A stretch of 64,000 bases of DNA from Acidovorax sp. 69 (GTDB lineage: Bacteria; Pseudomonadota; Gammaproteobacteria; Burkholderiales; Burkholderiaceae_C), in NCBI RefSeq assembly GCF_002797445.1, contig NZ_PGEP01000001.1:4278501-4342500 (forward strand). The letters are read 5' to 3'. The notes beneath the pieces were generated by a model. It was given only the letters and a program-made list of their open reading frames with translations. It did no database searches and had not been told where the DNA came from. The translations under genes were made by a program, and so were the position numbers. Below, piece after piece: positions 1 through 64,000 of the stretch (positions within the stretch are counted from its first letter, which is position 1; every line of letters starts with the position of its first letter).

Positions 1-2
1 TT

Positions 3-911
3 TTTGTGGTGGTGGCAGGCCTTATTTTTCGGCAGGCGCGCACGGTGGACTGGCCCGCCGTGCTGCAGGCCGTGCGCGACCTGCCCACCATGGCGCTGGC
101 AATGGCGGGCGGGCTGGCGTTGCTGAGCCATTTCACCTATGGCACCTTCGACTGGGTAGGCCGCTATTGCAGCGGCCACCGGTTACCGCGCGCCACCACG
201 CTGGGTATTGCCATGACGAGTTACCCGTTCACCCTGAACCTGGGTTCGCTGATCGGCGGGGTGGGTGTGCGCTACCGCCTGTATGCGCGGCGCGGTGTGG
301 ACCCCGGCACTATCGGCCAGGTGGTGGGTACCAGCATCTTGACGAATTGGGTCGGTTACCTGCTGCTGGCGGGCGTGCTGGCCTGGCTTTGGCAACCGCC
401 CACCGTGGCGGGATGGGCGGTCAACACATGGCAATGGCGCCTGGGCGGCACTGTTGTGGGCAGTCTCGCACTGGCGTACACCGGGCTGTGCGCACTGCGC
501 AAGGGCCGTGCGCTCACACTGCGTGGCCACGAATTTCCGCTGCCCCGCTGGCCGGTGGCGCTGTGGCAGGTGGCGGTGTCCGCGTCCAACTGGATGCTGA
601 TGGGTGCCGCGCTGTGGATGGTGTTGCAAGCCCAGGTCAGTTACCCCGCCGCCCTGGCCACCGTGCTGCTGGGTGCCGTGGCCGGGCTGGTGCTGCGCGT
701 GCCTGCTGGCCTCGGCGTGCTGGAGGCCGTGGGCGTGGCGCTGCTGGCCACCGAGGCGCTGGGGCAAGAAGAAGTGCTGGCCGCGCTCCTGGCCTACCGG
801 GCGCTGTATTACTTCGGGCCGCTGGTGCTGGCCATGGTGGCCTTGGGCAGCGCAGAGCTGCGCTGGCGCAACCGGGCGGGGCCTCCGACAGAGGCTTTGC
901 CTAAAATATAA
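3..911 (+). CDS. YbhN-like integral membrane protein (UPF0104), 5' partial
   Basis: The frame is open at the left edge of the window, so the N-terminus is missing and the GTG codons near position 6 need not be the start. About 300 residues are visible, with at least six hydrophobic segments. They resemble the lysylphosphatidylglycerol synthase transmembrane domain family (YbhN/UPF0104), including the conserved stretch with TSYPFTLNLGSLIGGVG. Proteins of this family sit in the inner membrane. In enterobacteria ybhN lies beside a cardiolipin synthase gene, so a lipid-related role is plausible, but no enzymatic domain is visible here. The gene ends in TAA and converges on a tetR gene; the gap between them holds one copy of a dispersed hairpin element. 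Confidence 0.75.
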   Translation, partial: FVVVAGLIFRQARTVDWPAVLQAVRDLPTMALAMAGGLALLSHFTYGTFDWVGRYCSGHRLPRATTLGIAMTSYPFTLNLGSLIGGVGVRYRLYARRGVDPGTIGQVVGTSILTNWVGYLLLAGVLAWLWQPPTVAGWAVNTWQWRLGGTVVGSLALAYTGLCALRKGRALTLRGHEFPLPRWPVALWQVAVSASNWMLMGAALWMVLQAQVSYPAALATVLLGAVAGLVLRVPAGLGVLEAVGVALLATEALGQEEVLAALLAYRALYYFGPLVLAMVALGSAELRWRNRAGPPTEALPKI

Positions 912-912
912 G

Positions 913-966
913 CAAAAAGTGCCGTAATCGCCCGTCCATCAAGCGCAAGCAGCTATCATTTTTGCA
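913..966. repeat. AGCTAT-type dispersed hairpin element, copy 1
   Basis: This stretch contains AAAAAGTGCC, then AAGCGCAAGCAGCTAT followed by CATTTTTGC. It matches the shared pattern of a short imperfect palindrome repeated elsewhere in the window (near 15150, 27230, 31980, 49870, 56970 and 57890). It fills the convergent gap between the membrane protein gene and the tetR gene. Confidence 0.6.
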
Positions 967-991
967 CATCAGAACCCGCAAGCCCGGGCCA

Positions 992-1603
992 TCACTGGGG
1001 CATCGGCCCATACGCGGCCAGGAACGCGGCCACCGCACGCTGCACCGTGTCATTGATTTGCGCATCGGCCACCGGCCCCAAGGTCTGAAACAGAAACCGG
1101 TCGAGCCATTCGGCCTCCAGCAGACCGCGCAGGTGCAGTGCCGCAATGTGGGCATCGGCCTGGCGCAAATGCCCGGCATCCATGGCCTGCTGCAAAAACA
1201 CCGCGGTCGCCGCTTCATTGCGCACGGGTCCGAGTTCGTAGCACTTTTGGCCCAGTTCCGAGCGGCTGGCCTCCGACACGATCAATCGGCGCATGGCCTG
1301 GACCTGGGGCGAGTACAGCAAGGTGAGCAAGCCGCGGCCAAACTTTTCCAGGGCCAGGGTGATGTCGGTGAACGAGGCGTCCAGCGCCTCCAGCGTGGAC
1401 TGGAACTCGGCCTCGGTGGCCTCAAACACCACGGCCGAGAACAACTCTTCTTTGGACGCAAAGTAGTTGTACAGCGTGGCCTTGGAATATCCCAGGCGCT
1501 CGCAGATGGCGGCCATGGTGGCCCGCTCAAACCCCGTTTCCTGAAAAACCTCTGCGGCGGCATCCAGGATGGCTTGGCGTCTTATCTCGGTTTTTGCCCG
1601 CAC
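992..1603 (-). CDS. TetR/AcrR family transcriptional regulator of the adjacent efflux operon
   Basis: A 203-residue TetR-type repressor. The N-terminal helix-turn-helix is clear at about residues 10-55 (ILDAAAEVFQETGFERATM, then GYSKATLYNYFASKEEL), followed by an all-helical ligand-binding region. The start is GTG at 1603, with AAGGAG about five bases upstream. It is transcribed divergently from an outer-membrane/EmrA/EmrB efflux operon, and two copies of one partly palindromic site lie between the start codons. Such repressors usually block both their own promoter and the pump operon until a toxic ligand binds; that role is inferred from the layout and the sites. Confidence 0.9.
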   Translation of the reverse strand: MRAKTEIRRQAILDAAAEVFQETGFERATMAAICERLGYSKATLYNYFASKEELFSAVVFEATEAEFQSTLEALDASFTDITLALEKFGRGLLTLLYSPQVQAMRRLIVSEASRSELGQKCYELGPVRNEAATAVFLQQAMDAGHLRQADAHIAALHLRGLLEAEWLDRFLFQTLGPVADAQINDTVQRAVAAFLAAYGPMPQ

Positions 1604-1621
1604 GTCAACTCCTTTATTTTT

Positions 1622-1641
1622 GAACCAGCCGGTTCAGTTTA
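1622..1641 (-). promoter_or_regulatory. Putative TetR operator, site 1
   Basis: Read on the minus strand this is TAAACTGAACCGGCTGGTTC. Its core, GAACC-N4-GGTTC, is a perfect inverted repeat just upstream of the tetR GTG start. A near copy in the opposite orientation lies at 1667-1686. Operator function is inferred from symmetry, duplication and position. Confidence 0.65.
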
Positions 1642-1666
1642 GCTTGATTTTCGACAATCGCAAAGG

Positions 1667-1686
1667 TAAACTAAACCGATCAGTTC
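1667..1686 (+). promoter_or_regulatory. Putative TetR operator, site 2
   Basis: TAAACTAAACCGATCAGTTC is the plus-strand counterpart of site 1. Fifteen of 20 positions are identical, including the TAAACT, AACCG and GTTC blocks. It lies just upstream of the ribosome binding site of the outer membrane lipoprotein gene, so a bound repressor would block the efflux operon. Confidence 0.65.
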
Positions 1687-1703
1687 AGTTAAATGGAGTC
1701 TTG

Positions 1704-3179
1704 ATGCGTCAACCCAGCACGCCACCGTCGCCCGCCTTGCGCAGGCTGCGCACGCCCCGCCACCTGCCCCTCCTCGGGGCAGTTTTGTTTTTGGCCGGGT
1801 GCGCCCAATTGCCCGACCTGGGCGCCTCCCCACAGCCGAAGTCGGCCGACGCATTCCAGAGCGCCCGGTCGCTGACGGCTCCGCTGGCGCAATGGCCCGC
1901 GCAACAGTGGTGGACGGCCTACGGCGACACCCAGCTGGATGCCCTGATCGCCGAAGCGCTGGCCGACGCACCCGATCTGGCCGCAGCAGCCGCGCGCCTG
2001 CAACGCGCCGATGCCGTGGTGCAAATCGCTGGCGCGGCCAACCGCCCCCAGCTCAGCGCCAACGCCTCCATCAGCGAGGACAAGCTGAGCTACAACCACC
2101 TCACGCCCCGCGCGATGACGCCCTCGGGCATGAACGACTACGGCCGCGCGACGCTGAACCTGCAGTGGGAGCTAGACTTCTGGGGCAAGAACCGCTCGGC
2201 ACTGGCGGCGGCCACGTCCGATGTGCACGCCAGCCAGGCCGAGCTGGCCCAGGCACGCCTTTGGCTCGCCTCGGGCGTGGCCGCCCACTATGCGGAACTG
2301 AGCCGCCTGTACGCCAACCGCGACACCGCCGACAAGGCGGTCGCCATTCGCGCCAAGACAGCGGGCCTGTTCTCAGAGCGGCTGGACAACGGCCTGGAAA
2401 ACCGGGGCGGCCTGCACAACGCACAGGCCCGCCTGGCCATGGCCGAAGGTGAGTTGCTGGCGCTGGACGAGCAGATCGCGCTGCAACGCAACCGCCTCGC
2501 TGCCCTGCTGGGCGCGGGGCCGGACCGGGGCCTGACGATCACGCGCCCCAGCCTGAAGCTCGACCGCGCCTTTGGCCTGCCCGCCGAACTCTCGGCCGAC
2601 CTGCTCGGTCGCCGGCCCGACGTGGTCGCCGCACGGTGGCGCGCCGAGGCACAGTCGCGCCGCATCGACCAGCAAAAGGCCGAGTTCTATCCCAACGTCA
2701 ACCTGTCGGCACTGGTGGGTGTGCAATCGCTGGGGCTGGACATACTGACCAAGGGCGGCTCCGGCATTGCGGGCATTGGCCCGGCGATTTCGCTGCCCAT
2801 CTTCAGCGGCGGGCGCCTGCAAGGAGCGCTGCGGGGCGCCCATGCGGCCTATGGCGAAGCCGTGGCCGCGTACAACACCACCGTGGCCCGTGCGCTGCAG
2901 GACGTGGCCGACAACGCCATCAGCCAGAAGGCGTTGGGCGAGCGCCTCCTGAAGGTGCAACAAGCCGTGGACGCCGCGAGCCAAGCGCACCGCGTCGCCA
3001 ACAACCGCTACGAAGGCGGATTGGCCACCTACCTCGAGGTGCTGACCGCCGAAGACGCACTGCTGGGCGCGCTGAGCGCCCAGACCAACCTGCACTCGGC
3101 GTCGTTCACGCTGGACATCGGCCTGCAGCGGGCGCTGGGCGGGGGCTACCAACAGCCCGACGTCATCGCCAAAAAGTAA
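1704..3179 (+). CDS. NodT/OprM-type outer membrane efflux lipoprotein
   Basis: This 491-residue protein is the outer membrane channel of a tripartite efflux pump. The start at 1704 is chosen because GGAG lies seven bases upstream and it yields a lipoprotein signal sequence with the lipobox LAGC (about residues 32-35), giving an acylated N-terminal Cys. Two repeats of the outer membrane efflux protein family follow, with the typical motifs WWTAYGDTQLDALIAEAL, RRPDVVAARWRAEAQ and a C-terminal NNRYEGGLATYLEVL. It is the first gene of an operon with emrA-like and emrB-like genes, 42 bp upstream of emrA, and is presumably controlled by the divergent TetR protein. Confidence 0.93.
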   Translation: MRQPSTPPSPALRRLRTPRHLPLLGAVLFLAGCAQLPDLGASPQPKSADAFQSARSLTAPLAQWPAQQWWTAYGDTQLDALIAEALADAPDLAAAAARLQRADAVVQIAGAANRPQLSANASISEDKLSYNHLTPRAMTPSGMNDYGRATLNLQWELDFWGKNRSALAAATSDVHASQAELAQARLWLASGVAAHYAELSRLYANRDTADKAVAIRAKTAGLFSERLDNGLENRGGLHNAQARLAMAEGELLALDEQIALQRNRLAALLGAGPDRGLTITRPSLKLDRAFGLPAELSADLLGRRPDVVAARWRAEAQSRRIDQQKAEFYPNVNLSALVGVQSLGLDILTKGGSGIAGIGPAISLPIFSGGRLQGALRGAHAAYGEAVAAYNTTVARALQDVADNAISQKALGERLLKVQQAVDAASQAHRVANNRYEGGLATYLEVLTAEDALLGALSAQTNLHSASFTLDIGLQRALGGGYQQPDVIAKK

Positions 3180-3221
3180 GCACCCCGCTGCCCACCCCCT
3201 TCTTTCGATCCAGGAATCTCC

Positions 3222-4406
3222 ATGTCTGAAAACAACACCTCTGCCAGCGCCGACGCCCTGAACAAAAAAAACCGCAACATCCGCCTCGCCGCCCTGGGGG
3301 GCGTGGTGGTGCTGGCCGCCGCCGGGTCCACCGCGTACTGGAAGCTGCACGCGTCGCACTACGTCTCGACCGACAACACCTACGCCGCTGCCGAAGTGGC
3401 GCAGATCACACCCGCCGTAGGCGGCACCGTGCTGGAAGTGAACGCGAGTGACACCCAGGCGGTCAAACAAGGCGATGTGCTGCTGGTCATCGACCCGACC
3501 GACGCCCAGCTGGCCGTGGCGCAGGCCAAGGCAGAGCTGGACCGGGCCGAGCGCCGCGTGAAAAGCCTGATGGCCAACGACAACAGCCTGTCCGCTCAAA
3601 TCAGCGCACGCGCGGCCGACGCCCAGCGCGCCACCGCCCAGTTGGCTGCGGCGCAGGCGGACTTCGAACGCGCCAAGGTCGATCTCCAACGCCGCCAGGC
3701 GCTGGTCGCCTCGGGTTCAGTCTCGGGCGACGAACTGACGCGGGCCAAGAATGGCTTTGACGCCGCCACCGCACAACTGGCCGCCGCCAAGGCCAGCGCG
3801 GCACAGGTGACGGCCAACCAGCGTTCGGCCGTGGCCGCCAAAGAAGCCAATGCGGCCCTCATCAGCAACAGCACCGTGGAGACCAACCCCGAAGTGGCCG
3901 CAGCCCGCGCCCGGCTGGACCAGGCCGAGGTGAACCTGGCGCGCACCGTGGTGCGCGCACCACTCGACGGTGTGGTGGCCAAACGCATGGTGCAGCTGGG
4001 CCAGCGCGTGCAGCCCGGCGCGCCCCTGATGGTGGTGGTGCCGGTGAACGACATCTACGTGGAAGCCAACTTCAAGGAAGTGCAGCTGGAAAAGGTGCGC
4101 ATCGGCCAAGCGGTGAAACTCCACGCCGACATCTACGGCAAGGCGGTGACCTACCAAGGCGTGGTCGAAGGATTCTCGGGAGGCTCCGGCGCAGCGTTTG
4201 CAGCCATTCCGGCACAGAACGCCACCGGCAACTGGATCAAGGTGGTGCAGCGCCTGCCGGTGCGCGTCAAGCTCGACGCGGCCGAGCTGCAGGCCCATCC
4301 GCTCAAGATCGGCCTGTCGATGAGCGCCGAGATCGATACCCGCACGGGCGGTCAACAGGCCGCCGCCGCTGCCTCCGCTGACACCCAACGCACCGCAGCG
4401 CAATAA
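3222..4406 (+). CDS. emrA: EmrA-like HlyD family periplasmic adaptor
   Basis: A 394-residue membrane fusion protein that should connect the EmrB-like inner membrane transporter to the outer membrane channel. A short cytoplasmic N-terminus precedes one transmembrane helix at about residues 22-42. Then come a split biotinyl-lipoyl-like domain (THR/DNTYAAAEVAQITPAVGGTVLEV and the later VVRAPLDGVVAKRMVQLGQRVQPGA) and a long Ala/Gln-rich alpha-helical hairpin between the halves. Length and architecture are normal for EmrA. It lies between its partner genes, with only 14 bp to the next one. Confidence 0.92.
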   Translation: MSENNTSASADALNKKNRNIRLAALGGVVVLAAAGSTAYWKLHASHYVSTDNTYAAAEVAQITPAVGGTVLEVNASDTQAVKQGDVLLVIDPTDAQLAVAQAKAELDRAERRVKSLMANDNSLSAQISARAADAQRATAQLAAAQADFERAKVDLQRRQALVASGSVSGDELTRAKNGFDAATAQLAAAKASAAQVTANQRSAVAAKEANAALISNSTVETNPEVAAARARLDQAEVNLARTVVRAPLDGVVAKRMVQLGQRVQPGAPLMVVVPVNDIYVEANFKEVQLEKVRIGQAVKLHADIYGKAVTYQGVVEGFSGGSGAAFAAIPAQNATGNWIKVVQRLPVRVKLDAAELQAHPLKIGLSMSAEIDTRTGGQQAAAAASADTQRTAAQ

Positions 4407-4420
4407 GCGGGGGTTCCACC

Positions 4421-5989
4421 ATGAGTCAAGCGACAACGGCGCCCGGCGCGCCAGGAGTGCCCCTGGGCCGCGATGGCGGCATTGCGCCGCTCAGCGGCCC
4501 CATGCTGGTGCTGGCCGCGCTGATGCTGGCCTCGGCCAACTTCATTGCGGTGCTCAACATGACCATCGCCAACGTGGCAGTGCCCAACATCGCGGGCGCC
4601 CTGGGCGCAGCCGCGAGCCAGGGCACCTGGGTCATCACGTCCTTTGCAGTGGGCGAGGCCATCACGGTGCCTTTGACCGGCTGGTTTGCTGCGCGCTTTG
4701 GCGCGGTGCGCGTGTTCGTCGTGTCCATGGTGCTGTTCGGCATCTTCTCCATCTTGTGCGGCCTGTCCACCTCGATTGGCATGCTGGTGGTGATGCGCGT
4801 GTTCCAGGGCCTGAGCGGTGGCCCGCTGATGCCGCTGTCGCAAACGCTGATGCTGCGCATCTTTCCCAAGGACAAGGCGGGCGCGGCCATCGGCATCTGG
4901 TCCATGACAACGCTGATCGCACCCGTGGTCGGCCCCATCCTGGGCGGCTGGCTGGTGGACGATTTCACCTGGAACTGGGTGTTCTTGATCAACGCCCCCA
5001 TTGCCATCGGCTTTGGCCTGCTGACCTGGAAGGTGCTCAAGCACTACCAGGATGCACCGGTACGCAACCCCTTCGACAAGGTCGGGTTGATGCTGCTGCT
5101 GGTCTGGGTGGTGGCCTTACAACTGGTGCTCGATGAAGGCAAGAACCTGGACTGGTTCGCGTCCAGTCAGATCGTGGCGCTGACCTGTATCGCCGTGGTG
5201 GGTTTTGTGGCCTTCCTGATCTGGGAACTGCACGAGAAACACCCGGTGGTCGATTTGCGGGTGTTCCGCCACCGCGGCTTCAATGCGGCGGTGCTGACGG
5301 TCAGCGTGGCCTATGCGGCCTTCTTCGGTGTGAGTGTGCTGACCCCCCTGTGGCTGCAAAGCTTCATGGCCTACACCGCCACCGACGCCGGCCTGGCGAC
5401 CGCGTGGACCGGGGTAACTGCATTGTTGGTGGCGCCCTTGGTGGCATCCAGCAAACGGGACCCGCGTGCGCTGGTGTTTGTGGGCGTCATGTGGATGGCA
5501 TTGGTCACCCTGTGGCGCACCTTCGCCAACAGCGACATGGCGTTCTGGGACATCGCCATCCCGCTGGCGGTGATGGGCTTTGCGCTGCCGTTCTTCTTCA
5601 TCCCCACCACCGGCATCGCCCTGGGGAGCGTGGAAGAGCGCGAGATGGATTCGGCCGCCGGGCTGATGAACTTTCTGCGCACTTTGTCCGGCGCGTTTGC
5701 CACCTCGGTGGTGACCACCGTCTGGGCCAACCAGACCACACGCAACCATGCGGAGCTGGTCGGCCTGGCCGACCGCGACGGCAGCGTGCACCACATGCTG
5801 ACCCAGTCGGGTGCGCCACCCGACACAGCCACGCAGGTGGTGGACTTCATGATCACGTCGCAAAGCGGCATGTTGTCCACCAACCAGGTCATGACCGGCA
5901 TCGCCGTGATGTTCTTCATCGCGGCCGCCATCATCTGGATCGCGCCCAAACCCACACGCACCATCGAGCCGGGCGCGGGCGGGCATTGA
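4421..5989 (+). CDS. emrB: EmrB-like DHA2 family MFS multidrug transporter
   Basis: A 522-residue major facilitator protein with about 14 hydrophobic segments, typical of the DHA2 (EmrB/QacA) group. The N-terminal region carries NMTIANVAVPNIAGALG and, after the second helix, the motif-A-like FAARFGAVRVF. It is a proton-driven drug exporter that would work with the EmrA adaptor and the NodT-type channel encoded just upstream. It is the last gene of the operon; a strong hairpin lies 14 bp after the stop codon. Confidence 0.93.
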   Translation: MSQATTAPGAPGVPLGRDGGIAPLSGPMLVLAALMLASANFIAVLNMTIANVAVPNIAGALGAAASQGTWVITSFAVGEAITVPLTGWFAARFGAVRVFVVSMVLFGIFSILCGLSTSIGMLVVMRVFQGLSGGPLMPLSQTLMLRIFPKDKAGAAIGIWSMTTLIAPVVGPILGGWLVDDFTWNWVFLINAPIAIGFGLLTWKVLKHYQDAPVRNPFDKVGLMLLLVWVVALQLVLDEGKNLDWFASSQIVALTCIAVVGFVAFLIWELHEKHPVVDLRVFRHRGFNAAVLTVSVAYAAFFGVSVLTPLWLQSFMAYTATDAGLATAWTGVTALLVAPLVASSKRDPRALVFVGVMWMALVTLWRTFANSDMAFWDIAIPLAVMGFALPFFFIPTTGIALGSVEEREMDSAAGLMNFLRTLSGAFATSVVTTVWANQTTRNHAELVGLADRDGSVHHMLTQSGAPPDTATQVVDFMITSQSGMLSTNQVMTGIAVMFFIAAAIIWIAPKPTRTIEPGAGGH

Positions 5990-6003
5990 ACCCGGGGAAG
6001 GAC

Positions 6004-6023
6004 CGAAGGTGCTCGCACCTTCG
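6004..6023. terminator. Hairpin downstream of emrB (possible terminator)
   Basis: CGAAGGTGC and GCACCTTCG form a perfect nine-base inverted repeat separated by TC, just after the emrB stop. No T-run follows, so it may be a weak terminator, an mRNA 3' end stabiliser or a structure in the leader of the next gene. Confidence 0.4.
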
Positions 6024-6115
6024 CGGATCCCGGTAGCTGTGTGCCGATAAGGGTGGAGCCGGTAAAATCCGGCCTCACCCATTGCCCACCGCCCGATAAC
6101 CACGGGCCTGCAAAA

Positions 6116-7834
6116 ATGATCCGCCTTTCCGAAATCCGGCTGCCCTTCACTGTGGCCGAAGCCCCCGAGGCGCCCCTGCGCGCCGCTGCCACCACCCTCC
6201 TGGGCCTGGCAGACACCGATATCGCCCACCTGCAAGTCTTCAAGCGCAGCTTTGATGCGCGCAAGGCCGACCTGCTGGCGGTGTACATCGTGGACATCAC
6301 GCTCGCGCAGCCTGAATGTGAAGCCGCCCTGCTGGAACAGTTCGCCAGCAACCCCCACATCCAACCCACGCCCGACATGGCCTGGCACCCCGTGGGCCAG
6401 GCCCCGGCCGACCTGCCCCTGCGCCCCGTGGTGGTGGGCTTTGGCCCCTGCGGCATTTTTGCGGCACTGGTGCTGGCGCAGATGGGCTTCAAGCCCATCG
6501 TGCTGGAGCGCGGCAAACCCGTGCGCGAGCGCACCAAGGACACCTGGGGCCTGTGGCGCAAGCGCGAGCTGCATGCCGAGAGCAATGTGCAGTTTGGCGA
6601 AGGCGGCGCAGGCACCTTCAGCGACGGCAAGCTCTACAGCCAGATCAAGGACCCCCGCCACCTGGGCCGCAACGTGATGAACGAGTTCGTCAAGGCGGGC
6701 GCGCCCGAAGAAATTTTGTACGTCGCGCACCCGCACATCGGCACGTTCAAGCTGGTGAAGGTGGTGGAGAACCTGCGCGAGCAGATCATTGCGCTGGGTG
6801 GCGAGATCCGCTTTGAGCAGCGTGTGACGGACGTGATCGTCGAAGACACAGGAGAAAGCCGCCATCTGCGCGGCCTGAAGGTGCTGAACCAGGCCACCGG
6901 CGAAACCACTGATCTGCGCGCCGACCACGTGGTGATGGCGCTGGGCCACAGCTCGCGCGACACCTTCGCCATGCTCTACCAGCGCGGTGTGGCCATGGAG
7001 GCCAAGCCGTTTTCCATCGGCTTTCGCATCGAACACCCGCAGGGCGTGATTGACCGCGCCCGCTGGGGCCGCCACGCGGGCCACCCGCTGCTGGGCGCGG
7101 CCGACTACAAGCTGGTGCACCACGCCGCCAACGGCCGTGCGGTGTACAGCTTTTGCATGTGCCCCGGCGGCACCGTGGTGGCCGCCACCAGCGAACCGGG
7201 CCGCGTGGTGACCAACGGCATGAGCCAATACTCGCGCAACGAGCGCAACGCCAATGCGGGCATGGTGGTGGGCATTGACCCCCGCGACTACCCCACCGAT
7301 GCCACGGCGTTTGAAACCCACCTGGGCAGCACCTATGGTGTCGAAGCACAGGCTGCCAACAGCTTTCACCCCCTTGCAGGCCTGGTGCTCCAGCGCCAGC
7401 TGGAATCCAATGCCTATGTGCTGGGCGGGCGTGACTACAGCGCGCCGGGCCAGCTGGTGGGCGACTTCATTGTGGGCAAGCCGTCCACCGAACTGGGCGG
7501 GGTGGAGCCCTCGTACAAGCCCGGTGTGGCCCTGGGTGACCTGCACGCGGCCCTGCCCGGCTACGCCATCGAGGCGCTGCGCGAGGCGCTGCCCGTGTTC
7601 GGCCGCAAGATCAAAGGTTTTGACATGCACGACGCAGTGCTGACGGGCGTGGAGACACGCACCTCGTCACCGCTCAAGATCGGGCGCGACGAAACGCTGC
7701 AGAGCCTGAACACCGCCGGCTTGTACCCGGCCGGCGAAGGCGCCAGCTATGCGGGCGGCATCCTGTCGGCCGGGGTGGATGGCATCAAGGTGGGCGAAGC
7801 GGTGGCCCGAAACCTTCTCGGCACAGCAGGCTGA
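6116..7834 (+). CDS. FAD-dependent dehydrogenase, COG2509 family
   Basis: A 572-residue predicted NAD(P)/FAD-dependent oxidoreductase. An N-terminal region of about 100 residues precedes a Rossmann FAD-binding motif (VVVGFGPCGIFAALVLAQMG, followed by the acidic VLERGKPV). The family's characteristic ESNVQFGEGGAGTFSDGKL follows, and a C-terminal FAD-contact region ends GEGASYAGGILSAGVDGIKVGEA. The ATG at 6116 is used because the family begins close to MIRLSEIRLPF. Substrate and physiological role are unknown for the family. It stands alone between the efflux operon and the convergent amidohydrolase gene. Confidence 0.9.
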   Translation: MIRLSEIRLPFTVAEAPEAPLRAAATTLLGLADTDIAHLQVFKRSFDARKADLLAVYIVDITLAQPECEAALLEQFASNPHIQPTPDMAWHPVGQAPADLPLRPVVVGFGPCGIFAALVLAQMGFKPIVLERGKPVRERTKDTWGLWRKRELHAESNVQFGEGGAGTFSDGKLYSQIKDPRHLGRNVMNEFVKAGAPEEILYVAHPHIGTFKLVKVVENLREQIIALGGEIRFEQRVTDVIVEDTGESRHLRGLKVLNQATGETTDLRADHVVMALGHSSRDTFAMLYQRGVAMEAKPFSIGFRIEHPQGVIDRARWGRHAGHPLLGAADYKLVHHAANGRAVYSFCMCPGGTVVAATSEPGRVVTNGMSQYSRNERNANAGMVVGIDPRDYPTDATAFETHLGSTYGVEAQAANSFHPLAGLVLQRQLESNAYVLGGRDYSAPGQLVGDFIVGKPSTELGGVEPSYKPGVALGDLHAALPGYAIEALREALPVFGRKIKGFDMHDAVLTGVETRTSSPLKIGRDETLQSLNTAGLYPAGEGASYAGGILSAGVDGIKVGEAVARNLLGTAG

Positions 7835-7868
7835 CCAGCAGCGGTGAAGAGCGGGTCAGCCGCCCCGC

Positions 7869-9212
7869 TCACTTGCGCTGCAAAAAGTCCACCGCCAGTG
7901 CGGCCAACGTGCGCGCGCCCACGGGCAGCTGGTCTTCGTCGATGTCGAACAGCGGCGAGTGGTTGGACGGTGCGGTCTTGAAGTCCTTGTCCTTGGGCGG
8001 CGCGCCCAGGAAGAAAAAGAAACCCGGGGCCACCTTCTGGAACTCGGAGAAGTCCTCCGAGCCACTCACCTTGGGGATGATCATGGCCTTGCCACCCACC
8101 GCCAGCTTGAGCGCAGGCAGCGACGCCGCCGTCAGCTCGGCAGGGTTGGTGGTCACCGGGTAGGCCACGGGGCCAAACACCACCTTGGCCTTGGCGCCGC
8201 TGGAGATGGCAATGGACTCGGCGGTGGTCGTGATGCGTTTCAAGGCCTCCTGGCGCATGCCTTCGTCAAACGTGCGCAGCGTGCCCAGCAGCTCCACGTT
8301 GTCGGGGATGATGTTGTAACGCGTGCCGCCCTGGATGGAGCCGATGGTGATGACTGCGGGCTCATTGCTGATGTTGAGCTGGCGGCTGACCACGGTCTGC
8401 AGGCCCAGCACGACCTGGCTCGCGGCCACCACAGGATCTACGGCGTTCCAGGGCGACGAGCCGTGGCCGCCCCGGCCTTCGACCAGGATCTTGAGGCTGT
8501 CGGAGCCCGCCATCAAAGGCCCACTGCGGTAGCCCACCACGCCTGAAGGCAGGTTGGCGGTGATGTGCAGCCCATAGATGGCCTGCACGTCTTTCAACGC
8601 GCCCTCCTCCACCATGGCCTTGGCACCAAAGCTGGGGACTTTGCCGGTCGCGTCGGGCTCCACCGGCGCGCCTTCCTCGGCGGGCTGGAAGATGAACTTG
8701 ATGGTGCCGGGCAGCTGCGCCTTCATGCCCGCCAGCGCCTCGGCCGCACCCATGAGCATGGCCGTGTGCGCATCGTGACCACAGGCGTGCATCACCGGCA
8801 CCTCCTTGCCCAGGTAGTTGGACTTGACCTTGCTCGCAAAAGGCAGGCCGGTGTTCTCGGGCACAGGCAACGCGTCCATGTCGGCGCGCAGGGCCACCAC
8901 TTTACCCGGCAGGCCGCCCCGCAGCGTGCCCACTACACCGGTGCCGCCGACGTTGGTCTGCACTTCCATGCCGAGCTTTTTCAGGTGCTCGGCCACCAGC
9001 TTGGCGGTGCGCACCTCCTGGCCCGAGAGTTCAGGGTGGGCGTGGATGTCGCGGCGCCAGCTGACCATCTTGGGGACCACCTTGTTCACGGCGGTGTCGA
9101 TGGCCTGAAGACCCGCCGCGTCCAGCGCCTGGGCCTGGGCCGAAGAAGCGAAGGCCAGGCCGCTGACGAGCAGGCTGGCGGCCCACGAAATGGCAGAGAG
9201 GGGTTTGTGCAT
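7869..9212 (-). CDS. Exported M20 family amidohydrolase (IAA-amino acid hydrolase-like)
   Basis: A 447-residue M20D-type metallo-amidohydrolase. The start at 9212 gives a good Sec signal peptide ending in an AQA-like cleavage site near residue 30, so the enzyme is probably periplasmic. Metal-site motifs are visible: ALRADMDALPV, then HACGHDAHTAMLMGAAEAL and QPAEEGAP, followed by a dimerisation domain and the late SGSEDFSEF. Such enzymes hydrolyse N-acyl amino acids, hippurate or indole-3-acetyl amino acids; the substrate cannot be read from sequence. It is divergent from a GlxA-type AraC regulator, which may control it. The reading frame continues upstream of 9212, but that would bury the signal peptide. 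Confidence 0.88.
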   Translation of the reverse strand: MHKPLSAISWAASLLVSGLAFASSAQAQALDAAGLQAIDTAVNKVVPKMVSWRRDIHAHPELSGQEVRTAKLVAEHLKKLGMEVQTNVGGTGVVGTLRGGLPGKVVALRADMDALPVPENTGLPFASKVKSNYLGKEVPVMHACGHDAHTAMLMGAAEALAGMKAQLPGTIKFIFQPAEEGAPVEPDATGKVPSFGAKAMVEEGALKDVQAIYGLHITANLPSGVVGYRSGPLMAGSDSLKILVEGRGGHGSSPWNAVDPVVAASQVVLGLQTVVSRQLNISNEPAVITIGSIQGGTRYNIIPDNVELLGTLRTFDEGMRQEALKRITTTAESIAISSGAKAKVVFGPVAYPVTTNPAELTAASLPALKLAVGGKAMIIPKVSGSEDFSEFQKVAPGFFFFLGAPPKDKDFKTAPSNHSPLFDIDEDQLPVGARTLAALAVDFLQRK

Positions 9213-9298
9213 GAACAGATCCGTGCGGTGAATGACAACAATAAAAGGAAGGAGGCCAACAAAACGCACATTCATGCTAAGACCCCAAGCCCTTTTGG

Positions 9299-10405
9299 AT
9301 GCAAGCGAAAATGGCCATCCACAGAGCCAATATCGCCATGCCACCTTCTTCTGCACCGTCCACAACGACCCCGGTTTTTCGCATCGACATCCCGCTGCTG
9401 CCCGAATCCGCACTGGGCAATGCGCTGCAGTTCATCGACCTGCTGCGCAGCGCCAACCTGCTGGCGGGTCTGCGCGGGGGAGCGGGCACCCCCCGCCTGG
9501 GCTGGCGCCTGCTGGATGCCGATGGTCAGCCTTTGGCGCCGATGCCTGGCCCTCTGGCGGCATACACACAGTCCCCCACGGCAGCCACCGAGGGACCCGC
9601 TTTCGCTTGGTTCATCCCCTCATTCCATGCCGCAGACATTCCCGCCATTCGCAGCGTGGCCACGCGCCACCGCGCGCTTTCCCGGCGGATCGGCATTGCA
9701 CTCGATGCGGGGCAGAAAGTGCTGACACTGGGCAATGGCGCCTGGCTGGCGGCGCAGAGCGGGCGGCTGCGCGACCATCAGGCCAGCCTGCCATGGTTCT
9801 ACATTGCCGGCTTCGAACGCGACTTTCCCGAGATCGCGCTCACTCTGGGGGAAGACTTCGTCGACGACGGCCCCTGGCTCAGCTGCGCACTGCCGCACAG
9901 CCTGGGAGACATGGCCGTGGCCCTGGTGCGCCACGCCCTGGGTGACGGGCTGGCCCAAGCCTGCGCCAGCGTGCTTCGGCCCGACCACGAACGTGCCCGG
10001 GCCGCGCTGCAAGCCAACGCGCAGCAGCACATCCCGGCCACACGCGACAGCACACTGGCGCGCGCAATGGCCTGGATGGAAGCCCACCTGGACGAGCCCT
10101 ATTCGCTGGCCCGGCTGGCCGAAGCCGCAGCCGTGAGCACGCGCACGCTGCTGCGGCATTTTCAGCAAGAGCTGTCGCAGTCGCCGCTGGACCACCTGCA
10201 CAGCCTGCGCTGCGCACGCGCCAAGGTCCTGCTGGAAGTGACGCTGGAGAGCGTACCCAGCATCGCAGTGGCTTGTGGTTACGCCGACCCGGCGGCTTTC
10301 CGGCGCATCTTTGTACGCCACACCGGCATGCCACCGGGCGAGTACCGACAGCGCCACACGCTGCGAGCCCCCCGGCGGCGCTGGCGGGTAGATATGGGGA
10401 CCTAG
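9299..10405 (+). CDS. GlxA-type AraC family regulator with degenerate DJ-1/PfpI domain
   Basis: This is a transcriptional activator of about 368 residues. The N-terminal two thirds look like the DJ-1/PfpI-fold sensor of GlxA-type regulators, including KVLTLGNGAWLAAQSGRL, where related enzymes carry a nucleophilic Cys. No Cys is present there, so it is probably a ligand or protein-interaction module only. The C-terminal 100 residues hold two AraC helix-turn-helix motifs (SLARLAEAAAVSTRTLLRHF and SIAVACGYADPAAFRRIF) and the closing GMPPGEYRQRH. The start is uncertain: ATGs at 9299, 9311 and 9338 are possible and none has a strong ribosome binding site. It is divergent from the amidohydrolase gene. 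Confidence 0.87.
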   Translation: MQAKMAIHRANIAMPPSSAPSTTTPVFRIDIPLLPESALGNALQFIDLLRSANLLAGLRGGAGTPRLGWRLLDADGQPLAPMPGPLAAYTQSPTAATEGPAFAWFIPSFHAADIPAIRSVATRHRALSRRIGIALDAGQKVLTLGNGAWLAAQSGRLRDHQASLPWFYIAGFERDFPEIALTLGEDFVDDGPWLSCALPHSLGDMAVALVRHALGDGLAQACASVLRPDHERARAALQANAQQHIPATRDSTLARAMAWMEAHLDEPYSLARLAEAAAVSTRTLLRHFQQELSQSPLDHLHSLRCARAKVLLEVTLESVPSIAVACGYADPAAFRRIFVRHTGMPPGEYRQRHTLRAPRRRWRVDMGT

Positions 10406-10577
10406 CGCGCTCTGTCTGCATTACAAAAAAAAGCCCGCGCCCACGCAGCCACAGCCCCTTGATCTGCATCAACACCCGCCCGGGGCATGTTGCAACACTG
10501 GAAAGCCCTGCGCTTTTTTGCCCTAAGAGGCGCATCTGCCTTTGTTCGCGCGCATTGCGCACCGCCAGGAGAAGCCC

Positions 10578-12092
10578 ATGTCCACCCCGTCTTTGCCCAG
10601 CGCGTCCCCCAGCGCTTCCGCAAGTCTCGCCCAACGGCTCGGCCTGATCGGCGCCCTGGTGGCGCTGCTGGCGGTGCTGGCATTGCCCACGCCAGCCGGG
10701 TTGCCGGTGGCGGGGCAGACCATGTTGGCCATCCTGGCGTTCGCCGTGGTGGTCTGGATGACCGAGGCACTCGAATATTCAGTGAGTGCGGTGGTGATCG
10801 CCGCGCTGATGGTGTTTTTGCTGGCTTTTGCGCCCAGTGTAGCCAAGCCCGACGGCGCCGACATGGGCACGGGCGCTGCGCTGAGCCTGGCGCTCTCGGG
10901 TTTTGCCAACAGTGCCGTGGCGCTGGTGGCCGCAGCCTGCTTCATCGCGTCAGCCATGACGGCCACGGGGCTGGACCGGCGCATTGCACTCACCGTGTTG
11001 TCCAAGGTGGGGGCAAAAACCCACCACATCGTGATCGGAGCCATGGTGGTGGGGTTTCTGCTGTCGTTCATCGTGCCCAGTACCACGGCCCGTGTAGCCT
11101 GCCTCATGCCGATCATGATGGGCTTTGTGCTGGCCTTCAAGGTGGATCGCAAGAGCCGCTTTGCCGCGCTGCTGGTCATCACCACGGCACAGACCGCCAG
11201 CCTCTGGAACGTGGGCATCAAGACCGCTGCTGCCCAGAACATGGTGGCCATAGGGTTCATCGAAAAGCAACTGGGCGCGCAGATCACCTGGGGAGAATGG
11301 TTTGTGGCCGCCGCCCCATTTGCAGCGCTGATGACGGTGGCGCTGTTCTTCATCATGACGCGCATGATGAAGCCTGAAATGCAGGCCATTGCCGGCGGAC
11401 AAGAAACCATCAGACAGCAGCTGGCAGAACTGGGCCCCATGACGCTGAATCAGTGGAAGCTGCTGGCCGTGGTGCTGGTGCTGCTGGGTTTCTGGTCCAC
11501 CGAAAAGGTGCTGCACGACTTTGACACCACCTCCACAACCATTGCGGCCGTCGCGCTGATGCTGTTTCCACGCATCGGCGTGATGGACTGGAAGCAGTCG
11601 CAAAAGGGTTTCCCGTGGGGCACGGTGGTGCTGTTTGCCGTGGGCATCAGCGTGGGCTCTGCACTGCTGCAGACCAAGGCGGCGGGCTGGCTGGCCCAGC
11701 TCATCGTGAGCCACCTGGGCCTGCAGATGGCATCGGCCTTTGCCATCCTGATGCTGCTGTCGGGCTTCCTGATCGTCATCCACCTGGGTTTTGCCAGCGC
11801 CACCGCACTGGCCTCCACGATGATTCCCATTGTCATCAGCGTGTTGTCCACCGTGCAGACGCCCGGCATCAACGTGGTGGGCATGACGATGATCCTGCAG
11901 TTCGTAGTGAGCTTTGGTTTCATCCTGCCAGTGAACGCGCCGCAGAACATGATCGCCTACGGCACTGACACTTTTGACGCACACGACTTTGTACGCACCG
12001 GCATCGTGATCACGCTGACCGGGGTCGTTCTGCTGGTGGTTTTTGCGCTGACCTACTGGCCTTGGCTGGGCCTCATGGTGACCCGCACCTGA
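10578..12092 (+). CDS. DASS/SLC13 family anion:sodium symporter
   Basis: A 504-residue inner membrane transporter with about 12 hydrophobic segments, belonging to the divalent anion:Na+ symporter family (dicarboxylate, citrate or sulfate carriers). Family features include VWMTEALEYSVSAVVIAALM near the N-terminus and FIVPSTTARVACLMPIMMG, plus LPVNAPQNMIAYGTDTF in the C-terminal half, which mirrors the SNT-type substrate/sodium loops. The start at 10578 is supported by AGGAGAAG six bases upstream. It follows the AraC regulator gene by 172 bp, so joint regulation is possible but unproven. Confidence 0.88.
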   Translation: MSTPSLPSASPSASASLAQRLGLIGALVALLAVLALPTPAGLPVAGQTMLAILAFAVVVWMTEALEYSVSAVVIAALMVFLLAFAPSVAKPDGADMGTGAALSLALSGFANSAVALVAAACFIASAMTATGLDRRIALTVLSKVGAKTHHIVIGAMVVGFLLSFIVPSTTARVACLMPIMMGFVLAFKVDRKSRFAALLVITTAQTASLWNVGIKTAAAQNMVAIGFIEKQLGAQITWGEWFVAAAPFAALMTVALFFIMTRMMKPEMQAIAGGQETIRQQLAELGPMTLNQWKLLAVVLVLLGFWSTEKVLHDFDTTSTTIAAVALMLFPRIGVMDWKQSQKGFPWGTVVLFAVGISVGSALLQTKAAGWLAQLIVSHLGLQMASAFAILMLLSGFLIVIHLGFASATALASTMIPIVISVLSTVQTPGINVVGMTMILQFVVSFGFILPVNAPQNMIAYGTDTFDAHDFVRTGIVITLTGVVLLVVFALTYWPWLGLMVTRT

Positions 12093-12115
12093 CCCAGGTC
12101 TAGCCTGCGGGGCCT

Positions 12116-13699
12116 CTAGCGCAACGCCCTCTGCGCACCGGCGGCCGCAGCAGGCAAACGGAACGCCTCCACCAGCTCGGCCAGCTGCTGCGCCTGCACC
12201 CGCAGGCCCTGCGCGGCAGCCGACGATTCTTCTACCAGCGCGGCATTTTGCTGCGTCATCTGGTCAAGCTGCGAGACGGCCTCGCCCACCTGGCTCAGGC
12301 CCGTGGTCTGCTCACGCGCTGCCGTGCTGATCTCGCCAATGATGGTGGCGACCTGCTGCACGGACTGGACGATCTCGCCCATGGTGCTGCCCGCCGCGTG
12401 CACCAGTTGGGTGCCTTCATCCACCTGCCGCACGCTGTCGCTGATCAAGCCCCCAATCTCCTTGGCCGCTGTGGCCGAGCGCTGGGCCAGGCTGCGCACC
12501 TCGCTGGCCACCACGGCAAAACCCCGCCCCTGCTCCCCGGCACGGGCCGCTTCCACGGCGGCGTTCAGCGCGAGGATGTTGGTCTGGAACGCAATGCCAT
12601 CGATCACGCTGGTGATGTCGGCAATGCGGCGCGACGACAGCGCAATGCCGTCCATGGTGCCCACCACGCGGTCCACGGCGTCGCGCCCGCGCTGGGCAAT
12701 GCCGCTGGCACCGGTGGCCAGGGTGCTGGCCTGTGCAGCAGCGTCGGCGCTGTGGCGCACGGTGGCCAGCAGCTCCTCCATGCTGGCGGCAATCTCTTCG
12801 AGGTTGGAGGCGGTCTGTTCGGTGCGGGCCGACAGGTCGCTGTTGCCCGCCGCGATCTCGCTGCTGGCGCCAGCCACCGAGGTGCTGGCCTGGCGCATGC
12901 CGACCACCAGTTCGGCCAATCGCGCCTGCATGCCCCCCAGGCGCGACAACAGCGCCTGCAACTCATCGCGGTTGCCTGCGGTGGGGGCAGGAATCGCCGA
13001 GGTCAGGTCGCCCTCCGCAATATGGTCGGTGACCTCGGACGCATGGGCCAGGGGCTGCAAAATGGAGCGCGACAGCAGCCAGGCGCAGGCCAGGCTCAGG
13101 AGCAAACCGACCACAGACCCCGCAGCCAGCAGAGTGATGCCCTGCCGCTCGCTGCGTGCAGCGGCGTCACGCGCCTCGGCCACACGCTGGCGCTGGAACT
13201 CGGCCAACTTGTCCACAGCCGCCGCATAGGCGTCCGCCGCAGGCCGCAACTGCTTGGCAATGGCGTCTGGCGGCAAAGCCTCCCCCGCTTTGCGGCGTTT
13301 GACGAGGTCGTCACGCACGGTGCGAAAGCCATTGCCAGCCTTGTCGATGGCATCGAACAAGGCCTGGGACTCGGGGTCTGCCGCCAGCTCATCCAGGCGT
13401 TTGCGCACGTCGGACGAGCGGGAGGATGTGACCTTGCGGTCCGCATCGATGCGCGCAGCATAGGCGGGGTTGTCGATTTCCAGCAGGGTTTCGGCCCGCA
13501 CAGAGCTGAGCACCACGATGGCATGCAGCTCACGCGCCAGCAAGGCCCGCTCCGACGAGGCACCGCCCAGGTCATCGGCAATGTCTTGCAGGCCGGCCAG
13601 GCGCCAGATCCCCACAGCGGCCGATAGCGACATGACAAGACACACCACACCAAAGGCCAGGGCCAGACGGACCGCAACACGTGCGTGAGAGATGGACAT
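12116..13699 (-). CDS. Methyl-accepting chemotaxis protein
   Basis: A 527-residue chemoreceptor of Tsr-like layout. A first transmembrane helix at about residues 10-30 is followed by a periplasmic four-helix sensing domain (about 31-190), a second transmembrane helix (about 191-212), a HAMP linker and a long cytoplasmic coiled coil. The signalling tip is unmistakable: [33 protein letters not shown]. The C-terminus lacks a CheR-binding pentapeptide of the NWETF type. No che genes are nearby, so it is an orphan receptor; the ligand is unknown. Confidence 0.95.
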
Positions 13700-13838
13700 A
13701 GAAGGTTCCCGCAGGAGTGAAGTTCAGTGAGCAACCTGCGCTGGATGCGCAGCGGAGAACGCCGGGTTGTCATCCACTGATCGACAAAAGGTTACAAGTG
13801 CTTGAGCATTCCCACAAGGGCGCCAACCCACCCACCAA

Positions 13839-13875
13839 CAAAAAGGCCGCCGCCGGGTGTCACCCTGCAGCGGCC
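13839..13875 (-). terminator. Rho-independent terminator of htpX
   Basis: On the minus strand GGCCGC pairs with GCGGCC at the base of a larger GC-rich stem, and TTTTTG follows immediately. It lies 25 bp beyond the htpX stop codon, as expected for an intrinsic terminator. Confidence 0.8.
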
Positions 13876-13900
13876 TCACAGGACCAACGCGAAAGACGTC

Positions 13901-14776
13901 TTATGGCTGCGCGTTTTGCAGCGCAGCAATGCGATCTTCGATGGGCGGGTGGGTGCTGAACAGCTTGCCGATGCCACCGGCAATGCCCATGGCGGCCACG
14001 CTCTTGGGCAGCTCGCCCGGATGCATGCCACCCAGTCGGGCCAGGGCATTGATCATGGGCTGGCGGCGACCCATCAGCTGGGCAGCGCCCGCGTCTGCAC
14101 GGAACTCGCGCTGGCGGCTGAACCAGGCCACGATCATGGCGGCCACGAAGCCCAGCACGATGTCGAGCACGATGGTGGTGACGTAGTAGCCGATGCCAGG
14201 GCCCGAGCTGTTCTCGTCGTTCTTGCGCAGGAAGCTGTCGACCGCGTAGCCAATCACGCGCGACAGGAACACCACAAAGGTGTTCATCACGCCCTGGATG
14301 AGCGTCATGGTGACCATGTCGCCGTTGGCGATGTGGGCCACCTCGTGACCGATCACGGCCTCGACCTCGTCGCGCGTCATGCCTTGCAGCAGACCGGTGG
14401 ACACGGCCACCAGCGCCGAGTTCTTGAAAGCGCCTGTCGCAAACGCATTGGGGTCGCCTTCAAAGATGCCGACTTCGGGCATGCCGATCTTGGCTTCGGT
14501 GGCGAACTTGCGCACGGTCTCGACAATCCAGCGCTCGTCGGGTGAGCCGTTGCCATCGATCACACGAACGCCCGAGGTCCACTTCGCCATGGGCTTGCTG
14601 ATGAGCAGCGAGATGATCGCGCCGCCAAAACCCATGACCAGTGCGAAGCCCAGCAACATGCCCAAATTCAAACCATTGGCCGTCAGATATTTATTGACAT
14701 TCAGCAGGCTGGCCACCACCCCCAGCACGACAACGACGGCCAGGTTGGTCATCACAAATAACAGGATCCGCTTCAT
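13901..14776 (-). CDS. htpX: Membrane zinc protease HtpX
   Basis: A 291-residue inner membrane M48 metalloprotease involved in quality control of membrane proteins, in concert with FtsH in other bacteria. Two N-terminal transmembrane segments (about residues 4-24 and 37-58) precede the catalytic domain. The zinc motif HEVAH is at residues 144-148, within [13 protein letters not shown], and two further hydrophobic segments follow. The C-terminus has the conserved [14 protein letters not shown]. The start at 14776 matches the family's MKRI/LLF beginning; an in-frame ATG 33 bases upstream is less likely. An intrinsic terminator follows it, and it appears monocistronic. Confidence 0.96.
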
Positions 14777-14979
14777 GGCTTGAATTCTCCGTGGGGTAAA
14801 CAACGACAACGAGTGTTTGCTGACTCAGATGGGGGCTGGGGACTGCGCTTCAAGCACCGGCCCCAGGGCTGTCGGGCCACTGCGAACCCTTGGCAACCCA
14901 CCCACATGGCCGCGATTTCATCGCGCAATGGTAGGTGCAAACCCACGCTGGGGCCTTATCACACAAGCCTTGACGGGAA

Positions 14980-15720
14980 TTAGGAAACCGGCACCACCCG
15001 GTGGGGCCGGAACACCTGTGCATCGGCATAAAAGCCCGGCGCCTCATTGGCAGGCCACCAGCCGGGCACGCCCAGCACGGGCATGGGGGTGAAGGGTTTG
15101 GTGGCCCACAACCCAGGCTGCACAGCTTGCGCAAGCCAAGCGTCCAAATTTGCTACTGAATTAATAGCTACTGGCGCTTGATATACGTGCGCTACCATGG
15201 TTTTTCGGGGTGAGACCAACTTTTCGAGCAGCGCATGGCCGAACAGCATCAATCGGGCCTCGCGCCATAACGGGCGCAGATCCACAAACAGCGCCTGCCA
15301 GTCGCGTGCCCGCAGCGCATCCCACAGCGCATCGGGGGCCTGCAGCACTGCGCCGTTCTCGTCGAACACCGTGAGCGCATCCCGCAGCCGCCCGCGCACG
15401 GCCTGCACGCCATCAGCGGCAATGGCCTGGGCCTGGAGCTGGTTCAGGCGGCGCTTGGTGTGCGGAAACTGGTGCCATACCAGGCCGTTGAAGAAGTCAT
15501 GCAGGTTGTTGCGCGTGGGGACGCGGCGGGTGTCCCAGATGTATTGCTCGTAGGCGGTGCCTTCGGGCAGTTCGGACTGGGGAACAAAACGGACAGAGGC
15601 CATGGAAAGTACATTGAGTGCCTCAGCTACCGGCTTTCCTTCGAACACTTCACGCTGAACACGGACTCCCGGATCGCGAACTGCGCTTAGCCAAGGCGCC
15701 CCCCAATCAACCCGTTCCAT
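14980..15720 (-). CDS. DUF3025 family protein carrying an in-frame repeat insertion
   Basis: A 246-residue protein of the DUF3025 family, whose function is unknown. Family signatures include TRRVPTRNNLHDFFNGLVWHQFP, then an AHTHRRLN-like QLQAQAIAADG and the closing TKPFTPMPVLGVPGWW. The ATG at 15720 overlaps the end of the upstream NYN gene by 14 bases, indicating coupling within the pyrC operon. About residues 173-192 (THMVAHVYQAPVAINSVANL region) are encoded by a copy of the dispersed AGCTAT hairpin element, so this part is probably a repeat-derived insertion rather than ancestral protein. The frame remains open through it. Confidence 0.85.
   Translation of the reverse strand: MERVDWGAPWLSAVRDPGVRVQREVFEGKPVAEALNVLSMASVRFVPQSELPEGTAYEQYIWDTRRVPTRNNLHDFFNGLVWHQFPHTKRRLNQLQAQAIAADGVQAVRGRLRDALTVFDENGAVLQAPDALWDALRARDWQALFVDLRPLWREARLMLFGHALLEKLVSPRKTMVAHVYQAPVAINSVANLDAWLAQAVQPGLWATKPFTPMPVLGVPGWWPANEAPGFYADAQVFRPHRVVPVS
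15144..15202. repeat. AGCTAT-type hairpin element, copy 2, inside the DUF3025 gene
   Basis: The plus strand reads ...AATAGCTACTGGCGCTTG then ATATACGTGCGCTACCATGG. AGCTACTGGCGC can pair with GCGCTACCATGG-type bases to form the same imperfect hairpin as the intergenic copies. Here it is within coding DNA and preserves the frame. Confidence 0.65.
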
Positions 15721-16861
15721 TCGCAGAATCCCGTCGCAGGGGAATATTGGTGGCCACGTTGGGTGCTGAGGGCTCCACGTAAGTGACTTGCGTAGGCTGC
15801 CCTTGAGGTGCAAGCTTGAAATGGGAGGGAAACTGTCCAAAAAAGGTGGTCGATTTGGTCGTTTTCCCAAGGATCATTTTCTGACGCAAGAGCGGGACGA
15901 CTTGGCTGAGCATTTGCGGCCCGCGTCTCAAATCCGGCAACACCGTCAAAACTCGCTGAACCATCTCAGGGGGAGGCATTGCAGATGAAGCCGAAGCAGC
16001 ATCTCTAGTCGCTTTGGCTAACTTCTTCGCCTGAGCATCAGAGATGTAAGCGATCTGATTTGGCTTCTGCGAAGGTTGCAGCTGAAAACAGCCGCCTAAC
16101 TGCGCGAACCACACGGAGGTCTTCGTGGTCTTCCCTAAAACGCCCCGCTGGCGCAACGTGGACACCACTTGGCTGAGGTGCTGGCTTTGACCATTGCGTA
16201 GTGATGGAAGAGCCCGAAGCACCTGCTCGACAAGCTCTTTAGTTGAGGGCTGCGGCGCCAAAGGTTTGGGCCCGGCAGCAAAGCCACCGGCCGGACGAAT
16301 TTCACTGCCAAGGGCTTCTTCCACATCGCGCGAGGAAGGTTCCGAATCGATAGCTTGCGGTAACTCTGGCTCCGCTATTGTCGAAGCGGCCGGGCTCTGC
16401 GGCTTTTCTACAACCTCCAGCAAGACCACTTCGTCATAAAAGCTCTCGGGATTCGCAAAAATTTTGTGGGAGAGGCTGAAACAAAGAACATGACAACCGC
16501 GCTCTCTGACCCAGGTCGCCAAGGGGACAAAGTCCGCGTCACCCGAACAAATGGCCACTGTGTCAATGTCTTGAGTGCAAACGGCCTCTACCGCATCAAT
16601 CACCAAGGCGCTGTCCGTAGTGACCTTGTTCACGATCATGTTGCTGACCGGACGCACGCCATGGCGCCACAGCACCGACTCGATACCCCTGAGGCTATCA
16701 ACCCGGCCGTAGGCGCGCTTGTAGAGCACACGTTCCGCGCGGTGGCGTAAATCCGTCAGAACATGGTCCAACGCCGTCGCATCATTCAGGTTGTCCGCGT
16801 CAATGAAGACGGCCATGTTCCTGGCCGTCCCAACCTTACGCGGCTCCTGCGGCAAGGTCAT
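15707..16861 (-). CDS. NYN domain putative ribonuclease with two C-terminal OST-HTH/LOTUS-like repeats
   Basis: A 384-residue protein. The N-terminal 160 residues form a NYN (PIN-like) nuclease domain with the acidic motifs [12 protein letters not shown], then [14 protein letters not shown] and [13 protein letters not shown], which supply the metal-binding aspartates. After a low-complexity linker come two related segments of about 70 residues (around 215-290 and 300-370). Each contains a [18 protein letters not shown] helix, LSQVV, and [14 protein letters not shown] or [14 protein letters not shown], resembling OST-HTH/LOTUS winged helices that bind RNA in related NYN proteins. The ATG at 16861 overlaps the pyrC stop as ATGA. 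It is probably an RNA-processing enzyme; the target is unknown. Confidence 0.85.
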
Positions 16862-17913
16862 TTCACCAACCGCCACGGCAGCGCTTCACCCGCGCGCAGG
16901 GGCTTGAGTTCCGCTTCGCCAAACGCAAAGCTGTCGGGTGGTGTCCATGACTCGCGGCGCAGCGTGATGGTGGTGGTGTTGCGCGGCAGGTTGTAGAAGT
17001 CGGGGCCGTGAAAGCTCGCAAAACCTTCGAGCTGATTGAGAGCACCTGCGTTGTCAAACGCCTCGGCATACATCTCAATGGCCGCGTGGGCCGTGTAGCA
17101 CCCGGCGCAGCCGGTGGCGTGTTCCTTGAGGTGCGCGGGGTGGGGTGCGCTGTCGGTGCCCAGAAAGAACTTGTTACTGCCGCTGGTGGCGGCCTGCACC
17201 AAAGCCACGCGATGTGTTTCGCGCTTGAGCACGGGCAGGCAGTAGTAGTGCGGGCGCACGCCGCCGATGAAGATGGCGTTGCGGTTGTAGAGCAGGTGAT
17301 GCGCGGTGATGGTGGCGGCGGTGAAGCGATCGGCGCTGGACACGTAGTCGGCCGCGTCTTTGGTGGTGATGTGCTCGAAGACGATCTTGAGCTCAGGGAA
17401 GTCGCGGCGCAGCGGGATGAGTTGCTGTTCGATGAACACGGCCTCGCGGTCGAACAGGTCGATGTCGCTGCTGGTCACTTCGCCGTGCACCAGCAGCAGC
17501 ATGCCGGCCTTCTGCATGGCTTCCAGCGTCTTGTACGTCTTGCGCAGGTCGGTCACGCCCGCGTCGCTGTTGGTGGTGGCGCCTGCGGGGTAGAGCTTGC
17601 AGGCGACCACGCCTGCGGCCTTGGCACGCACGATTTCCTCGGGCGGGAGGTTGTCGGTGAGGTAGAGCGTCATCAGCGGCTCGAACGGCACACCGGCGGG
17701 CACGGCGGCCAGGATGCGCTGCTTGTAGGCCAGGGCCTGCTCGGCCGTGGTGACCGGTGGGCGCAGGTTGGGCATGATGATCGCGCGGCCGAACTGGGCA
17801 GCGGTGTGGGGCACAACGGTGTGCAGGGGCTCGCCGTCGCGCACGTGCAGGTGCCAGTCGTCGGGGCGGGTGAGGGTGAGGGTGAGGGTGAGGGTTTGAG
17901 GAGCGGCAGTCAT
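16858..17913 (-). CDS. pyrC: Dihydroorotase (class II, PyrC type)
   Basis: This enzyme cyclises N-carbamoyl-aspartate to dihydroorotate in de novo pyrimidine synthesis. The protein is about 351 residues, normal for the E. coli-type zinc dihydroorotase. The first zinc motif [10 protein letters not shown] is at residues 17-25 (His19, His21), followed by [11 protein letters not shown], then [13 protein letters not shown] with the carboxylated-lysine region just before it (ACKLYPAG). Later come [14 protein letters not shown] and FLGTDSAPH. The start is ATG 17913 or 17922. The N-terminal [11 protein letters not shown] is encoded by four TGAGGG-type hexamers. It is the first gene of an operon with the NYN and DUF3025 genes. 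Confidence 0.95.
17871..17894. repeat. TGAGGG hexanucleotide tandem repeat (four units) in the pyrC 5' end
   Basis: Four perfect consecutive TGAGGG units encode alternating Thr-Leu near the PyrC N-terminus. The six-base period keeps the frame, so unit changes would alter length but not cause phase-off switching. Confidence 0.85.
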
Positions 17914-17940
17914 GGGCTCCATTGTCCCATTGGCTCGTTT

Positions 17941-17995
17941 ACTATCATTTATATAGCAAAAACCACTTATCAGATAAGCGCCTGAGGCCGAAAAT
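17941..17995. repeat. Possible degenerate AGCTAT-type hairpin element upstream of pyrC
   Basis: ACTATCATTTATATAGC is followed by CTTATCAGATAAGCGCCTGAGGCC. The ATAAGCGC and GGCC blocks fit the dispersed element seen elsewhere, but the match is weaker. CTTATC/GATAAG forms a short hairpin. It lies in the pyrC promoter region. Confidence 0.35.
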
Positions 17996-18031
17996 ACGAA
18001 ATATCCCGGCGAGAAGCAGGGGGACGTCCAC

Positions 18032-18056
18032 CAAAAGAAAAGCGCCCGCAGGCGCT
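18032..18056 (-). terminator. Rho-independent terminator of the glt operon
   Basis: On the minus strand AGCGCC-TGCG-GGCGCT forms the stem and TTTTCTTTT follows. It lies about 45 bp after the gltL stop codon. Confidence 0.8.
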
Positions 18057-18099
18057 GTTCTTTTGTCTCTTGCCGCGCCACAGGCGCACAGGCACTGAC

Positions 18100-18837
18100 T
18101 CAGTGCTGCAGGATCTTGTTGAGAAAATCCTTGGTGCGAGGCTGGCGCGCATCAGGGTTGTTGAAGAACTCGTCCTTGGAGCAGTCTTCCAGGATCTTGC
18201 CGCCCACGTCCATGAAGATCACGCGGTTGCTCACCTTGCGGGCAAAGCCCATTTCGTGGGTCACGCACATCATGGTCATGCCTTCGTTGGCCAGGCCCAC
18301 CATCACGTCCAGCACTTCGCCGACCATTTCCGGGTCGAGCGCCGACGTGGGTTCGTCGAACAACATCACGATGGGGTCCATCGACAACGCGCGCGCGATG
18401 GCGACACGCTGCTGCTGGCCGCCCGAGAGCTGGCCGGGGAACTTGTCCTTGTGCGCCATCAGGCCCACGCGCTCCAGCATCTTCAGGCCGCGCTTTTTGG
18501 CATCGTCCGCGCTACGGCCCAGCACCTTGATCTGCGCAATGGTCAGGTTGTCGGTCACCGACAGGTGGGGGAACAGCTCGAAGTGCTGGAACACCATGCC
18601 CACGCGGCTGCGCAGCTTGGGCAGGTTGGTGCTGGGGTCGTGCAGTTTCACGCCGTCGACCGTGATCTCGCCCTTCTGGAAGGGCTCCAGCGCGTTGATG
18701 GTCTTGATCAGCGTGGATTTGCCCGAGCCCGAGGGGCCGCACACCACCACCACTTCACCCTTGTTGATGGTGGCCGAGCATTCGTTGAGCACCTGCACGG
18801 GGCCATACCACTTGGATACGTTTTTGAGTTCGATCAT
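18100..18837 (-). CDS. gltL: Glutamate/aspartate ABC transporter ATP-binding protein
   Basis: A 245-residue polar amino acid ABC ATPase. Walker [12 protein letters not shown] lies at about residues 34-44, the signature [15 protein letters not shown] at about 137-151, and Walker [18 protein letters not shown] just after, with the H-loop at VTHEMGFAR. It would energise the GltJ/GltK permease pair encoded immediately upstream, 23 bp away. It is the last gene of the operon and is followed by an intrinsic terminator. Confidence 0.95.
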
Positions 18838-18860
18838 TGTTTATTCCTCAATCTCTCGGA

Positions 18861-19526
18861 TCACCGGATGATGGCAATCTTCTGGTGCAGGCGCTTGACC
18901 ACCCAGGACAGCGCGTAGCACATCACAAAGTACAGGACGGCAGCGGCCAGGTAGGCTTCGATGGGGCGGCCGAAGTTCTTGCCCGCCACCTCAAAGCCCT
19001 TGAGCATGTCGTAGGCGCCGATGGCATAGACCAGCGAGGTGTCCTGGAACAGGATGATGGTCTGCGTGAGCAGCACCGGCAGCATGTTGCGAAACGCCTG
19101 GGGCAGCACCACCAGCTTCATGTTCTGGCCATACGTCATGCCCAGCGCCTGCCCGGCATACACCTGGCCACGCGGAATGGACTGGATGCCCGCACGCATG
19201 ATCTCGCTGAAGTACGCGGCCTCGAACGCGATGAACGTCACCACCGCAGACAACTCGGCCCCGATGGGACGCCCGATGATGGCGGGCACCAGCAGGAAGA
19301 ACCACAGAATCACCATCACCAGCGGAATGGAGCGCATGCCGTTGACGTAGATGGTGGCGGGTACGTCCAGCCACTTCTTGCCCGACAGACGCATCAGCGC
19401 CAGCAAGGTCCCGAACAGCACGCCCCCGATCGTGGCAACCAACGTGAGCAACAGGCTGAAATACAGCCCCTTGAGCACAAAGTTGGAGATCAGGTCCCAG
19501 TTGTAGAAGGAAAAATCGAGATTCAT
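18861..19526 (-). CDS. gltK: Glutamate/aspartate ABC transporter permease GltK
   Basis: A 221-residue inner membrane permease of the HisMQ/GltJK family with about five transmembrane helices. The EAA loop that docks the ATPase is visible as GQVYAGQALGMTYGQNMKLVVLPQA. The start at 19526 is used because it begins MNLDFSFYNWDLI, as in the family, and lies one base after the gltJ stop codon. It pairs with GltJ to form the translocation channel. Confidence 0.95.
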   Translation of the reverse strand: MNLDFSFYNWDLISNFVLKGLYFSLLLTLVATIGGVLFGTLLALMRLSGKKWLDVPATIYVNGMRSIPLVMVILWFFLLVPAIIGRPIGAELSAVVTFIAFEAAYFSEIMRAGIQSIPRGQVYAGQALGMTYGQNMKLVVLPQAFRNMLPVLLTQTIILFQDTSLVYAIGAYDMLKGFEVAGKNFGRPIEAYLAAAVLYFVMCYALSWVVKRLHQKIAIIR

Positions 19527-19527
19527 A

Positions 19528-20286
19528 TCAGTGCCCCCCACCCGCGCCGCTGGCGACGACCATGCCGGGGATGCGCGCACGTTTTTCGATGAACGCCATG
19601 ATGCGGTTGATGGCAAAGGCCGAGACCACGTAGAGCCCCGTCACCGCCAGGTACACCTCAATGCCACGCGAAGTTTCTTCCTGTGCCTGCATGGCAAACA
19701 TGGTGAGTTCTGCCACCGACACGGCAAAGGCCACGGAGGAATTCTTGAAGATGTTCATCGTCTCGCTGGTCAGTGGCGGGATGATGATGCGAAACGCCAT
19801 GGGCAGCAGCACATAGCGGTAGGTCTGGAACGTGGTGAAGCCCACCGCCAGACCAGCATAACGCTGGCCGCGCGGCAGAGCCTGGATGCCCGATCGCACC
19901 TGCTCGGCGATACGTGCCGAGGTAAAAAAGCCCAGCGCCAGCACCACCAGCGCAAAACCTGGAACGCCCCTGAGCACGGGGAACAGGCTAGGCAGGACGT
20001 GGTACCAAAGAAAGATCTGGACCAATAGCGGAATATTGCGAAACAGCTCGACCCAGGCATTGCCCAGGCGCACGATCATCGGTCGATCCTGCAAGGTACG
20101 CAGCGTGCCAATGAAAGAACCCAACACAAGCGCCAGCACCAGGGCCAGCAACGAAACAGACACCGTCCAGCCCCAGGCCGACAGTATCCAGTCCAGGTAC
20201 GTGATATCGCCGCCTTTGCCAAAGCAGCCTTGCACGACTTCCCTGTCCATGGTGTCCTGGCAGAACACCTGCCAATCCCAACTCAT
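19528..20286 (-). CDS. gltJ: Glutamate/aspartate ABC transporter permease GltJ
   Basis: A 252-residue permease of the same family as the next gene. The N-terminal part includes the family-typical WDWQVFCQDT and GWTVSVSLLALVLALVLGSFIGTLRT; the EAA loop is GQRYAGLAVGFTTFQTYRYVLLPMA. It is separated from the binding-protein gene gltI by about 110 bp containing an intrinsic terminator, so it is probably expressed below gltI. Confidence 0.95.
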   Translation of the reverse strand: MSWDWQVFCQDTMDREVVQGCFGKGGDITYLDWILSAWGWTVSVSLLALVLALVLGSFIGTLRTLQDRPMIVRLGNAWVELFRNIPLLVQIFLWYHVLPSLFPVLRGVPGFALVVLALGFFTSARIAEQVRSGIQALPRGQRYAGLAVGFTTFQTYRYVLLPMAFRIIIPPLTSETMNIFKNSSVAFAVSVAELTMFAMQAQEETSRGIEVYLAVTGLYVVSAFAINRIMAFIEKRARIPGMVVASGAGGGH

Positions 20287-20344
20287 AGGAGCACCCCTTT
20301 AATTCTTGGTATTACCGTTGGAGGCAACCCTTTGCCAGTCCAAC

Positions 20345-20379
20345 AAAAAAGCCCCTTCAAACCATTTGGCCGAAGGGGC
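20345..20379 (-). terminator. Intrinsic terminator between gltI and gltJ
   Basis: On the minus strand GCCCCTTC and GAAGGGGC form an eight-base perfect stem around a 13-base loop, followed by TTTTTTG. Lying inside the operon, it should lower expression of the permease and ATPase genes relative to the abundant binding protein. Confidence 0.85.
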
Positions 20380-20395
20380 ACCAGCGTTCAGAAGA

Positions 20396-21295
20396 TCACT
20401 TCTTTGCGTAGTCTTCCATGGGCTTGTCGTTCGGAGTTGCCCAAGCCGCCTTGGTGGCATCCGACATCGGCAGGCCAATCTTGGTGTTGGTAGGTGGCAC
20501 AGGTTGCATGAACCACTTGTCGTACAGCTTGGCCAACGAGCCATCAGCGATCTGGCGCTTGATGGAATCGTCTACCGCCTTCTTGAAGGCCGTGTCATCC
20601 TTGCGCAGCATGCAAGCAATGGGTTCCACCGACAGAACTTCGCCCACGACCTTGTAGTCGGCGGGGTTCTTGGACTTGGAGATGTTGGCCGCCAGGATGG
20701 AGCCGTCCATCACAAACGCGTCCGCACGGCCCGTTTCCAGCATCAGGAAGCTGTCTGCGTGGTCCTTGCCGAAGACTTCCTTGAAGTCGATGCCACCGGC
20801 GCGCTCATGTTTGCGCAGCGTTTGCACCGAGGTGGTGCCTGTGGTGGTAGCCACGGTCTTGCCATTCAGATCCTTGATGGACGTGATGCCAGAGCTGGCC
20901 TTGACGGCAGTGCGCACTTCTTCCACGTAGGTGGTCACGGCAAAAGCCACGTCCTTTTGGCGGGTGGCATTGTTCGTGGTGGAGCCACACTCCAGGTCCA
21001 CGGTGCCATTGGTCACCAGGGGAATACGGTTTTGCGAGGTCACGGGCTGGTACTTGATCTCCAGCTTGGCCAGGCCCAGTTGCTTCTGGATGTCGTGCAG
21101 GACGACTTCACCCATCTCGGTGTGGAAGCCCACAAACTTGCCGTTGCCCAGGGTGTAGGAAAGACCCGAAGACTCGCGCACACCCAGCGTCACGCTGCCC
21201 GATGCCTTGATCTTGGCCAATGTGTCTGTGGCCTGAGCGAAAGCGCTACCAGCAGCCAGTGCGGTCACGGCAACCGCGAGCAAATGTTTCTTCAT
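20396..21295 (-). CDS. gltI: Glutamate/aspartate periplasmic binding protein GltI
   Basis: A 299-residue periplasmic solute-binding protein. The start at 21295 gives a signal peptide (MKKHLLAVAVTALAAGSAFA) and is preceded by AGGAGAT. Bacterial SBP family 3 features follow: VTLGVRESSGLSYTLGNGKFVGFHTEM, the ligand-site region LECGSTTNN, and GRADAFVMDGSILAA. The C-terminal LYDKWFMQPVPP is typical of GltI. It delivers glutamate or aspartate to GltJK-GltL. An imperfect hairpin and a C/T-rich tract lie in its leader. Confidence 0.95.
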   Translation of the reverse strand: MKKHLLAVAVTALAAGSAFAQATDTLAKIKASGSVTLGVRESSGLSYTLGNGKFVGFHTEMGEVVLHDIQKQLGLAKLEIKYQPVTSQNRIPLVTNGTVDLECGSTTNNATRQKDVAFAVTTYVEEVRTAVKASSGITSIKDLNGKTVATTTGTTSVQTLRKHERAGGIDFKEVFGKDHADSFLMLETGRADAFVMDGSILAANISKSKNPADYKVVGEVLSVEPIACMLRKDDTAFKKAVDDSIKRQIADGSLAKLYDKWFMQPVPPTNTKIGLPMSDATKAAWATPNDKPMEDYAKK

Positions 21296-21338
21296 AGGGA
21301 TCTCCTTGTGTTGAAAACAGAAAAAAGGGGGGATTCTA

Positions 21339-21380
21339 GAGACTGGCAGCCGTCGGCAATGCCGACAGGCCCGGTTCTCT
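21339..21380. other. Hairpin in the gltI leader
   Basis: GTCGGC-AAT-GCCGAC forms a perfect inner stem; TAGAGAC and GTTCTCTA extend it imperfectly. On the minus strand a CCCCCCTTTTTT tract follows about ten bases later, before the gltI ribosome binding site. It could terminate transcripts from the upstream binding-protein gene or act as a leader structure. Confidence 0.45.
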
Positions 21381-21414
21381 AAAAAAGGGGGGGGCAGGCA
21401 ACCGAGGATAGTGG

Positions 21415-22311
21415 TCAGAACGGGACCTGGTCTGTAGGGTATTTCCAGAAGTCGCGCAACAGATAACTGACCGGAAGATTCAGCACCGTGTTGTTGGGCG
21501 GGATCGGCTTTGAAAACCACTTCTCGTAGATCGGGTAAATGTCTCGGCTGGTGATGAGCCGGCGCATCTCTTCATCCACCAGCTTCTTGAAATCAGGGTC
21601 GTTCTTGGACAACATGATGGCAAGGGGTTCGGTGGTCATGAACCGTCCCACCACCTTGAGCGCCTTGGGATCGGGCCGACCGGCAGCCAGCCCGTACAGC
21701 AGCACATCGTCCATCACGAAGGCGTCGGCTTCGCCTTTTTCGACCATTTCCACTGCTTTGGCATGGTCGAGCGCCTCGACGATGGTGATGCCCATCAGGC
21801 GCTCGCGATTGGCCTGGTCGGCCGCTTTCAGCGGCGTTGTACCTTTGGTAGAAACCAGCTTCTTGCCGTTGAGGTCTTCCACGCGGTCGATAGGGCTGGC
21901 GGCCTTCACCAGCAGGCGCGCGCCGGTGATGAAGTGAGGGATGGTGAACGCCACTTTCTGGCGCCGCTCGGCATTGTTGGTGGTAGATCCACACTCCATG
22001 TCAGCCTTGCCCTGCTCGATCACGGCAATGCGATTGGCAGGTGTTACCGGCACCAACTCAACCTCCATGTCTTTCTTGCCCGTCTTCTTGCGCACCAGCT
22101 CTGCCATGCGCAGGCAGAGGTCCATGGCGTAGCCAACAGGTTTGCCCGACTGGCTGTCAATGTAGGAGAAAGGTACTGACGACTCTCGGTATGCGATGAC
22201 CAGTTTGCCACCTGCGCCCACACGCTCCAGCACACCCGCTTGCACCGACGCGCCCGCAGCACAGCACAGGGCGGCGAAGCCCCAGGCAAATCCCCAATGC
22301 TGAACTTTCAT
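21415..22311 (-). CDS. Second amino acid ABC transporter binding protein (GltI paralogue)
   Basis: A 298-residue SBP family 3 protein with a signal peptide ending near ASVQA. It resembles the neighbouring GltI along its length: IAYRESSVPFSYIDSQSGKPVGY, then MECGSTTNNAERR and GEADAFVMDDVLLYG, and a C-terminal YEKWFSKPIPPNNT. It sits 119 bp upstream of gltI in the same orientation and has no permease of its own, so it may feed the same GltJKL complex with another ligand. The two proteins are clearly diverged, so this is not a recent duplication. Confidence 0.9.
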   Translation of the reverse strand: MKVQHWGFAWGFAALCCAAGASVQAGVLERVGAGGKLVIAYRESSVPFSYIDSQSGKPVGYAMDLCLRMAELVRKKTGKKDMEVELVPVTPANRIAVIEQGKADMECGSTTNNAERRQKVAFTIPHFITGARLLVKAASPIDRVEDLNGKKLVSTKGTTPLKAADQANRERLMGITIVEALDHAKAVEMVEKGEADAFVMDDVLLYGLAAGRPDPKALKVVGRFMTTEPLAIMLSKNDPDFKKLVDEEMRRLITSRDIYPIYEKWFSKPIPPNNTVLNLPVSYLLRDFWKYPTDQVPF

Positions 22312-22491
22312 GCGGAGCCTTACTGAGTGAATGGACCGGAATTGCAATCTTCGTGCCACCGTTGAACCTGTTCAGGCACACGCTGCTGTCTCCCGATCCG
22401 GCGATGGCGCAGACTGTACGTGTCGTTACCGTGAAATTCCAATGCCGTTTGCGGGCACAACTATGCAAACTGTTTATGTCCGTATTTACCC

Positions 22492-23424
22492 TTAGCATGA
22501 CGCCGCTTGGGCTTGCAGGTAGGTCCACAGCGCCTGCGCTGTTCCCTTGGGCGCATCTTTGCCGTTCGGCTTCTCGCGGTACGCACGCACATCCATGGTC
22601 ATCTGCAGCCCCTCCGCCTCGGAGGGCGCGGCGCTGACCAGACGGCGTGCCCGCAGCTCTTTCTTCACGGCGCTGTGCGGCAAAAAGGCCACGCCATGGC
22701 CTTCGAGCGCCATCGCCTTGAGGCCTTCGGCCATGTCGGTCTCGTACACACGCTCCAGGTGGATCGGGGTGTCCGACTGCTTGAGGATCAGTTCCGTCAC
22801 CCGCCCAAGGTACGCGCCCGGTGCATAACCCAGATAAGGCAATGGCTGCCCCGCACGCCCTGGCAGCCGGTACACCGGCTGGCCATCTGTGTCCGCCTTG
22901 CTGTAAGGCGACAGGATCTCCTGCCCCAGGCTGACCATCTCATAGCGATCAGCATCCAGCTGAAAAGGTTGCGACGGATGGTGGTAGGCAATCAGCAGAT
23001 CGCATCCTCCCTCCACCAGGCGCATCACGGCGTCGTGCACGTTCAGGGCGATGAGCCGACTCTTGAACGGGCCGAACTTGTCGTGCAGGCTCGACACCCA
23101 GGCGGGGAAAAACGTGAACGCCAGCGTGTGCGGCACCGCAAACTCGATCATGTCCTTGCTGGCGCTGGTGTGCGCGCGCAGCATGGCGCGGGTATTTTGC
23201 AGCGCCTGCAGCATCTCCAGGGCCTGGTCGTACAGCGTCTTGCCGGCGGGCGTGAGGCGCGTGGGGTAGGAGCTGCGGTCCACCAGATCGGTGCCTGCCC
23301 AGGCTTCCAGCGCCTGGATGCGCCGCGAAAAGGCGGGCTGGGTCACATGCCGCAGCTGGGCAGACCGGCTGAAGCTGCGCGTTTCCGCAAGACTGACAAA
23401 ATCTTCAAGCCACTTGGTTTCCAT
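22492..23424 (-). CDS. LysR family transcriptional regulator (HypT/YjiE-like)
   Basis: A 310-residue LysR-type regulator. The N-terminal helix-turn-helix is at about residues 5-60 (METKWLEDFVSLAETRSFSRSAQLRHVTQPAFSRRIQALE broken by family variation). The opening ETKWL and QPAFSRRI resemble E. coli HypT (YjiE), a regulator linked to hypochlorite stress; that similarity is by recollection, and the ligand here is unknown. The C-terminal domain shows the usual periplasmic-binding-like fold, with LEGHGVAFLPHSAVKKEL. It lies divergently 347 bp from the TRAP transporter genes and 180 bp upstream of the second amino acid binding-protein gene, so either could be its target. Confidence 0.9.
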   Translation of the reverse strand: METKWLEDFVSLAETRSFSRSAQLRHVTQPAFSRRIQALEAWAGTDLVDRSSYPTRLTPAGKTLYDQALEMLQALQNTRAMLRAHTSASKDMIEFAVPHTLAFTFFPAWVSSLHDKFGPFKSRLIALNVHDAVMRLVEGGCDLLIAYHHPSQPFQLDADRYEMVSLGQEILSPYSKADTDGQPVYRLPGRAGQPLPYLGYAPGAYLGRVTELILKQSDTPIHLERVYETDMAEGLKAMALEGHGVAFLPHSAVKKELRARRLVSAAPSEAEGLQMTMDVRAYREKPNGKDAPKGTAQALWTYLQAQAASC

Positions 23425-23771
23425 CGACGCATTATCCGCTTGCGTTTGGTTGCGTTTCACGGCAGGGCTTTGCTGCAACGCAGCACCCTCGTATCACAGA
23501 AAGCCTGCGCAATGTCTTGCCATAGTGCCTGCAAGGCAGCCCATCAGCGCCGCCCGGTGCGCGCAACAAGCCGGGCAGGTGGTCGGTGCAACGGGAAGAC
23601 CAGCGCGTAGAAACATGCATGCGCCCTGGCATCGATATGCACACGCATTACCAAAGCGATAATCGTGCACAGCGCCCACTACGCGCTGGCCTTCCACAGC
23701 CCCAGGTGCACAACGCCGCCGGGCAGCGAGATCTGCATTTGCCATGTTTGTTCTTCTGACCCCCCGCGTCC
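23425..23771. other. Divergent intergenic region, lysR to dctQ
   Basis: This 347-base stretch should hold the promoters of the LysR gene and the TRAP operon. I found no convincing open reading frame, repeat or clear T-N11-A site in it that I could defend by eye. Confidence 0.5.
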
Positions 23772-24317
23772 ATGTCCACCTCCTTCCCCGAAGGGCGCCA
23801 ACCTGCGCCCAAGACCGAAACCCCCACCGTTGACGAACCCCGATCACTGCGCCTCGAAGACTGGTTGATCGTTCTGACGATGGCGGCCCTCGCGCTCATC
23901 ACGTTCGTGAACGTGCTCGTGCGGTACTTCACCGACGCATCCTTCGCCTGGACTGAGGAAATCTCCGTTTTCCTCATGATCGTTCTGGCCATGGTGGGCG
24001 GCTCGGCCGCCGTGGCCCGCCAACTGCATATCCGCATCGAGTTCTATGCCGATGGCGGCTCCGAGCGCAGGCGCCAGGCGCTGGCCCAGTTTGGCGCGCT
24101 CATGGTGGCCCTGCTTTTTGCATTGATCACGGTGCTCAGCGTGCGCGTTGTCTGGGATGACTACCGATTTGAAGAAACCTCCCCCGGCATCGGCGTGCCG
24201 CAGTGGTGGTATTCCGTCTGGCTGCCCATCCTGTGCGGGCTGACCACGGCCCGCGCGTTGCAGTTGCTCGCCCGGCTGCGGCGCGCGCCGGCCGCGCCCC
24301 AAGGGGCTCGCGCATGA
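23772..24317 (+). CDS. dctQ: TRAP transporter small permease (DctQ type)
   Basis: A 181-residue membrane protein with four hydrophobic segments, the small permease of a tripartite ATP-independent periplasmic transporter. The typical WTEEISVFLMIVLAMVGGSAAVARQLHIRIEF is present around residues 60-95. Its stop overlaps the start of the large permease gene as ATGA. Substrates of such systems are organic acids; nothing here fixes which one. Confidence 0.93.
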   Translation: MSTSFPEGRQPAPKTETPTVDEPRSLRLEDWLIVLTMAALALITFVNVLVRYFTDASFAWTEEISVFLMIVLAMVGGSAAVARQLHIRIEFYADGGSERRRQALAQFGALMVALLFALITVLSVRVVWDDYRFEETSPGIGVPQWWYSVWLPILCGLTTARALQLLARLRRAPAAPQGARA

Positions 24318-25612
24318 TCGCCACGCTGCTGTTCGTCGCCTTTCTTGGCATGATGTTCTTGGGCGTGCCGATTGGCGCCGCCCTGGGGCTGGCGGGCGCC
24401 ACCGCCATTGCGCTGGCCAATGCCGATGCATCCTGGTTCGGGCTGCTGGCCGTGCCGCAAAACTTCTACGCGGGCCTGGGCAAGTACCCCCTGCTGGCCA
24501 TTCCGATGTTCGTGCTGGTGGGGTCGATCTTCGACCGCTCTGGCGTCGCGCTGCGACTGGTGAACTTTGCCGTTTCCATCGTAGGGCGCGGGCCCGGCAT
24601 GCTGCCGCTGGTAGCGATTGCCGTGGCCATGTTCCTGGGCGGCATCTCGGGCTCGGGCCCCGCTACCGCAGCGGCGGTGGGGGGCGTGATGATCGCGGCC
24701 ATGGCGCGCGCTGGGTACCCTGCCGCCTACTCGGCGAGTGTGGTCGCGGGCGCAGCGGCCACCGACATCCTCATCCCGCCCTCGGTGGCCTTCATCGTGT
24801 ATTCGGTGCTGGTGCCGGGCGCCTCGGTGCCTGCGTTGTTTGCCGCGGGCATGTTCCCCGGCATCCTGGCGGGCCTTGCGTTGATTGTGCCGGCCGTATG
24901 GCTGGCCCGCCGCCACAAGATGGGCGCCGCAGAGGCCGACATGCCCCGCCCCCCGTTCTGGCGCAGCCTGCGCGAGGCATCGTGGGGGCTGGCCGCGCCG
25001 GTGGTGATTCTGGGTGGCATGCGCGCCGGCTGGTTCACGCCCACTGAAGCGGCAGTGGTGGCTGTGTTCTACGGCCTGTTTGTGGGCATGTGCATCCACC
25101 GCACGATCCGTGTGCGCGACCTTTTCAGCATCCTGCGCGAGGCGGGCGAACTGTCAGCGGTGATCCTCGTGGTGGTGTCGCTGGCGGGCATCTTTGCGTT
25201 TTCGCTGTCCACCCTGGGGGTGATCGACCCCGTCACCCGCGCCATCGTGCAGTCGGGGCTGAGCGAGCAAGGTGTGCTCGGCGCACTGATTGTCATGCTG
25301 CTGATCGCAGGCATGTTCCTCGACGGCATCTCCATCTTCCTGATCTTTGTGCCCCTGCTCATGCCCATCATGCAGCACTACCAGTGGGACGTGGTGTGGT
25401 TCGGCGTGGTGCTCACCCTCACGGTGGCCATCGGCCAGTTCACCCCGCCCATGGCCGTGAACCTGATGGTGTCCAGCAAGATTGCCGGTGTGCGCATGGA
25501 GCAAACCACCCGCTGGGTCATCTGGCTGGTGCTCGCCATGACGCTGGCGATGCTGCTGGTCGTCGTGTTCCCGTCGATTGCGCTCTGGTTGCCACAGCAA
25601 CTGGGCTACTGA
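24314..25612 (+). CDS. dctM: TRAP transporter large permease (DctM type)
   Basis: A 432-residue inner membrane protein with about 12 hydrophobic segments. DctM signatures include MFLGVPIGAALGLAGATAI near the N-terminus, VAMFLGGISGSGPATAAAVG, the PPSVAFIVYSVL region and FTPPMAVNLMVSSKIAG near the C-terminus. It forms the sodium-coupled translocation subunit with DctQ. The start overlaps the dctQ stop by four bases. Confidence 0.95.
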   Translation: MIATLLFVAFLGMMFLGVPIGAALGLAGATAIALANADASWFGLLAVPQNFYAGLGKYPLLAIPMFVLVGSIFDRSGVALRLVNFAVSIVGRGPGMLPLVAIAVAMFLGGISGSGPATAAAVGGVMIAAMARAGYPAAYSASVVAGAAATDILIPPSVAFIVYSVLVPGASVPALFAAGMFPGILAGLALIVPAVWLARRHKMGAAEADMPRPPFWRSLREASWGLAAPVVILGGMRAGWFTPTEAAVVAVFYGLFVGMCIHRTIRVRDLFSILREAGELSAVILVVVSLAGIFAFSLSTLGVIDPVTRAIVQSGLSEQGVLGALIVMLLIAGMFLDGISIFLIFVPLLMPIMQHYQWDVVWFGVVLTLTVAIGQFTPPMAVNLMVSSKIAGVRMEQTTRWVIWLVLAMTLAMLLVVVFPSIALWLPQQLGY

Positions 25613-25644
25613 TTTTCCCCATCCATCCAACAAGGAGACAACCC

Positions 25645-26679
25645 ATGAAACTGCGCACCTTCCTCACCTCTGCCGTGGCTGCCGCGGCCGCCCTGGCCTT
25701 CACCGCCCCCGCCGCCATCGCGCAGACCGCGTACAAGAGCGAGTACCGCATGTCGCTGGTGCTGGGCCCCGCGTTCCCTTGGGGCAAAGGCGGCGAGCTG
25801 TGGGCCAACAAGGTGCGCGAGCGCACCCAAGGCCGCATCAACATCAAGCTGTACCCCGGCGTCTCGCTGATCCAGGGCGACCAGACGCGCGAGTTCTCCG
25901 CGCTGCGCCAGGGCGTGATCGACATGGCCGTGGGCTCCACCATCAACTGGTCGCCCCAGGTCAAGCAGCTCAATATGTTCTCGCTGCCCTTCCTGTTTCC
26001 TGACTACGCAGCGGTGGACGCTGTGACGCAGGGTGACGTGGGCAAGCAGATCTTCGCCACGCTGGACAAGGCCGGTGTCATGCCCCTGGCCTGGGGTGAG
26101 AACGGCTACCGCGAAATCTCCAACTCCAAGCTGGCGATCAAGACCCCTGCAGACCTGAAGGGCCTGAAGATCCGCGTGGTGGGCTCGCCCCTGTTCCTGG
26201 ACACCTTCACTGCCCTGGGCGCCAACCCCACGCAGATGAGCTGGGCCGATGCACAGCCCGCCTTTGCCAGCGGCGCCGTGGACGGCCAGGAGAACCCGCT
26301 GTCGATCTTCACCGCCGCCAAGCTGCACAGCGTGGCGCAAAAACACATCACGCTGTGGGGCTACGTGAACGACCCACTGGTCTTTGTGGTGAACAAGGAC
26401 ATCTGGAACAGCTGGACCCCGGCCGACCGCGAGATCGTCAAGCAAGCTGCCATCGACGCCGGAAAGGAAGAAATCGCCATCGCCCGCAAAGGCGTGATCG
26501 AGGCCGACAAGCCGCTGCTCAAGGACATCGGCGCGCTGGGTGTGACCGTGACCCAGCTCAGCCCCGCAGAGCGCGCTGCCTTTGTGAAGGCCACGCGCCC
26601 CGTGTACGACAAGTGGAAGGGCCAGATCGGCGCGGACCTGGTGACGTCGGCCGAGAAAGCGATTGCAGCGCGCAAGTAA
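25645..26679 (+). CDS. dctP: TRAP transporter periplasmic binding protein (DctP type)
   Basis: A 344-residue extracytoplasmic receptor with a signal peptide ending near AAIAQ. It contains the DctP-family ligand region: PADLKGLKIRVVGSPLFLDTFTALGANPTQMSW, in which the arginine usually clamps the substrate carboxylate, and GAVDGQENPLSIF. AAGGAGA precedes the ATG at 25645. The gene order Q-M-P is a normal TRAP operon. A strong intrinsic terminator follows. Confidence 0.95.
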   Translation: MKLRTFLTSAVAAAAALAFTAPAAIAQTAYKSEYRMSLVLGPAFPWGKGGELWANKVRERTQGRINIKLYPGVSLIQGDQTREFSALRQGVIDMAVGSTINWSPQVKQLNMFSLPFLFPDYAAVDAVTQGDVGKQIFATLDKAGVMPLAWGENGYREISNSKLAIKTPADLKGLKIRVVGSPLFLDTFTALGANPTQMSWADAQPAFASGAVDGQENPLSIFTAAKLHSVAQKHITLWGYVNDPLVFVVNKDIWNSWTPADREIVKQAAIDAGKEEIAIARKGVIEADKPLLKDIGALGVTVTQLSPAERAAFVKATRPVYDKWKGQIGADLVTSAEKAIAARK

Positions 26680-26733
26680 GTCGAGTTCTGGGGCCACCGG
26701 GCGCGCCCAGTGCGCACCCGCCCCCCGCTCACT

Positions 26734-26756
26734 GCCCCGCCACGGCGGGGCTTTTT
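26734..26756 (+). terminator. Intrinsic terminator of the TRAP operon
   Basis: GCCCCGCC-AC-GGCGGGGC is followed by TTTTT, 55 bp after the dctP stop. Confidence 0.9.
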
Positions 26757-26867
26757 CATGGGCGCTGCGGAGTCACGCGCGCCGGGCCCACACCATGCTC
26801 ACACCTCAATTGCCACAAAATAGATAGCAACAGAGGTATGCAACACCGGCGCAAGCAGTCGATTTCG

Positions 26868-27197
26868 CTAAGAACTCTCTGGAACGGGGTGCTTGACCGC
26901 GTTCTTGCGCAGCTTGTGCTCCACCGCCTCGGCCAGGTCCACGCCCGCATGGTCGGCCAGTTGCAGCAGGTACAGCAGCACATCGGCCACTTCGTCGGCA
27001 ATGGGCTCCTTGAGCGCCGGGTTGTCGCGCACCGCCAGCGACTGCTCGGGCGTCATCCACTGGAAGATCTCGGCCAGCTCGGCCGCCTCCACCATCAGGG
27101 CCATGGACAGGTTCTTGGGGGTGTGGAACGGCTGCCACTGCCGCTCGGCCGCAAACGCGCGCAACCGGGCCTGCAGCCCATGCAAATCAACCGGCAT
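26868..27197 (-). CDS. MazG-like nucleotide pyrophosphohydrolase
   Basis: A 109-residue all-alpha NTP pyrophosphohydrolase of the RS21-C6/dCTPase type. The metal-binding signature is present as EAAELAEIFQW (about residues 37-47) followed by DEVADVLLYLLQLAD (about 68-82). Such enzymes remove non-canonical or excess dNTPs, commonly dCTP derivatives. It stands alone between the TRAP terminator and the hydroxyacid dehydrogenase gene; its promoter region holds a copy of the AGCTAT element. Confidence 0.92.
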   Translation of the reverse strand: MPVDLHGLQARLRAFAAERQWQPFHTPKNLSMALMVEAAELAEIFQWMTPEQSLAVRDNPALKEPIADEVADVLLYLLQLADHAGVDLAEAVEHKLRKNAVKHPVPESS

Positions 27198-27200
27198 TCA

Positions 27201-27258
27201 TTGCTCCTGATTCAATAGCTGTCAGCGCTTATTCATATTGCGCTAGCAGCCAATACGG
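27201..27258. repeat. AGCTAT-type hairpin element, copy 3
   Basis: CAATAGCTGTCAGCGCTTAT is followed by TCATATTGCGCTAGCAGCCA. TAGCTG and AGCGC pair with GCGCT and CAGCCA, giving a clear imperfect hairpin. It lies between the hydroxyacid dehydrogenase stop and the MazG-like start, both on the minus strand. Confidence 0.7.
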
Positions 27259-27269
27259 CACAAATTCAT

Positions 27270-28202
27270 TCACACCGGCGTAACGGGCGCCTCGCCCGCC
27301 AAGTGGCGCCGGGCGTTTTCCATGAAACGGTCCACCGAGGCCTGCACCGCTTCGGGCGACCAGCCTGCTACATGGGGCGTCAGCACCACGTTGTCCAGGT
27401 CCAGCAGCGCGGCCGGGGGGGCGGGCTCGCTCTCATACACATCCAGCCCCGCCGCCGCAAGGCGGCCTTCGCGCAGGGCGGCGGCCAGGGCTACCGTGTC
27501 GATCACGCTGCCGCGTGCGATGTTGACGACCACGCCGCGCGCACCCAGCGCGTTCAGCACCTCAGCGTTGACCAGATGTTTGGTGCCCGCACCACCGGGC
27601 GTGGCGACCACCAGAAAATCGGCCCATTCGGCCAGCGCCTTCACATCGCCAAAGTAACGGTAAGGCACATCGGTGCGTGCGCTGCGGTTGTGGTACCCCA
27701 CCTCGATCTCGAAGCCCAGCGCGCGCTGCGCGATCTTCTTGCCGATGGTACCGAGGCCCATGATGCCCAGCCGCTTGTGCGACAGGTTGGGCGGCAGCGG
27801 CAGCGCAGTGCGCCAGATGCCCGCGCGTGTGGCCTTGTCCAGCGACACGATGCGGCGCTGCGCCGCGATCAGCAGGCCCCAGGTGTGGTCGGCCACACAG
27901 TCGTCGTTGGTGCCCGCGCCCGTGGCCACCACAATGCCGCGCGCCTTGGCGTGATCCACCGCCACGTTCTCGTAACCTGCGCCCAAGGCACAAATGAGCG
28001 TGAGCGCAGGCAATGCGTCGATCTGCACGGGGCTCAGGCCCACGGCACCGATAGTGAGCACCACCCGCACGCGCCTGCCGTGCTGCGAAATGGCCGCAGC
28101 GGCCTGGGACGCATCGGGGGCGTAGATCACCTCAAAGGTCTGGGCCATCTGGGCGATGTGCTCGTCAGACAGGAACATGAGGGCAAGCAGAACTGGCTTC
28201 AT
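27270..28202 (-). CDS. D-2-hydroxyacid dehydrogenase (glyoxylate/hydroxypyruvate reductase-like)
   Basis: A 310-residue NAD(P)-dependent dehydrogenase. The Rossmann motif is LGIMGLGTIGKKIAQRALGF (about residues 145-164). Catalytic positions are visible: Arg in VVNIARGSVIDT, Glu in LDVYESEPAP and His in VVLTPHVAGWS. The family reduces 2-oxoacids such as glyoxylate or hydroxypyruvate; the exact substrate is not determinable. It is about 40 bp downstream of the ABC exporter gene on the same strand. Confidence 0.92.
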   Translation of the reverse strand: MKPVLLALMFLSDEHIAQMAQTFEVIYAPDASQAAAAISQHGRRVRVVLTIGAVGLSPVQIDALPALTLICALGAGYENVAVDHAKARGIVVATGAGTNDDCVADHTWGLLIAAQRRIVSLDKATRAGIWRTALPLPPNLSHKRLGIMGLGTIGKKIAQRALGFEIEVGYHNRSARTDVPYRYFGDVKALAEWADFLVVATPGGAGTKHLVNAEVLNALGARGVVVNIARGSVIDTVALAAALREGRLAAAGLDVYESEPAPPAALLDLDNVVLTPHVAGWSPEAVQASVDRFMENARRHLAGEAPVTPV

Positions 28203-28244
28203 GGGTCAAATATCGCGAAAAATTGAGAGAAATGAGGGAGCGAC

Positions 28245-30077
28245 TCAAACGGCCGCATCGCTTTGCTGGAGGGACCACATGCTCGCGTAGCGGCCTCCCA
28301 GCGCCAGCAGCTGGGCATGCGTGCCACGCTCGATGATGCGGCCGGCGTCCATGACCAGGATCTCGTGCGCCTCCACCACCGTAGACAGGCGGTGCGCAAT
28401 CACCAGCGTGGTCTTGTTCTGCGCCACGCTCTGCAGCTCGGCCTGGATGGCGCGCTCGTTGGCAGAGTCCAGGGCCGATGTGGCTTCGTCAAAGATCAGG
28501 ATCGGCGGGTTCTTGAGCAGGGTGCGCGCAATGGCCACGCGCTGCTTCTCGCCGCCAGACAGCTTGAGCCCACGCTCACCCACCATGGTGCCGTAACCCT
28601 TGGGCGCGCTGGCAATGAAGTCGTGGATGCGCGCGGCGTTCGCGGAGGCTTCGATCTCCTCTTGCGTGGCGCCGGGGCGGCCATAGGCAATGTTGTAAGC
28701 CACGGTGTCGTTGAAGAGCACCGTGTCCTGCGGCACGATGCCGATGGCCTGGCGCACGCTGGCCTGGGTCACGGCGCGGATCTCCTGTCCCGCAATCGTG
28801 ATGCGGCCCTGCTGGATGTCGTAGAAGCGGAACAGCAGGCGCGCCAACGTGCTCTTTCCCGACCCTGAAGGCCCCACCACCGCCACCGTCTTGCCCGCCG
28901 GGATCTCGAAGCTGATGCCCCGCAAGATGGTGCGCCCGCCATTGGGATCGTAGGCGAATACCACGTCTTCAAACCGCACGGTGGGCTGGTCCAGCCCCGC
29001 CAGCGGCTGGGCGCCGGGCGCGTCGGCCACTTCACGCTCTTTGTCCATCAGCGTGAACATCTTGTCCAGGTCGGTCAGGCTTTGTTTGATCTCGCGGTAG
29101 ATCACGCCCAGAAAATTGAGCGGGATGTACAGCTGAATCATGAACGCGTTGACCATGACCAGATCACCCAGCGTCATGCGGCCATCGACCACGCCCTGCG
29201 TGGCGCGCCACAGCATAGCCACCAGCCCGGCGGCGATGATGAGTTGCTGGCCGGTATTGAGCAGGGACAGCGTGGTCTGGCTCTTGAGCCGTGCACGGCG
29301 CAGGCGCTCCAGGCTTTCGTCGTAGCGGCGGGCCTCGAAGCCTTCGTTGTTGAAATATTTGACGGTTTCGTAGTTGAGCAGCGAATCCACGGCCTTGGAG
29401 TGCGCCGCCGAATCGAATTCATTGGCCTCGCGGCGAAACTGCGTGCGCCACTCGGTCACCAGCACCGTGAAGGTGATGTACAGCGCCAGCGCCGCCAGCG
29501 TGATCCACGCAAACCAGGCATCGAACTTGACGGCCAGAATGGAAAGCACCAACACCACCTCGACCAGGGTGGCGACCACGTTGAACAACGTGAACGAGAT
29601 CAGCGACTCGATGCCACGCACACCGCGCTCAATGTCGCGGGTCATGCCGCCGGTCTGCCGCTCCAGGTGAAACCGCAGGCTCAGGGCATGCAGGTGCTCA
29701 AACGTCTGCAGCGCAATCGAACGTGCAGCACCCTGCGTGGCCTTGGCAAACACCAGCTCGCGCAGCTCGGTAAACAGCGACGTGGACAGCCGCAGCCCAC
29801 CATAGGCCACCAGCAGCCCCACCGGCACCACCAGCAGCGCGGCGGGGTCGCCCGGCTTGAAGCTCATCGCATCGACCAGCGTCTTGAGCAGGATGGGTAC
29901 GCCCACATTCGCGAACTTGGCGCCCACCATGAAAACGATGGCGGCTATCACCCGCCACTTGTATTGCCACAGGTAGGGCACCAGCCGGTGCAGGGTGGCC
30001 CAGTCGGACTGGGCGGGCGCGGCACCGGTGGCAGAGGCACTGGCGGCATTAGGGGCGGTTTCGCCGTGGTGGCGCAT
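28245..30077 (-). CDS. ATM1-like ABC exporter (fused membrane and ATPase domains)
   Basis: A half-size ABC exporter of about 610 residues, close to the ATM1/HMT1 heavy-metal or glutathione-conjugate class. The N-terminal membrane domain has about six helices (about residues 35-330). The ATPase domain carries Walker [15 protein letters not shown], the signature LSGGEKQRVAIARTLL and Walker B PILIFDEATSALD. The membrane-domain stretch DIERGVRGIESLISFTLFNV and ALNYETVKYFNNE (as SLLNYETVKYFNNEGFE) are typical of ATM1 proteins. The ATG at 30077 is preferred over an in-frame TTG nine bases earlier. In other bacteria the class handles glutathione-metal conjugates or iron-sulfur precursors. Confidence 0.92.
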   Translation of the reverse strand: MRHHGETAPNAASASATGAAPAQSDWATLHRLVPYLWQYKWRVIAAIVFMVGAKFANVGVPILLKTLVDAMSFKPGDPAALLVVPVGLLVAYGGLRLSTSLFTELRELVFAKATQGAARSIALQTFEHLHALSLRFHLERQTGGMTRDIERGVRGIESLISFTLFNVVATLVEVVLVLSILAVKFDAWFAWITLAALALYITFTVLVTEWRTQFRREANEFDSAAHSKAVDSLLNYETVKYFNNEGFEARRYDESLERLRRARLKSQTTLSLLNTGQQLIIAAGLVAMLWRATQGVVDGRMTLGDLVMVNAFMIQLYIPLNFLGVIYREIKQSLTDLDKMFTLMDKEREVADAPGAQPLAGLDQPTVRFEDVVFAYDPNGGRTILRGISFEIPAGKTVAVVGPSGSGKSTLARLLFRFYDIQQGRITIAGQEIRAVTQASVRQAIGIVPQDTVLFNDTVAYNIAYGRPGATQEEIEASANAARIHDFIASAPKGYGTMVGERGLKLSGGEKQRVAIARTLLKNPPILIFDEATSALDSANERAIQAELQSVAQNKTTLVIAHRLSTVVEAHEILVMDAGRIIERGTHAQLLALGGRYASMWSLQQSDAAV

Positions 30078-30209
30078 GGGGGACAATTCCGGTTGTTGTT
30101 TTTCTTTACCGACCCGGCTGATGCCAAAGTGGTTTTGCGGGGCGCACGCCGCTTGCGAAAACCACTGGTTTCCCCAGCGATTGGCTCAGCCCCAACCGAG
30201 ATTGTGCCC

Positions 30210-30632
30210 ATGTCTGCCGTTTTCAGCCCGCCACCTGCCGCATTACCCACCGACAAGGAGCTGGTGCTCAAGGTCATCCCCATGCCCGCCGATACCAACG
30301 GCAATGGCGACATCTTTGGCGGCTGGGTGATGGCGCAGGTGGACCTGGCGGGTTCCGTGCTGCCCGCGCGCTACATCCAGGGGCGCATGGCCACGGTAGC
30401 GGTCAATGAATTCATCTTCAAGCAGCCCGTGCGCGTGGGCGACATCCTGTCGTTCTTCGCATCCATCACGCGGGTGGGCAACACCTCGGTCACCGTGCAG
30501 GTGGAGGTGTATGCCGAACGCTTTACCGACCAGGGCCGTTATGTGAAGGTCACCGAGGCGCGGCTGACCTACGTGGCCATTGACGACCAGGGCCGACCGC
30601 GCGCGGTGCCTAAACACACCGCGCCGGATTGA
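30210..30632 (+). CDS. yciA: YciA-like acyl-CoA thioesterase
   Basis: A 140-residue hot-dog fold thioesterase. The family motif NGNGDIFGGWVMAQVD (residues about 30-45) supplies the catalytic Asp, and AVNEFIFKQPVRVGDILSF is typical of YciA. It hydrolyses short to medium acyl-CoAs in other bacteria. The start at 30210 gives the normal family length; a long open frame upstream is not conserved-looking and is antisense to the exporter gene. It is divergent from the ATM1-like gene. Confidence 0.92.
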   Translation: MSAVFSPPPAALPTDKELVLKVIPMPADTNGNGDIFGGWVMAQVDLAGSVLPARYIQGRMATVAVNEFIFKQPVRVGDILSFFASITRVGNTSVTVQVEVYAERFTDQGRYVKVTEARLTYVAIDDQGRPRAVPKHTAPD

Positions 30633-30686
30633 GGCCCCAAAGCTCCAAAAGCCCCGAGAACCCCCAAAGGCACGCGGCCTCTGCGA

Positions 30687-31241
30687 TCAGGCGGCCAGCA
30701 CCGCCGGTTCGGCGCGCAAGGGCGCTGCCGCGCGCTGCAGCTGGCTGGACGACGACGCCGTGAAACCCGCCTCGATCTCGCCCGCCAGCTGGCCACCCTC
30801 TTCCACCACCAGTTTGCCGTAGCGGATCTTGCCGTTGACCTTGCCTGTGCTGTAGATCACCAGCTTCTGGCGCACCGTCAGCGTGCCGTTGAACTCGCCG
30901 TGGATCTCTGCAATGTCGATCTCCGCCGAGCCTTTGAACGCACCGTTTTCTGATATCTGGATCACGCGCGAGTCCATCGTAGCCTCCACGGTGCCTTCGA
31001 CCACCAGGGTGTCGCAATCGGTGATCTCTACGCCCTTGAGCTTGATGTTGGGGCCCACGGTGAGCTTGCTGCCGGTGGAGTCGCCCGCCACCGACTTGGG
31101 CGCGGCGGGCGCAGCCACCGGTTGCGCGGACACGGAACCATGGGCCGCCGAGCCACCCAGAACCGATGACGATGTGGTGCTCTGGCGGGGTTGGAACGGT
31201 TCGGGTTCACGCTTGCCAAAAAAGGGGTTTTGCACGGCCAT
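30687..31241 (-). CDS. Bactofilin (polymer-forming cytoskeletal protein)
   Basis: A 184-residue bactofilin. A disordered N-terminus (about residues 1-60) precedes the beta-helical DUF583 core: VGPNIKLKGVEITDCDTLVVEGTVEA, then FKGSAEIDIAEIHGEFNGTLTVRQKLVI and GKVNGKIRYGKLVVEEGGQLAGEI. It ends with a short variable tail. Bactofilins self-assemble into filaments that position cell-wall or polar machinery. No peptidase or other morphogenesis gene adjoins it, so its partner is unknown. Confidence 0.93.
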   Translation of the reverse strand: MAVQNPFFGKREPEPFQPRQSTTSSSVLGGSAAHGSVSAQPVAAPAAPKSVAGDSTGSKLTVGPNIKLKGVEITDCDTLVVEGTVEATMDSRVIQISENGAFKGSAEIDIAEIHGEFNGTLTVRQKLVIYSTGKVNGKIRYGKLVVEEGGQLAGEIEAGFTASSSSQLQRAAAPLRAEPAVLAA

Positions 31242-31418
31242 CAGATCTCCTTGAAAAGAGAGTCATCGTAGGTTTCGTGTCATGTGAAAGATGCCCTGGT
31301 TACGCAAGAACGGTAACCAAACGGTTCGCTCGTAGCATGCGCTTGCAAGGCTTGCAGCGACACACATTCGCGGGCAGGGCGGGATCACCCGCTGGCGCGG
31401 CCCCGCCATGCGGTCTTG

Positions 31419-31904
31419 CTAAGAAACAATGTACGCCGCAGCCCCTGCCGACATGATCTGCCCATCCGGCCCCAGAAACTCCATGCGAGTGGTTGCCACG
31501 CGCGAGCCCAGGCGCAGCACCTGGGCGCGCAACTCGAAGTGGCTGCCAATGCCCGGGCGCAGGTAGTCAATGCGCAGGTCGATGGTGCCCAGCTTGGCAA
31601 AGCGGTGCAGCCGCTGCTCGGGGGCCTCGTCCAGGTGCTTGGCGCCAATCGCGGCCATGACTGCCAGCCCACCCATGGCATCGAGCCCCGCGCTGATCAC
31701 GCCGCCATGGATGCGGTTGTAGGCGTAGTGGCCCACCAGGTCCGGTTTCATGTCGATGCGGCCCACCACACCATCGGGCGCCAGCGATGTGATCTTCAGG
31801 CCCAGCACCTGGTTGAACACAATTTTTTCTTCAAAGATGGACTTGAGGCCTGCAATGAATTCGGGTTCAAAAGCCTGCAAGGGCGGCGTGACGGATTTGC
31901 TCAT
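31419..31904 (-). CDS. PaaI-type hot-dog thioesterase
   Basis: A 161-residue hot-dog thioesterase. The start at 31904 (MSKSVTPPLQAFE) is chosen for normal length. The core shows RIDMKPDLVGHYAYNRIHGGVISAGLDAMGGLAVM, where HGG-SAGLD aligns with the helix of PaaI/YiiD proteins, and DLRIDYLRPG. It likely hydrolyses acyl-CoA thioesters, fitting the many CoA-metabolism genes nearby. The upstream enoyl-CoA hydratase gene is about 108 bp away, with a hairpin repeat between them. Confidence 0.87.
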   Translation of the reverse strand: MSKSVTPPLQAFEPEFIAGLKSIFEEKIVFNQVLGLKITSLAPDGVVGRIDMKPDLVGHYAYNRIHGGVISAGLDAMGGLAVMAAIGAKHLDEAPEQRLHRFAKLGTIDLRIDYLRPGIGSHFELRAQVLRLGSRVATTRMEFLGPDGQIMSAGAAAYIVS

Positions 31905-31952
31905 GGTGTTCCTGGGCGGCCCAGCGAGGGGGCAGCATGCCCGCACGGCCGA

Positions 31953-32010
31953 TGACTCCTGTTTTTGTAGCTGCCAGCGCTTGAAGGACAAGCGCTCCAA
32001 GCCATTTTGA
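31953..32010. repeat. AGCTAT-type hairpin element, copy 4
   Basis: GTAGCTGCCAGCGCTTG-AAGGA-CAAGCGCTCCAAGCCA forms a strong stem (AGCGCTTG with CAAGCGCT). It lies between two codirectional minus-strand genes and may affect readthrough from the hydratase into the thioesterase. Confidence 0.75.
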
Positions 32011-32011
32011 C

Positions 32012-32809
32012 TTAAAACTGGCCGTGGCGCCCCTGGCCGTTGCTGAAACGAGTGGCCCCACGCAAGGCATCGGCCAGGCATTCCCGGCCACCGCTCCACT
32101 CCTGCAACAGGGCCTGCGGCAACGGCAGGCCCTCGCTGGCAAGGGCACTGGCGCGGTCTGCACGCAGCGTGGCCTGCGGAAACGCCGCCAGCTCGCGCGC
32201 CAGCGCCAGAGCCACATCCCGCGCCTGCCCCGGCGGCACCACCCGGTTACACAGCCCCATGCGCAGGGCCTCGGCCGCCTCGACCTTGCGTCCCGTAAGA
32301 ATCAGGTCCAGCGCGTGCGACAGGCCAATGAGGCGCGGCAGGCGCACGGTGCCGCCATCGATCAGCGGCACACCAAAGCGGCGGCAGAACACGCCCATAT
32401 AGGCATCTTCCTCCATCACGCGCAGGTCACACCACAGCGCCAGCTCCATCCCGCCCGCCACCGCCGCGCCACTGATGGCCGCAATCACGGGCTTGGACAG
32501 GTGCAAGCGGCTGGGCCCCATGGGGCCGAGCGGCAGGGGCGCATCGGACGTGAAGTCGAGCGACGCGGCCAGCGCCTCGGGCGATACGCCCTGCGCCTGC
32601 AGCCGCGCGCCCGACTGCAGATCCCAGCCGGCGCAGAAATGGCCGCCTGCGCCATGGAACACCGCCACATCGGCCGCATCGTCATGCTCGAACGCCACAA
32701 AGGCCGCGTGCAGCGCCTGCGCGGTGGCGGCGTCCACGGCGTTGCGCACATCGGGGCGGTGCAATATCACCAGCGTGACACGGTCGTGCGTGTGTACCTC
32801 TACCGACAT
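32012..32809 (-). CDS. Enoyl-CoA hydratase/isomerase family protein
   Basis: A 265-residue crotonase-fold enzyme. Oxyanion-hole segments are GAGGHFCAGWDL (about residues 53-64) and AISGAAVAGGMELALWCDLRV (about 108-128). The active-site region reads CRRFGVPLIDGGTVRLPRLIG, where one of the catalytic acidic residues of classical hydratases is replaced, so hydratase activity is not certain. It may act on an unsaturated or aromatic acyl-CoA. It is the upstream gene of a pair with the PaaI-type thioesterase. Confidence 0.88.
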   Translation of the reverse strand: MSVEVHTHDRVTLVILHRPDVRNAVDAATAQALHAAFVAFEHDDAADVAVFHGAGGHFCAGWDLQSGARLQAQGVSPEALAASLDFTSDAPLPLGPMGPSRLHLSKPVIAAISGAAVAGGMELALWCDLRVMEEDAYMGVFCRRFGVPLIDGGTVRLPRLIGLSHALDLILTGRKVEAAEALRMGLCNRVVPPGQARDVALALARELAAFPQATLRADRASALASEGLPLPQALLQEWSGGRECLADALRGATRFSNGQGRHGQF

Positions 32810-32961
32810 GGACTCTCCCTGCGCCAGAAACAGCGCTTATCGGACGCAACCCTTATTGCGCCCTGCCCCGCACTGCGTCAATATGCGCAGCGTCCCCACG
32901 CCACCCCATCAGGGTTAGCCCCGAGTGCGGGACGGGCCAGGCACAGGCACCATTATTTATG

Positions 32962-32977
32962 CAAAGCAATCGCTTTG
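32962..32977. promoter_or_regulatory. Operator-like palindrome upstream of the liv operon
   Basis: CAAAGC-AATC-GCTTTG is a perfect six-base inverted repeat located 25 bp before the livH start codon. Position and symmetry suggest a regulator binding site. No regulator gene adjoins it. Confidence 0.45.
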
Positions 32978-33001
32978 TAAAAATATTCTGGGAGATCCCG
33001 T

Positions 33002-33877
33002 GTGCAATTCGTGCAACTGTTGATCAGTGGTATCTCCCTGGGATGCATCTACGGGCTGATCGCGCTGGGCTTTGTACTCATCTACAAGGCCACAGAAACC
33101 GTGAGCTTCGCGCAGGGTGAGCTGATGATGCTGGGCGCGTTCTGCGGCCTGGCGCTTATGACGGTGCTGGGTTTTCCGTTCTGGGTCGCCGTGATCGCCA
33201 GCATCGCCGCCATGGGGCTCTTTGGCACCGTGCTGGAACGCGCCGTGATCCGCCCCATCCTCGGGCAGCCTGCGTTCTCCATCGTCATGCTCACCATTGG
33301 CATCGGCTATGTGCTGCGCGGGCTGGTCACGATGATCCCCAACATCGGCACCGAAACGCACACCCTGCCTGTGCCCTACAAAGACCTGTCGTTCCGGCTG
33401 GGCACGCTGGTGCTCAACGCCGAGCAGCTCGTGGTGATTGGCGCCACCGCCGCGTTGTGTGCGCTGTTGTTCGCCATGTTCCGCTACAGCAAGCTGGGCA
33501 TCGCCATGCAGGCGTCATCGCAAAACCAGCTGGCGGCCTACTACATGGGCATCCCTGTGCAGCGGCTCAACGGCCTGGCCTGGGGCCTCGCGGCGGCCGT
33601 GGCCGCCGTGGCGGGGCTGCTGCTGGCGCCCATCACCTTTGTGCACGCCAACATGGGGCTCATCGGTCTCAAGGCCTTCCCGGCCGCCGTGGTGGGCGGC
33701 TTTGGCAGCCTGCCAGGGGCCATCGTGGGGGGGCTGGTCATCGGCATTGTGGAATCGCTCTCGGGGTTTTATCTGCCCGACGGTTTCAAGGACACCGCTG
33801 CCTACATCGTGGTGCTCGTCATGTTGATGGTCAAACCCAACGGTCTGTTCGGCGAAAAGCTGCGCAAGAAAGTCTGA
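33002..33877 (+). CDS. livH: Branched-chain amino acid-type ABC transporter permease LivH
   Basis: A 291-residue permease with about eight hydrophobic segments. It starts at GTG 33002 (VQFVQLLISGISLGCIYGLIALGF), with GGGAG upstream. Family motifs include TVSFAQGELMMLGAF and the ATPase-docking NGLAWGLAAAVAAVAGLLLAP region, followed by KAFPAAVVGGFGSLPGA. It is the first gene of the livHMGF operon. Because fatty acid/CoA genes follow, the substrate may be a carboxylate or aromatic acid rather than an amino acid. Confidence 0.93.
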   Translation: MQFVQLLISGISLGCIYGLIALGFVLIYKATETVSFAQGELMMLGAFCGLALMTVLGFPFWVAVIASIAAMGLFGTVLERAVIRPILGQPAFSIVMLTIGIGYVLRGLVTMIPNIGTETHTLPVPYKDLSFRLGTLVLNAEQLVVIGATAALCALLFAMFRYSKLGIAMQASSQNQLAAYYMGIPVQRLNGLAWGLAAAVAAVAGLLLAPITFVHANMGLIGLKAFPAAVVGGFGSLPGAIVGGLVIGIVESLSGFYLPDGFKDTAAYIVVLVMLMVKPNGLFGEKLRKKV

Positions 33878-33881
33878 GCCC

Positions 33882-34958
33882 ATGCGCTTTCTGTTCAAGA
33901 CCTCCTACGAACAAGACCTTCGCCTCGCCAAACATGGCGGGCATGTGTTCTGGTACAGCCTGCTGTGCCTGGCGCTGGTGGCCGCGCCCTGGGTGGCGCC
34001 TGAATACTGGCTCGCGCAACTGACCTTCGTGCTGATCTACGCCATCGTGGGGCTGGGTCTGATGCTGCTGGCGGGCTTCACGGGGCAGTTTTCACTGGGG
34101 CACGCGGCCTTTCTGGGCGTGGGCGCCTACACGCAGGCCGTGCTCACAGGCATGGGCTGGCCGTTTGCGCTGTCCCTTGCCTGCGCGGCGGGCCTATCGG
34201 CCGCCGTGGGCGTGGTGGTGGGCCTGCCCGCGCTGCGCGTCAAGGGCATCTACCTGGGCATGGCGACGCTTTCGTTCGGTTTCATTGTGGAGGAAGTGTT
34301 TGCGCGCTGGGAGTCGGTGACCGGCGGCAACTCGGGCAAACACCTGGTGCCGCCGCAGATCTTCGGCTACTCGTTTGAGTCCACCGAGTCGTTCTATTTT
34401 CTGTGTCTGGTGATAGCCGTGGTCAGCACACTGGGCATTTTGAACCTGCTGCGCTCGCCCACGGGCCGGGCGTTTGTCGCCATCCGCGATTCAGAAATTT
34501 CAGCGCAGAGCATGGGCATTCATCTGGCGCGCTACAAGACACTGTCGTTCTCGCTGTCGGCCGCACTGGCGGGCGTGGGTGGCGCGCTTTATGCCCACAA
34601 GCTGCAGTTCATCTCGCCCGACCAGTTCAACATCCTTCAGTCCATTGACCTGCTGCTGATGATCGTGATCGGCGGACTGGGCTCGGTGCATGGGGCGTTC
34701 CTGGGCGCCATCTTCCTTATCTCCATGCCGCAACTCATATCGCTGGGCAAAGACTGGCTGCCCGCCGCCATCGGCCAGGCGCCGGGGCTGCAGGCGGTGG
34801 TGTACGGTGCCGTGCTGATTCTCTTCGTGCTGTTCGAGCCCATGGGGCTGTACGGCCGATGGCTCAAGGTGCGCACCTGGCTGCAGATGTTTCCGTTCTA
34901 CCGCAAGGGCCTGTTCAAGCGGCAGAAGTCTTTCCAGAAGTCCGACAGGCTGAAATGA
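33882..34958 (+). CDS. livM: Branched-chain amino acid-type ABC transporter permease LivM
   Basis: A 358-residue permease starting four bases after livH. The family motifs LLAGFTGQFSLGHAAFLGVGAYTQA and GRAFVAIRDSEISAQSMGI are present, as is the late GGLGSVHGAFLGA. It pairs with LivH to form the channel. The C-terminus is extended and basic (about 40 residues after the last helix). The stop overlaps the livG start as ATGA. Confidence 0.93.
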   Translation: MRFLFKTSYEQDLRLAKHGGHVFWYSLLCLALVAAPWVAPEYWLAQLTFVLIYAIVGLGLMLLAGFTGQFSLGHAAFLGVGAYTQAVLTGMGWPFALSLACAAGLSAAVGVVVGLPALRVKGIYLGMATLSFGFIVEEVFARWESVTGGNSGKHLVPPQIFGYSFESTESFYFLCLVIAVVSTLGILNLLRSPTGRAFVAIRDSEISAQSMGIHLARYKTLSFSLSAALAGVGGALYAHKLQFISPDQFNILQSIDLLLMIVIGGLGSVHGAFLGAIFLISMPQLISLGKDWLPAAIGQAPGLQAVVYGAVLILFVLFEPMGLYGRWLKVRTWLQMFPFYRKGLFKRQKSFQKSDRLK

Positions 34959-35812
34959 GCGCGATGCCCACCATGAACAACGACGTGCTGCTCAGCGCCC
35001 AGAACCTCAGCGTGCGCTTTGGCGGCGTGCTGGCAGTCAACAACGTGAGCTTCGACGTGCGGCGCGGCGAGGTGTTCACCCTCATCGGCCCCAATGGCGC
35101 GGGCAAGACGACGGTGTTCAACCTCATCAGCCGCATCTACACACCCACCACCGGCTCCATTGCCTACGCAGGCCCTGGTGGCGCCCTGCTGCCACTCACT
35201 GACCAGCCGCCGCACAAGGTGGCGGGGCTGGGCATAGCACGCACCTTTCAGAACATTGAACTCTTCGAACACGCCAGCGTGCTGCACAACCTGCTGATCG
35301 GCCGCCACACGCGGCGCGAAACGGGCGTGTGGGCCGACATGTTCTTTACCCGCAAGGTGCGCGATGCCGAGGTTCATGCGCGCGAAAAGGCCGAGCAGAT
35401 CATCGATTTTCTGGACCTGCAGCACTACCGCGACACCATGGTGGCCGGTCTGCCCTATGGCGTGCGCAAGGTGGTCGAGCTGGCCCGCGCGCTGTGCACT
35501 GAGCCTCAATTACTGCTGCTCGACGAGCCATCGTCGGGCTTGAACGTGGAGGAAACCGATGACATGGCGTTCTGGATCCAGGACATCCAGCACGAGCTGG
35601 GCATCACCGTGCTGATGGTGGAGCACGACATGTCACTGGTCTCCAAGGTGTCTGACCGTGTACTGGCCATGAACCAGGGCGAATTGGTGGCCATGGGAAC
35701 GCCGCGCGAGGTGCAGGCGCACCCCGGTGTGATCGAGGCGTATCTGGGCACCATCGACGATGTGAGCAACCTGCGCCGGCCGCCCGGCACCTCTTTCGGA
35801 GCCCGACCATGA
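34955..35812 (+). CDS. livG: Branched-chain amino acid-type ABC transporter ATPase LivG
   Basis: A 285-residue ATPase. Walker A is GPNGAGKTTVFNLI (about residues 43-56), and the LivG-type insert follows. The signature region is degenerate, PYGVRKVVELARAL in place of a canonical SYGEQR, which is often seen in this group. Walker B is LLLLDEPSSGLNVEE, and the H-loop is MVEHDMSLV. Start and stop overlap livM and livF as ATGA, so the operon is tightly coupled. Confidence 0.93.
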   Translation: MSAMPTMNNDVLLSAQNLSVRFGGVLAVNNVSFDVRRGEVFTLIGPNGAGKTTVFNLISRIYTPTTGSIAYAGPGGALLPLTDQPPHKVAGLGIARTFQNIELFEHASVLHNLLIGRHTRRETGVWADMFFTRKVRDAEVHAREKAEQIIDFLDLQHYRDTMVAGLPYGVRKVVELARALCTEPQLLLLDEPSSGLNVEETDDMAFWIQDIQHELGITVLMVEHDMSLVSKVSDRVLAMNQGELVAMGTPREVQAHPGVIEAYLGTIDDVSNLRRPPGTSFGARP

Positions 35813-36618
35813 GCGCCGTGCTTGCTGCCACTCAGGCTGATCCTGCGGCCCAGCCCCTGCTGCGGCTGCAGAACGTCGAAAGCGCCTACGGCCCCATCAA
35901 GGCCATCCGGGGCGTGAGCCTGCAGGTGCGGCGTGGCGAGATTGCCGCCGTGCTGGGCAGCAACGGCGCGGGCAAGACCACCATCCTCAAAACCATCTCC
36001 GGCATCATCGACCCGCGCAAAGGCTCCATCGAGTTCGGGGGCGTCGACATCACCGCCAACGACCCGGCGGCCATCGTGCGCCGGGGTCTCATGCATGTGC
36101 CTGAGGGGCGCGAGGTGTTTGCGCTGCTGTCGGTGCGAGACAACCTGCTCATGGGCGCCTACACGCGCAGCGACGCCGACGCGGTGGCGCGCGACATGGA
36201 GACGGTGTACGGCTACTTTCCCATCCTGAAGGAGCGCGCCGCGCAGGATGCCGGCCTGCTCTCGGGCGGACAGCAGCAGATGCTGGCAATCTCGCGCGCG
36301 CTCATGGCCAACCCCGAACTGATCCTGCTCGACGAGCCCAGCCTGGGCCTGTCTCCCAAACTCACCAAGGAAATCTTCGAGATCGTGGTGCGCATCAACC
36401 GCGAGCGTGGCACCACCATCTTGCTGGTGGAGCAGAACGCCAACATGGCGCTCAACGCATCGGACTACGGCTATGTGCTGGAGAACGGCCGCATCGTGAT
36501 GGAAGACAGCTGTGATCGCCTGCGCGAGAAGGACGACATCAAGGAGTTCTACCTCGGAATGAAGGATGTCGGCGTGCGTGGTGAGCGGCGCTGGAAAAAG
36601 AAAAAGACCTGGAGATGA
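35809..36618 (+). CDS. livF: Branched-chain amino acid-type ABC transporter ATPase LivF
   Basis: A 269-residue ATPase. Walker A is GSNGAGKTTILKTI, the signature LLSGGQQQMLAISRAL and Walker B LILLDEPSLGLSPKL. The late LLVEQNANMALNASDYGYVLENGRIVMED is typical of LivF. It ends with a basic tail (RWKKKKTWR). Downstream, 188 bp separate it from the acyl-CoA synthetase; that gap is filled by a GC-rich repeat. Confidence 0.93.
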   Translation: MSAVLAATQADPAAQPLLRLQNVESAYGPIKAIRGVSLQVRRGEIAAVLGSNGAGKTTILKTISGIIDPRKGSIEFGGVDITANDPAAIVRRGLMHVPEGREVFALLSVRDNLLMGAYTRSDADAVARDMETVYGYFPILKERAAQDAGLLSGGQQQMLAISRALMANPELILLDEPSLGLSPKLTKEIFEIVVRINRERGTTILLVEQNANMALNASDYGYVLENGRIVMEDSCDRLREKDDIKEFYLGMKDVGVRGERRWKKKKTWR

Positions 36619-36624
36619 CATGAA

Positions 36625-36770
36625 GCACCCCCTGAGTCGCTTCGCGCCTTCCCCCTCTCTCGACTCGCTGCGCGAATCGGGACGCCCCCAGCGCACGCAC
36701 GCAAAGCGCCGCCTGCGCGGCTTGGCGGCCCTTGCGCGGGGGCGCTGGCTTCGGCCTCGCCAATTTCATG
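36625..36770. repeat. CCCCTGAG-type GC-rich dispersed repeat, copy 1
   Basis: It contains CACCCCCTGAGTCGCTTCGC, TTCCCCCTCTCTC, CGCTGCGCGAA and, later, GCGCTGGCTTCGGCC. The same blocks occur in the same order at 43250-43375, defining a repeat of roughly 120 bp. It lies within the liv-acyl-CoA synthetase gene run. Confidence 0.6.
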
Positions 36771-36806
36771 CGCAGCCAACGTAGCAGAGCGAAGCGGATT
36801 ACTGAC

Positions 36807-38663
36807 ATGTCGAATCTTTGGGACCTCTCTCACATCCAGCCCGCAGGCACCGACGTGCTCGCGGGCGGCACCGTTGCCGCGATGTTCTGGAACGCTGTGG
36901 CCAGCCGAGGCCCGCGCGTGTGGATGCGCCAGAAGGAGTTGGGCATCTGGAAGAGCTGGACCTGGGACCAGACCGCCGAGGCCGTGCGCGAGATCGCGGG
37001 CGGTCTGATGTCGCTGGGTTTTGCGCCGGGTGATTGCGCGTCTGTCTTGTCCAACACCAACATCGAATGAGTGCTGGCCGACCTGGCGGTGCTGAGCTGC
37101 GGCGGCGTGTCCAACGGCATTTACCCCACCGATGCGGCAGCGCAGGTGCACTACCTCAGCGAAGACTCCCGCACCACCGTGCTGTTTGTGGAAGACGACG
37201 AGCAGCTCGACAAGGCCCTGGAGGTACGCGATAGCCTGCCCCTGCTGCGCAAGATTGTGGTGTTTGACATGGAAGGCCTGCGCGGCCTGAGCGACCCCGG
37301 TGTGCTAAGCCTGCAGGCCCTGCGCGGGCTGGGCCGTGCCTGGAACCAGCAGCACCCTGACGAAATCCAGCACCGGGTGCAAGCGTGCAAGCCCGACGAT
37401 GTGGCCATCCTCGTCTACACCTCGGGCACCACCGGCAAGCCCAAGGGTGCCATGCACACCCACGCTGCGCTCACGTACACCGTGCGGGGCTACAACACGC
37501 TCATATCACGCAGCGAAAACGACGAGACCATGTGTTTCCTACCGCTGTGCCACATTGCCGAGCGCATGGGGGGCGAATACTTTTCGCTCTACACCGGGGC
37601 CAAGCTCAACTTTGTAGAGAACCCCGACACTGTGCCCGAGAACGTGCGCGAGATCGCGCCCACCGTTTTCACCGCCGTGCCGCGTGTGTGGGAAAAGTTT
37701 TACTCCGGCGTGATGATTGCTCTGAAGGAATCCACGCGCATGCAGCAGGCTGCTTACGCCTGGTCGATTGGCGTAGGCACCCGCATTGCCGATTTGGTGC
37801 TGGCGGGCCAGCCGGTCGGCGGCGCACTCAAGCTGCAGTTCCAGCTGGCGCGCTGGCTGGCACTCAACAATGTGCGCAAACTCATCGGCATTCACCGTGC
37901 GCGTTTCCTTGTCACGGGCGCGGCACCTATATCGCCCGAGCTGGTGAAGTGGTACCTGGCGCTAGGGGTGCCCATGCTGGAGGTGTGGGGCATGACCGAG
38001 ACCTGCGGCGCTGCCACCGGCGTGCCCGCCAGCCGCATCAAGCCTGGCTCCATCGGCCCGGCCGCCAGCTACAACGAGGTGCGCATCGACGCGGCCACGG
38101 GCGAGATCTTGGTGCGCGGCCCCAATGTGTTCAAGGGCTACCTCAACCTGCCAGAAAAGACGGCCGAAACGATTGACCCCGACGGCTGGCTGCACACTGG
38201 CGACGTGGGCCTGATCGATGCCGATGGCTACCTGCGCATCACCGACCGCATGAAGGACATCATCATCACGGCGGGCGGTAAAAACATCACGCCCAGCGAG
38301 CTGGAAAACGAACTCAAGTTCAGCCCGTATGTGACCGACGCCGTGGTCATTGGTGACAAGCTGCCCTACCTCACGGTGATCATCATGATCGACCAGGAGA
38401 ACGTGGAGAAGTATGCGCAGGACAACGATGTGCCGTTCAGCAACTACGCCAGCCTGACCCGCACCCGCGAGGTCCAGGAGCTGATCCAGACAGAGCTGGA
38501 TCGCGTGAATGCCAAGTTTGCCCGCGTGGAGCAGATCAAGAAGTTCTTCCTGCTCGACACCCAGCTCACCGCCGAAGACGAGGAGCTGACCCCCACCATG
38601 AAACTCAAACGCAAGCTGGTGCAGCAGAAATACGCGCCGCAAATCGAGGCCATGTACCAATAG
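36807..38663 (+). pseudogene. Long-chain acyl-CoA synthetase (AMP-binding), interrupted by an in-frame TGA
   Basis: This encodes an AMP-forming acyl-CoA ligase of 617 sense codons, read as one frame from ATG 36807 to the TAG at 38661-38663. Codon 88 (37068-37070) is TGA. It falls in SNTNIE-stop-VLADLAVL, where relatives normally have Trp (EWVLADL or EWVIADL), so a single TGG-to-TGA change explains it. Everything after is intact: P-loop YTSGTTGKPKGAMHTH, the later GMTETCG, YLRITDRMKDIIITAGGKN and the C-terminal Lys-containing region. It may be a true nonsense mutation, a base error, or a gene read by reinitiation at the GTG immediately following. If functional, it activates the acid imported by the liv system. 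Confidence 0.85.
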
Positions 38664-38674
38664 CCCCTTGCTGC

Positions 38675-38752
38675 GGGCCTTCGACAAGCTCAGGCTGTAC
38701 GGCTTGGGAATGGCCACGGGACCGTACGTCCAGCACGTTCGAGCTAAGCCCG
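38675..38752. repeat. TTCGACAAGCTC-type inverted repeat, copy 1
   Basis: GGGCCTTCGACAAGCTCAGG-CTGTACGG is mirrored imperfectly by CCGTACGTCCAGCACG-TTCGAGCTAAGCCC. The two halves flank about 20 bases and could form a long hairpin. It lies between the acyl-CoA synthetase and livK. Confidence 0.65.
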
Positions 38753-38873
38753 CCGGCGCCAGGGCGCTCCGCCCGCCCAGAGCCCGCCCGAGATAGGGAA
38801 AGTGCTGGTGCCCCACCCCGGGCATCGTTCTATAACGAGCAACCAAGTTCGATCCAACCAAAGGAGACCTGCC

Positions 38874-40040
38874 ATGAAACTTCATCACATTGCCGCGCTG
38901 GCCATCGTGGCCATGGCCGGGGGTGCTGCACAAGCGCAGCCCAGCCAGGGCGTGAGCAAAGACACCATCACGCTGGGGTCCATTCAGGATCTGTCGGGCC
39001 CCTTGGCGGGTTTTGGCAAGCAGGTGCGCTTGGGCATGATGCTGCGCGTGGACGAGGTGAACGAGCAAGGCGGCATCAACGGCCGCAAGCTTGACCTCAA
39101 GGTAGAAGACTCGGGCTACGACCCAAAGAAAGCCGTGCTGGCTGCGCAAAAACTGGTGAACCAGGACAAGATCTTCATGATGATCGCGCACATCGGCACG
39201 GCCCAAAACCTGGCCGCCATGCCCGTGCAGTTCAGCAAAAACGTGATCAATTTCTTCCCTGTGACGGCCGCGCGGGAAATGTACGAACCGTTCCACAAGC
39301 TCAAGTATTCGTTTGCCGCCACCTACTACGACCAGATCCGACTGGCATTGCCCAAGCTTGCCAAAGAAAAGAACGCCAAGAAGATTTGCACCATTTACCA
39401 AGACGATGAGTTTGGGCTGGAAGTAGAACGCGGCGGCGAGGCAGCGCTGAAGGCCATGGGCATGGAATACGCCGAAAAGACGTCGTTCAAGCGCGGCGCC
39501 ACCGACTTTTCTTCTCAGGTCGCCAAGATGAAGGCGGCCGGGTGCGACTTCGTGGTGCTGGGCACCATCATCCGGGAGACCATCGGCACCATCGGTGAAT
39601 CACGCAAGACGGGCTTCAACCCCACTTTCCTGGGCTCCAGCGCGGCGTACACCGACCTCATCCACAAACTGGGCGGCAAGCCCATGGACGGCCTGTACGC
39701 CACCATGACGGTGCAGCACCCCTACCTGGACGAAGCCAGCCAGCCCATCCGCTTCTGGGCCAACAAGTACAAGACCAAGTTCAACGAAGACCCCACCGTC
39801 TTCTCGGTCTACGGCTACAACGCCGTCGATGCGTTCATCAAGGCTGCACAAAAGGCAGGCCCTGGCCTCAGTACCGACAGCTTCATCAAGGCCATGGACA
39901 CCATGGTGATCCCGCCCGACATGTTCGGCAGCGCCGAGGGCACCTTTGGCCCGCAGAAGCGCCTGGGCAGCGATCTTTCGCGCCTGTCGCAAATCACCGA
40001 CGGCAAGTGGAAAGTGGTGTCTGACTACGTCAAGCCATGA
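38874..40040 (+). CDS. livK: Branched-chain amino acid-type ABC transporter binding protein LivK
   Basis: A 388-residue periplasmic binding protein with a signal peptide ending near AAQAQ. AAGGAG precedes the ATG at 38874. SBP family 6 features are visible: ITLGSIQDLSGPLAGFGKQVRLGMMLRVDEVNEQGGINGRKLDL, then YGYNAVDAFIKAAQKAG. It should serve the LivHMGF complex encoded about 2 kb upstream. It follows the acyl-CoA synthetase gene and is closed by an intrinsic terminator. Confidence 0.93.
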   Translation: MKLHHIAALAIVAMAGGAAQAQPSQGVSKDTITLGSIQDLSGPLAGFGKQVRLGMMLRVDEVNEQGGINGRKLDLKVEDSGYDPKKAVLAAQKLVNQDKIFMMIAHIGTAQNLAAMPVQFSKNVINFFPVTAAREMYEPFHKLKYSFAATYYDQIRLALPKLAKEKNAKKICTIYQDDEFGLEVERGGEAALKAMGMEYAEKTSFKRGATDFSSQVAKMKAAGCDFVVLGTIIRETIGTIGESRKTGFNPTFLGSSAAYTDLIHKLGGKPMDGLYATMTVQHPYLDEASQPIRFWANKYKTKFNEDPTVFSVYGYNAVDAFIKAAQKAGPGLSTDSFIKAMDTMVIPPDMFGSAEGTFGPQKRLGSDLSRLSQITDGKWKVVSDYVKP

Positions 40041-40062
40041 CTGCCTGACCGCCCCGCCCCAG

Positions 40063-40083
40063 CCGCCCTCGGGCGGCTTTTTG
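40063..40083 (+). terminator. Intrinsic terminator after livK
   Basis: GCCGCCC-TC-GGGCGGC is followed by TTTTT, 23 bp after the livK stop. Confidence 0.88.
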
Positions 40084-40166
40084 CATTTCGGGGGGTGCGT
40101 AAATGCCCGGTCAGTGGCAGAATTTAACCAAGCAGTAACTTTGTATAAATAGCCTGAGCCGCCACC

Positions 40167-41330
<1,164 letters not shown>

Positions 41331-41404
41331 CGCCGCAAACAACGTGACCGTTAGCCCAACGAACAGCGCTTTCTACGGAGTAGCGCTGAACCCCTCACTA
41401 CCGT

Positions 41405-41460
41405 TCTGGCGGAGCTTGTCGAAGCCCCGCGCGGCGTTTCGACAAGCTCGGCGTGATCGG
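41405..41460. repeat. TTCGACAAGCTC-type inverted repeat, copy 2
   Basis: GAGCTTGTCGAA at 41412-41423 and TTCGACAAGCTC at 41438-41449 form a perfect 12-base inverted repeat around a GC-rich loop. It lies downstream of the acyl-CoA dehydrogenase gene and could terminate transcription bidirectionally. Confidence 0.8.
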
Positions 41461-41507
41461 CCTTTTAGCTTTGACGGCACATGGGCGTCAGTAGGTCACA
41501 ACCACCA

Positions 41508-41816
41508 TCACAAATACCAGGCGGCGCGGGCTTCTTCGGGGCTGAGCGGCGCGCCGGGGCGGCGGTCGGTGACATTCATCCAGGCGCGCACACCCTGGCT
41601 GCCACTCAGGGCGCGCATCAACAGCAAGCCCGCGCCAATGCCGCGTATGGCCGCTGAACTGCGGCTGGGCGCCATGAAGGCCGCCACCGCCAGCGCGCTG
41701 GATGCGGCCAGCACCACATGGTGCTCCAGCGCAAACCCTTCGCGCGTGTCGTCGTACTCGATGGCGCTGCGGGCCACGCGCTGCAAAGCAGGAGAAGTAT
41801 TTCGTTTCATAGCCAT
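41508..41816 (-). CDS. Hypothetical small membrane protein
   Basis: A reading frame of about 102 residues (ATG at 41816; alternative 41810). It has a hydrophilic N-terminus (MKRNTSPALQRVARSAIEYDDTREGF), an Ala-rich hydrophobic segment at about residues 38-58 (VVLAASSALAVAAFMA), a second weak one (GIGAGLLLMRALSG) and a polar tail. No known domain was recognised. Codon use is like the surrounding genes and nothing overlaps it on the other strand, which supports it being real. It is isolated and opposite to its neighbours. Confidence 0.55.
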   Translation of the reverse strand: MAMKRNTSPALQRVARSAIEYDDTREGFALEHHVVLAASSALAVAAFMAPSRSSAAIRGIGAGLLLMRALSGSQGVRAWMNVTDRRPGAPLSPEEARAAWYL

Positions 41817-41867
41817 AAATCTAGAGAGCAACGGCAGAAAGATAGTGCAAAAACGATGTGAGCCACG

Positions 41868-42038
41868 TCAGAGAGCATGCTGTTGTGCCGCCAACTGGGC
41901 ACCGCGCGCTATCGATGTGCCAAAGGCTTGTTCTAAAGCATCTGCCCATTGCCCCGCAACTTTCATGGCATCACCGAGCAAGCCCGCGGCACGCACTTGC
42001 TCAGCGTTGCCTTCGTTTTGAAGACCACCGGAGACCAT
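41868..42038 (-). CDS. Possible 56-residue hypothetical protein antisense to the thiolase leader
   Basis: A short open frame from ATG 42038 to TGA 41868-41870, rich in Ala and Gln: it includes [19 protein letters not shown] and ends [13 protein letters not shown]. It is predicted helical and somewhat phasin-like in composition, but I recognise no family. Its start faces that of the thiolase gene with three bases between. It could be a small gene, the tail of a lost gene, or chance. Confidence 0.3.
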
Positions 42039-42040
42039 TC

Positions 42041-43246
<1,206 letters not shown>

Positions 43247-43249
43247 GGA

Positions 43250-43375
43250 ACAACCCCCTGAGCGGCTGCGCCGCTTCCCCCTTCTCTCATCGCTGCGCGA
43301 TGGGAAGGGGGACGACGCCACTGGCCTGGCAAAGCCAGTTCCACGGCGTCCGCTGGCCTCGGCCACGCTTCATCT
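43250..43375. repeat. CCCCTGAG-type GC-rich dispersed repeat, copy 2
   Basis: It shares ordered blocks with 36625-36770: CCCCCTGAGCGGCTGCGC, TTCCCCCTTCTCTC, CGCTGCGCGA and CGCTGGCCTCGGCCACG. CTGGC and GCCAG, plus GGAAGGGGG with CTTCCCCCTT, give hairpin potential. It fills the gap between the thiolase and fadJ-like genes. Confidence 0.65.
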
Positions 43376-43429
43376 AAGGCCGCGCCCCATAACTGCGCTA
43401 TGTCGCATTACAGATTCGGAGACATCAGC

Positions 43430-45601
43430 ATGCACACCATCCGCTACGAACTCATCCCCGCCCAGGGCACCGAAGGCCAGGTCGCCGTCATCACGTTTGA
43501 CGAAACCAATTCCCCCGTCAACACCATGTGCCGCCAATGGCAGCAAGAGCTGGGCGAGGTCACGGCCCAGGTGCTGGGTGACCGCGAACGCCTGGGCGCT
43601 GCGCTCAAGGGCATCGTGCTCGCATCCGCCAAGACCAGTTTCTTTGCGGGCGCGGACCTCAAGGCCACCATGCGCCTGACGCCGGCCGACGCACCTGCCG
43701 TGTTTGGCGAAATCGAGCGCATGAAGAAGCAATTTCGCACGCTCGAAACCCTGGGCATCCCCGTGGTGGCCTGCCTCAATGGCGCCGCGCTGGGCGGCGG
43801 GTGGGAGGTGGCGCTGATCGCCCACTACCGCATCGCAGTGGCCGACCCCAAGATCCAGTTCGGCCTGCCCGAGGTGACGCTGGGCCTGATGCCGGGCGCC
43901 ACCGGCGTGACCAAGATGACGCGGCTGCTGGGCCTGATGGGTGCGCAGCCCTACATCCTGGAAGGCAAGCTCTTCAACCCCGCCGAGGCGCTGGAGCTGC
44001 AACTGGTGCACGAACTGGTTGCCACGCGCGATCAGCTGCTGCCCGCAGCCCTGGCCCACATCGCCACCCATCCGCACGCGGTGCAGCCGTGGGACGACAA
44101 GAACTACAAGATGCCCGGCGGCACGCCCGCCAACCCCAAGATCGCTGACGCCCTCACCGTCGCGCCCGCCATGCTCAAGAAGACCACGCGTGGCCGCTAC
44201 CCCGCGCCCGAGGCGGCGCTGGCCGCCATGGCCGAAGGCGCCATGGTGGACTACGACACCGCCCTGCGCATCGAAAGCCGCTACCTCGCCCGCCTGATGA
44301 CCGGCCCCGTGGCGCGCAACATGATCAACACGTTCTTCTTCGACATGAACGCGATCAAGAGCGGCAAGTCGCGCCCTGGCACCACGCCACGCTACAAGCC
44401 GCAAAAGGTCGGCATCCTGGGCGCCGGCATGATGGGCGCAGGCATCGCCTGGGCCCAGGCCAGCAAAGGCATCGCCACCATGCTCAAGGATGTGAGCGCC
44501 GAGAAGGCCGAGGCGGGCAAGGCCTACAGCGCCAAGCTCACGCAGGCCCGATTGGACAAGGGCCGCATGACGGCCGAGGCGCAGCAGGCGCTGCTGGCGC
44601 GCATCACGCCCACCGCCAGCGCGGCCGACCTGGCGGGCTGCGACCTCATCATCGAAGCCGTGTTCGAAAGCCGTGACCTCAAGGCCAAAGTCACGCAAGA
44701 GGCCGAGCCGCAGTTGGGGCCCGGCGGCTTCTTTGCCAGCAACACCTCCACCCTGCCCATCAGCGGCCTGGCCACGGCCAGCAGCCGGCCCGAGAAGTTC
44801 GTCGGCATCCACTTCTTCAGCCCCGTGGACAAGATGAAGCTGGTGGAGATCATTCGCGGCAAACAGACCGACGACGAGACCGTGGCCCGCGCGTTCGACT
44901 ACGTGCAGGCCCTGGGCAAGGTGCCCATCGTGGTCAACGACTCCCGCGGCTTCTACACCAGCCGCACCTTCGGCACCTTTGTGATGGAAGGCGCCGCCAT
45001 GCTGGGCGAAGGCATCCCCGCCGCCGCGATTGAAAACGCCGCCATGCAGGCCGGCCTGCCCGTGGGCCCGCTGGCCGTGCTGGACGAAACTGCGCTGACG
45101 TTAAGCGTGCACGTGCTGGACCAGACCCACGCCGACTACGCGGCCGAAGGCAAAACCTACACCGCCACGCCCGGCGAGCTGCTGGTGGAGCGCATGGTCA
45201 AAGAGTTGAAGCGCCCAGGCCGCGCTGGCGGCGGCGGCTTTTACGACTACCCCGCTGGCGCCAAGAAGCACCTTTGGCCGGAGCTGAAACCTCTGTTCGA
45301 AAAGCCCGGCGTGGAATGGAGCGTGCAGGAGATTCAGGACCGCCTGCTCTACCGCCAAGCCATCGAAACCGCGCGCTGTCTGGCCGAGGGGGTACTGACC
45401 AGCGTGCATGACGCGAACATCGGGTCGATTTTTGGGATCGGGTTTCCGGCTTGGACGGGGGGGGCGATGCAGCTTATCTATGGAACGGGCGTAGAGGCGT
45501 TCTTAAAGCGGGCGGATGAACTGGCGGCAAAGTACAACTCGGGGTTCATGATCGACTCAAGGGCACGGGAAGCAATACGCACACACAAACCATCTTTCTA
45601 A
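43430..45601 (+). CDS. fadJ: FadJ-like 3-hydroxyacyl-CoA dehydrogenase/enoyl-CoA hydratase
   Basis: A 723-residue bifunctional beta-oxidation enzyme. The N-terminal crotonase domain (about 1-200) has SAKTSFFAGADLKATM and CLNGAALGGGWEVALIAHYRIAV, with the active-site GLPEVTLGLMPGATG. The NAD-binding domain begins KVGILGAGMMGAGIAWAQASKG (about 325-346) and includes HFFSPVDKMKLVEIIRG. The ATG at 43430 is preferred because GGAGAC lies seven bases upstream; another ATG is at 43400. The last 190 bases or so use unusual codons (GGG, TTA, AGG, ATA) unlike the rest of the gene, next to the AT-richer island. Confidence 0.93.
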   Translation: MHTIRYELIPAQGTEGQVAVITFDETNSPVNTMCRQWQQELGEVTAQVLGDRERLGAALKGIVLASAKTSFFAGADLKATMRLTPADAPAVFGEIERMKKQFRTLETLGIPVVACLNGAALGGGWEVALIAHYRIAVADPKIQFGLPEVTLGLMPGATGVTKMTRLLGLMGAQPYILEGKLFNPAEALELQLVHELVATRDQLLPAALAHIATHPHAVQPWDDKNYKMPGGTPANPKIADALTVAPAMLKKTTRGRYPAPEAALAAMAEGAMVDYDTALRIESRYLARLMTGPVARNMINTFFFDMNAIKSGKSRPGTTPRYKPQKVGILGAGMMGAGIAWAQASKGIATMLKDVSAEKAEAGKAYSAKLTQARLDKGRMTAEAQQALLARITPTASAADLAGCDLIIEAVFESRDLKAKVTQEAEPQLGPGGFFASNTSTLPISGLATASSRPEKFVGIHFFSPVDKMKLVEIIRGKQTDDETVARAFDYVQALGKVPIVVNDSRGFYTSRTFGTFVMEGAAMLGEGIPAAAIENAAMQAGLPVGPLAVLDETALTLSVHVLDQTHADYAAEGKTYTATPGELLVERMVKELKRPGRAGGGGFYDYPAGAKKHLWPELKPLFEKPGVEWSVQEIQDRLLYRQAIETARCLAEGVLTSVHDANIGSIFGIGFPAWTGGAMQLIYGTGVEAFLKRADELAAKYNSGFMIDSRAREAIRTHKPSF

Positions 45602-45607
45602 ACATAT

Positions 45608-45630
45608 GCCCCGGCTCGTCACACCGGGGC
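45608..45630. terminator. Hairpin after the fadJ-like gene
   Basis: GCCCCGG and CCGGGGC form a seven-base stem around a nine-base loop, seven bases after the stop. No T-run follows on the plus strand, so termination would be weak or Rho-assisted. Confidence 0.5.
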
Positions 45631-45649
45631 AAAGCGATTGGCAGTTTTC

Positions 45650-45705
45650 AGTTTGACCCTCGCTTGCCCGATGGTCAAACTAGCAAAAGCATGGATGCTC
45701 CATGC
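45650..45705. repeat. Two inverted repeats at the left edge of the AT-richer island
   Basis: AGTTTGACC (45650-45658) and GGTCAAACT (45673-45681) form a perfect nine-base inverted repeat. Immediately after, GCATGGA-TGC-TCCATGC (45689-45705) forms a seven-base hairpin. Both lie upstream of the small cysteine-rich gene and could be regulatory or a recombination remnant. Confidence 0.5.
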
Positions 45706-45788
45706 ACTGCTCTGAGCAATGGCCCATGGCACGGTCATGCCGCTTATGGCGAGCAGAACCTTTAAAACTCCCAATAGGAGGGCAGAAG

Positions 45789-46007
45789 ATGCCTCGCTTC
45801 ATCATCAACAATAAGCCGCAGGCGAATGGAGACCACGAAATCCACAATGCAACAACCGGTTGTACATACATGCCAGCGCAAGCGAATCAGATCGACCTAG
45901 GAACCCATGCAACCTGTCAAAGCGCGGTTCTGGACGCGAAAGGGCGTTGGCCGAACGACAGAGTTAACGGTTGCTATTTCTGCTGTAACCAATGTCATAC
46001 CAGCTAG
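45789..46007 (+). CDS. Small cysteine/histidine-rich protein of unknown function
   Basis: A 72-residue protein with GGAGGG seven bases before ATG 45789. It begins PRFIINNKPQANGDHEIHN and ends with a cysteine cluster, GCYFCCNQCHTS (Cys62, 65, 66, 69 and His70); additional Cys25 and Cys43 and the HEIH at 16-19 could complete a metal site. I recall similar small proteins with an NGDHEVH start and a CxxxCH tail in many bacteria, without assigned function; that is memory, not a search. It is AT-richer than the neighbouring metabolic genes and is 76 bp upstream of the two-helix membrane protein, suggesting a two-gene unit. Confidence 0.75.
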   Translation: MPRFIINNKPQANGDHEIHNATTGCTYMPAQANQIDLGTHATCQSAVLDAKGRWPNDRVNGCYFCCNQCHTS

Positions 46008-46083
46008 GAAAATCCATGCGAGCTTGTGTGAAGGCTCAAGCGTTCGCTTAGCTTTACAACAAAGAAGATGAATGGAGGAGTAG

Positions 46084-47100
46084 ATGGCGACTGAAGCGGC
46101 ACTCAGTGAATGTCAAAAATCTCTAGAGCGAATTCAAACGTTCGATCCGGAAACGCTTGGTCGTGTGGATGACTTGGGCAGACAGATGAATTTTGCGGAG
46201 GCAGTGCCTCCCGCTGAATCGATCATTGCGCTGTACAAGCGAATTCCGGTAAGCACCCTGCCAGACTTCACAGATGGACAACTAGGAGTCATTCAGTCCA
46301 ACGCCAATTCAGACTACAACCTATTCAGCCAAATTCTGGAGTTCAGCGCAGCATCAAGCAACTCTGCCAGTACGCGCACCAACATCCTGGCGACTATCAA
46401 AGGGCGACGCGACCAGATATTCGATCAACTTTGGCAGTACGTTGCCTACAGCGTTGCGCGAATCACAGACACAAGTCTGCTGGAAACTCAAGCACGAGCC
46501 ACAATTCAAGGGATAGAAGACCAGGCAGCAAAGCTCACCGGTCAATTGGCAGATGCCAAGAAAGACGCGGACGCAGCCCTTTCGGCAATCCGGGCTGTCG
46601 CATCTGAGCAAGGGGTTTCACAGCAGGCGATCTATTTCAAAGATGAAGCGCAGTCCCAGGAAAATTTGGCTAGAGAGTGGCTAACTTTTACGTACCGTTT
46701 TGCAGCAGCTCTGGGTGCCTTCGCTATCTTGAGTTTGTTTTTACACAAGTTTGAATGGATTAAGCCCACCAGCAATGCCGAAGTCCTTCAACTGATTACG
46801 AGCAAGATTCTTATCTTCTCGGTCATAGGCTACTTGCTACTAATGGCAGCGCGAAACTATGCGACCCACAAGCACAACGCTGTTGTGAATCGCCATCGGC
46901 AAAATGCGCTCCTAACTTACAGAGCGCTCGTAACGGCTGCTGAGAGTACGGGGACACAAGACATCGTTTTAGCCCACGCGGCGTCCTGCATCTTCTCTCC
47001 GCAAGAAACGGGTTTCGCACAAGGAAAAGGCGAAACGAGTCCCGGATCAAAGTCGGTACTTGAATTGCTAACTAAAGGTCCATCGAAATCGACCGAATAG
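46084..47100 (+). CDS. Two-helix membrane protein with coiled coil, unknown function
   Basis: A 338-residue protein with GGAGG before the ATG. A soluble helical N-terminal region (about 1-200), coiled-coil-like around 130-195 (QARATIQGIEDQAAKLTGQL and on), is followed by two transmembrane segments at about 203-221 and 241-258. A conserved-looking C-terminal cytoplasmic part reads HNAVVNRHRQNALLTYRALV, then DIVLAHAASCIFSPQETGF. I recognise the pattern as a family of uncharacterised 2-TM proteins found in variable islands but can name no function. Codon use is less GC-biased than flanking genes. A membrane effector paired with the 72-residue protein is possible but is only inference. Confidence 0.8.
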   Translation: MATEAALSECQKSLERIQTFDPETLGRVDDLGRQMNFAEAVPPAESIIALYKRIPVSTLPDFTDGQLGVIQSNANSDYNLFSQILEFSAASSNSASTRTNILATIKGRRDQIFDQLWQYVAYSVARITDTSLLETQARATIQGIEDQAAKLTGQLADAKKDADAALSAIRAVASEQGVSQQAIYFKDEAQSQENLAREWLTFTYRFAAALGAFAILSLFLHKFEWIKPTSNAEVLQLITSKILIFSVIGYLLLMAARNYATHKHNAVVNRHRQNALLTYRALVTAAESTGTQDIVLAHAASCIFSPQETGFAQGKGETSPGSKSVLELLTKGPSKSTE

Positions 47101-47214
47101 CTGAATAGTCCGATATGTCGAGTACACCGTTCGACCAATTCGACCTACGGCGCCACGGTCGCCATCGCGTCACTGCCAATTGATCAGATGGCGATCAATG
47201 TGCGGGGACAAAAA

Positions 47215-48135
47215 CTAGGTGGATGAGTTCGCCAGCCCTTTTGGCATGCCCGCGGCCTTCAAACCCAACATCCCCCGCGCCTCCAGCGGCGACGCCACCT
47301 CTCGCCCCGCATTCCTTGCATACCGCGCCAGCTGCTCAATCAACGGCCCGTTCGAATCCGCCTTGGTCCCATCCGGCAGATAGAACGTGTCTTCCAGACC
47401 GCTGCGCAAATGCCCGCCCAGCTCGGCCACGCGCTGGTGCACGGGCCAGATCTCGCTGCGGCCGATGACGGTGGCTTGCCATGGCGCGTCGTTGATCTTG
47501 AGCTTGAGCAGGATGGGCAGCAGGTCCGGGTCGGCAGGCATGCCGGACTCGACGCCCATCACAAAGTTGTATTCGGGCAGGCCCTGGGTGTACATGCCGG
47601 TCTGCACATACATCTCCACACAGCGCACGATGCCCACGTCAAAGCATTCGAACTCGGGCAGCGTGCCGGTCTCCAGCATCACGTCGATGAAGTCCTTGAC
47701 CTTGGCGGGCTGGTTGTCGAACAGCATGGGCGGCCAGGCCCAGGTGCCGTTGCTGCGCACCTTCAGGTAGTTGAGCGAGCCAGCGTTGCACGCCGCCATC
47801 TCTGGGCGGGTGGCGCGCAGGCAGTCGAGCGGGCCCTGGTAATTGGGGCCGACCACGCCGGTGGTCTGGTTGATGATCAAACCCGGGCAGGCCTCGCGCA
47901 TGGCTTGCACGCAGTCGCGCGCCACCTGCGGGTCCCAGCTGGGCAGGTGGCCCTTGCCGGGCTCCTGGTTGCGAAAGTGCACGTGGACAACGGCGGCGCC
48001 TGCGTCGCAGGCGCGGCGGGCTTCACTCGCCAGTTGCTCAGGTGTGACGGGCACGTGGTGCTGGCCGGGGTCCGTCAGCACGCCGGTGATGGCGCAGGTG
48101 ATGATGGCTTTGTTGCCATGGTCGGTGCTGTGCAT
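47215..48135 (-). CDS. BKACE family beta-keto acid cleavage enzyme (DUF849)
   Basis: A 306-residue TIM-barrel enzyme of the 3-keto-5-aminohexanoate cleavage family, which cleaves a beta-keto acid with acetyl-CoA. Zinc-site features include ITGVLTDPGQHHVPVTPEQLA and AAVVHVHFRNQEPG, with the two histidines of HVHFR as ligands. Further motifs are NQTTGVVGP and PDLLPILLKLKINDAPW. The ATG at 48135 has AAGGAGAC upstream; the overlapping ATG at 48153 would place this site in the coding sequence. It is the last gene of the carboxylase operon, 18 bp after an acyl-CoA dehydrogenase, so its substrate is probably a keto-acid from that pathway. Confidence 0.9.
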   Translation of the reverse strand: MHSTDHGNKAIITCAITGVLTDPGQHHVPVTPEQLASEARRACDAGAAVVHVHFRNQEPGKGHLPSWDPQVARDCVQAMREACPGLIINQTTGVVGPNYQGPLDCLRATRPEMAACNAGSLNYLKVRSNGTWAWPPMLFDNQPAKVKDFIDVMLETGTLPEFECFDVGIVRCVEMYVQTGMYTQGLPEYNFVMGVESGMPADPDLLPILLKLKINDAPWQATVIGRSEIWPVHQRVAELGGHLRSGLEDTFYLPDGTKADSNGPLIEQLARYARNAGREVASPLEARGMLGLKAAGMPKGLANSST

Positions 48136-48153
48136 GGTGTGTGTCTCCTTCAT

Positions 48154-49326
48154 TCAAATCCCCAACTGACGTGCAGCCAGGTCCTTCATGATTTCTTCCG
48201 CACCGCCGCCGATCATCATGACCTTGACCTCGCGGTAGATGCGCTCGCTGACGGTGCCGCGCATGAAGCCCATGCCACCCAGGATCTGCACGGCCTGGTC
48301 GGCGCAGAACTGCATGGTTTGGGTGGCGTGGTTCTTGAGCAGGCACACCTGCGCCACCCACTCCGGGCCAGTGCGGCCCGCGTCGGCCTGCGCGGCCACG
48401 GACTCGCACCACGCGGCGGTGGACTGGATGCGCATCTGCATGTCCACCAGTTTGTGGCGGATGACCTGGTGCTCCACCAGCGCGGCGCCAAAGGTCTTGC
48501 GCTGGCGGGCCCAGGCCAGGGCCTCGTCGTAGCAGGCCTCGGCAAAGCCCAGGGCTGATACGGCCAGGCCAAAGCGCTCGCCATTGAAGTTGGCCATGAT
48601 GATGCGAAAGCCCGCACCCTCCTCGCCCAGCAGGTAGCGGGCGGGCACGCGCACGTTGTCAAACCGCAGGTGGGCGGTGTCGGAGCAGAGCCAGCCCATC
48701 TTGTCGAGCTTGCTGCGCGACAGGCCTGGGCTGTGGCCGGGGATGAGCAGCATGGAGATGCCTGCGCTGACTTTGCTTCCGGCCTCCCCGGTCCTCACAG
48801 CCACCGTGATCCAGTCCGCGCGCATGCCGGAGGTGATGAACACCTTTTCGCCGTTGACGATGTACTCATCGCCCTCGCGCCGCGCGGTGGTCTTGAGTTG
48901 GGCCACATCGGACCCGCCACCGGGCTCGGTGATGGCCAGCGCAGCAATCTGCTCGCCCGCCAACACGGGCGGGATGACCTCAGCACGCACAGCATCGCTG
49001 CCATGCGCCAGCACGGGCGGCAAGCCGATGTTGTGCGAGAGCAGGCTGGCCAGCACGCCGCCGCTGGCACCGTGGCGACTGAGCGCGCGCCACAGCGGCA
49101 GGCGCAGCAGGTAGCTGGCAGGCGTGCCGCCGTACGACTCGGGGTAGCCCAGGCCCAGCAGGCCCAGGTCGGCCGCACGGCGGTACAGGCTGCGAGGGAA
49201 TTCACCGGCGGCGTCCCAGGCATCGACATGCGGGGCGATCTCGGTGCGGGCGAAGCGGGTGACGGTGTCGGTGAGCGCGGTGCGGTCTTCGTCGCTCACA
49301 GAGGTCACATCGGATGAGGATGTCAT
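48154..49326 (-). CDS. Acyl-CoA dehydrogenase (second in the carboxylase operon)
   Basis: A 390-residue acyl-CoA dehydrogenase. The start at 49326 overlaps the stop of the carboxylase alpha gene as ATGA; the open frame further upstream is a shadow. Motifs are LAITEPGGGSDVAQLKTTARREGDEYIVNGEKVFITSGMRADW and QILGGMGFMRGTVSERIYREVKVMMIGGGAEEIMKDLAARQLGI, where GGGAEEI is the region of the usual catalytic base. Being distinct from the AtuD-like enzyme two genes upstream, it probably dehydrogenates a different intermediate. Confidence 0.92.
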   Translation of the reverse strand: MTSSSDVTSVSDEDRTALTDTVTRFARTEIAPHVDAWDAAGEFPRSLYRRAADLGLLGLGYPESYGGTPASYLLRLPLWRALSRHGASGGVLASLLSHNIGLPPVLAHGSDAVRAEVIPPVLAGEQIAALAITEPGGGSDVAQLKTTARREGDEYIVNGEKVFITSGMRADWITVAVRTGEAGSKVSAGISMLLIPGHSPGLSRSKLDKMGWLCSDTAHLRFDNVRVPARYLLGEEGAGFRIIMANFNGERFGLAVSALGFAEACYDEALAWARQRKTFGAALVEHQVIRHKLVDMQMRIQSTAAWCESVAAQADAGRTGPEWVAQVCLLKNHATQTMQFCADQAVQILGGMGFMRGTVSERIYREVKVMMIGGGAEEIMKDLAARQLGI

Positions 49327-51377
49327 GCGGGCGCTCCTTGCGTGGCGGGTGCAAAGCGGGCCAGCACCTGGCCAGGCGCCACCTGCTGGCCGGGCGCCAC
49401 CAGCAGCTCGGCCACAGTGGCGGCGACGGGGCAGGCCAGGCTGTGTTCGAGCTTCATCGATTCGATGACCACCACCGTATCGCCCGCCGCCAGTGTCTGG
49501 CCTGGGGCCACGGGCAATGAAACCACTTTGCCGTTGAAGGGCGCGCGCAATTCCGTGGCACCGCCCGCTGCACCCGCGCGCGCAGCGGGCTCCCACGATG
49601 CGTCTTCCACCCAGCCATCCACACCACCGGTTTGCCAGTGCCAGCGCAATGGGCCCACGGGCACACAGCGCACACCGCGTTGGAGCAGTTGCAGCGTGGT
49701 GCTTGCGGGCTCGGCACCCGCCTGCTCGACCTGCAGCCGCCCGCCGCCCAGCTCGCGCACGGCCACGGCATGTACCTGGCCCTGGTGGCGCAAGCGCAAC
49801 GGCCGGGCCAGCGCGCAAGGCAGGCTGGGCGATGGATTTGAAGCAAAAATGGCCTCTAGTGCAGATGGAATAAGCACCAGTAGCTCTTTTTCTAATAGCA
49901 ACTGCAGCAAGCCCGCTGCATGCTCCGCCAAGAAGGGCACCAGCGCCTGCCCGCTGGCAAACACCGGGTGCAATAAGCACTCCGCCAGAAACGCGCGGTT
50001 GGTGGGCAGGCCCAGCACGCGAGTGTTGTGCAGGGCGCGCACCAGGGTCGCAATGGCCTCGGCCCGCGTGGGCGCATGCACGATGAGCTTGCCCAGCATG
50101 GCGTCGTAGTGGGGGGTGACTTCGGCGCCCTCTTCCAGCGCGTGGTCAAAACGCAGCGCACCGATGGCAGCCCGTTCAAACGCCGTGGCAGGCGGCGTGT
50201 TGAAGTGCAACACACGGCCGGTGTGCGGCCGAAAGTGCGCGTCTTCGGCACACAGGCGCACTTCGATGGCGTGGCCCTTCATCACCACCTGCGATTGCGT
50301 GAGGGGCAGTGGCTCGCCCCGTGCCACGCGGATCTGCCATTCGACCAGGTCCAGGCCGGTGAGTGCTTCGGTCACCGGGTGCTCCACCTGCAGGCGGGTA
50401 TTCATCTCCATCAAGAAGAATTGCGCCCCCACGCTCCCCGCTACGCGTGGTTCGCTGCCCCCAACCGGGGTAGGGGCCCCGGCTTTGCCGGGCCGGGGGT
50501 CCTTCGCGACTTGGGGCGGCCCGGCGTCGCTCAACCCCCCACCATCCAGCAAAAACTCCACCGTGCCCGCGCCCACATAGCCAGCCGCCTGTGCCAGCGC
50601 TACGGCATAGGCACCCATGCGTTCGCGCAGCGCGGCGTCCACGGCGGGGCTGGGGGATTCTTCGATGAGCTTCTGGTGGCGGCGCTGCACCGAGCAATCG
50701 CGCTCGCCCAGGTGGATGCAGGCACCGTGGGCGTCGGCAAAAATTTGTACCTCTACATGGCGGGGCTGCAGCAGCGCGCGTTCGATGAGCAGGTCGCCAC
50801 AGCTGAATCCCGCCAGCGCTTCAGACCGTGCGCTGGCCAGTGCGGCGGGCAGTTGCGCCGCATCGGTGACGAGCCGCATGCCACGCCCGCCGCCGCCCGC
50901 CACGGCCTTGACCATGGCGGGGTAGCCAATGCGCGCGGCCTCTTGCGCAAAGCGCTCGTCGCTTTGGTCGTCACCCGCGTAGCCAGGCAAGCAGGGCACG
51001 CCGTGCGCTGCTGCCAGCGCCTTGGCGCCCGCCTTGCTGCCCAGCGCGCGGATGGCGGCGGGCGGCGGGCCGATCCACATCAGGCCCGCATCGACCACGG
51101 CCTGGGCAAAGTCGGCGTTCTCGCTGAGGAAGCCATAGCCAGGGTGCACGGCATCTGCGCCCGTGGCACGGGCTGCGGCCAGGAGCTTGTCGGTGCGCAA
51201 GTAGGTGTCGACGCTGGCGGCGCCGCCCAGGGCCACGGACTGGGTGGCCTCGCGCACATGCAGGGCGTTGGCATCGGGTTCGGAGTAAACCGCGACCGTT
51301 TCGATGCCCATGCGGTGGGCGGTGTGGATGATGCGGCGGGCGATTTCGCCGCGATTGGCGATCAGTATCTTCTTCAT
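49323..51377 (-). CDS. Biotin-dependent acyl-CoA carboxylase alpha subunit (AtuF-like), with two in-frame repeat insertions
   Basis: A 684-residue biotin carboxylase plus biotin carrier, like geranyl-CoA or methylcrotonyl-CoA carboxylase alpha. The N-terminus (MKKILIANRGEIARRIIHTA) and ATP-grasp motif AVAGGGGRGMRLV are normal. MEMNTRLQVEHPVTE follows, and the C-terminal VIESMKLEH carries the biotinyl Lys642. Two segments look inserted. About residues 280-317 (GGLSDAGPPQVAKDPRPGKA region) lie between the strands VEFLLDG and FFLMEMN, usually joined by a tight turn. About residues 491-513 (LLEKELLVLIPSALEAIFAS) are encoded by an AGCTAT element. Both keep the frame. It overlaps both neighbours by four bases (ATGA). 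Confidence 0.92.
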   Translation of the reverse strand: MKKILIANRGEIARRIIHTAHRMGIETVAVYSEPDANALHVREATQSVALGGAASVDTYLRTDKLLAAARATGADAVHPGYGFLSENADFAQAVVDAGLMWIGPPPAAIRALGSKAGAKALAAAHGVPCLPGYAGDDQSDERFAQEAARIGYPAMVKAVAGGGGRGMRLVTDAAQLPAALASARSEALAGFSCGDLLIERALLQPRHVEVQIFADAHGACIHLGERDCSVQRRHQKLIEESPSPAVDAALRERMGAYAVALAQAAGYVGAGTVEFLLDGGGLSDAGPPQVAKDPRPGKAGAPTPVGGSEPRVAGSVGAQFFLMEMNTRLQVEHPVTEALTGLDLVEWQIRVARGEPLPLTQSQVVMKGHAIEVRLCAEDAHFRPHTGRVLHFNTPPATAFERAAIGALRFDHALEEGAEVTPHYDAMLGKLIVHAPTRAEAIATLVRALHNTRVLGLPTNRAFLAECLLHPVFASGQALVPFLAEHAAGLLQLLLEKELLVLIPSALEAIFASNPSPSLPCALARPLRLRHQGQVHAVAVRELGGGRLQVEQAGAEPASTTLQLLQRGVRCVPVGPLRWHWQTGGVDGWVEDASWEPAARAGAAGGATELRAPFNGKVVSLPVAPGQTLAAGDTVVVIESMKLEHSLACPVAATVAELLVAPGQQVAPGQVLARFAPATQGAPA
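49838..49905. repeat. AGCTAT-type hairpin element, copy 5, inside the carboxylase alpha gene
   Basis: AAAAATGGCCTCTAGTGC, then GAATAAGCACCAGTAGCTC on the plus strand. It aligns closely with the intergenic copy at 56943 (GGCTTCTAGTGCC, then GAATAAGCGCCAGTAGCTAT). It is translated in frame between the biotin carboxylase and biotin carrier parts. Confidence 0.8.
50427..50540. repeat. GC-rich palindromic insertion inside the ATP-grasp domain of the carboxylase alpha gene
   Basis: About 114 bases (38 codons) have several hairpins: CCACGC with GCGTGG, CCCCAACCGGGG, GGCCCCGGC with GCCGGGCC. The sequence style matches intergenic GC-rich repeats of Comamonadaceae (for example TTCGCTGCCCCC and TTGGGGCGGCCCGGCG). 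It interrupts an otherwise conserved protein segment without breaking the frame. Confidence 0.7.
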
Positions 51378-52183
51378 GACTTAACGCTCCAAGGCGGCGC
51401 CTTGCGTGCAGCAAACGCCGCCAGCCCCAGCGGCGCCTCCATCCCGCGCAGCGCCTGCGCAAAGGCCATGGCCGCGTCGTCGAGCAACGCAGGCAACGGC
51501 GTATCAGGCTGCGCCAGCAACAAACGTTTGGTAGCAGCCACGGCTTGCGGTGCGGCGGCGGCGTGGCGCGCGATGGCTGCCTGCACAGCGGCATCCATGT
51601 CGCCCGGCACCACCTCATCGACCAAGCCAAAGCGCTCGGCGGAAAATGGGTCCCATCGCTCACCCGTCAGCAAACAACGGCGCGCAGCCGCAGGGCCGAG
51701 GCGACGCACAACAAACGGCGCAATCTGCGCGGGCACGATGCCCAGCGTGACCTCGGGCGTGGCGAACTGCGCGCTGGTATAGGCCAACACCCGATCAGCG
51801 CAACACACCAGGCCAAAGCCACCGCCCATGGCCGCGCCCTCTGCCGCCACGATGAGCCACTGCGGCAGCGCACACAGGGCCTGCAGCAGCTCGCCAAAGC
51901 GGCGATTCAGGGGCACGAGCGGGTCGGCCTCGCCCGCAGCCAAGGGTTGGCCGATGGTCTTGGCGAAGCCGCCCAGGCTGCCGCCGGCGCAGAAATTCCC
52001 GCCCGCGCCGCGCAGCACCACGCCGCGCAGGTCGGTGTCGGCCGTAGCCCGTTCGCACGCGGCTATTAAACCGTCAACCATCGCCTCGGACAGCGCATTG
52101 CGGCTGGCCGGGTCGTTGAGCGTCCAGGTTTCTACACAGCCGCTGGCCAGCGGAGCGCGGTTGATCAACAGCGAATTGGCCAT
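51374..52183 (-). CDS. Enoyl-CoA hydratase/isomerase (AtuE-like position)
   Basis: A 269-residue crotonase-fold protein. Oxyanion segments are GAGGNFCAGGSLGGF (about residues 62-76) and VAAEGAAMGGGFGLVCCADRVLAY, and the active-site region is FATPEVTLGIVPAQIAPFVVRRLG, with a Glu at the usual catalytic position (PEVTLG). By order it corresponds to the isohexenylglutaconyl-CoA or methylglutaconyl-CoA hydratase of atu/liu clusters. It ends in an ATGA overlap with the carboxylase alpha gene and starts one base after the upstream acyl-CoA dehydrogenase. Confidence 0.9.
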   Translation of the reverse strand: MANSLLINRAPLASGCVETWTLNDPASRNALSEAMVDGLIAACERATADTDLRGVVLRGAGGNFCAGGSLGGFAKTIGQPLAAGEADPLVPLNRRFGELLQALCALPQWLIVAAEGAAMGGGFGLVCCADRVLAYTSAQFATPEVTLGIVPAQIAPFVVRRLGPAAARRCLLTGERWDPFSAERFGLVDEVVPGDMDAAVQAAIARHAAAAPQAVAATKRLLLAQPDTPLPALLDDAAMAFAQALRGMEAPLGLAAFAARKAPPWSVKS

Positions 52184-52184
52184 G

Positions 52185-53363
52185 TCAGTGCGCGGGCCGC
52201 TTGGCGATGCCCATGAGCTTGGCGAGGATGCCCAGCATCACCTCGTCGGCCCCACCGCCGATGGACGCCAGTCGCCCGTCGCGGTACATGCGCGAGACCT
52301 TGTTCTCCAGCGTGTAGCCCATGCCGCCCCAGAACTGCAGGCACATGTCGGGCACCTCGCGGTTCAGGCGGCCAGCCTTGAGCTTGGCCATGCTGGCCAG
52401 CTCCATCACGTCCTGCCCGTTCACGTACAGGTCGCAGGCGCGGTAGGTGAGTGCGCGCAGCGCTTCCACCTCGGTCTTGAGTTCGGCCAGCTTGAACTGC
52501 ACCCACTGCTGGTCGGCCAGCGTGGCGCCAAACAACTTGCGCTCCTGCGCGTAGTCAATCGTCCACTGGATGCAGTGGTTCAGCGACTCCAGCGTGCTGG
52601 CGGCGCACCACAGGCGCTCTTCCTGGAACTGCTGCATCTGGTAGATGAAACCCTGCCCTTCGGCACCGATGCGGTTGCGCTGCGGCACGCGCACCTCGTC
52701 AAAGTAGATCAGGCCCGTGTCGCTGCTGTGCATGCCGATCTTGCGGATCTTCTGCGCCACCTCGACGCCCTTGGTGAGCTTGCCGCCGGGGCCGTCGCGC
52801 ATGGGCACCATCACCAGGCTCTTGTTCTTGTGCACGGGTCCTTCGCCCGTGTTGACCAGCATGCACATCCAGTCGGCCTGCAGGCTGTTGGTGATCCACA
52901 TCTTCTGGCCGGTGATCACGTAATCATCGCCATCCTTGCGCGCCACGCTCTTGATGCCCGACACATCGCTGCCCGCCGCAGGCTCGCTCACGCCGATGCA
53001 GCCGACCATGTCGCCCGCAATCGCAGGGGCTAGAAAGTCGCGCTTGAGCTCTTCGCTGCCGTAGCGCGCCAGCGCCGGGGTGCACATGTCGGTCTGCACG
53101 CCAATGGCCATGGGCACGCCGCCGCAGTGGATGTGCCCCAGCGTCTCGGCCATGGCCAGGCTGTACGAATAGTCCAGCCCCTGCCCGCCGTATTCCTCGG
53201 GCTTGCACAGGCCCAGCAGGCCCAGGTTGCCCATCTTCTTGAAGACCTCGTGCGCGGGGAAGATCTCGGCCGCCTCCCACTCGTCCACATGCGGGTTGAT
53301 CTCTTCGTCGATGAAGCGCTTGAGGGTCTTCTGGATCTCGCGGTGCTCGTGCGTGAAGTGCAT
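52185..53363 (-). CDS. Acyl-CoA dehydrogenase (AtuD/citronellyl-CoA dehydrogenase-like)
   Basis: A 392-residue acyl-CoA dehydrogenase beginning MHFTHEHREIQKTLKRFIDEEINPHVDEW-type sequence at ATG 53363. Characteristic stretches are IHCGGVPMAIGVQTDMCTPALARYGS, IGVSEPAAGSDVSGIKS and QFWGGMGYTLENKVSRMYRDGRLASIGGGADEVML. From memory these are close to AtuD-type citronellyl-CoA dehydrogenases; gene order agrees. It should introduce the alpha-beta double bond before carboxylation by the AtuC/F-like enzyme. The 166 bp before the carboxylase beta gene contain a TTCGACAAGCTC hairpin. Confidence 0.9.
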   Translation of the reverse strand: MHFTHEHREIQKTLKRFIDEEINPHVDEWEAAEIFPAHEVFKKMGNLGLLGLCKPEEYGGQGLDYSYSLAMAETLGHIHCGGVPMAIGVQTDMCTPALARYGSEELKRDFLAPAIAGDMVGCIGVSEPAAGSDVSGIKSVARKDGDDYVITGQKMWITNSLQADWMCMLVNTGEGPVHKNKSLVMVPMRDGPGGKLTKGVEVAQKIRKIGMHSSDTGLIYFDEVRVPQRNRIGAEGQGFIYQMQQFQEERLWCAASTLESLNHCIQWTIDYAQERKLFGATLADQQWVQFKLAELKTEVEALRALTYRACDLYVNGQDVMELASMAKLKAGRLNREVPDMCLQFWGGMGYTLENKVSRMYRDGRLASIGGGADEVMLGILAKLMGIAKRPAH

Positions 53364-53412
53364 GGTGCTTGTCTCCGTGATGGTTGGTGCCACATTTCCT
53401 GATTTCACATCA

Positions 53413-53472
53413 CCGTTCGGGCTGAGCTTGTCGAAGCCTTGCGCAGCGCTTCGACGAGCTCAGCGTGAACGG
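53413..53472. repeat. TTCGACAAGCTC-type inverted repeat, copy 3 (within the atu-like operon)
   Basis: CCGTTCGGGCTGAGCTTGTC-GAAGC is mirrored by GCTTCGACGAGCTCAGC-GTGAACGG with a nine-base loop: a nearly perfect stem of about 25 bases. It lies between the carboxylase beta and acyl-CoA dehydrogenase genes and could reduce readthrough or stabilise mRNA ends. Confidence 0.85.
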
Positions 53473-53529
53473 TTGGTGGCGTGTTTGATGCCAATTCCAT
53501 GGGCTGTAGCGAGGATGCCGGGTGGTGGG

Positions 53530-55143
53530 CTACATGCGCGCCACCCCGAACTGCATGGGGTGCAAGGCACGCGCAGCACCTTCGGCCACGGTGTCCAGGC
53601 AAAACGCCAGCACAGCCCGCGTGTCGCGCGGGTCGATCACGCCGTCGTCCAGCAGCAGACCGCTGGTGTAGAACGCATCGGCCTGGGCCTCGAAAACGGT
53701 CACGATCTTGTCGAACTGGGCTTGGGATTCGGTGGGGTCGGGCGTGATGCCTTTGCGCGCCAGCGCCGCCTCGGTCACGATCTGCATGGTGCGTGCAGCC
53801 TGCTCGCCGCCCATCACCGACGTCTTGGCCCCGGGCCAGCTGAACAAAAAGCGCGGCGCATAGCCGCGCCCACACATGCCGTAGTTACCCGCACCAAAGC
53901 TGGCGCCACACTGGATGGTGATCTGCGGCACGGTGGCGTTGGACACGGCCTGGATCATCTTGCTGCCGTGCTTGATCATGCCGCCCTGCTCGCTGTCCTT
54001 GCCCACCATGAAGCCCGTGGTGTTCTGCAGGTAGACGATGGGGTGGCCCAGCTGGCACATCCACTGGATGAAGTGCGTGGCCTTATTGGCGCCCGCCACA
54101 TCGATGGGGCCGTTGTTGCTGATGAAGCCCACGGCATGGCCGCCAATGCGGCCCTGCGCGCACACGGTGGCCGCGCCGTAGCGCGCCTTGAATTCGAGAA
54201 GCTCTGACCCATCGACCACCCGCGCTATCACCTCGCGCATGTCTACAGGCTGGCGCAGGTCGCCCCCCATCAGGGCGAGCAGGTCGTCGGCAGGCAGTGT
54301 GGGCGGTGCACCGACGGCACGCGGGGCCAACGCCCACCCGGTGTTGGCGATCACGTCGCGAGCCATGCCAATGGCCTCGCGGTCGTCCAGCGCCAGGTAT
54401 TCGCCCAGACCCGAGACAGCGGTGTGCATGTCAGCGCCGCCCAGTTCTTCTTCGGTGGCGACCTCGCCGGTCGCGGCCATGAGCAGCGGCGGCCCGGCCA
54501 GAAAAGCGCGCGAGCGGCCCAGCACCATGATGACCACATCCGACAGCCCCGGCATGTAAGCGCCGCCCGCCGTGCCCGAACCATGCTGCACGGTGATCAC
54601 CGGAATGCCCGCCGCCGACAGCCGCGCAAGGTTGCGAAACAGCGTGCCGCCATGCACAAAGCCCTCGACCCGGTAGCGCATGAGGTTGGCGCCCGCGCTC
54701 TCGACCAGGTGCACAAAGGGCAGACGTTCGCAGAGCGCGATCTCTTGCACGCGCAGGATCTTTTCCAGGCCCATGGGCTGGATGGCACCGGCCTCGATGC
54801 CGGAGTCGCTGGCCACCACCATGCAGCGCACGCCACTGACGAAGCCAATGCCCGCGATCATGCCGCCGCCGGGTACAGACTTTTCCGGGTCCTTCACATC
54901 CTGCAGGTAGCCCGCCAGCGTAGCCAATGGCAGCCATGGCGCGCCCGCATCCAGCAGCAGCGCCACGCGCTGGCGCGGCAGCAGCTGGCCGCGTTTTTCA
55001 AACTGGGGCAGCGAGCGCGCCGAAGCGGCGGCGGCGCGGTCTTCCAGCGCGCGCAGCGCATCAAGGCGCGCAGCCAGGGCAGCACGGCGACTTTGCGCAT
55101 CGGGTGCGCCGGGGTTGAAGCGCGAGGCGAAGGCGGCGGTCAT
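53530..55143 (-). CDS. Biotin-dependent acyl-CoA carboxylase beta subunit (AtuC-like)
   Basis: A 537-residue carboxyltransferase that moves CO2 from biotin to a branched unsaturated acyl-CoA. Both crotonase-like halves are present. Key motifs are GGGMIAGIGFVSGVRCMVVASDSGIEAG, VQHGSGTAGGAYMPGLSDVVIMV, then LQNTTGFMVGKDSEQGGMIKHGSKMIQAV and IQCGASFGAGNYGMCGRGYAPRFLFSWP. Length fits methylcrotonyl/geranyl-CoA carboxylase beta, and the cluster order favours geranyl-CoA-type substrate. The start at 55143 overlaps the SDR stop as ATGA. Confidence 0.93.
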   Translation of the reverse strand: MTAAFASRFNPGAPDAQSRRAALAARLDALRALEDRAAAASARSLPQFEKRGQLLPRQRVALLLDAGAPWLPLATLAGYLQDVKDPEKSVPGGGMIAGIGFVSGVRCMVVASDSGIEAGAIQPMGLEKILRVQEIALCERLPFVHLVESAGANLMRYRVEGFVHGGTLFRNLARLSAAGIPVITVQHGSGTAGGAYMPGLSDVVIMVLGRSRAFLAGPPLLMAATGEVATEEELGGADMHTAVSGLGEYLALDDREAIGMARDVIANTGWALAPRAVGAPPTLPADDLLALMGGDLRQPVDMREVIARVVDGSELLEFKARYGAATVCAQGRIGGHAVGFISNNGPIDVAGANKATHFIQWMCQLGHPIVYLQNTTGFMVGKDSEQGGMIKHGSKMIQAVSNATVPQITIQCGASFGAGNYGMCGRGYAPRFLFSWPGAKTSVMGGEQAARTMQIVTEAALARKGITPDPTESQAQFDKIVTVFEAQADAFYTSGLLLDDGVIDPRDTRAVLAFCLDTVAEGAARALHPMQFGVARM

Positions 55144-56078
55144 TCGGAGTCCTTGGGCGCGCTGAAAGCCGGGTCTGCGGACGCAAACACACGCGGCACC
55201 TCCGCACGGTGGAAGCCCGCGTAAGGCTTCACTGCAGCCCTCTGCTGCGTGGCGGCATCGGGCACGCGCAGCGGCCAGCCCAGGCGCATCTGCGGCCGCG
55301 CGCCATCTACGCGCAGCGTGGTGCCGCTGATAAAGCTGGCAGCCGGGCTGAGCAGGAACGCGATGGCGGCCGACACTTCGGCCTCGTTGCCAAAGCGGCC
55401 CAGCGGCACGGTTTGCGGCATGGCGCGCAGCATTTGGGCAGCGGCAGGCGGGTAGTTGTCCATGCCGCTCGATGCGATGTAACCCGGCGCCACGGCGTTC
55501 ACGCGCACGCCGCTGCAGGCCCATTCGAGCGCGGCGGTTTCGGTCAAGCTGACCATGCCCGCGCGCGCTGCACCGCTGTGCCCCATGCCGGGCATGGAGC
55601 CCCACATGTCGGCCACGATGTTGACAATGGAACCGCCGTTTTGCGCCATCCACTGCCGGTAACACTCGCGCGCCATCAGAAAGCCGCCGGTGAGGTTGGT
55701 GTGGAGCACGGCCTCCCAGCCCTTGGCGCTGATGGATTCCAGGGGCGACATGAACTGCCCGCCCGCGTTGTTCACCAGACCATTAATGCGGCCCTGCGCT
55801 GCCAGTACCTGCTGCACCAGCAGCGCTACCGCGTCTTCGGAGCGGATGTCACAGGCATGCCAGGACGCGGCGCCACCGTCGGCGGTGATCTCGTCAGCAA
55901 CGGCCTGCAGCTTCTCCGGCTTGCGGCCGACCAGCACTGCGTGCGCGCCCAGGCGGGCCAGCTCGTGTGCGGTGCAACGGCCAATGCCCGAGCCGCCTCC
56001 GGTGACGATGACCACCTGGCCATCGAACAGGCCGGGCGCAAACACAGACTGGTAGGCAGTGGGGGCCGTGGGGTTCAT
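55140..56078 (-). CDS. Short-chain dehydrogenase/reductase (AtuB position; peroxisomal enoyl-reductase-like)
   Basis: A 312-residue SDR. The cofactor motif TGGGSGIGRCTAHEL is at about residues 26-40, and NNAGG and NIVADMWGSMPGMGHSGAARAGM follow. The usual Tyr-x3-Lys catalytic pair is replaced by SGAAR, as in the trans-2-enoyl-CoA reductase (PECR) relatives, so it may reduce an enoyl-CoA or use another residue. It is the first structural gene of the operon, 13 bp downstream of the TetR gene and overlapping the carboxylase beta start. In atu clusters the corresponding SDR is thought to act on a terpene alcohol or intermediate. Confidence 0.88.
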   Translation of the reverse strand: MNPTAPTAYQSVFAPGLFDGQVVIVTGGGSGIGRCTAHELARLGAHAVLVGRKPEKLQAVADEITADGGAASWHACDIRSEDAVALLVQQVLAAQGRINGLVNNAGGQFMSPLESISAKGWEAVLHTNLTGGFLMARECYRQWMAQNGGSIVNIVADMWGSMPGMGHSGAARAGMVSLTETAALEWACSGVRVNAVAPGYIASSGMDNYPPAAAQMLRAMPQTVPLGRFGNEAEVSAAIAFLLSPAASFISGTTLRVDGARPQMRLGWPLRVPDAATQQRAAVKPYAGFHRAEVPRVFASADPAFSAPKDSE

Positions 56079-56091
56079 TGCTCGCCGGGTT

Positions 56092-56844
56092 TTAGGGGTG
56101 GATGAAAAGCGAAAGGGCTTCGTCAGTCAGTGCATCGAGCGACTTGCCCTTTTTGGGCGAGAACCACTGCACGGCCCAGTTGAGGGCGCCGAAGATGAAC
56201 AGCCGCGCCACGCCGGGATCTGCCTGCAGAGCGCCCTGCTGCGCCAGCGCTCCAAGCGCGGGCATCCACGCGGCCTCGTAACTGTCTTTGAGCCGCGCAA
56301 TGCCTTTGCGCTGCGCGGGCGTGAGCGACCGCCATTCGTACAGCATGACCGGGATGAAGCTGCTGCGCGGACCGAGCAGGATTTCAAAATGGTGGCGAAT
56401 GAGGGTGCGCAGCTGCTCGCGCGCAGAGGCATCGGCGGCCAGCGCTTGCAACGCCTGCTGCTGGCTCTGCGCGGCCATGGTCATGCCCTCGCTCATCACC
56501 GCATGCAGCAGGGCACTTTTGCTTTCAAAGTGATAGAACGGCGAGCCGCTGTGCATGCCAGCCGCCGCTGCAATGTCACGCGTGCTGGTGGCGGCAAAGC
56601 CCTGGGTGCGAAACAGCTTGGCGGCGCCGTCCATGAGTTTGCGGCGGCGGTTGCCATCGTCAAGCTCTTCGGGCGTTTTGCGAGGGCGGCCACGGCGGCG
56701 GGGTTCTTCGTCGGCGGATGATTTTTCGGCGTCGACGGGATTGGAGGAAGAGGCCGCCGCTGCACGGCTGCGGGGGCGAGGGCGAGCGGAGGTTTTGCTG
56801 GGAGCGGTGGCAATGGCGTTGGTGCGCCGCACGGGTGATTCCAT
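56092..56844 (-). CDS. TetR family regulator of the carboxylase operon (AtuR-like)
   Basis: A 250-residue TetR protein with a long basic/Ala-Pro-rich N-terminal extension (about residues 1-55, including RRRGRPRKTPEE). The helix-turn-helix is KLMDGAAKLFRTQGFAATSTRDIAAAAGMHSGSPFYHFESKSALL and the helical C-terminal domain is TetR_C-like. It is the first gene of the operon running to the BKACE gene and has a perfect palindrome 33 bases upstream, likely its autoregulatory operator. Confidence 0.9.
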   Translation of the reverse strand: MESPVRRTNAIATAPSKTSARPRPRSRAAAASSSNPVDAEKSSADEEPRRRGRPRKTPEELDDGNRRRKLMDGAAKLFRTQGFAATSTRDIAAAAGMHSGSPFYHFESKSALLHAVMSEGMTMAAQSQQQALQALAADASAREQLRTLIRHHFEILLGPRSSFIPVMLYEWRSLTPAQRKGIARLKDSYEAAWMPALGALAQQGALQADPGVARLFIFGALNWAVQWFSPKKGKSLDALTDEALSLFIHP

Positions 56845-56876
56845 GTGGGCACGATATCAAAACTGCTTATTTTTAG

Positions 56877-56890
56877 CAAGCAAGTGCTTG
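56877..56890. promoter_or_regulatory. Putative operator of the atu-like operon regulator
   Basis: CAAGCA-AG-TGCTTG is a perfect inverted repeat with a two-base spacer, upstream of the tetR start at 56844 and within AT-rich promoter-like DNA. Confidence 0.6.
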
Positions 56891-56942
56891 GTGAAAATAA
56901 GCGCCTGAAATGTTGTTAGTTTTTGGGACTTTAGAGTATTTG

Positions 56943-57000
56943 CTTTTTTTGGCTTCTAGTGCCGGTTGAATAAGCGCCAGTAGCTATTATTTCTGCAGCA
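56943..57000. repeat. AGCTAT-type hairpin element, copy 6 (left outer arm)
   Basis: TTTTTTGGCTTCTAGTGCCG, then GAATAAGCGCCAGTAGCTAT followed by TATTTCTGCAGCA. It is in opposite orientation to copy 7 at 57866, so the two frame the whole repeat region. Confidence 0.75.
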
Positions 57001-57019
57001 TTTGATCCGGAACTATCTG

Positions 57020-57122
57020 TGCGGTTGAGTTTGTCGAAGCGTGTGTGCCACGACAACCGCTCGGGCTGGGCTTGTCGAAGCCTGTGCGCCCGCCCCACCC
57101 GTTCGGGCTGAGCTTGTCGAAG
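57020..57122. repeat. Three near-tandem half-copies of the TTCGACAAGCTC element
   Basis: GCGGTTGAGTTTGTCGAAG, CGCTCGGGCTGGGCTTGTCG and CGTTCGGGCTGAGCTTGTCG occur about 40 bases apart in the same orientation. The inverted partner, CTTCGACAAGCTCAGCCCG, is at 57832-57855. Confidence 0.8.
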
Positions 57123-57174
57123 CTGTGCGCTCACTCGACCGCACGCCTATGCAGAGGGCGGAGGCCGGGGTGTG

Positions 57175-57238
57175 CGCCCGGCGGCGCAGTGGCTTTCTTT
57201 TGCTTCGCCAAAAGAAAGCCACCAAAGAAAAGGCGACC
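57175..57238. repeat. CTTTCTTTTGCTTCGCC palindromic repeat, left copy
   Basis: GGCTTTCTTTTGCTTCGCC is followed by its own complement AAAAGAAAGCC, then AAGAAAAGGCGACCC. An inverted copy, GGGTCGCCTTTTCTTTGG then CTTTCTTTTGGCG-AAGCAAAAGAAAG, is at 57708-57760. Confidence 0.85.
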
Positions 57239-57541
57239 CTACACGCTGCGTCCCTTCGCTTCGCTGCGGGCAACCTGCGGTGCTCGCGTCCAGCGGGGTC
57301 TCGCTCGAACTCGCTCCACTGCGTTGCGCTCAGACAATCGCGAGCCCTGATCCGCTGGCCGCTGCGCTCCTCGGCGCATCCTGAAGGGAACCCGGGGGAT
57401 CGGACATCCATGCGGGCCATTGCTGCGCTCGGCCCCGAACGCGCGGGCGCTTCGCGCTGCGCAGCCTGGGCCGAGCGAAGTGATGGCCCGTGAGGCTGTT
57501 CGGCTGTTGGGCTCCTCACCCCTGCGGGCTGCGCCTGCGGC

Positions 57542-57664
57542 GGGGCGGTTGCGGGGTGAACACGCGCGTCGGAGCGCGCGTGCCTCGTGAACTGACTCGC
57601 CGTGGTTGTCCGAGCGGCGCGCGCAGCGCACAGCGAGTTCCACGGCGCACCCCGCAACCGCCCC
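57542..57664. repeat. 17-base perfect inverted repeat in the centre of the region
   Basis: GGGGCGGTTGCGGGGTG (57542-57558) and CACCCCGCAACCGCCCC (57648-57664) are exact complements about 90 bases apart. Between them are smaller hairpins such as ACGCGCG/CGCGCGT. Confidence 0.85.
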
Positions 57665-57707
57665 GACGCAGGTTTGCCCCCACGCACCGCGTGGGGGTCG
57701 CAGACTG

Positions 57708-57790
57708 GGGGTCGCCTTTTCTTTGGTAACTTTCTTTTGGCGAAGCAAAAGAAAGTTACTCGCATGCCGGGGCGACAACCCGGCCTCCGC
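57708..57790. repeat. CTTTCTTTTGCTTCGCC palindromic repeat, right copy (inverted)
   Basis: It mirrors 57130-57238, extending through GGGGCGACAACCCGGCCTCC, which corresponds to GGAGGCCGGGG at the left copy. Confidence 0.85.
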
Positions 57791-57829
57791 ACTCAAGACG
57801 AGCATGCTTCTCAAACCAGCACGCCCAAG

Positions 57830-57856
57830 CTTCGACAAGCTCAGCCCGAACGGTTG
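57830..57856. repeat. TTCGACAAGCTC half-element, inverted partner of 57020-57122
   Basis: AGCTTCGACAAGCTCAGCCC followed by GAACGG is the complement of the copy at 57099-57122. Confidence 0.85.
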
Positions 57857-57865
57857 GAAAAGGCT

Positions 57866-57925
57866 TCGAAGCTATAAAAACAATAGCTGCCAGCGCTTTA
57901 TTCACAAGCACCAGCAGCCAAAACA
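57866..57925. repeat. AGCTAT-type hairpin element, copy 7 (right outer arm)
   Basis: AAACAATAGCTGCCAGCGCT, then TTATTCACAAGCACCAGCAGCCAAAAC. It is inverted relative to copy 6. Confidence 0.75.
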
Positions 57926-57961
57926 ACCAAGATAAGAGGTCCAGAGTGCGCCAGAATCCGG

Positions 57962-58240
57962 CCAACACCTTTACCGAAAGATCGTTCGGCAAGCTGCACG
58001 ATCCACGCCGCTCGCGCAGCGGCCAGGATTCAGCTCCTGCTGAAATCTGGCCTCCTCTTTTACCGACAACCCGTCGGCCTGCCTCGCAGTCCACGCCGCT
58101 GACGCGGCTACCCTTTAGACTGCGCTGAAGTTGGGACGGCGCTTTTACCGAAAGATCTTTCAGCCCGCTGCGCGGTCCCCGCCGCTCACGCGGCGGCCTG
58201 ATTTCAGCTCTTGCTGAAATCAGGCTTTCTCTTTTCCATA
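57962..58240. repeat. Three degenerate tandem hairpin modules
   Basis: Modules start near 57968, 58055 and 58143, each with TTTACCGA, a GC hairpin (CCGCTCGCGCAGCGG, CGCTGACGCGG, GCCGCTCACGCGGC) and, in the first and third, ATTCAGC-TCCT-GCTGAAAT or ATTTCAGC-TCTT-GCTGAAAT. The third module overlaps the last codons and stop of the downstream hydratase gene. Confidence 0.7.
58197..58224 (-). terminator. 12-base hairpin spanning the hydratase stop codon
   Basis: CCTGATTTCAGC-TCTT-GCTGAAATCAGG is a perfect stem. The gene's TGA (58204-58206 on the minus strand) is inside it. Without a clear T-run it may act as an mRNA 3' end structure. Confidence 0.5.
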
Positions 58241-58983
58241 AATGCCGAGAAAGCCTCGCGCGCCGCTGGCTCGCGCAGCATGCGGCCAAAGCTCACGCCC
58301 TCCTCTGCCATCACCTCCAGCACCTTTGCCGTCTGCCCACCCTTCATCAACCGCTTGGTCTCGATGAGCGCAGACAACGGCTTGGCTGCGAGCTTCTTGG
58401 CTTGCGCCTGGGCTACCCCATTGCATTCCGTGGGTGGCACCACGCGATTGACCAAGCCCACTTCCAGCGCCGCCTCGGCCATGAAAGGCTCGCCCAGCAG
58501 CAACGCCTCGGCCGCACGGTGGTAGCCCATCATTTGCGGCACCAGCAGGCTCGAAGCCGCTTCAGGGCACAGGCCCAGGTTGACGAAGGGCATGGAAAAC
58601 GCCGCGTTATCGCCCGCGTAAACCAAATCGCAATGGAACAACATGGTCGTACCAATGCCCACGGCCGGGCCGCACACCGAGGCAATCACCGGCTTGGGGA
58701 AGGTGGCGATGCCGCGCAGGAAGCGGAACACCGGCGAGTCTTGGGTAGCAGGCGGCTGCTGCAGAAAGTCGCCAATGTCATTGCCAGCACTGAAGATGGC
58801 CACGTCGCCCTGGAACACCACCACGCGCACACTGGCATCGGCCTTGGCTGCATCCAGCGCATCGGCCATGGCGGCGTACATGGCGCCTGTGATGGAGTTC
58901 TTCTTGTCGACGCGGTTGAAGGTGATGGTGGACACACCCGCTTCGGTGTGGACAAGGATGTCTTGGGTGGTGGCTTCGGTCAT
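58204..58983 (-). CDS. Enoyl-CoA hydratase
   Basis: A 259-residue crotonase-fold enzyme starting at ATG 58983. Oxyanion-hole motifs are AIFSAGNDIGDF (about residues 61-72) and ASVCGPAVGIGTTMLFHCDLVYA, with the active-site stretch MPFVNLGLCPEAASSLLVPQMMG. It ends KRKPDFSKS, a common tail for the group. It lies at the downstream end of a minus-strand beta-oxidation run with thioesterases, a hydrolase, thiolase and hydroxyacyl-CoA dehydrogenase. Confidence 0.92.
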   Translation of the reverse strand: MTEATTQDILVHTEAGVSTITFNRVDKKNSITGAMYAAMADALDAAKADASVRVVVFQGDVAIFSAGNDIGDFLQQPPATQDSPVFRFLRGIATFPKPVIASVCGPAVGIGTTMLFHCDLVYAGDNAAFSMPFVNLGLCPEAASSLLVPQMMGYHRAAEALLLGEPFMAEAALEVGLVNRVVPPTECNGVAQAQAKKLAAKPLSALIETKRLMKGGQTAKVLEVMAEEGVSFGRMLREPAAREAFSAFMEKRKPDFSKS

Positions 58984-59055
58984 GGTGGTGAAGGTTCCGG
59001 GGTCTGATGGATGGGGGCGAAAAGAATGCCAGGCGCAGCACAACGGGCCGACTTC

Positions 59056-59907
59056 CTATTCCTTGTAATAAACGATCTGGTGGCTGGTGGCCAGCATGAT
59101 GCCCGCCTCATTCCACAGCTGCACGGTCTGGTCGAAGAAACCATTGCGAAACTCCTGCCCGCGCGCCTGGCCGAGCAGGTAACCACTGCCCGTGGCCTGC
59201 AGTTGTGCCGCGGTGGCGTGGAAGTACACGGTGATCGACACGGTGCCCGCAGGCACCTGGCGCGCGCGGCGCAGCCACACGCGAGGGAAGAACACATCGG
59301 CCAGCCCGGTCAGTGCACAAAAGTCGAGCGGGCGCTGCGGCGCGTCGCGCATCCACAACTGGGTCAGACTGTGGTCACCGCTGCCGTCCCAGGTGCGCGG
59401 GATGAAACCGGCGATGGGGCGCATCTCGTAGCGGTTCAGCCATTCCACCGCACCGGGCGGTGCCACGATGGCCTTGTGCTCTGCAGGCGGCGGCACCTCA
59501 GGCATGGGCACATCGCCCACGCTCCAGGTGTCGCGACGCACCGCCGTCACCGCCGTGCCCGTGGTAGTGACTACCTGCGCGCCCTCGGCATCGGACTGCA
59601 GGATGGACAAGGTCCAGTGCTGGGTGGATCGGTTGGTACGCACGGGCACGGCCTGCACCGTGAAGGCCCCAGAAGTTAAAGCGCCCGCGTAGTTGACGGT
59701 GAGCGACAGCGGGTCGCCCAGCCGGTCGGGGTGCTGCAAGATGGCCTGCAGCAGCGTGGCCGCGGTGATGCCGCCAAACGGGCCCACCATGTTCCAGTAG
59801 CCGGGATGGGTCTGCCCTGCGTACTGACCAGGCGATGACGAAGATGGCGTCAGCGCAAGCGCCTCGTCCAGTGGATGGATGGAAGAAGAAGAAGAAGAAA
59901 AACTCAT
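59056..59907 (-). CDS. TesB-like acyl-CoA thioesterase (double hot-dog)
   Basis: A 283-residue protein with two hot-dog halves, like acyl-CoA thioesterase II-type proteins. The first half has GYWNMVGPFGGITAATLLQAIL and the second GLADVFFPRVWLRR and VSITVYFHA; the C-terminal GFFDQTVQLWNEAGIMLATSHQIVYYKE is typical. Residues 4-9 are a poly-Ser run encoded by a TCT trinucleotide repeat. It presumably releases acyl groups from CoA. It is 72 bp upstream of the hydratase gene and 30 bp downstream of the hydrolase gene. Confidence 0.88.
   Translation of the reverse strand: MSFSSSSSSIHPLDEALALTPSSSSPGQYAGQTHPGYWNMVGPFGGITAATLLQAILQHPDRLGDPLSLTVNYAGALTSGAFTVQAVPVRTNRSTQHWTLSILQSDAEGAQVVTTTGTAVTAVRRDTWSVGDVPMPEVPPPAEHKAIVAPPGAVEWLNRYEMRPIAGFIPRTWDGSGDHSLTQLWMRDAPQRPLDFCALTGLADVFFPRVWLRRARQVPAGTVSITVYFHATAAQLQATGSGYLLGQARGQEFRNGFFDQTVQLWNEAGIMLATSHQIVYYKE
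59882..59899. repeat. GAA trinucleotide repeat (six units) at the thioesterase 5' end
   Basis: Six consecutive GAA units on the plus strand encode the poly-Ser of the thioesterase N-terminus. Changes in unit number would keep the frame. Confidence 0.9.
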
Positions 59908-59937
59908 GATGCTGCAAGTGTGCCGCCAAACGGCAGG

Positions 59938-60819
59938 TCAGGCCGTCGTGCCCGCGACTGCCCGGGGCATCCCACCCAGCCCAGCGAGCGCCTCTGCGGC
60001 ACGCGGCCACAGGCTCTGGCGAAACTGATCGCGAAAGAACCCGAAATGTCCGATGCGGCGCACCTGCAGATCGGCCGGGGTGATGCTCTCTACCCGGCGC
60101 TCGGTGTTGACATACAGGTTGACGAGGTTGTGCGTGCCGCGCAGCGTCATCAGCTCGTCGTCGCTCATCGACAACGCCAGCACCGGAAAACGCACTGCGC
60201 CATAACTTGCTGCGACCGCTGCGCCCTCGGCCCCCACGCTGTAGGTGGGGTTCAGACACCAGCGGCGCCATTGCAGGATGACACCCGCAGGCAAATCACC
60301 CACTTTCTTGAGCATGCGCCCCGGAAAGTACCCGCACAGGCGCGTGGCCAGCGGCACCAGCACCCACCAGAAATACGGAACCATGCGCTTGAGCTTGGGC
60401 GCGTTGTCGCGCCAGTAGCCACTGCCTGCGGCCACGCTGAGCAGACCATCGACCTGCTCGGGCTTCTGTAGCAAACCCGGCAACTGCGCGCCCAGGCTGT
60501 GCCCCAGCAAGTACAGCGGCTGCGACGGGAGCGCCGCCTTGGCGGCAGAGATCACCGCCTCGTAGTCCTGCGCCCAATCCAGCAAGTCCGCCTTCACATC
60601 GCGCATCAGGCCCTGCAATGAATCGCCATGGCCCCGGTAGTCGAACGTGGTGACCCGGAACCCCTGCTGCGCCATCCACAGTGCAAAAGCCTCGTAAAAC
60701 GACTGCCGCACCCCCATCGCGCCGCCAATGACCACACTGGCGCGTGGCGCGCCCTCGGGTTCGTAGACACGCAGTGCCAAAGACACTGCCCCGTTGACCT
60801 GCAAGGTTTGCTTGTTCAT
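59938..60819 (-). CDS. Alpha/beta hydrolase
   Basis: A 293-residue alpha/beta-fold hydrolase. The nucleophile elbow is LLGHSLGAQLPGLL (Ser at about residue 105); an upstream FDYRGHGDSLQGL and the late RIGHFGFFRDQFRQSLW supply the oxyanion-side loop and the probable catalytic His. It resembles serine aminopeptidase S33/lipase-type cytoplasmic esterases; the substrate is unknown. It shares the strand and spacing of the beta-oxidation genes, so an ester or acyl-CoA substrate is plausible. Confidence 0.88.
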   Translation of the reverse strand: MNKQTLQVNGAVSLALRVYEPEGAPRASVVIGGAMGVRQSFYEAFALWMAQQGFRVTTFDYRGHGDSLQGLMRDVKADLLDWAQDYEAVISAAKAALPSQPLYLLGHSLGAQLPGLLQKPEQVDGLLSVAAGSGYWRDNAPKLKRMVPYFWWVLVPLATRLCGYFPGRMLKKVGDLPAGVILQWRRWCLNPTYSVGAEGAAVAASYGAVRFPVLALSMSDDELMTLRGTHNLVNLYVNTERRVESITPADLQVRRIGHFGFFRDQFRQSLWPRAAEALAGLGGMPRAVAGTTA

Positions 60820-60887
60820 GTCTGTCTCCTTGTGTCGAAACCGATCTACGTCGGCTTGAAAAGAAAACGATCGCTGAGGATTCGGCC

Positions 60888-60922
60888 TTGGCTTCGACAG
60901 GCTCAGCCCGAACGGGTGGGTG
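60888..60922. repeat. TTCGACAAGCTC half-element
   Basis: GGCTTCGACAGGCTCAGCCC followed by GAACGGGTGGG matches the right half of the dispersed inverted repeat. No partner half was found within 100 bases. Confidence 0.7.
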
Positions 60923-60973
60923 TGATTGCCCCGCCCTTATGTATTCACACCCCACCCTCATGGGCGTAGCGAG

Positions 60974-61066
60974 CGGCTTTCAGGCTAGGCGGACGGAGCG
61001 CAGCAACCGGAACGTACTTGCGGTACGTGAGGATTGCGAGCACCGCCCAACGACGCATGAAAGCCG
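60974..61066. repeat. Long imperfect palindrome upstream of the hydrolase, downstream of the thiolase
   Basis: CGGCTTTCA (60974-60982) pairs with TGAAAGCCG (61058-61066), and ACGTAC-TTGCG-GTACGT (61012-61028) forms the tip; GGCGG and CCGCC add internal pairing. The whole 93 bases could fold into one cruciform, probably a bidirectional transcript end or another dispersed repeat. Confidence 0.75.
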
Positions 61067-61078
61067 CGCAGTAGCCAG

Positions 61079-62278
61079 TTACAACGCCTCGATGATGCCG
61101 GCGGCGCCTTGGCCTGTTCCTACGCACATCGTGACCATCCCGTACTTCAGCTTGTGCCGGCGCAGCGCATGCACCACCGTCGCCGCACGGATGGCACCGG
61201 TAGCACCCAGCGGATGCCCCAATGCAATGGCGCCCCCCATGGGGTTCACGTTCGCAGGGTTCAGGCCCAGCGTATTGATCACCGCCAGCGACTGGGCCGC
61301 AAACGCTTCGTTCAGCTCATACCAGCCGATGTCGTCACTCTTGAGGCCCGCATAACGCAGGGCCGCAGGAATGGCTTCGATAGGGCCAATGCCCATGATC
61401 TCGGGCGGCACGCCGCGCGCTGCGTAGCTCACAAAACGGGCCAGGGGCGTCAGGCCAAACTGTTTCACCGCCTTTTCGCTGGCCACGATGAGCGCACCCG
61501 CACCGTCGCTGGTCTGCGAGCTGTTGCCCGCCGTGACACTGCCACGCGCGGCAAACACGGGCCGGAGCTTGGCCAGGCCTTCCAGCGACGTGTCGGGGCG
61601 GGGGCCTTCGTCCAGGCTCACGGTGCGGCGCTTTTCCACCACTTCGCCGGTGGCGAGGTTGGGCGAACGCTCGACGATCTCATAGGGCGTTATTTCGTCG
61701 GTGAACTCACCGGCCTTTTGCGCCTTGATGGCACGCAGATGGGATTCGAGCGCGAAGGCGTCTTGCGCCTCGCGGCTGACCTTCCACTGCTGGGCGACCT
61801 TTTCGGCGGTGAGGCCCATGCCGTAGGCGATGCCCACGTTCTCGTCGCGCGCAAAAATTTCGGCGTTGAACGAAGGCTTGTTGCCGCCCATGGGCACCAG
61901 GCTCATGGACTCGGCGCCACCAGCGATCAGAACGTCGGCCTCGCCCACACGGATGCGGTCGGCGGCCATCTGCAGCGCGGTGATGCCCGATGCGCAAAAG
62001 CGGTTCACTGTGACGCCGCCCACGGGGTGGTTGAACGCCAGGCCCACGGCAATGCGCGCCATGTTCATGCCTTGCTCGCCCTCGGGGAACGAGCAGCCGA
62101 TGATGGCGTCTTCAATGGCCTTGGGGTCCAGCGTGGGGACCTGCAGCATGGCGCTTTGGATGGCGGCGACCAGCAGGTCGTCGGGGCGGGTGTTCTTGAA
62201 ATAGCCGCGGCCGGAGCGCCCGATGGGCGTGCGCGTGGCAGCAACGATGTAGGCGTCCTGGACTTGTTTTTGAGCCAT
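61079..62278 (-). CDS. Acetyl-CoA C-acyltransferase (FadA-like thiolase)
   Basis: A 399-residue thiolase completing beta-oxidation. The nucleophile Cys is in [17 protein letters not shown] (about residue 93), followed by [33 protein letters not shown] and VTMCVGTGQGAAGI with the second Cys. It lies 15 bp downstream of the DUF4442 gene and is in the same run as the hydroxyacyl-CoA dehydrogenase gene, forming the classical pair. Confidence 0.95.
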   Translation of the reverse strand: MAQKQVQDAYIVAATRTPIGRSGRGYFKNTRPDDLLVAAIQSAMLQVPTLDPKAIEDAIIGCSFPEGEQGMNMARIAVGLAFNHPVGGVTVNRFCASGITALQMAADRIRVGEADVLIAGGAESMSLVPMGGNKPSFNAEIFARDENVGIAYGMGLTAEKVAQQWKVSREAQDAFALESHLRAIKAQKAGEFTDEITPYEIVERSPNLATGEVVEKRRTVSLDEGPRPDTSLEGLAKLRPVFAARGSVTAGNSSQTSDGAGALIVASEKAVKQFGLTPLARFVSYAARGVPPEIMGIGPIEAIPAALRYAGLKSDDIGWYELNEAFAAQSLAVINTLGLNPANVNPMGGAIALGHPLGATGAIRAATVVHALRRHKLKYGMVTMCVGTGQGAAGIIEAL

Positions 62279-62293
62279 GGTGTTGAAACTCCT

Positions 62294-62803
62294 TCAATTC
62301 TTGGCGGGGCGGCTGGAAGGAATCCAGGCCCACGTAAATACACATTCGACCGGCTCCACGCCGGCGTCGTCGGTCACGGAGACCGCCACCTGCACCTCGC
62401 CCTTGTCGCTGGCCTGCATGGCGGCGCGCTGCTCGGCCGTGAGCGTGGCCACGGCCTTCAAGCCGCCGGTGGCGCGCTTCTTGAACGCCATGGAGAGCTC
62501 CTTGGCCAGCGGGATGCAGTCGTCGCGCACGTTCATGCCCACCACCATGCCGGTGGCCGTTTCGGCCAGCAGGTTCATGGCCGAGGCATGCACACCACCA
62601 ATGTGGTTCTGCACGCGATGCTCGTTGGCCAGGTGCACCTCGACGCGCTCAGGGGTGAGCGATACGAACTTCACCCCGGCCGTGCCGGTGAAGGGCACAG
62701 CCCGGCGCAAGATGATGTTCTGCACGAAGCCACGCATGAAGGCGGGCGCCTCGTCCAGGCGCATCAGCGAGCGCTGGAGTTTGTTGGGGGCGTGGTCCGT
62801 CAT
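62294..62803 (-). CDS. DUF4442 hot-dog fold protein
   Basis: A 169-residue single hot-dog domain protein of the DUF4442 type, related to acyl-CoA thioesterases. Visible features are HRVQNHIGGVHASAMNLLAETATGMVVGM, where NHIGGVHA aligns with the active-site helix of hot-dog thioesterases, and the late VSVTDDAGVEPVECVFTWAW. Activity is unproven. Its position between thiolase and dehydrogenase genes suggests proofreading or release of acyl-CoAs in the pathway. Confidence 0.87.
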   Translation of the reverse strand: MTDHAPNKLQRSLMRLDEAPAFMRGFVQNIILRRAVPFTGTAGVKFVSLTPERVEVHLANEHRVQNHIGGVHASAMNLLAETATGMVVGMNVRDDCIPLAKELSMAFKKRATGGLKAVATLTAEQRAAMQASDKGEVQVAVSVTDDAGVEPVECVFTWAWIPSSRPAKN

Positions 62804-62814
62804 AGCGATGCCGA

Positions 62815-64000
62815 TCAGTTGCGGACTGGCTTGCCGGTCGAGAGCATCCCAAGGATGCGCTCGTGCGTCTTGGGCTGCGCGATCAGGTGGCAGAACGCCT
62901 TGCGCTCCAGCGTGAGCAAGTATTCCTCGCTCACCAGCGCGCCGGCATCCACATCACCACCACAAACCACCTCGGCAATCATCGTGCTGACCTTGAAGTC
63001 GTAGGCGCTGATGAAACCGCCGTCGCGCATGTTCACCAGCTGCGCCTTGATGGTGGCCAGGCCACTGCGGCCAGCCACCGGGAACAGGCGCTTGTGCGGT
63101 GCACGCCAGCCGCTGGCGGCCATGGACTTGGCTTCGTTGATGGCCACGAACAGCAGCTCGTCCTTGTGGGGCACGATGATGTCGCTGTCCAGCAAAAAAC
63201 CCAGCTTGCGCGATTCCAGCGCGCTGGTGCCCACCTTGGCCATCGCGGCGGCGGTGAAGCCTTCGGTCAGGAAGGGCAGGATGTCCTTGCCCGTAGAGGC
63301 CGCCATGTTCTCGGCCGCACGGCGAGCGATGTAGGTCAGGCCACCGGCGCCGGGCACCAGGCCCACGCCCACTTCCACCAGGCCGATGTAGCTTTCCATG
63401 TGCGCCACACGCTTGGCCGAATACACGGCCAGCTCGCAACCACCGCCCAGAGCCATGCCGTGGATGGCAGCGACGACAGGCACCTGCGCGTAGCGGATGC
63501 GCATCATCAAGTTCTGCAGCTCCTGCTCGATGCTTTCCACCGCATCGGCGCCGCCGACCATGAAGGCGGGCATCGTGGCTTCCAGGTCAGCACCCACGCT
63601 GAAAGGCGCGTCGCCAGACCAGATCACCATGCCTTGATACTCGGCCTCGGCCAGCTCCAGGCCTTCCATCAGCGCTTCCATCACTTCAGGGCTGATGGCG
63701 TGCATCTTGTTCTTGATGCTGGCAATGAGGACTTGACCGTCCAGCGTCCAGGTGCGCAGGGCTCTCGATTCCGCGATGGTCGTACCAGCGGTGCGCCAGT
63801 CAGGCAGGTTGGTCTCGCCCAGCAGCGTCTCGGGGAAGATCTGGCGTTGGTACACAGGCAGTTGGCGGCGCGGCACGAATTGGCCTTGCGATGCACTCCA
63901 CGAGCCTTGCTCGGTGTGCACGCCACCGGCTTCGGCCACAGGGCCCTTGAACACCCACGCGGGCAGCGGTGCCTTGCACAGTGCCTTGCCAGCGTCGATG
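62815..64000 (-). CDS. 3-hydroxyacyl-CoA dehydrogenase/enoyl-CoA hydratase (FadB-like), 5' partial
   Basis: Only the C-terminal 395 or so residues are in the window; the frame is open at the right edge. The visible part starts inside the dehydrogenase region (KALCKAPLPAWVF, then GVHTEQGSWSA). It continues into a crotonase-like domain with FSVGADLEATMPAF and AIHGMALGGGCELAVYSAKRVAH, then the active-site-like GLVEVGVGLVPGAGG. This dehydrogenase-first, hydratase-last order is that of the large FadB/FadN-type proteins of about 800 residues, unlike the FadJ-like enzyme at 43.4 kb. It heads the visible beta-oxidation cluster. Confidence 0.9.
   Translation of the reverse strand, partial: IDAGKALCKAPLPAWVFKGPVAEAGGVHTEQGSWSASQGQFVPRRQLPVYQRQIFPETLLGETNLPDWRTAGTTIAESRALRTWTLDGQVLIASIKNKMHAISPEVMEALMEGLELAEAEYQGMVIWSGDAPFSVGADLEATMPAFMVGGADAVESIEQELQNLMMRIRYAQVPVVAAIHGMALGGGCELAVYSAKRVAHMESYIGLVEVGVGLVPGAGGLTYIARRAAENMAASTGKDILPFLTEGFTAAAMAKVGTSALESRKLGFLLDSDIIVPHKDELLFVAINEAKSMAASGWRAPHKRLFPVAGRSGLATIKAQLVNMRDGGFISAYDFKVSTMIAEVVCGGDVDAGALVSEEYLLTLERKAFCHLIAQPKTHERILGMLSTGKPVRN

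Follow-up and report, generated by a model that had tools for sequence, protein, structure and literature searches.

In-frame fusion of short repeats to genes is established for the palindromic elements of Rickettsia (RPE) and for some enterobacterial repeats (PMC2229807). The RPE, palindromic and 105–146 bp long, are found between genes and in frame within conserved genes, 19 reading frames being involved, and one RPE-bearing enzyme, Gmk, is active (PMC2229807). ERIC, IRU, RU-1 and other bacterial MITEs are also short non-autonomous repeats fused in frame to genes, and most such MITEs are described as having a high A+T content, terminal inverted repeats, ends in TA and duplicated targets (PMC2229807). 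The Beta-proteobacterial repeat element (BRE), reported in 2011 from Bordetella and other Betaproteobacteria, is about 75–91 bp long with a GC content of 63.7–78.9%, forms tandem copies, and was noted by its authors to have copies within coding sequences; 4 copies were counted in A. citrulli and 1 in Acidovorax sp. JS42 (PMC3110155).

The repeat described here, one copy of which lies in a carboxylase gene within the 64,000 nt of Acidovorax sp. 69 DNA that were analysed (the window), has a core of about 74–84 bp and a unit of 84 bp with 78.6% GC. These values fit the length and GC range of BRE (the window copy being a long form of 114 bp), and the tandem habit, the copy number varying among relatives, and the spread over Betaproteobacteria are shared as well. 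Compared by description, the two may be the same element; the accessible part of the BRE paper is silent on the proteins hit, on frame keeping and on recurrence in the same loop (PMC3110155). Like RPE, the repeat is palindromic and occurs between genes and in frame in conserved protein genes, but, again by description, it differs from them in its core length, its tandem arrays, its hosts (Burkholderiales, the Acidovorax group) and the filling of the same loop in different genera. It resembles ERIC, IRU, RU-1 and other MITEs in being a short non-autonomous repeat fused in frame to genes, whereas its GC-richness sets it apart from most of them. In the literature within reach, subscription journals largely excepted, no account was found of in-frame insertion of the repeat into named Comamonadaceae proteins, and the available portions of Rhodoferax and Ramlibacter genome papers held nothing relevant on the element.

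The reading frame of the carboxylase gene was intact and open throughout, encoding 684 aa. Biotin_carb_N, Biotin_carb_C and Biotin_lipoyl matched the product, as did PRK08591 and CPSase_L_D2, each in two stretches (the best being residues 1–278 and 116–278, respectively) that broke off at the insert and picked up again beyond it. The best solved relative, 3u9s (methylcrotonyl-CoA carboxylase alpha), aligned to residues 2–281 and then 318–491, with zero residues of its own between the two stretches. Neighbouring genes gave matches, below the curated cut-offs, to acyl-CoA dehydrogenases, an enoyl-CoA hydratase, a carboxyltransferase-type subunit and a 3-keto-5-aminohexanoate cleavage-type enzyme; because of these matches the protein is regarded, on sequence grounds, as the biotin subunit of an acyl-CoA carboxylase. 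These results bear out the earlier note, which had read an in-frame insert in the ATP-grasp domain of a biotin carboxylase. Its length, exactly 114 bp and 38 residues (282–319), was also correct, while comparison with empty orthologues shifted its position by six bases from the 50427..50540 first given (Table 1). The insert interrupts the beta-hairpin turn that joins VEFLLDG to FFLMEMNTR; in the empty Acidovorax orthologues this turn mostly reads D-G-X-D/E-F. Its high GC content was confirmed, the 114 bases as first delimited having 78.1% GC versus 67.9% in the rest of the gene and 64.1% in the window.

Table 1. Features of the carboxylase gene and its repeat copy, with positions in the window
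Feature	Position	Strand	Basis
Biotin carboxylase plus biotin carrier subunit of acyl-CoA carboxylase (putative)	49323..51377	-	ORF, family models, solved relative
First hairpin strand TVEFLLD, residues 272–278; invariant T272, V273, E274, F275	50544..50564	-	Alignment and structure model
In-frame repeat element, long form (84-bp unit plus 30 bp inner extension)	50421..50534	-	Junctions versus empty orthologues
First hairpin of the element, GCGAC...GTCGC (consensus GCGCC...GGCGC)	50506..50530	-	Sequence versus unit; covariation
Extra inner hairpin of the long form, GGCCCGGC AAA GCCGGGGCC, one base bulged	50475..50494	-	Read by eye
Second hairpin strand FFLMEMN, residues 320–326; invariant E324, M325, N326	50400..50420	-	Alignment and structure model

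In the AlphaFold model, which rests on 28 aligned sequences and has a mean pLDDT of 84.6, residues 281–316 scored under 50 and lay between strands 269–278 and 319–326, so that the insert is probably a disordered loop in a well-folded enzyme, as had been predicted. The proposed place next to the active site is borne out in part, in that the two strands joined by the loop bear the invariant residues E274 and E324/N326, for which we assume a catalytic role. In filled orthologues the added block mostly began with TTGA and ended with GGGGGC plus about 4 bases before TTC, the cleanest block (L013) measuring 84 bp, or 28 residues. Relative to the consensus, the first helix of the window copy carried a compensatory change. 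Inner extensions similar to that of the window copy were present in the carboxylase of G006 and in recJ of G026 (L328), and the 122 bases around the window copy matched G006 at 86% over 121 bp. Elsewhere in the window, between two genes at about 53409–53530, short frames read FGLSLSKPCAALRRAQRER and HAELVEALRKASTSSARTV; this stretch is presumably a widespread intergenic repeat of the host family.

Searched with the 84-bp unit, the host genome (4.97 Mb, one contig, 100% complete) contained the window copy and three diverged copies (C1:62022, 1989496 and 4089322; E 3e-14 to 1e-7). With the 122-bp window form, the other matches at E ≤ 1 were fragments of 18–37 nt, and the species is thus poor in copies. 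More matches were obtained in sister species at E ≤ 1e-4, namely 58 in G026, 21 in G065 and 15 in G011, and the translated unit was found in 46 of 47 genomes of the genus (E ≤ 1). The recurrence anticipated by the earlier note was therefore found for the 84-bp unit at home and, in G006, for the long form, the 114-bp form being unique in its own genome. At E ≤ 1e-5, copies were present in at least 200 of 250 family genomes and at least 124 of 141 genera, in at least 24 of 250 order-level genomes, 6 of which (own included) belong to the host family, and in at least 2 of 185 class-level genomes, both within that family; as three or four candidates were scored per genome in these surveys, presence and copy numbers are lower bounds. 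Plasmids of Variovorax, Rhodoferax, Acidovorax, Burkholderia, Paraburkholderia and Azoarcus also gave matches. Since homologous copies exist elsewhere, chance is excluded as the origin of the insert.

The 138 copies anchored on the unit were 83–88 nt long, except one of 99 nt. Folded as a single sequence, the insert had no clear excess of stability over shuffled sequences (z -0.82 and -1.65), and the fold of the single consensus sequence differed from that of the aligned copies. The consensus fold of 133 distinct copies had five helices, three of which covaried beyond all shuffles: helix 5–9/25–29, paired in 94.1% of cells, with 113 double-change cells against a maximum of 41 in 500 shuffles; helix 13–15/20–22, with 21 against at most 8; and helix 59–60/64–65, with 58 against at most 29. 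The other two were nearly invariant (3 and 4 double-change cells). Because related rows inflate such tests, the covariation is regarded as support rather than proof. The several hairpins first noticed are thus upheld by the family alignment for three helices, and not by the insert folded alone. In an Rfam scan, all matches were sub-threshold, and the reading frames of the element were not unusually open (4.9 of 6, versus 5.1 in shuffles). A role as terminator was considered and rejected: a run of at least four T residues to the right was present in 2 of the 35 copies from intragenic loci, 5 of the 51 others and 1 of the 31 from family-wide loci, numbers too small to build on.

A total of 63 sites at E ≤ 1e-4 were read: 15 each in G065 and G011, the three others in the own genome, and 30 in G026, the last drawn from the 40 of 48 candidates that were scored and possibly incomplete. 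A copy was called intragenic, automatically, when one open frame crossed it and a coding GC pattern was present on both sides. By this criterion 34 of the 63 sites were intragenic (17 of 33 in G065, G011 and the own genome, and 17 of 30 in G026), and a protein of known family was hit at 32 (16 of 33 and 16 of 30). Two loci for which the GC criterion was doubtful were left out of the 32, L232 having no family and L315 carrying its copy upstream of an FtsZ domain; L312 was counted unscanned, as it equals the scanned L227 across the compared stretch. The repeat is therefore dispersed as proposed, but is not merely intergenic, and in-frame carriage in conserved proteins sustains the parallel drawn with the Rickettsia elements. 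The genes hit included fmt, birA, recJ, prpE, xdhA, creD, murD, gspE and those of copper P-type ATPases, one in the own genome (L256); by Pfam domains, recG, uvrA, thrC, ligA and genes for a DEAH-type helicase, a family-3 glycosidase, a molybdopterin oxidoreductase and a second biotin carboxylase were added. Read at the 5' end, the 34 intragenic copies used both orientations and five of the six frames (13 same-0, 2 same-1, 7 same-2, 9 opposite-0 and 3 opposite-2). In a family-wide sample, 14 of 29 top copies were intragenic by the same criterion, 28 of the 29 coming from other genera; a fifteenth positive was a plasmid gene of Rhodoferax antarcticus annotated as a Fic family protein. All ten of these 15 positives that were scanned matched families, including Rep, RadA, MoeA, acetoacetate-CoA ligase, MurD and Fmt. 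The intragenic share of about half is below that expected for random insertion if host DNA is taken as mostly coding.

The filling of the carboxylase turn varied among close relatives. The orthologue search covered 47 genomes, 38 of which had a match, and of the 30 Acidovorax loci read, 8 were filled and 22 empty. Among 80 relatives, the turn motif spanned 22–30 residues in 75 and, read by eye, 23 in L052, where the automatic pattern over-ran; repeat-like inserts were found in the other four, L011, L012, L013 and L021, the last a Polaromonas orthologue with a related repeat. Other proteins showed the same recurrence: one loop of Fmt was filled in 11 of the 20 Acidovorax loci recognised by the pattern (20 of 30), at least two of them decayed, and again in another genus (L277); one loop of RecJ was used repeatedly (G065, G026, G061), as was one loop each in MurD, a polyamine aminopropyltransferase, a FemAB-like protein and acetoacetate-CoA ligase. 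Tandem number also differed among relatives, 1 versus 2 units at the carboxylase turn (two in G006), 1 versus 2 in fmt, and 1 versus 5 in the FemAB-like protein. In the fmt gene of G032 (L351), a G run in the copy was short of one base compared with relatives, which broke the frame at that point, indicating either a damaged gene or a homopolymer sequencing error.

The reading that we consider very probable is that of a dispersed, tandem-expanding repeat, a long-form copy of which is tolerated as a translated surface loop in the carboxylase. The insert is a copy of a hairpin-forming Burkholderiales repeat, densest in the host's own family, that would reach new places in or near genes and expand or shrink in tandem. 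Copies in coding DNA would persist if the frame is kept and the site is a loop; the survivors would give rise to Gly/Pro/Ala-rich loops, probably disordered and tolerated by the enzyme, and would later decay or be lost. In the window, a long-form copy lengthens the turn between two ATP-grasp strands, presumably with a near-neutral effect on the enzyme.

An alternative that is possible, though doubtful, is that each gene acquired the repeat once, in the distant past, and passed it on vertically, with many losses, exchange of genes and homogenisation of copies in place of repeated insertion at the same loop. It agrees with the block occupying the same codon position across filled Acidovorax carboxylases and with the decayed forms in G008 and G023 (identity 0.87 in the insert versus 0.983 in the flanks), and gene exchange between species could scatter the states on a tree. 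However, the gene tree required at least 9 changes between the filled and empty states, at least 6 of them forced by well-supported branches (36 rows, insert removed, comprising 28 of the 30 orthologues, without L131 and L134, and 8 further loci; L006, L007, L008, L011, L013, L015, L017 and L022 were left out). The inserts of G015 and G014 were 99% alike while their flanks were 92% alike; the same turn was filled in a paralogous carboxylase of G026 and in carboxylases of two other genera (L261, L274); two genera had a filled murD loop, each reading the 5' half in a different frame; and copA was filled at two different sites, one in G065 and one in G011 and the own genome, each lineage being empty at the site of the other. 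Shuffled labels averaged 8.9 changes, the filled state being no more clustered than by chance, so the tree cannot by itself tell insertion apart from loss or gene exchange. The earlier note had regarded the same loop in orthologues of unrelated genera as a sign against its reading; taken literally, a few such cases exist (L012, L021, L261 and L274), but because these genera carry the same or a related repeat there, they strengthen the interpretation as a repeat. Reuse of one loop may reflect tolerance, with only copies in such loops surviving, a preferred target, or old insertions followed by losses and gene exchange. We hold it unlikely that the palindrome is actively spreading and inserts repeatedly and independently, in different species and genera, at the same loops of core enzymes (the carboxylase turn, fmt, murD, recJ and acetoacetyl-CoA ligase) by a structure- or target-guided mechanism; if it did, such a palindrome would naturally supply essential proteins with disordered loops of variable length.

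Selection of the loop as a functional addition to the carboxylase, serving regulation or partner binding, would account for its recurrence at the same turn in several lineages, but is quite improbable, given that most orthologues lack it, that it adds anywhere from 28 to 65 residues, that its decay between G008 and G023 outpaces that of its flanks, and that unrelated proteins bear the same repeat in both orientations.

Among 52 sites with coding-like flanks on one strand, 36 were in frame and stop-free, versus one-third expected if the frame were irrelevant (p 1.3e-7); element-free control positions were so in 644 of 709 cases. The other 16 did not keep the frame and had one or more stops between the flanks, which fits copies between neighbouring genes, although some could be broken genes. 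Tandem arrays stepped by 82–87 bp. The in-gene arrays L324, L325 and L313 had steps of 84 or 87, and steps not divisible by three (82, 83, 85 and 86) were confined to arrays outside the intragenic calls (L323, L319, L259 and L235); since 84 or 87 also occurred outside these calls (L228, L237, L326, L273 and L283), the steps are consistent with translation but weak as evidence. As side observations in G026, L326 and L319, both outside the intragenic calls, stepped by 84 and mostly by 83 bp, respectively. The insert is presumably translated. Its removal after transcription by intron-like splicing, or skipping by the ribosome, would leave the turn normal and could be suspected from the covarying hairpins and from the location of the element in core enzymes, but the excess of in-frame, stop-free sites over that expected for an unread insert, the in-gene arrays stepping by multiples of three, and the failure of every Rfam family to reach its threshold make it very improbable. 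An assembly or sequencing artefact, conceivable because GC-rich hairpins are hard to sequence, can practically be discounted, as the own genome is a single complete contig, the frame is kept, and insert variants recur in eight assemblies (own included) and four further ones (L011 and L013 duplicating G006 and G014).

As for what moves the repeat, which would have to be mobile under the preferred reading of a dispersed repeat, neither a transposase nor a target duplication was found, and filled and empty pairs at the carboxylase turn, fmt and copA, compared by eye, had no consistent duplication. A gene of the Y1_Tnp family, often with an open frame of 232–281 aa, was present in 44 of 47 genomes of the genus (C1:4101634-4101915 in the own genome). 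The Y1 transposase was rejected as the mover: unlike REP with its RAYT transposase, no full copy lay beside the Y1 genes in 20 neighbourhoods, 15 of which held pieces of 15–23 nt (E 0.002 to 0.91). Separately, G070, of the same genus, had 37 Y1 transposase (PF01797) matches versus none to three in the other 46 genomes.

The best-known examples of palindromes that code for protein come from Rickettsia and Wolbachia, whose reduced genomes and weak selection provide a ready excuse. In the present case, roughly half of the sites surveyed for a family-wide repeat fall in frame within conserved enzymes of bacteria with genomes of 4–5 Mb, and replication, repair, cell-wall and translation genes are among those affected. 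The filled and empty close orthologues, the tandem variants and the recurrent sites make the effects of insertion on enzymes directly testable, and the repeat could account for unusual indels among the annotated proteins of the host family. In the biotin carboxylase of Comamonas (L016 and L020), a different insert of 29–31 residues, SGFSREEA.SRLKPLP, was observed between the carboxylase and carrier domains, and it looks like another translated repeat.
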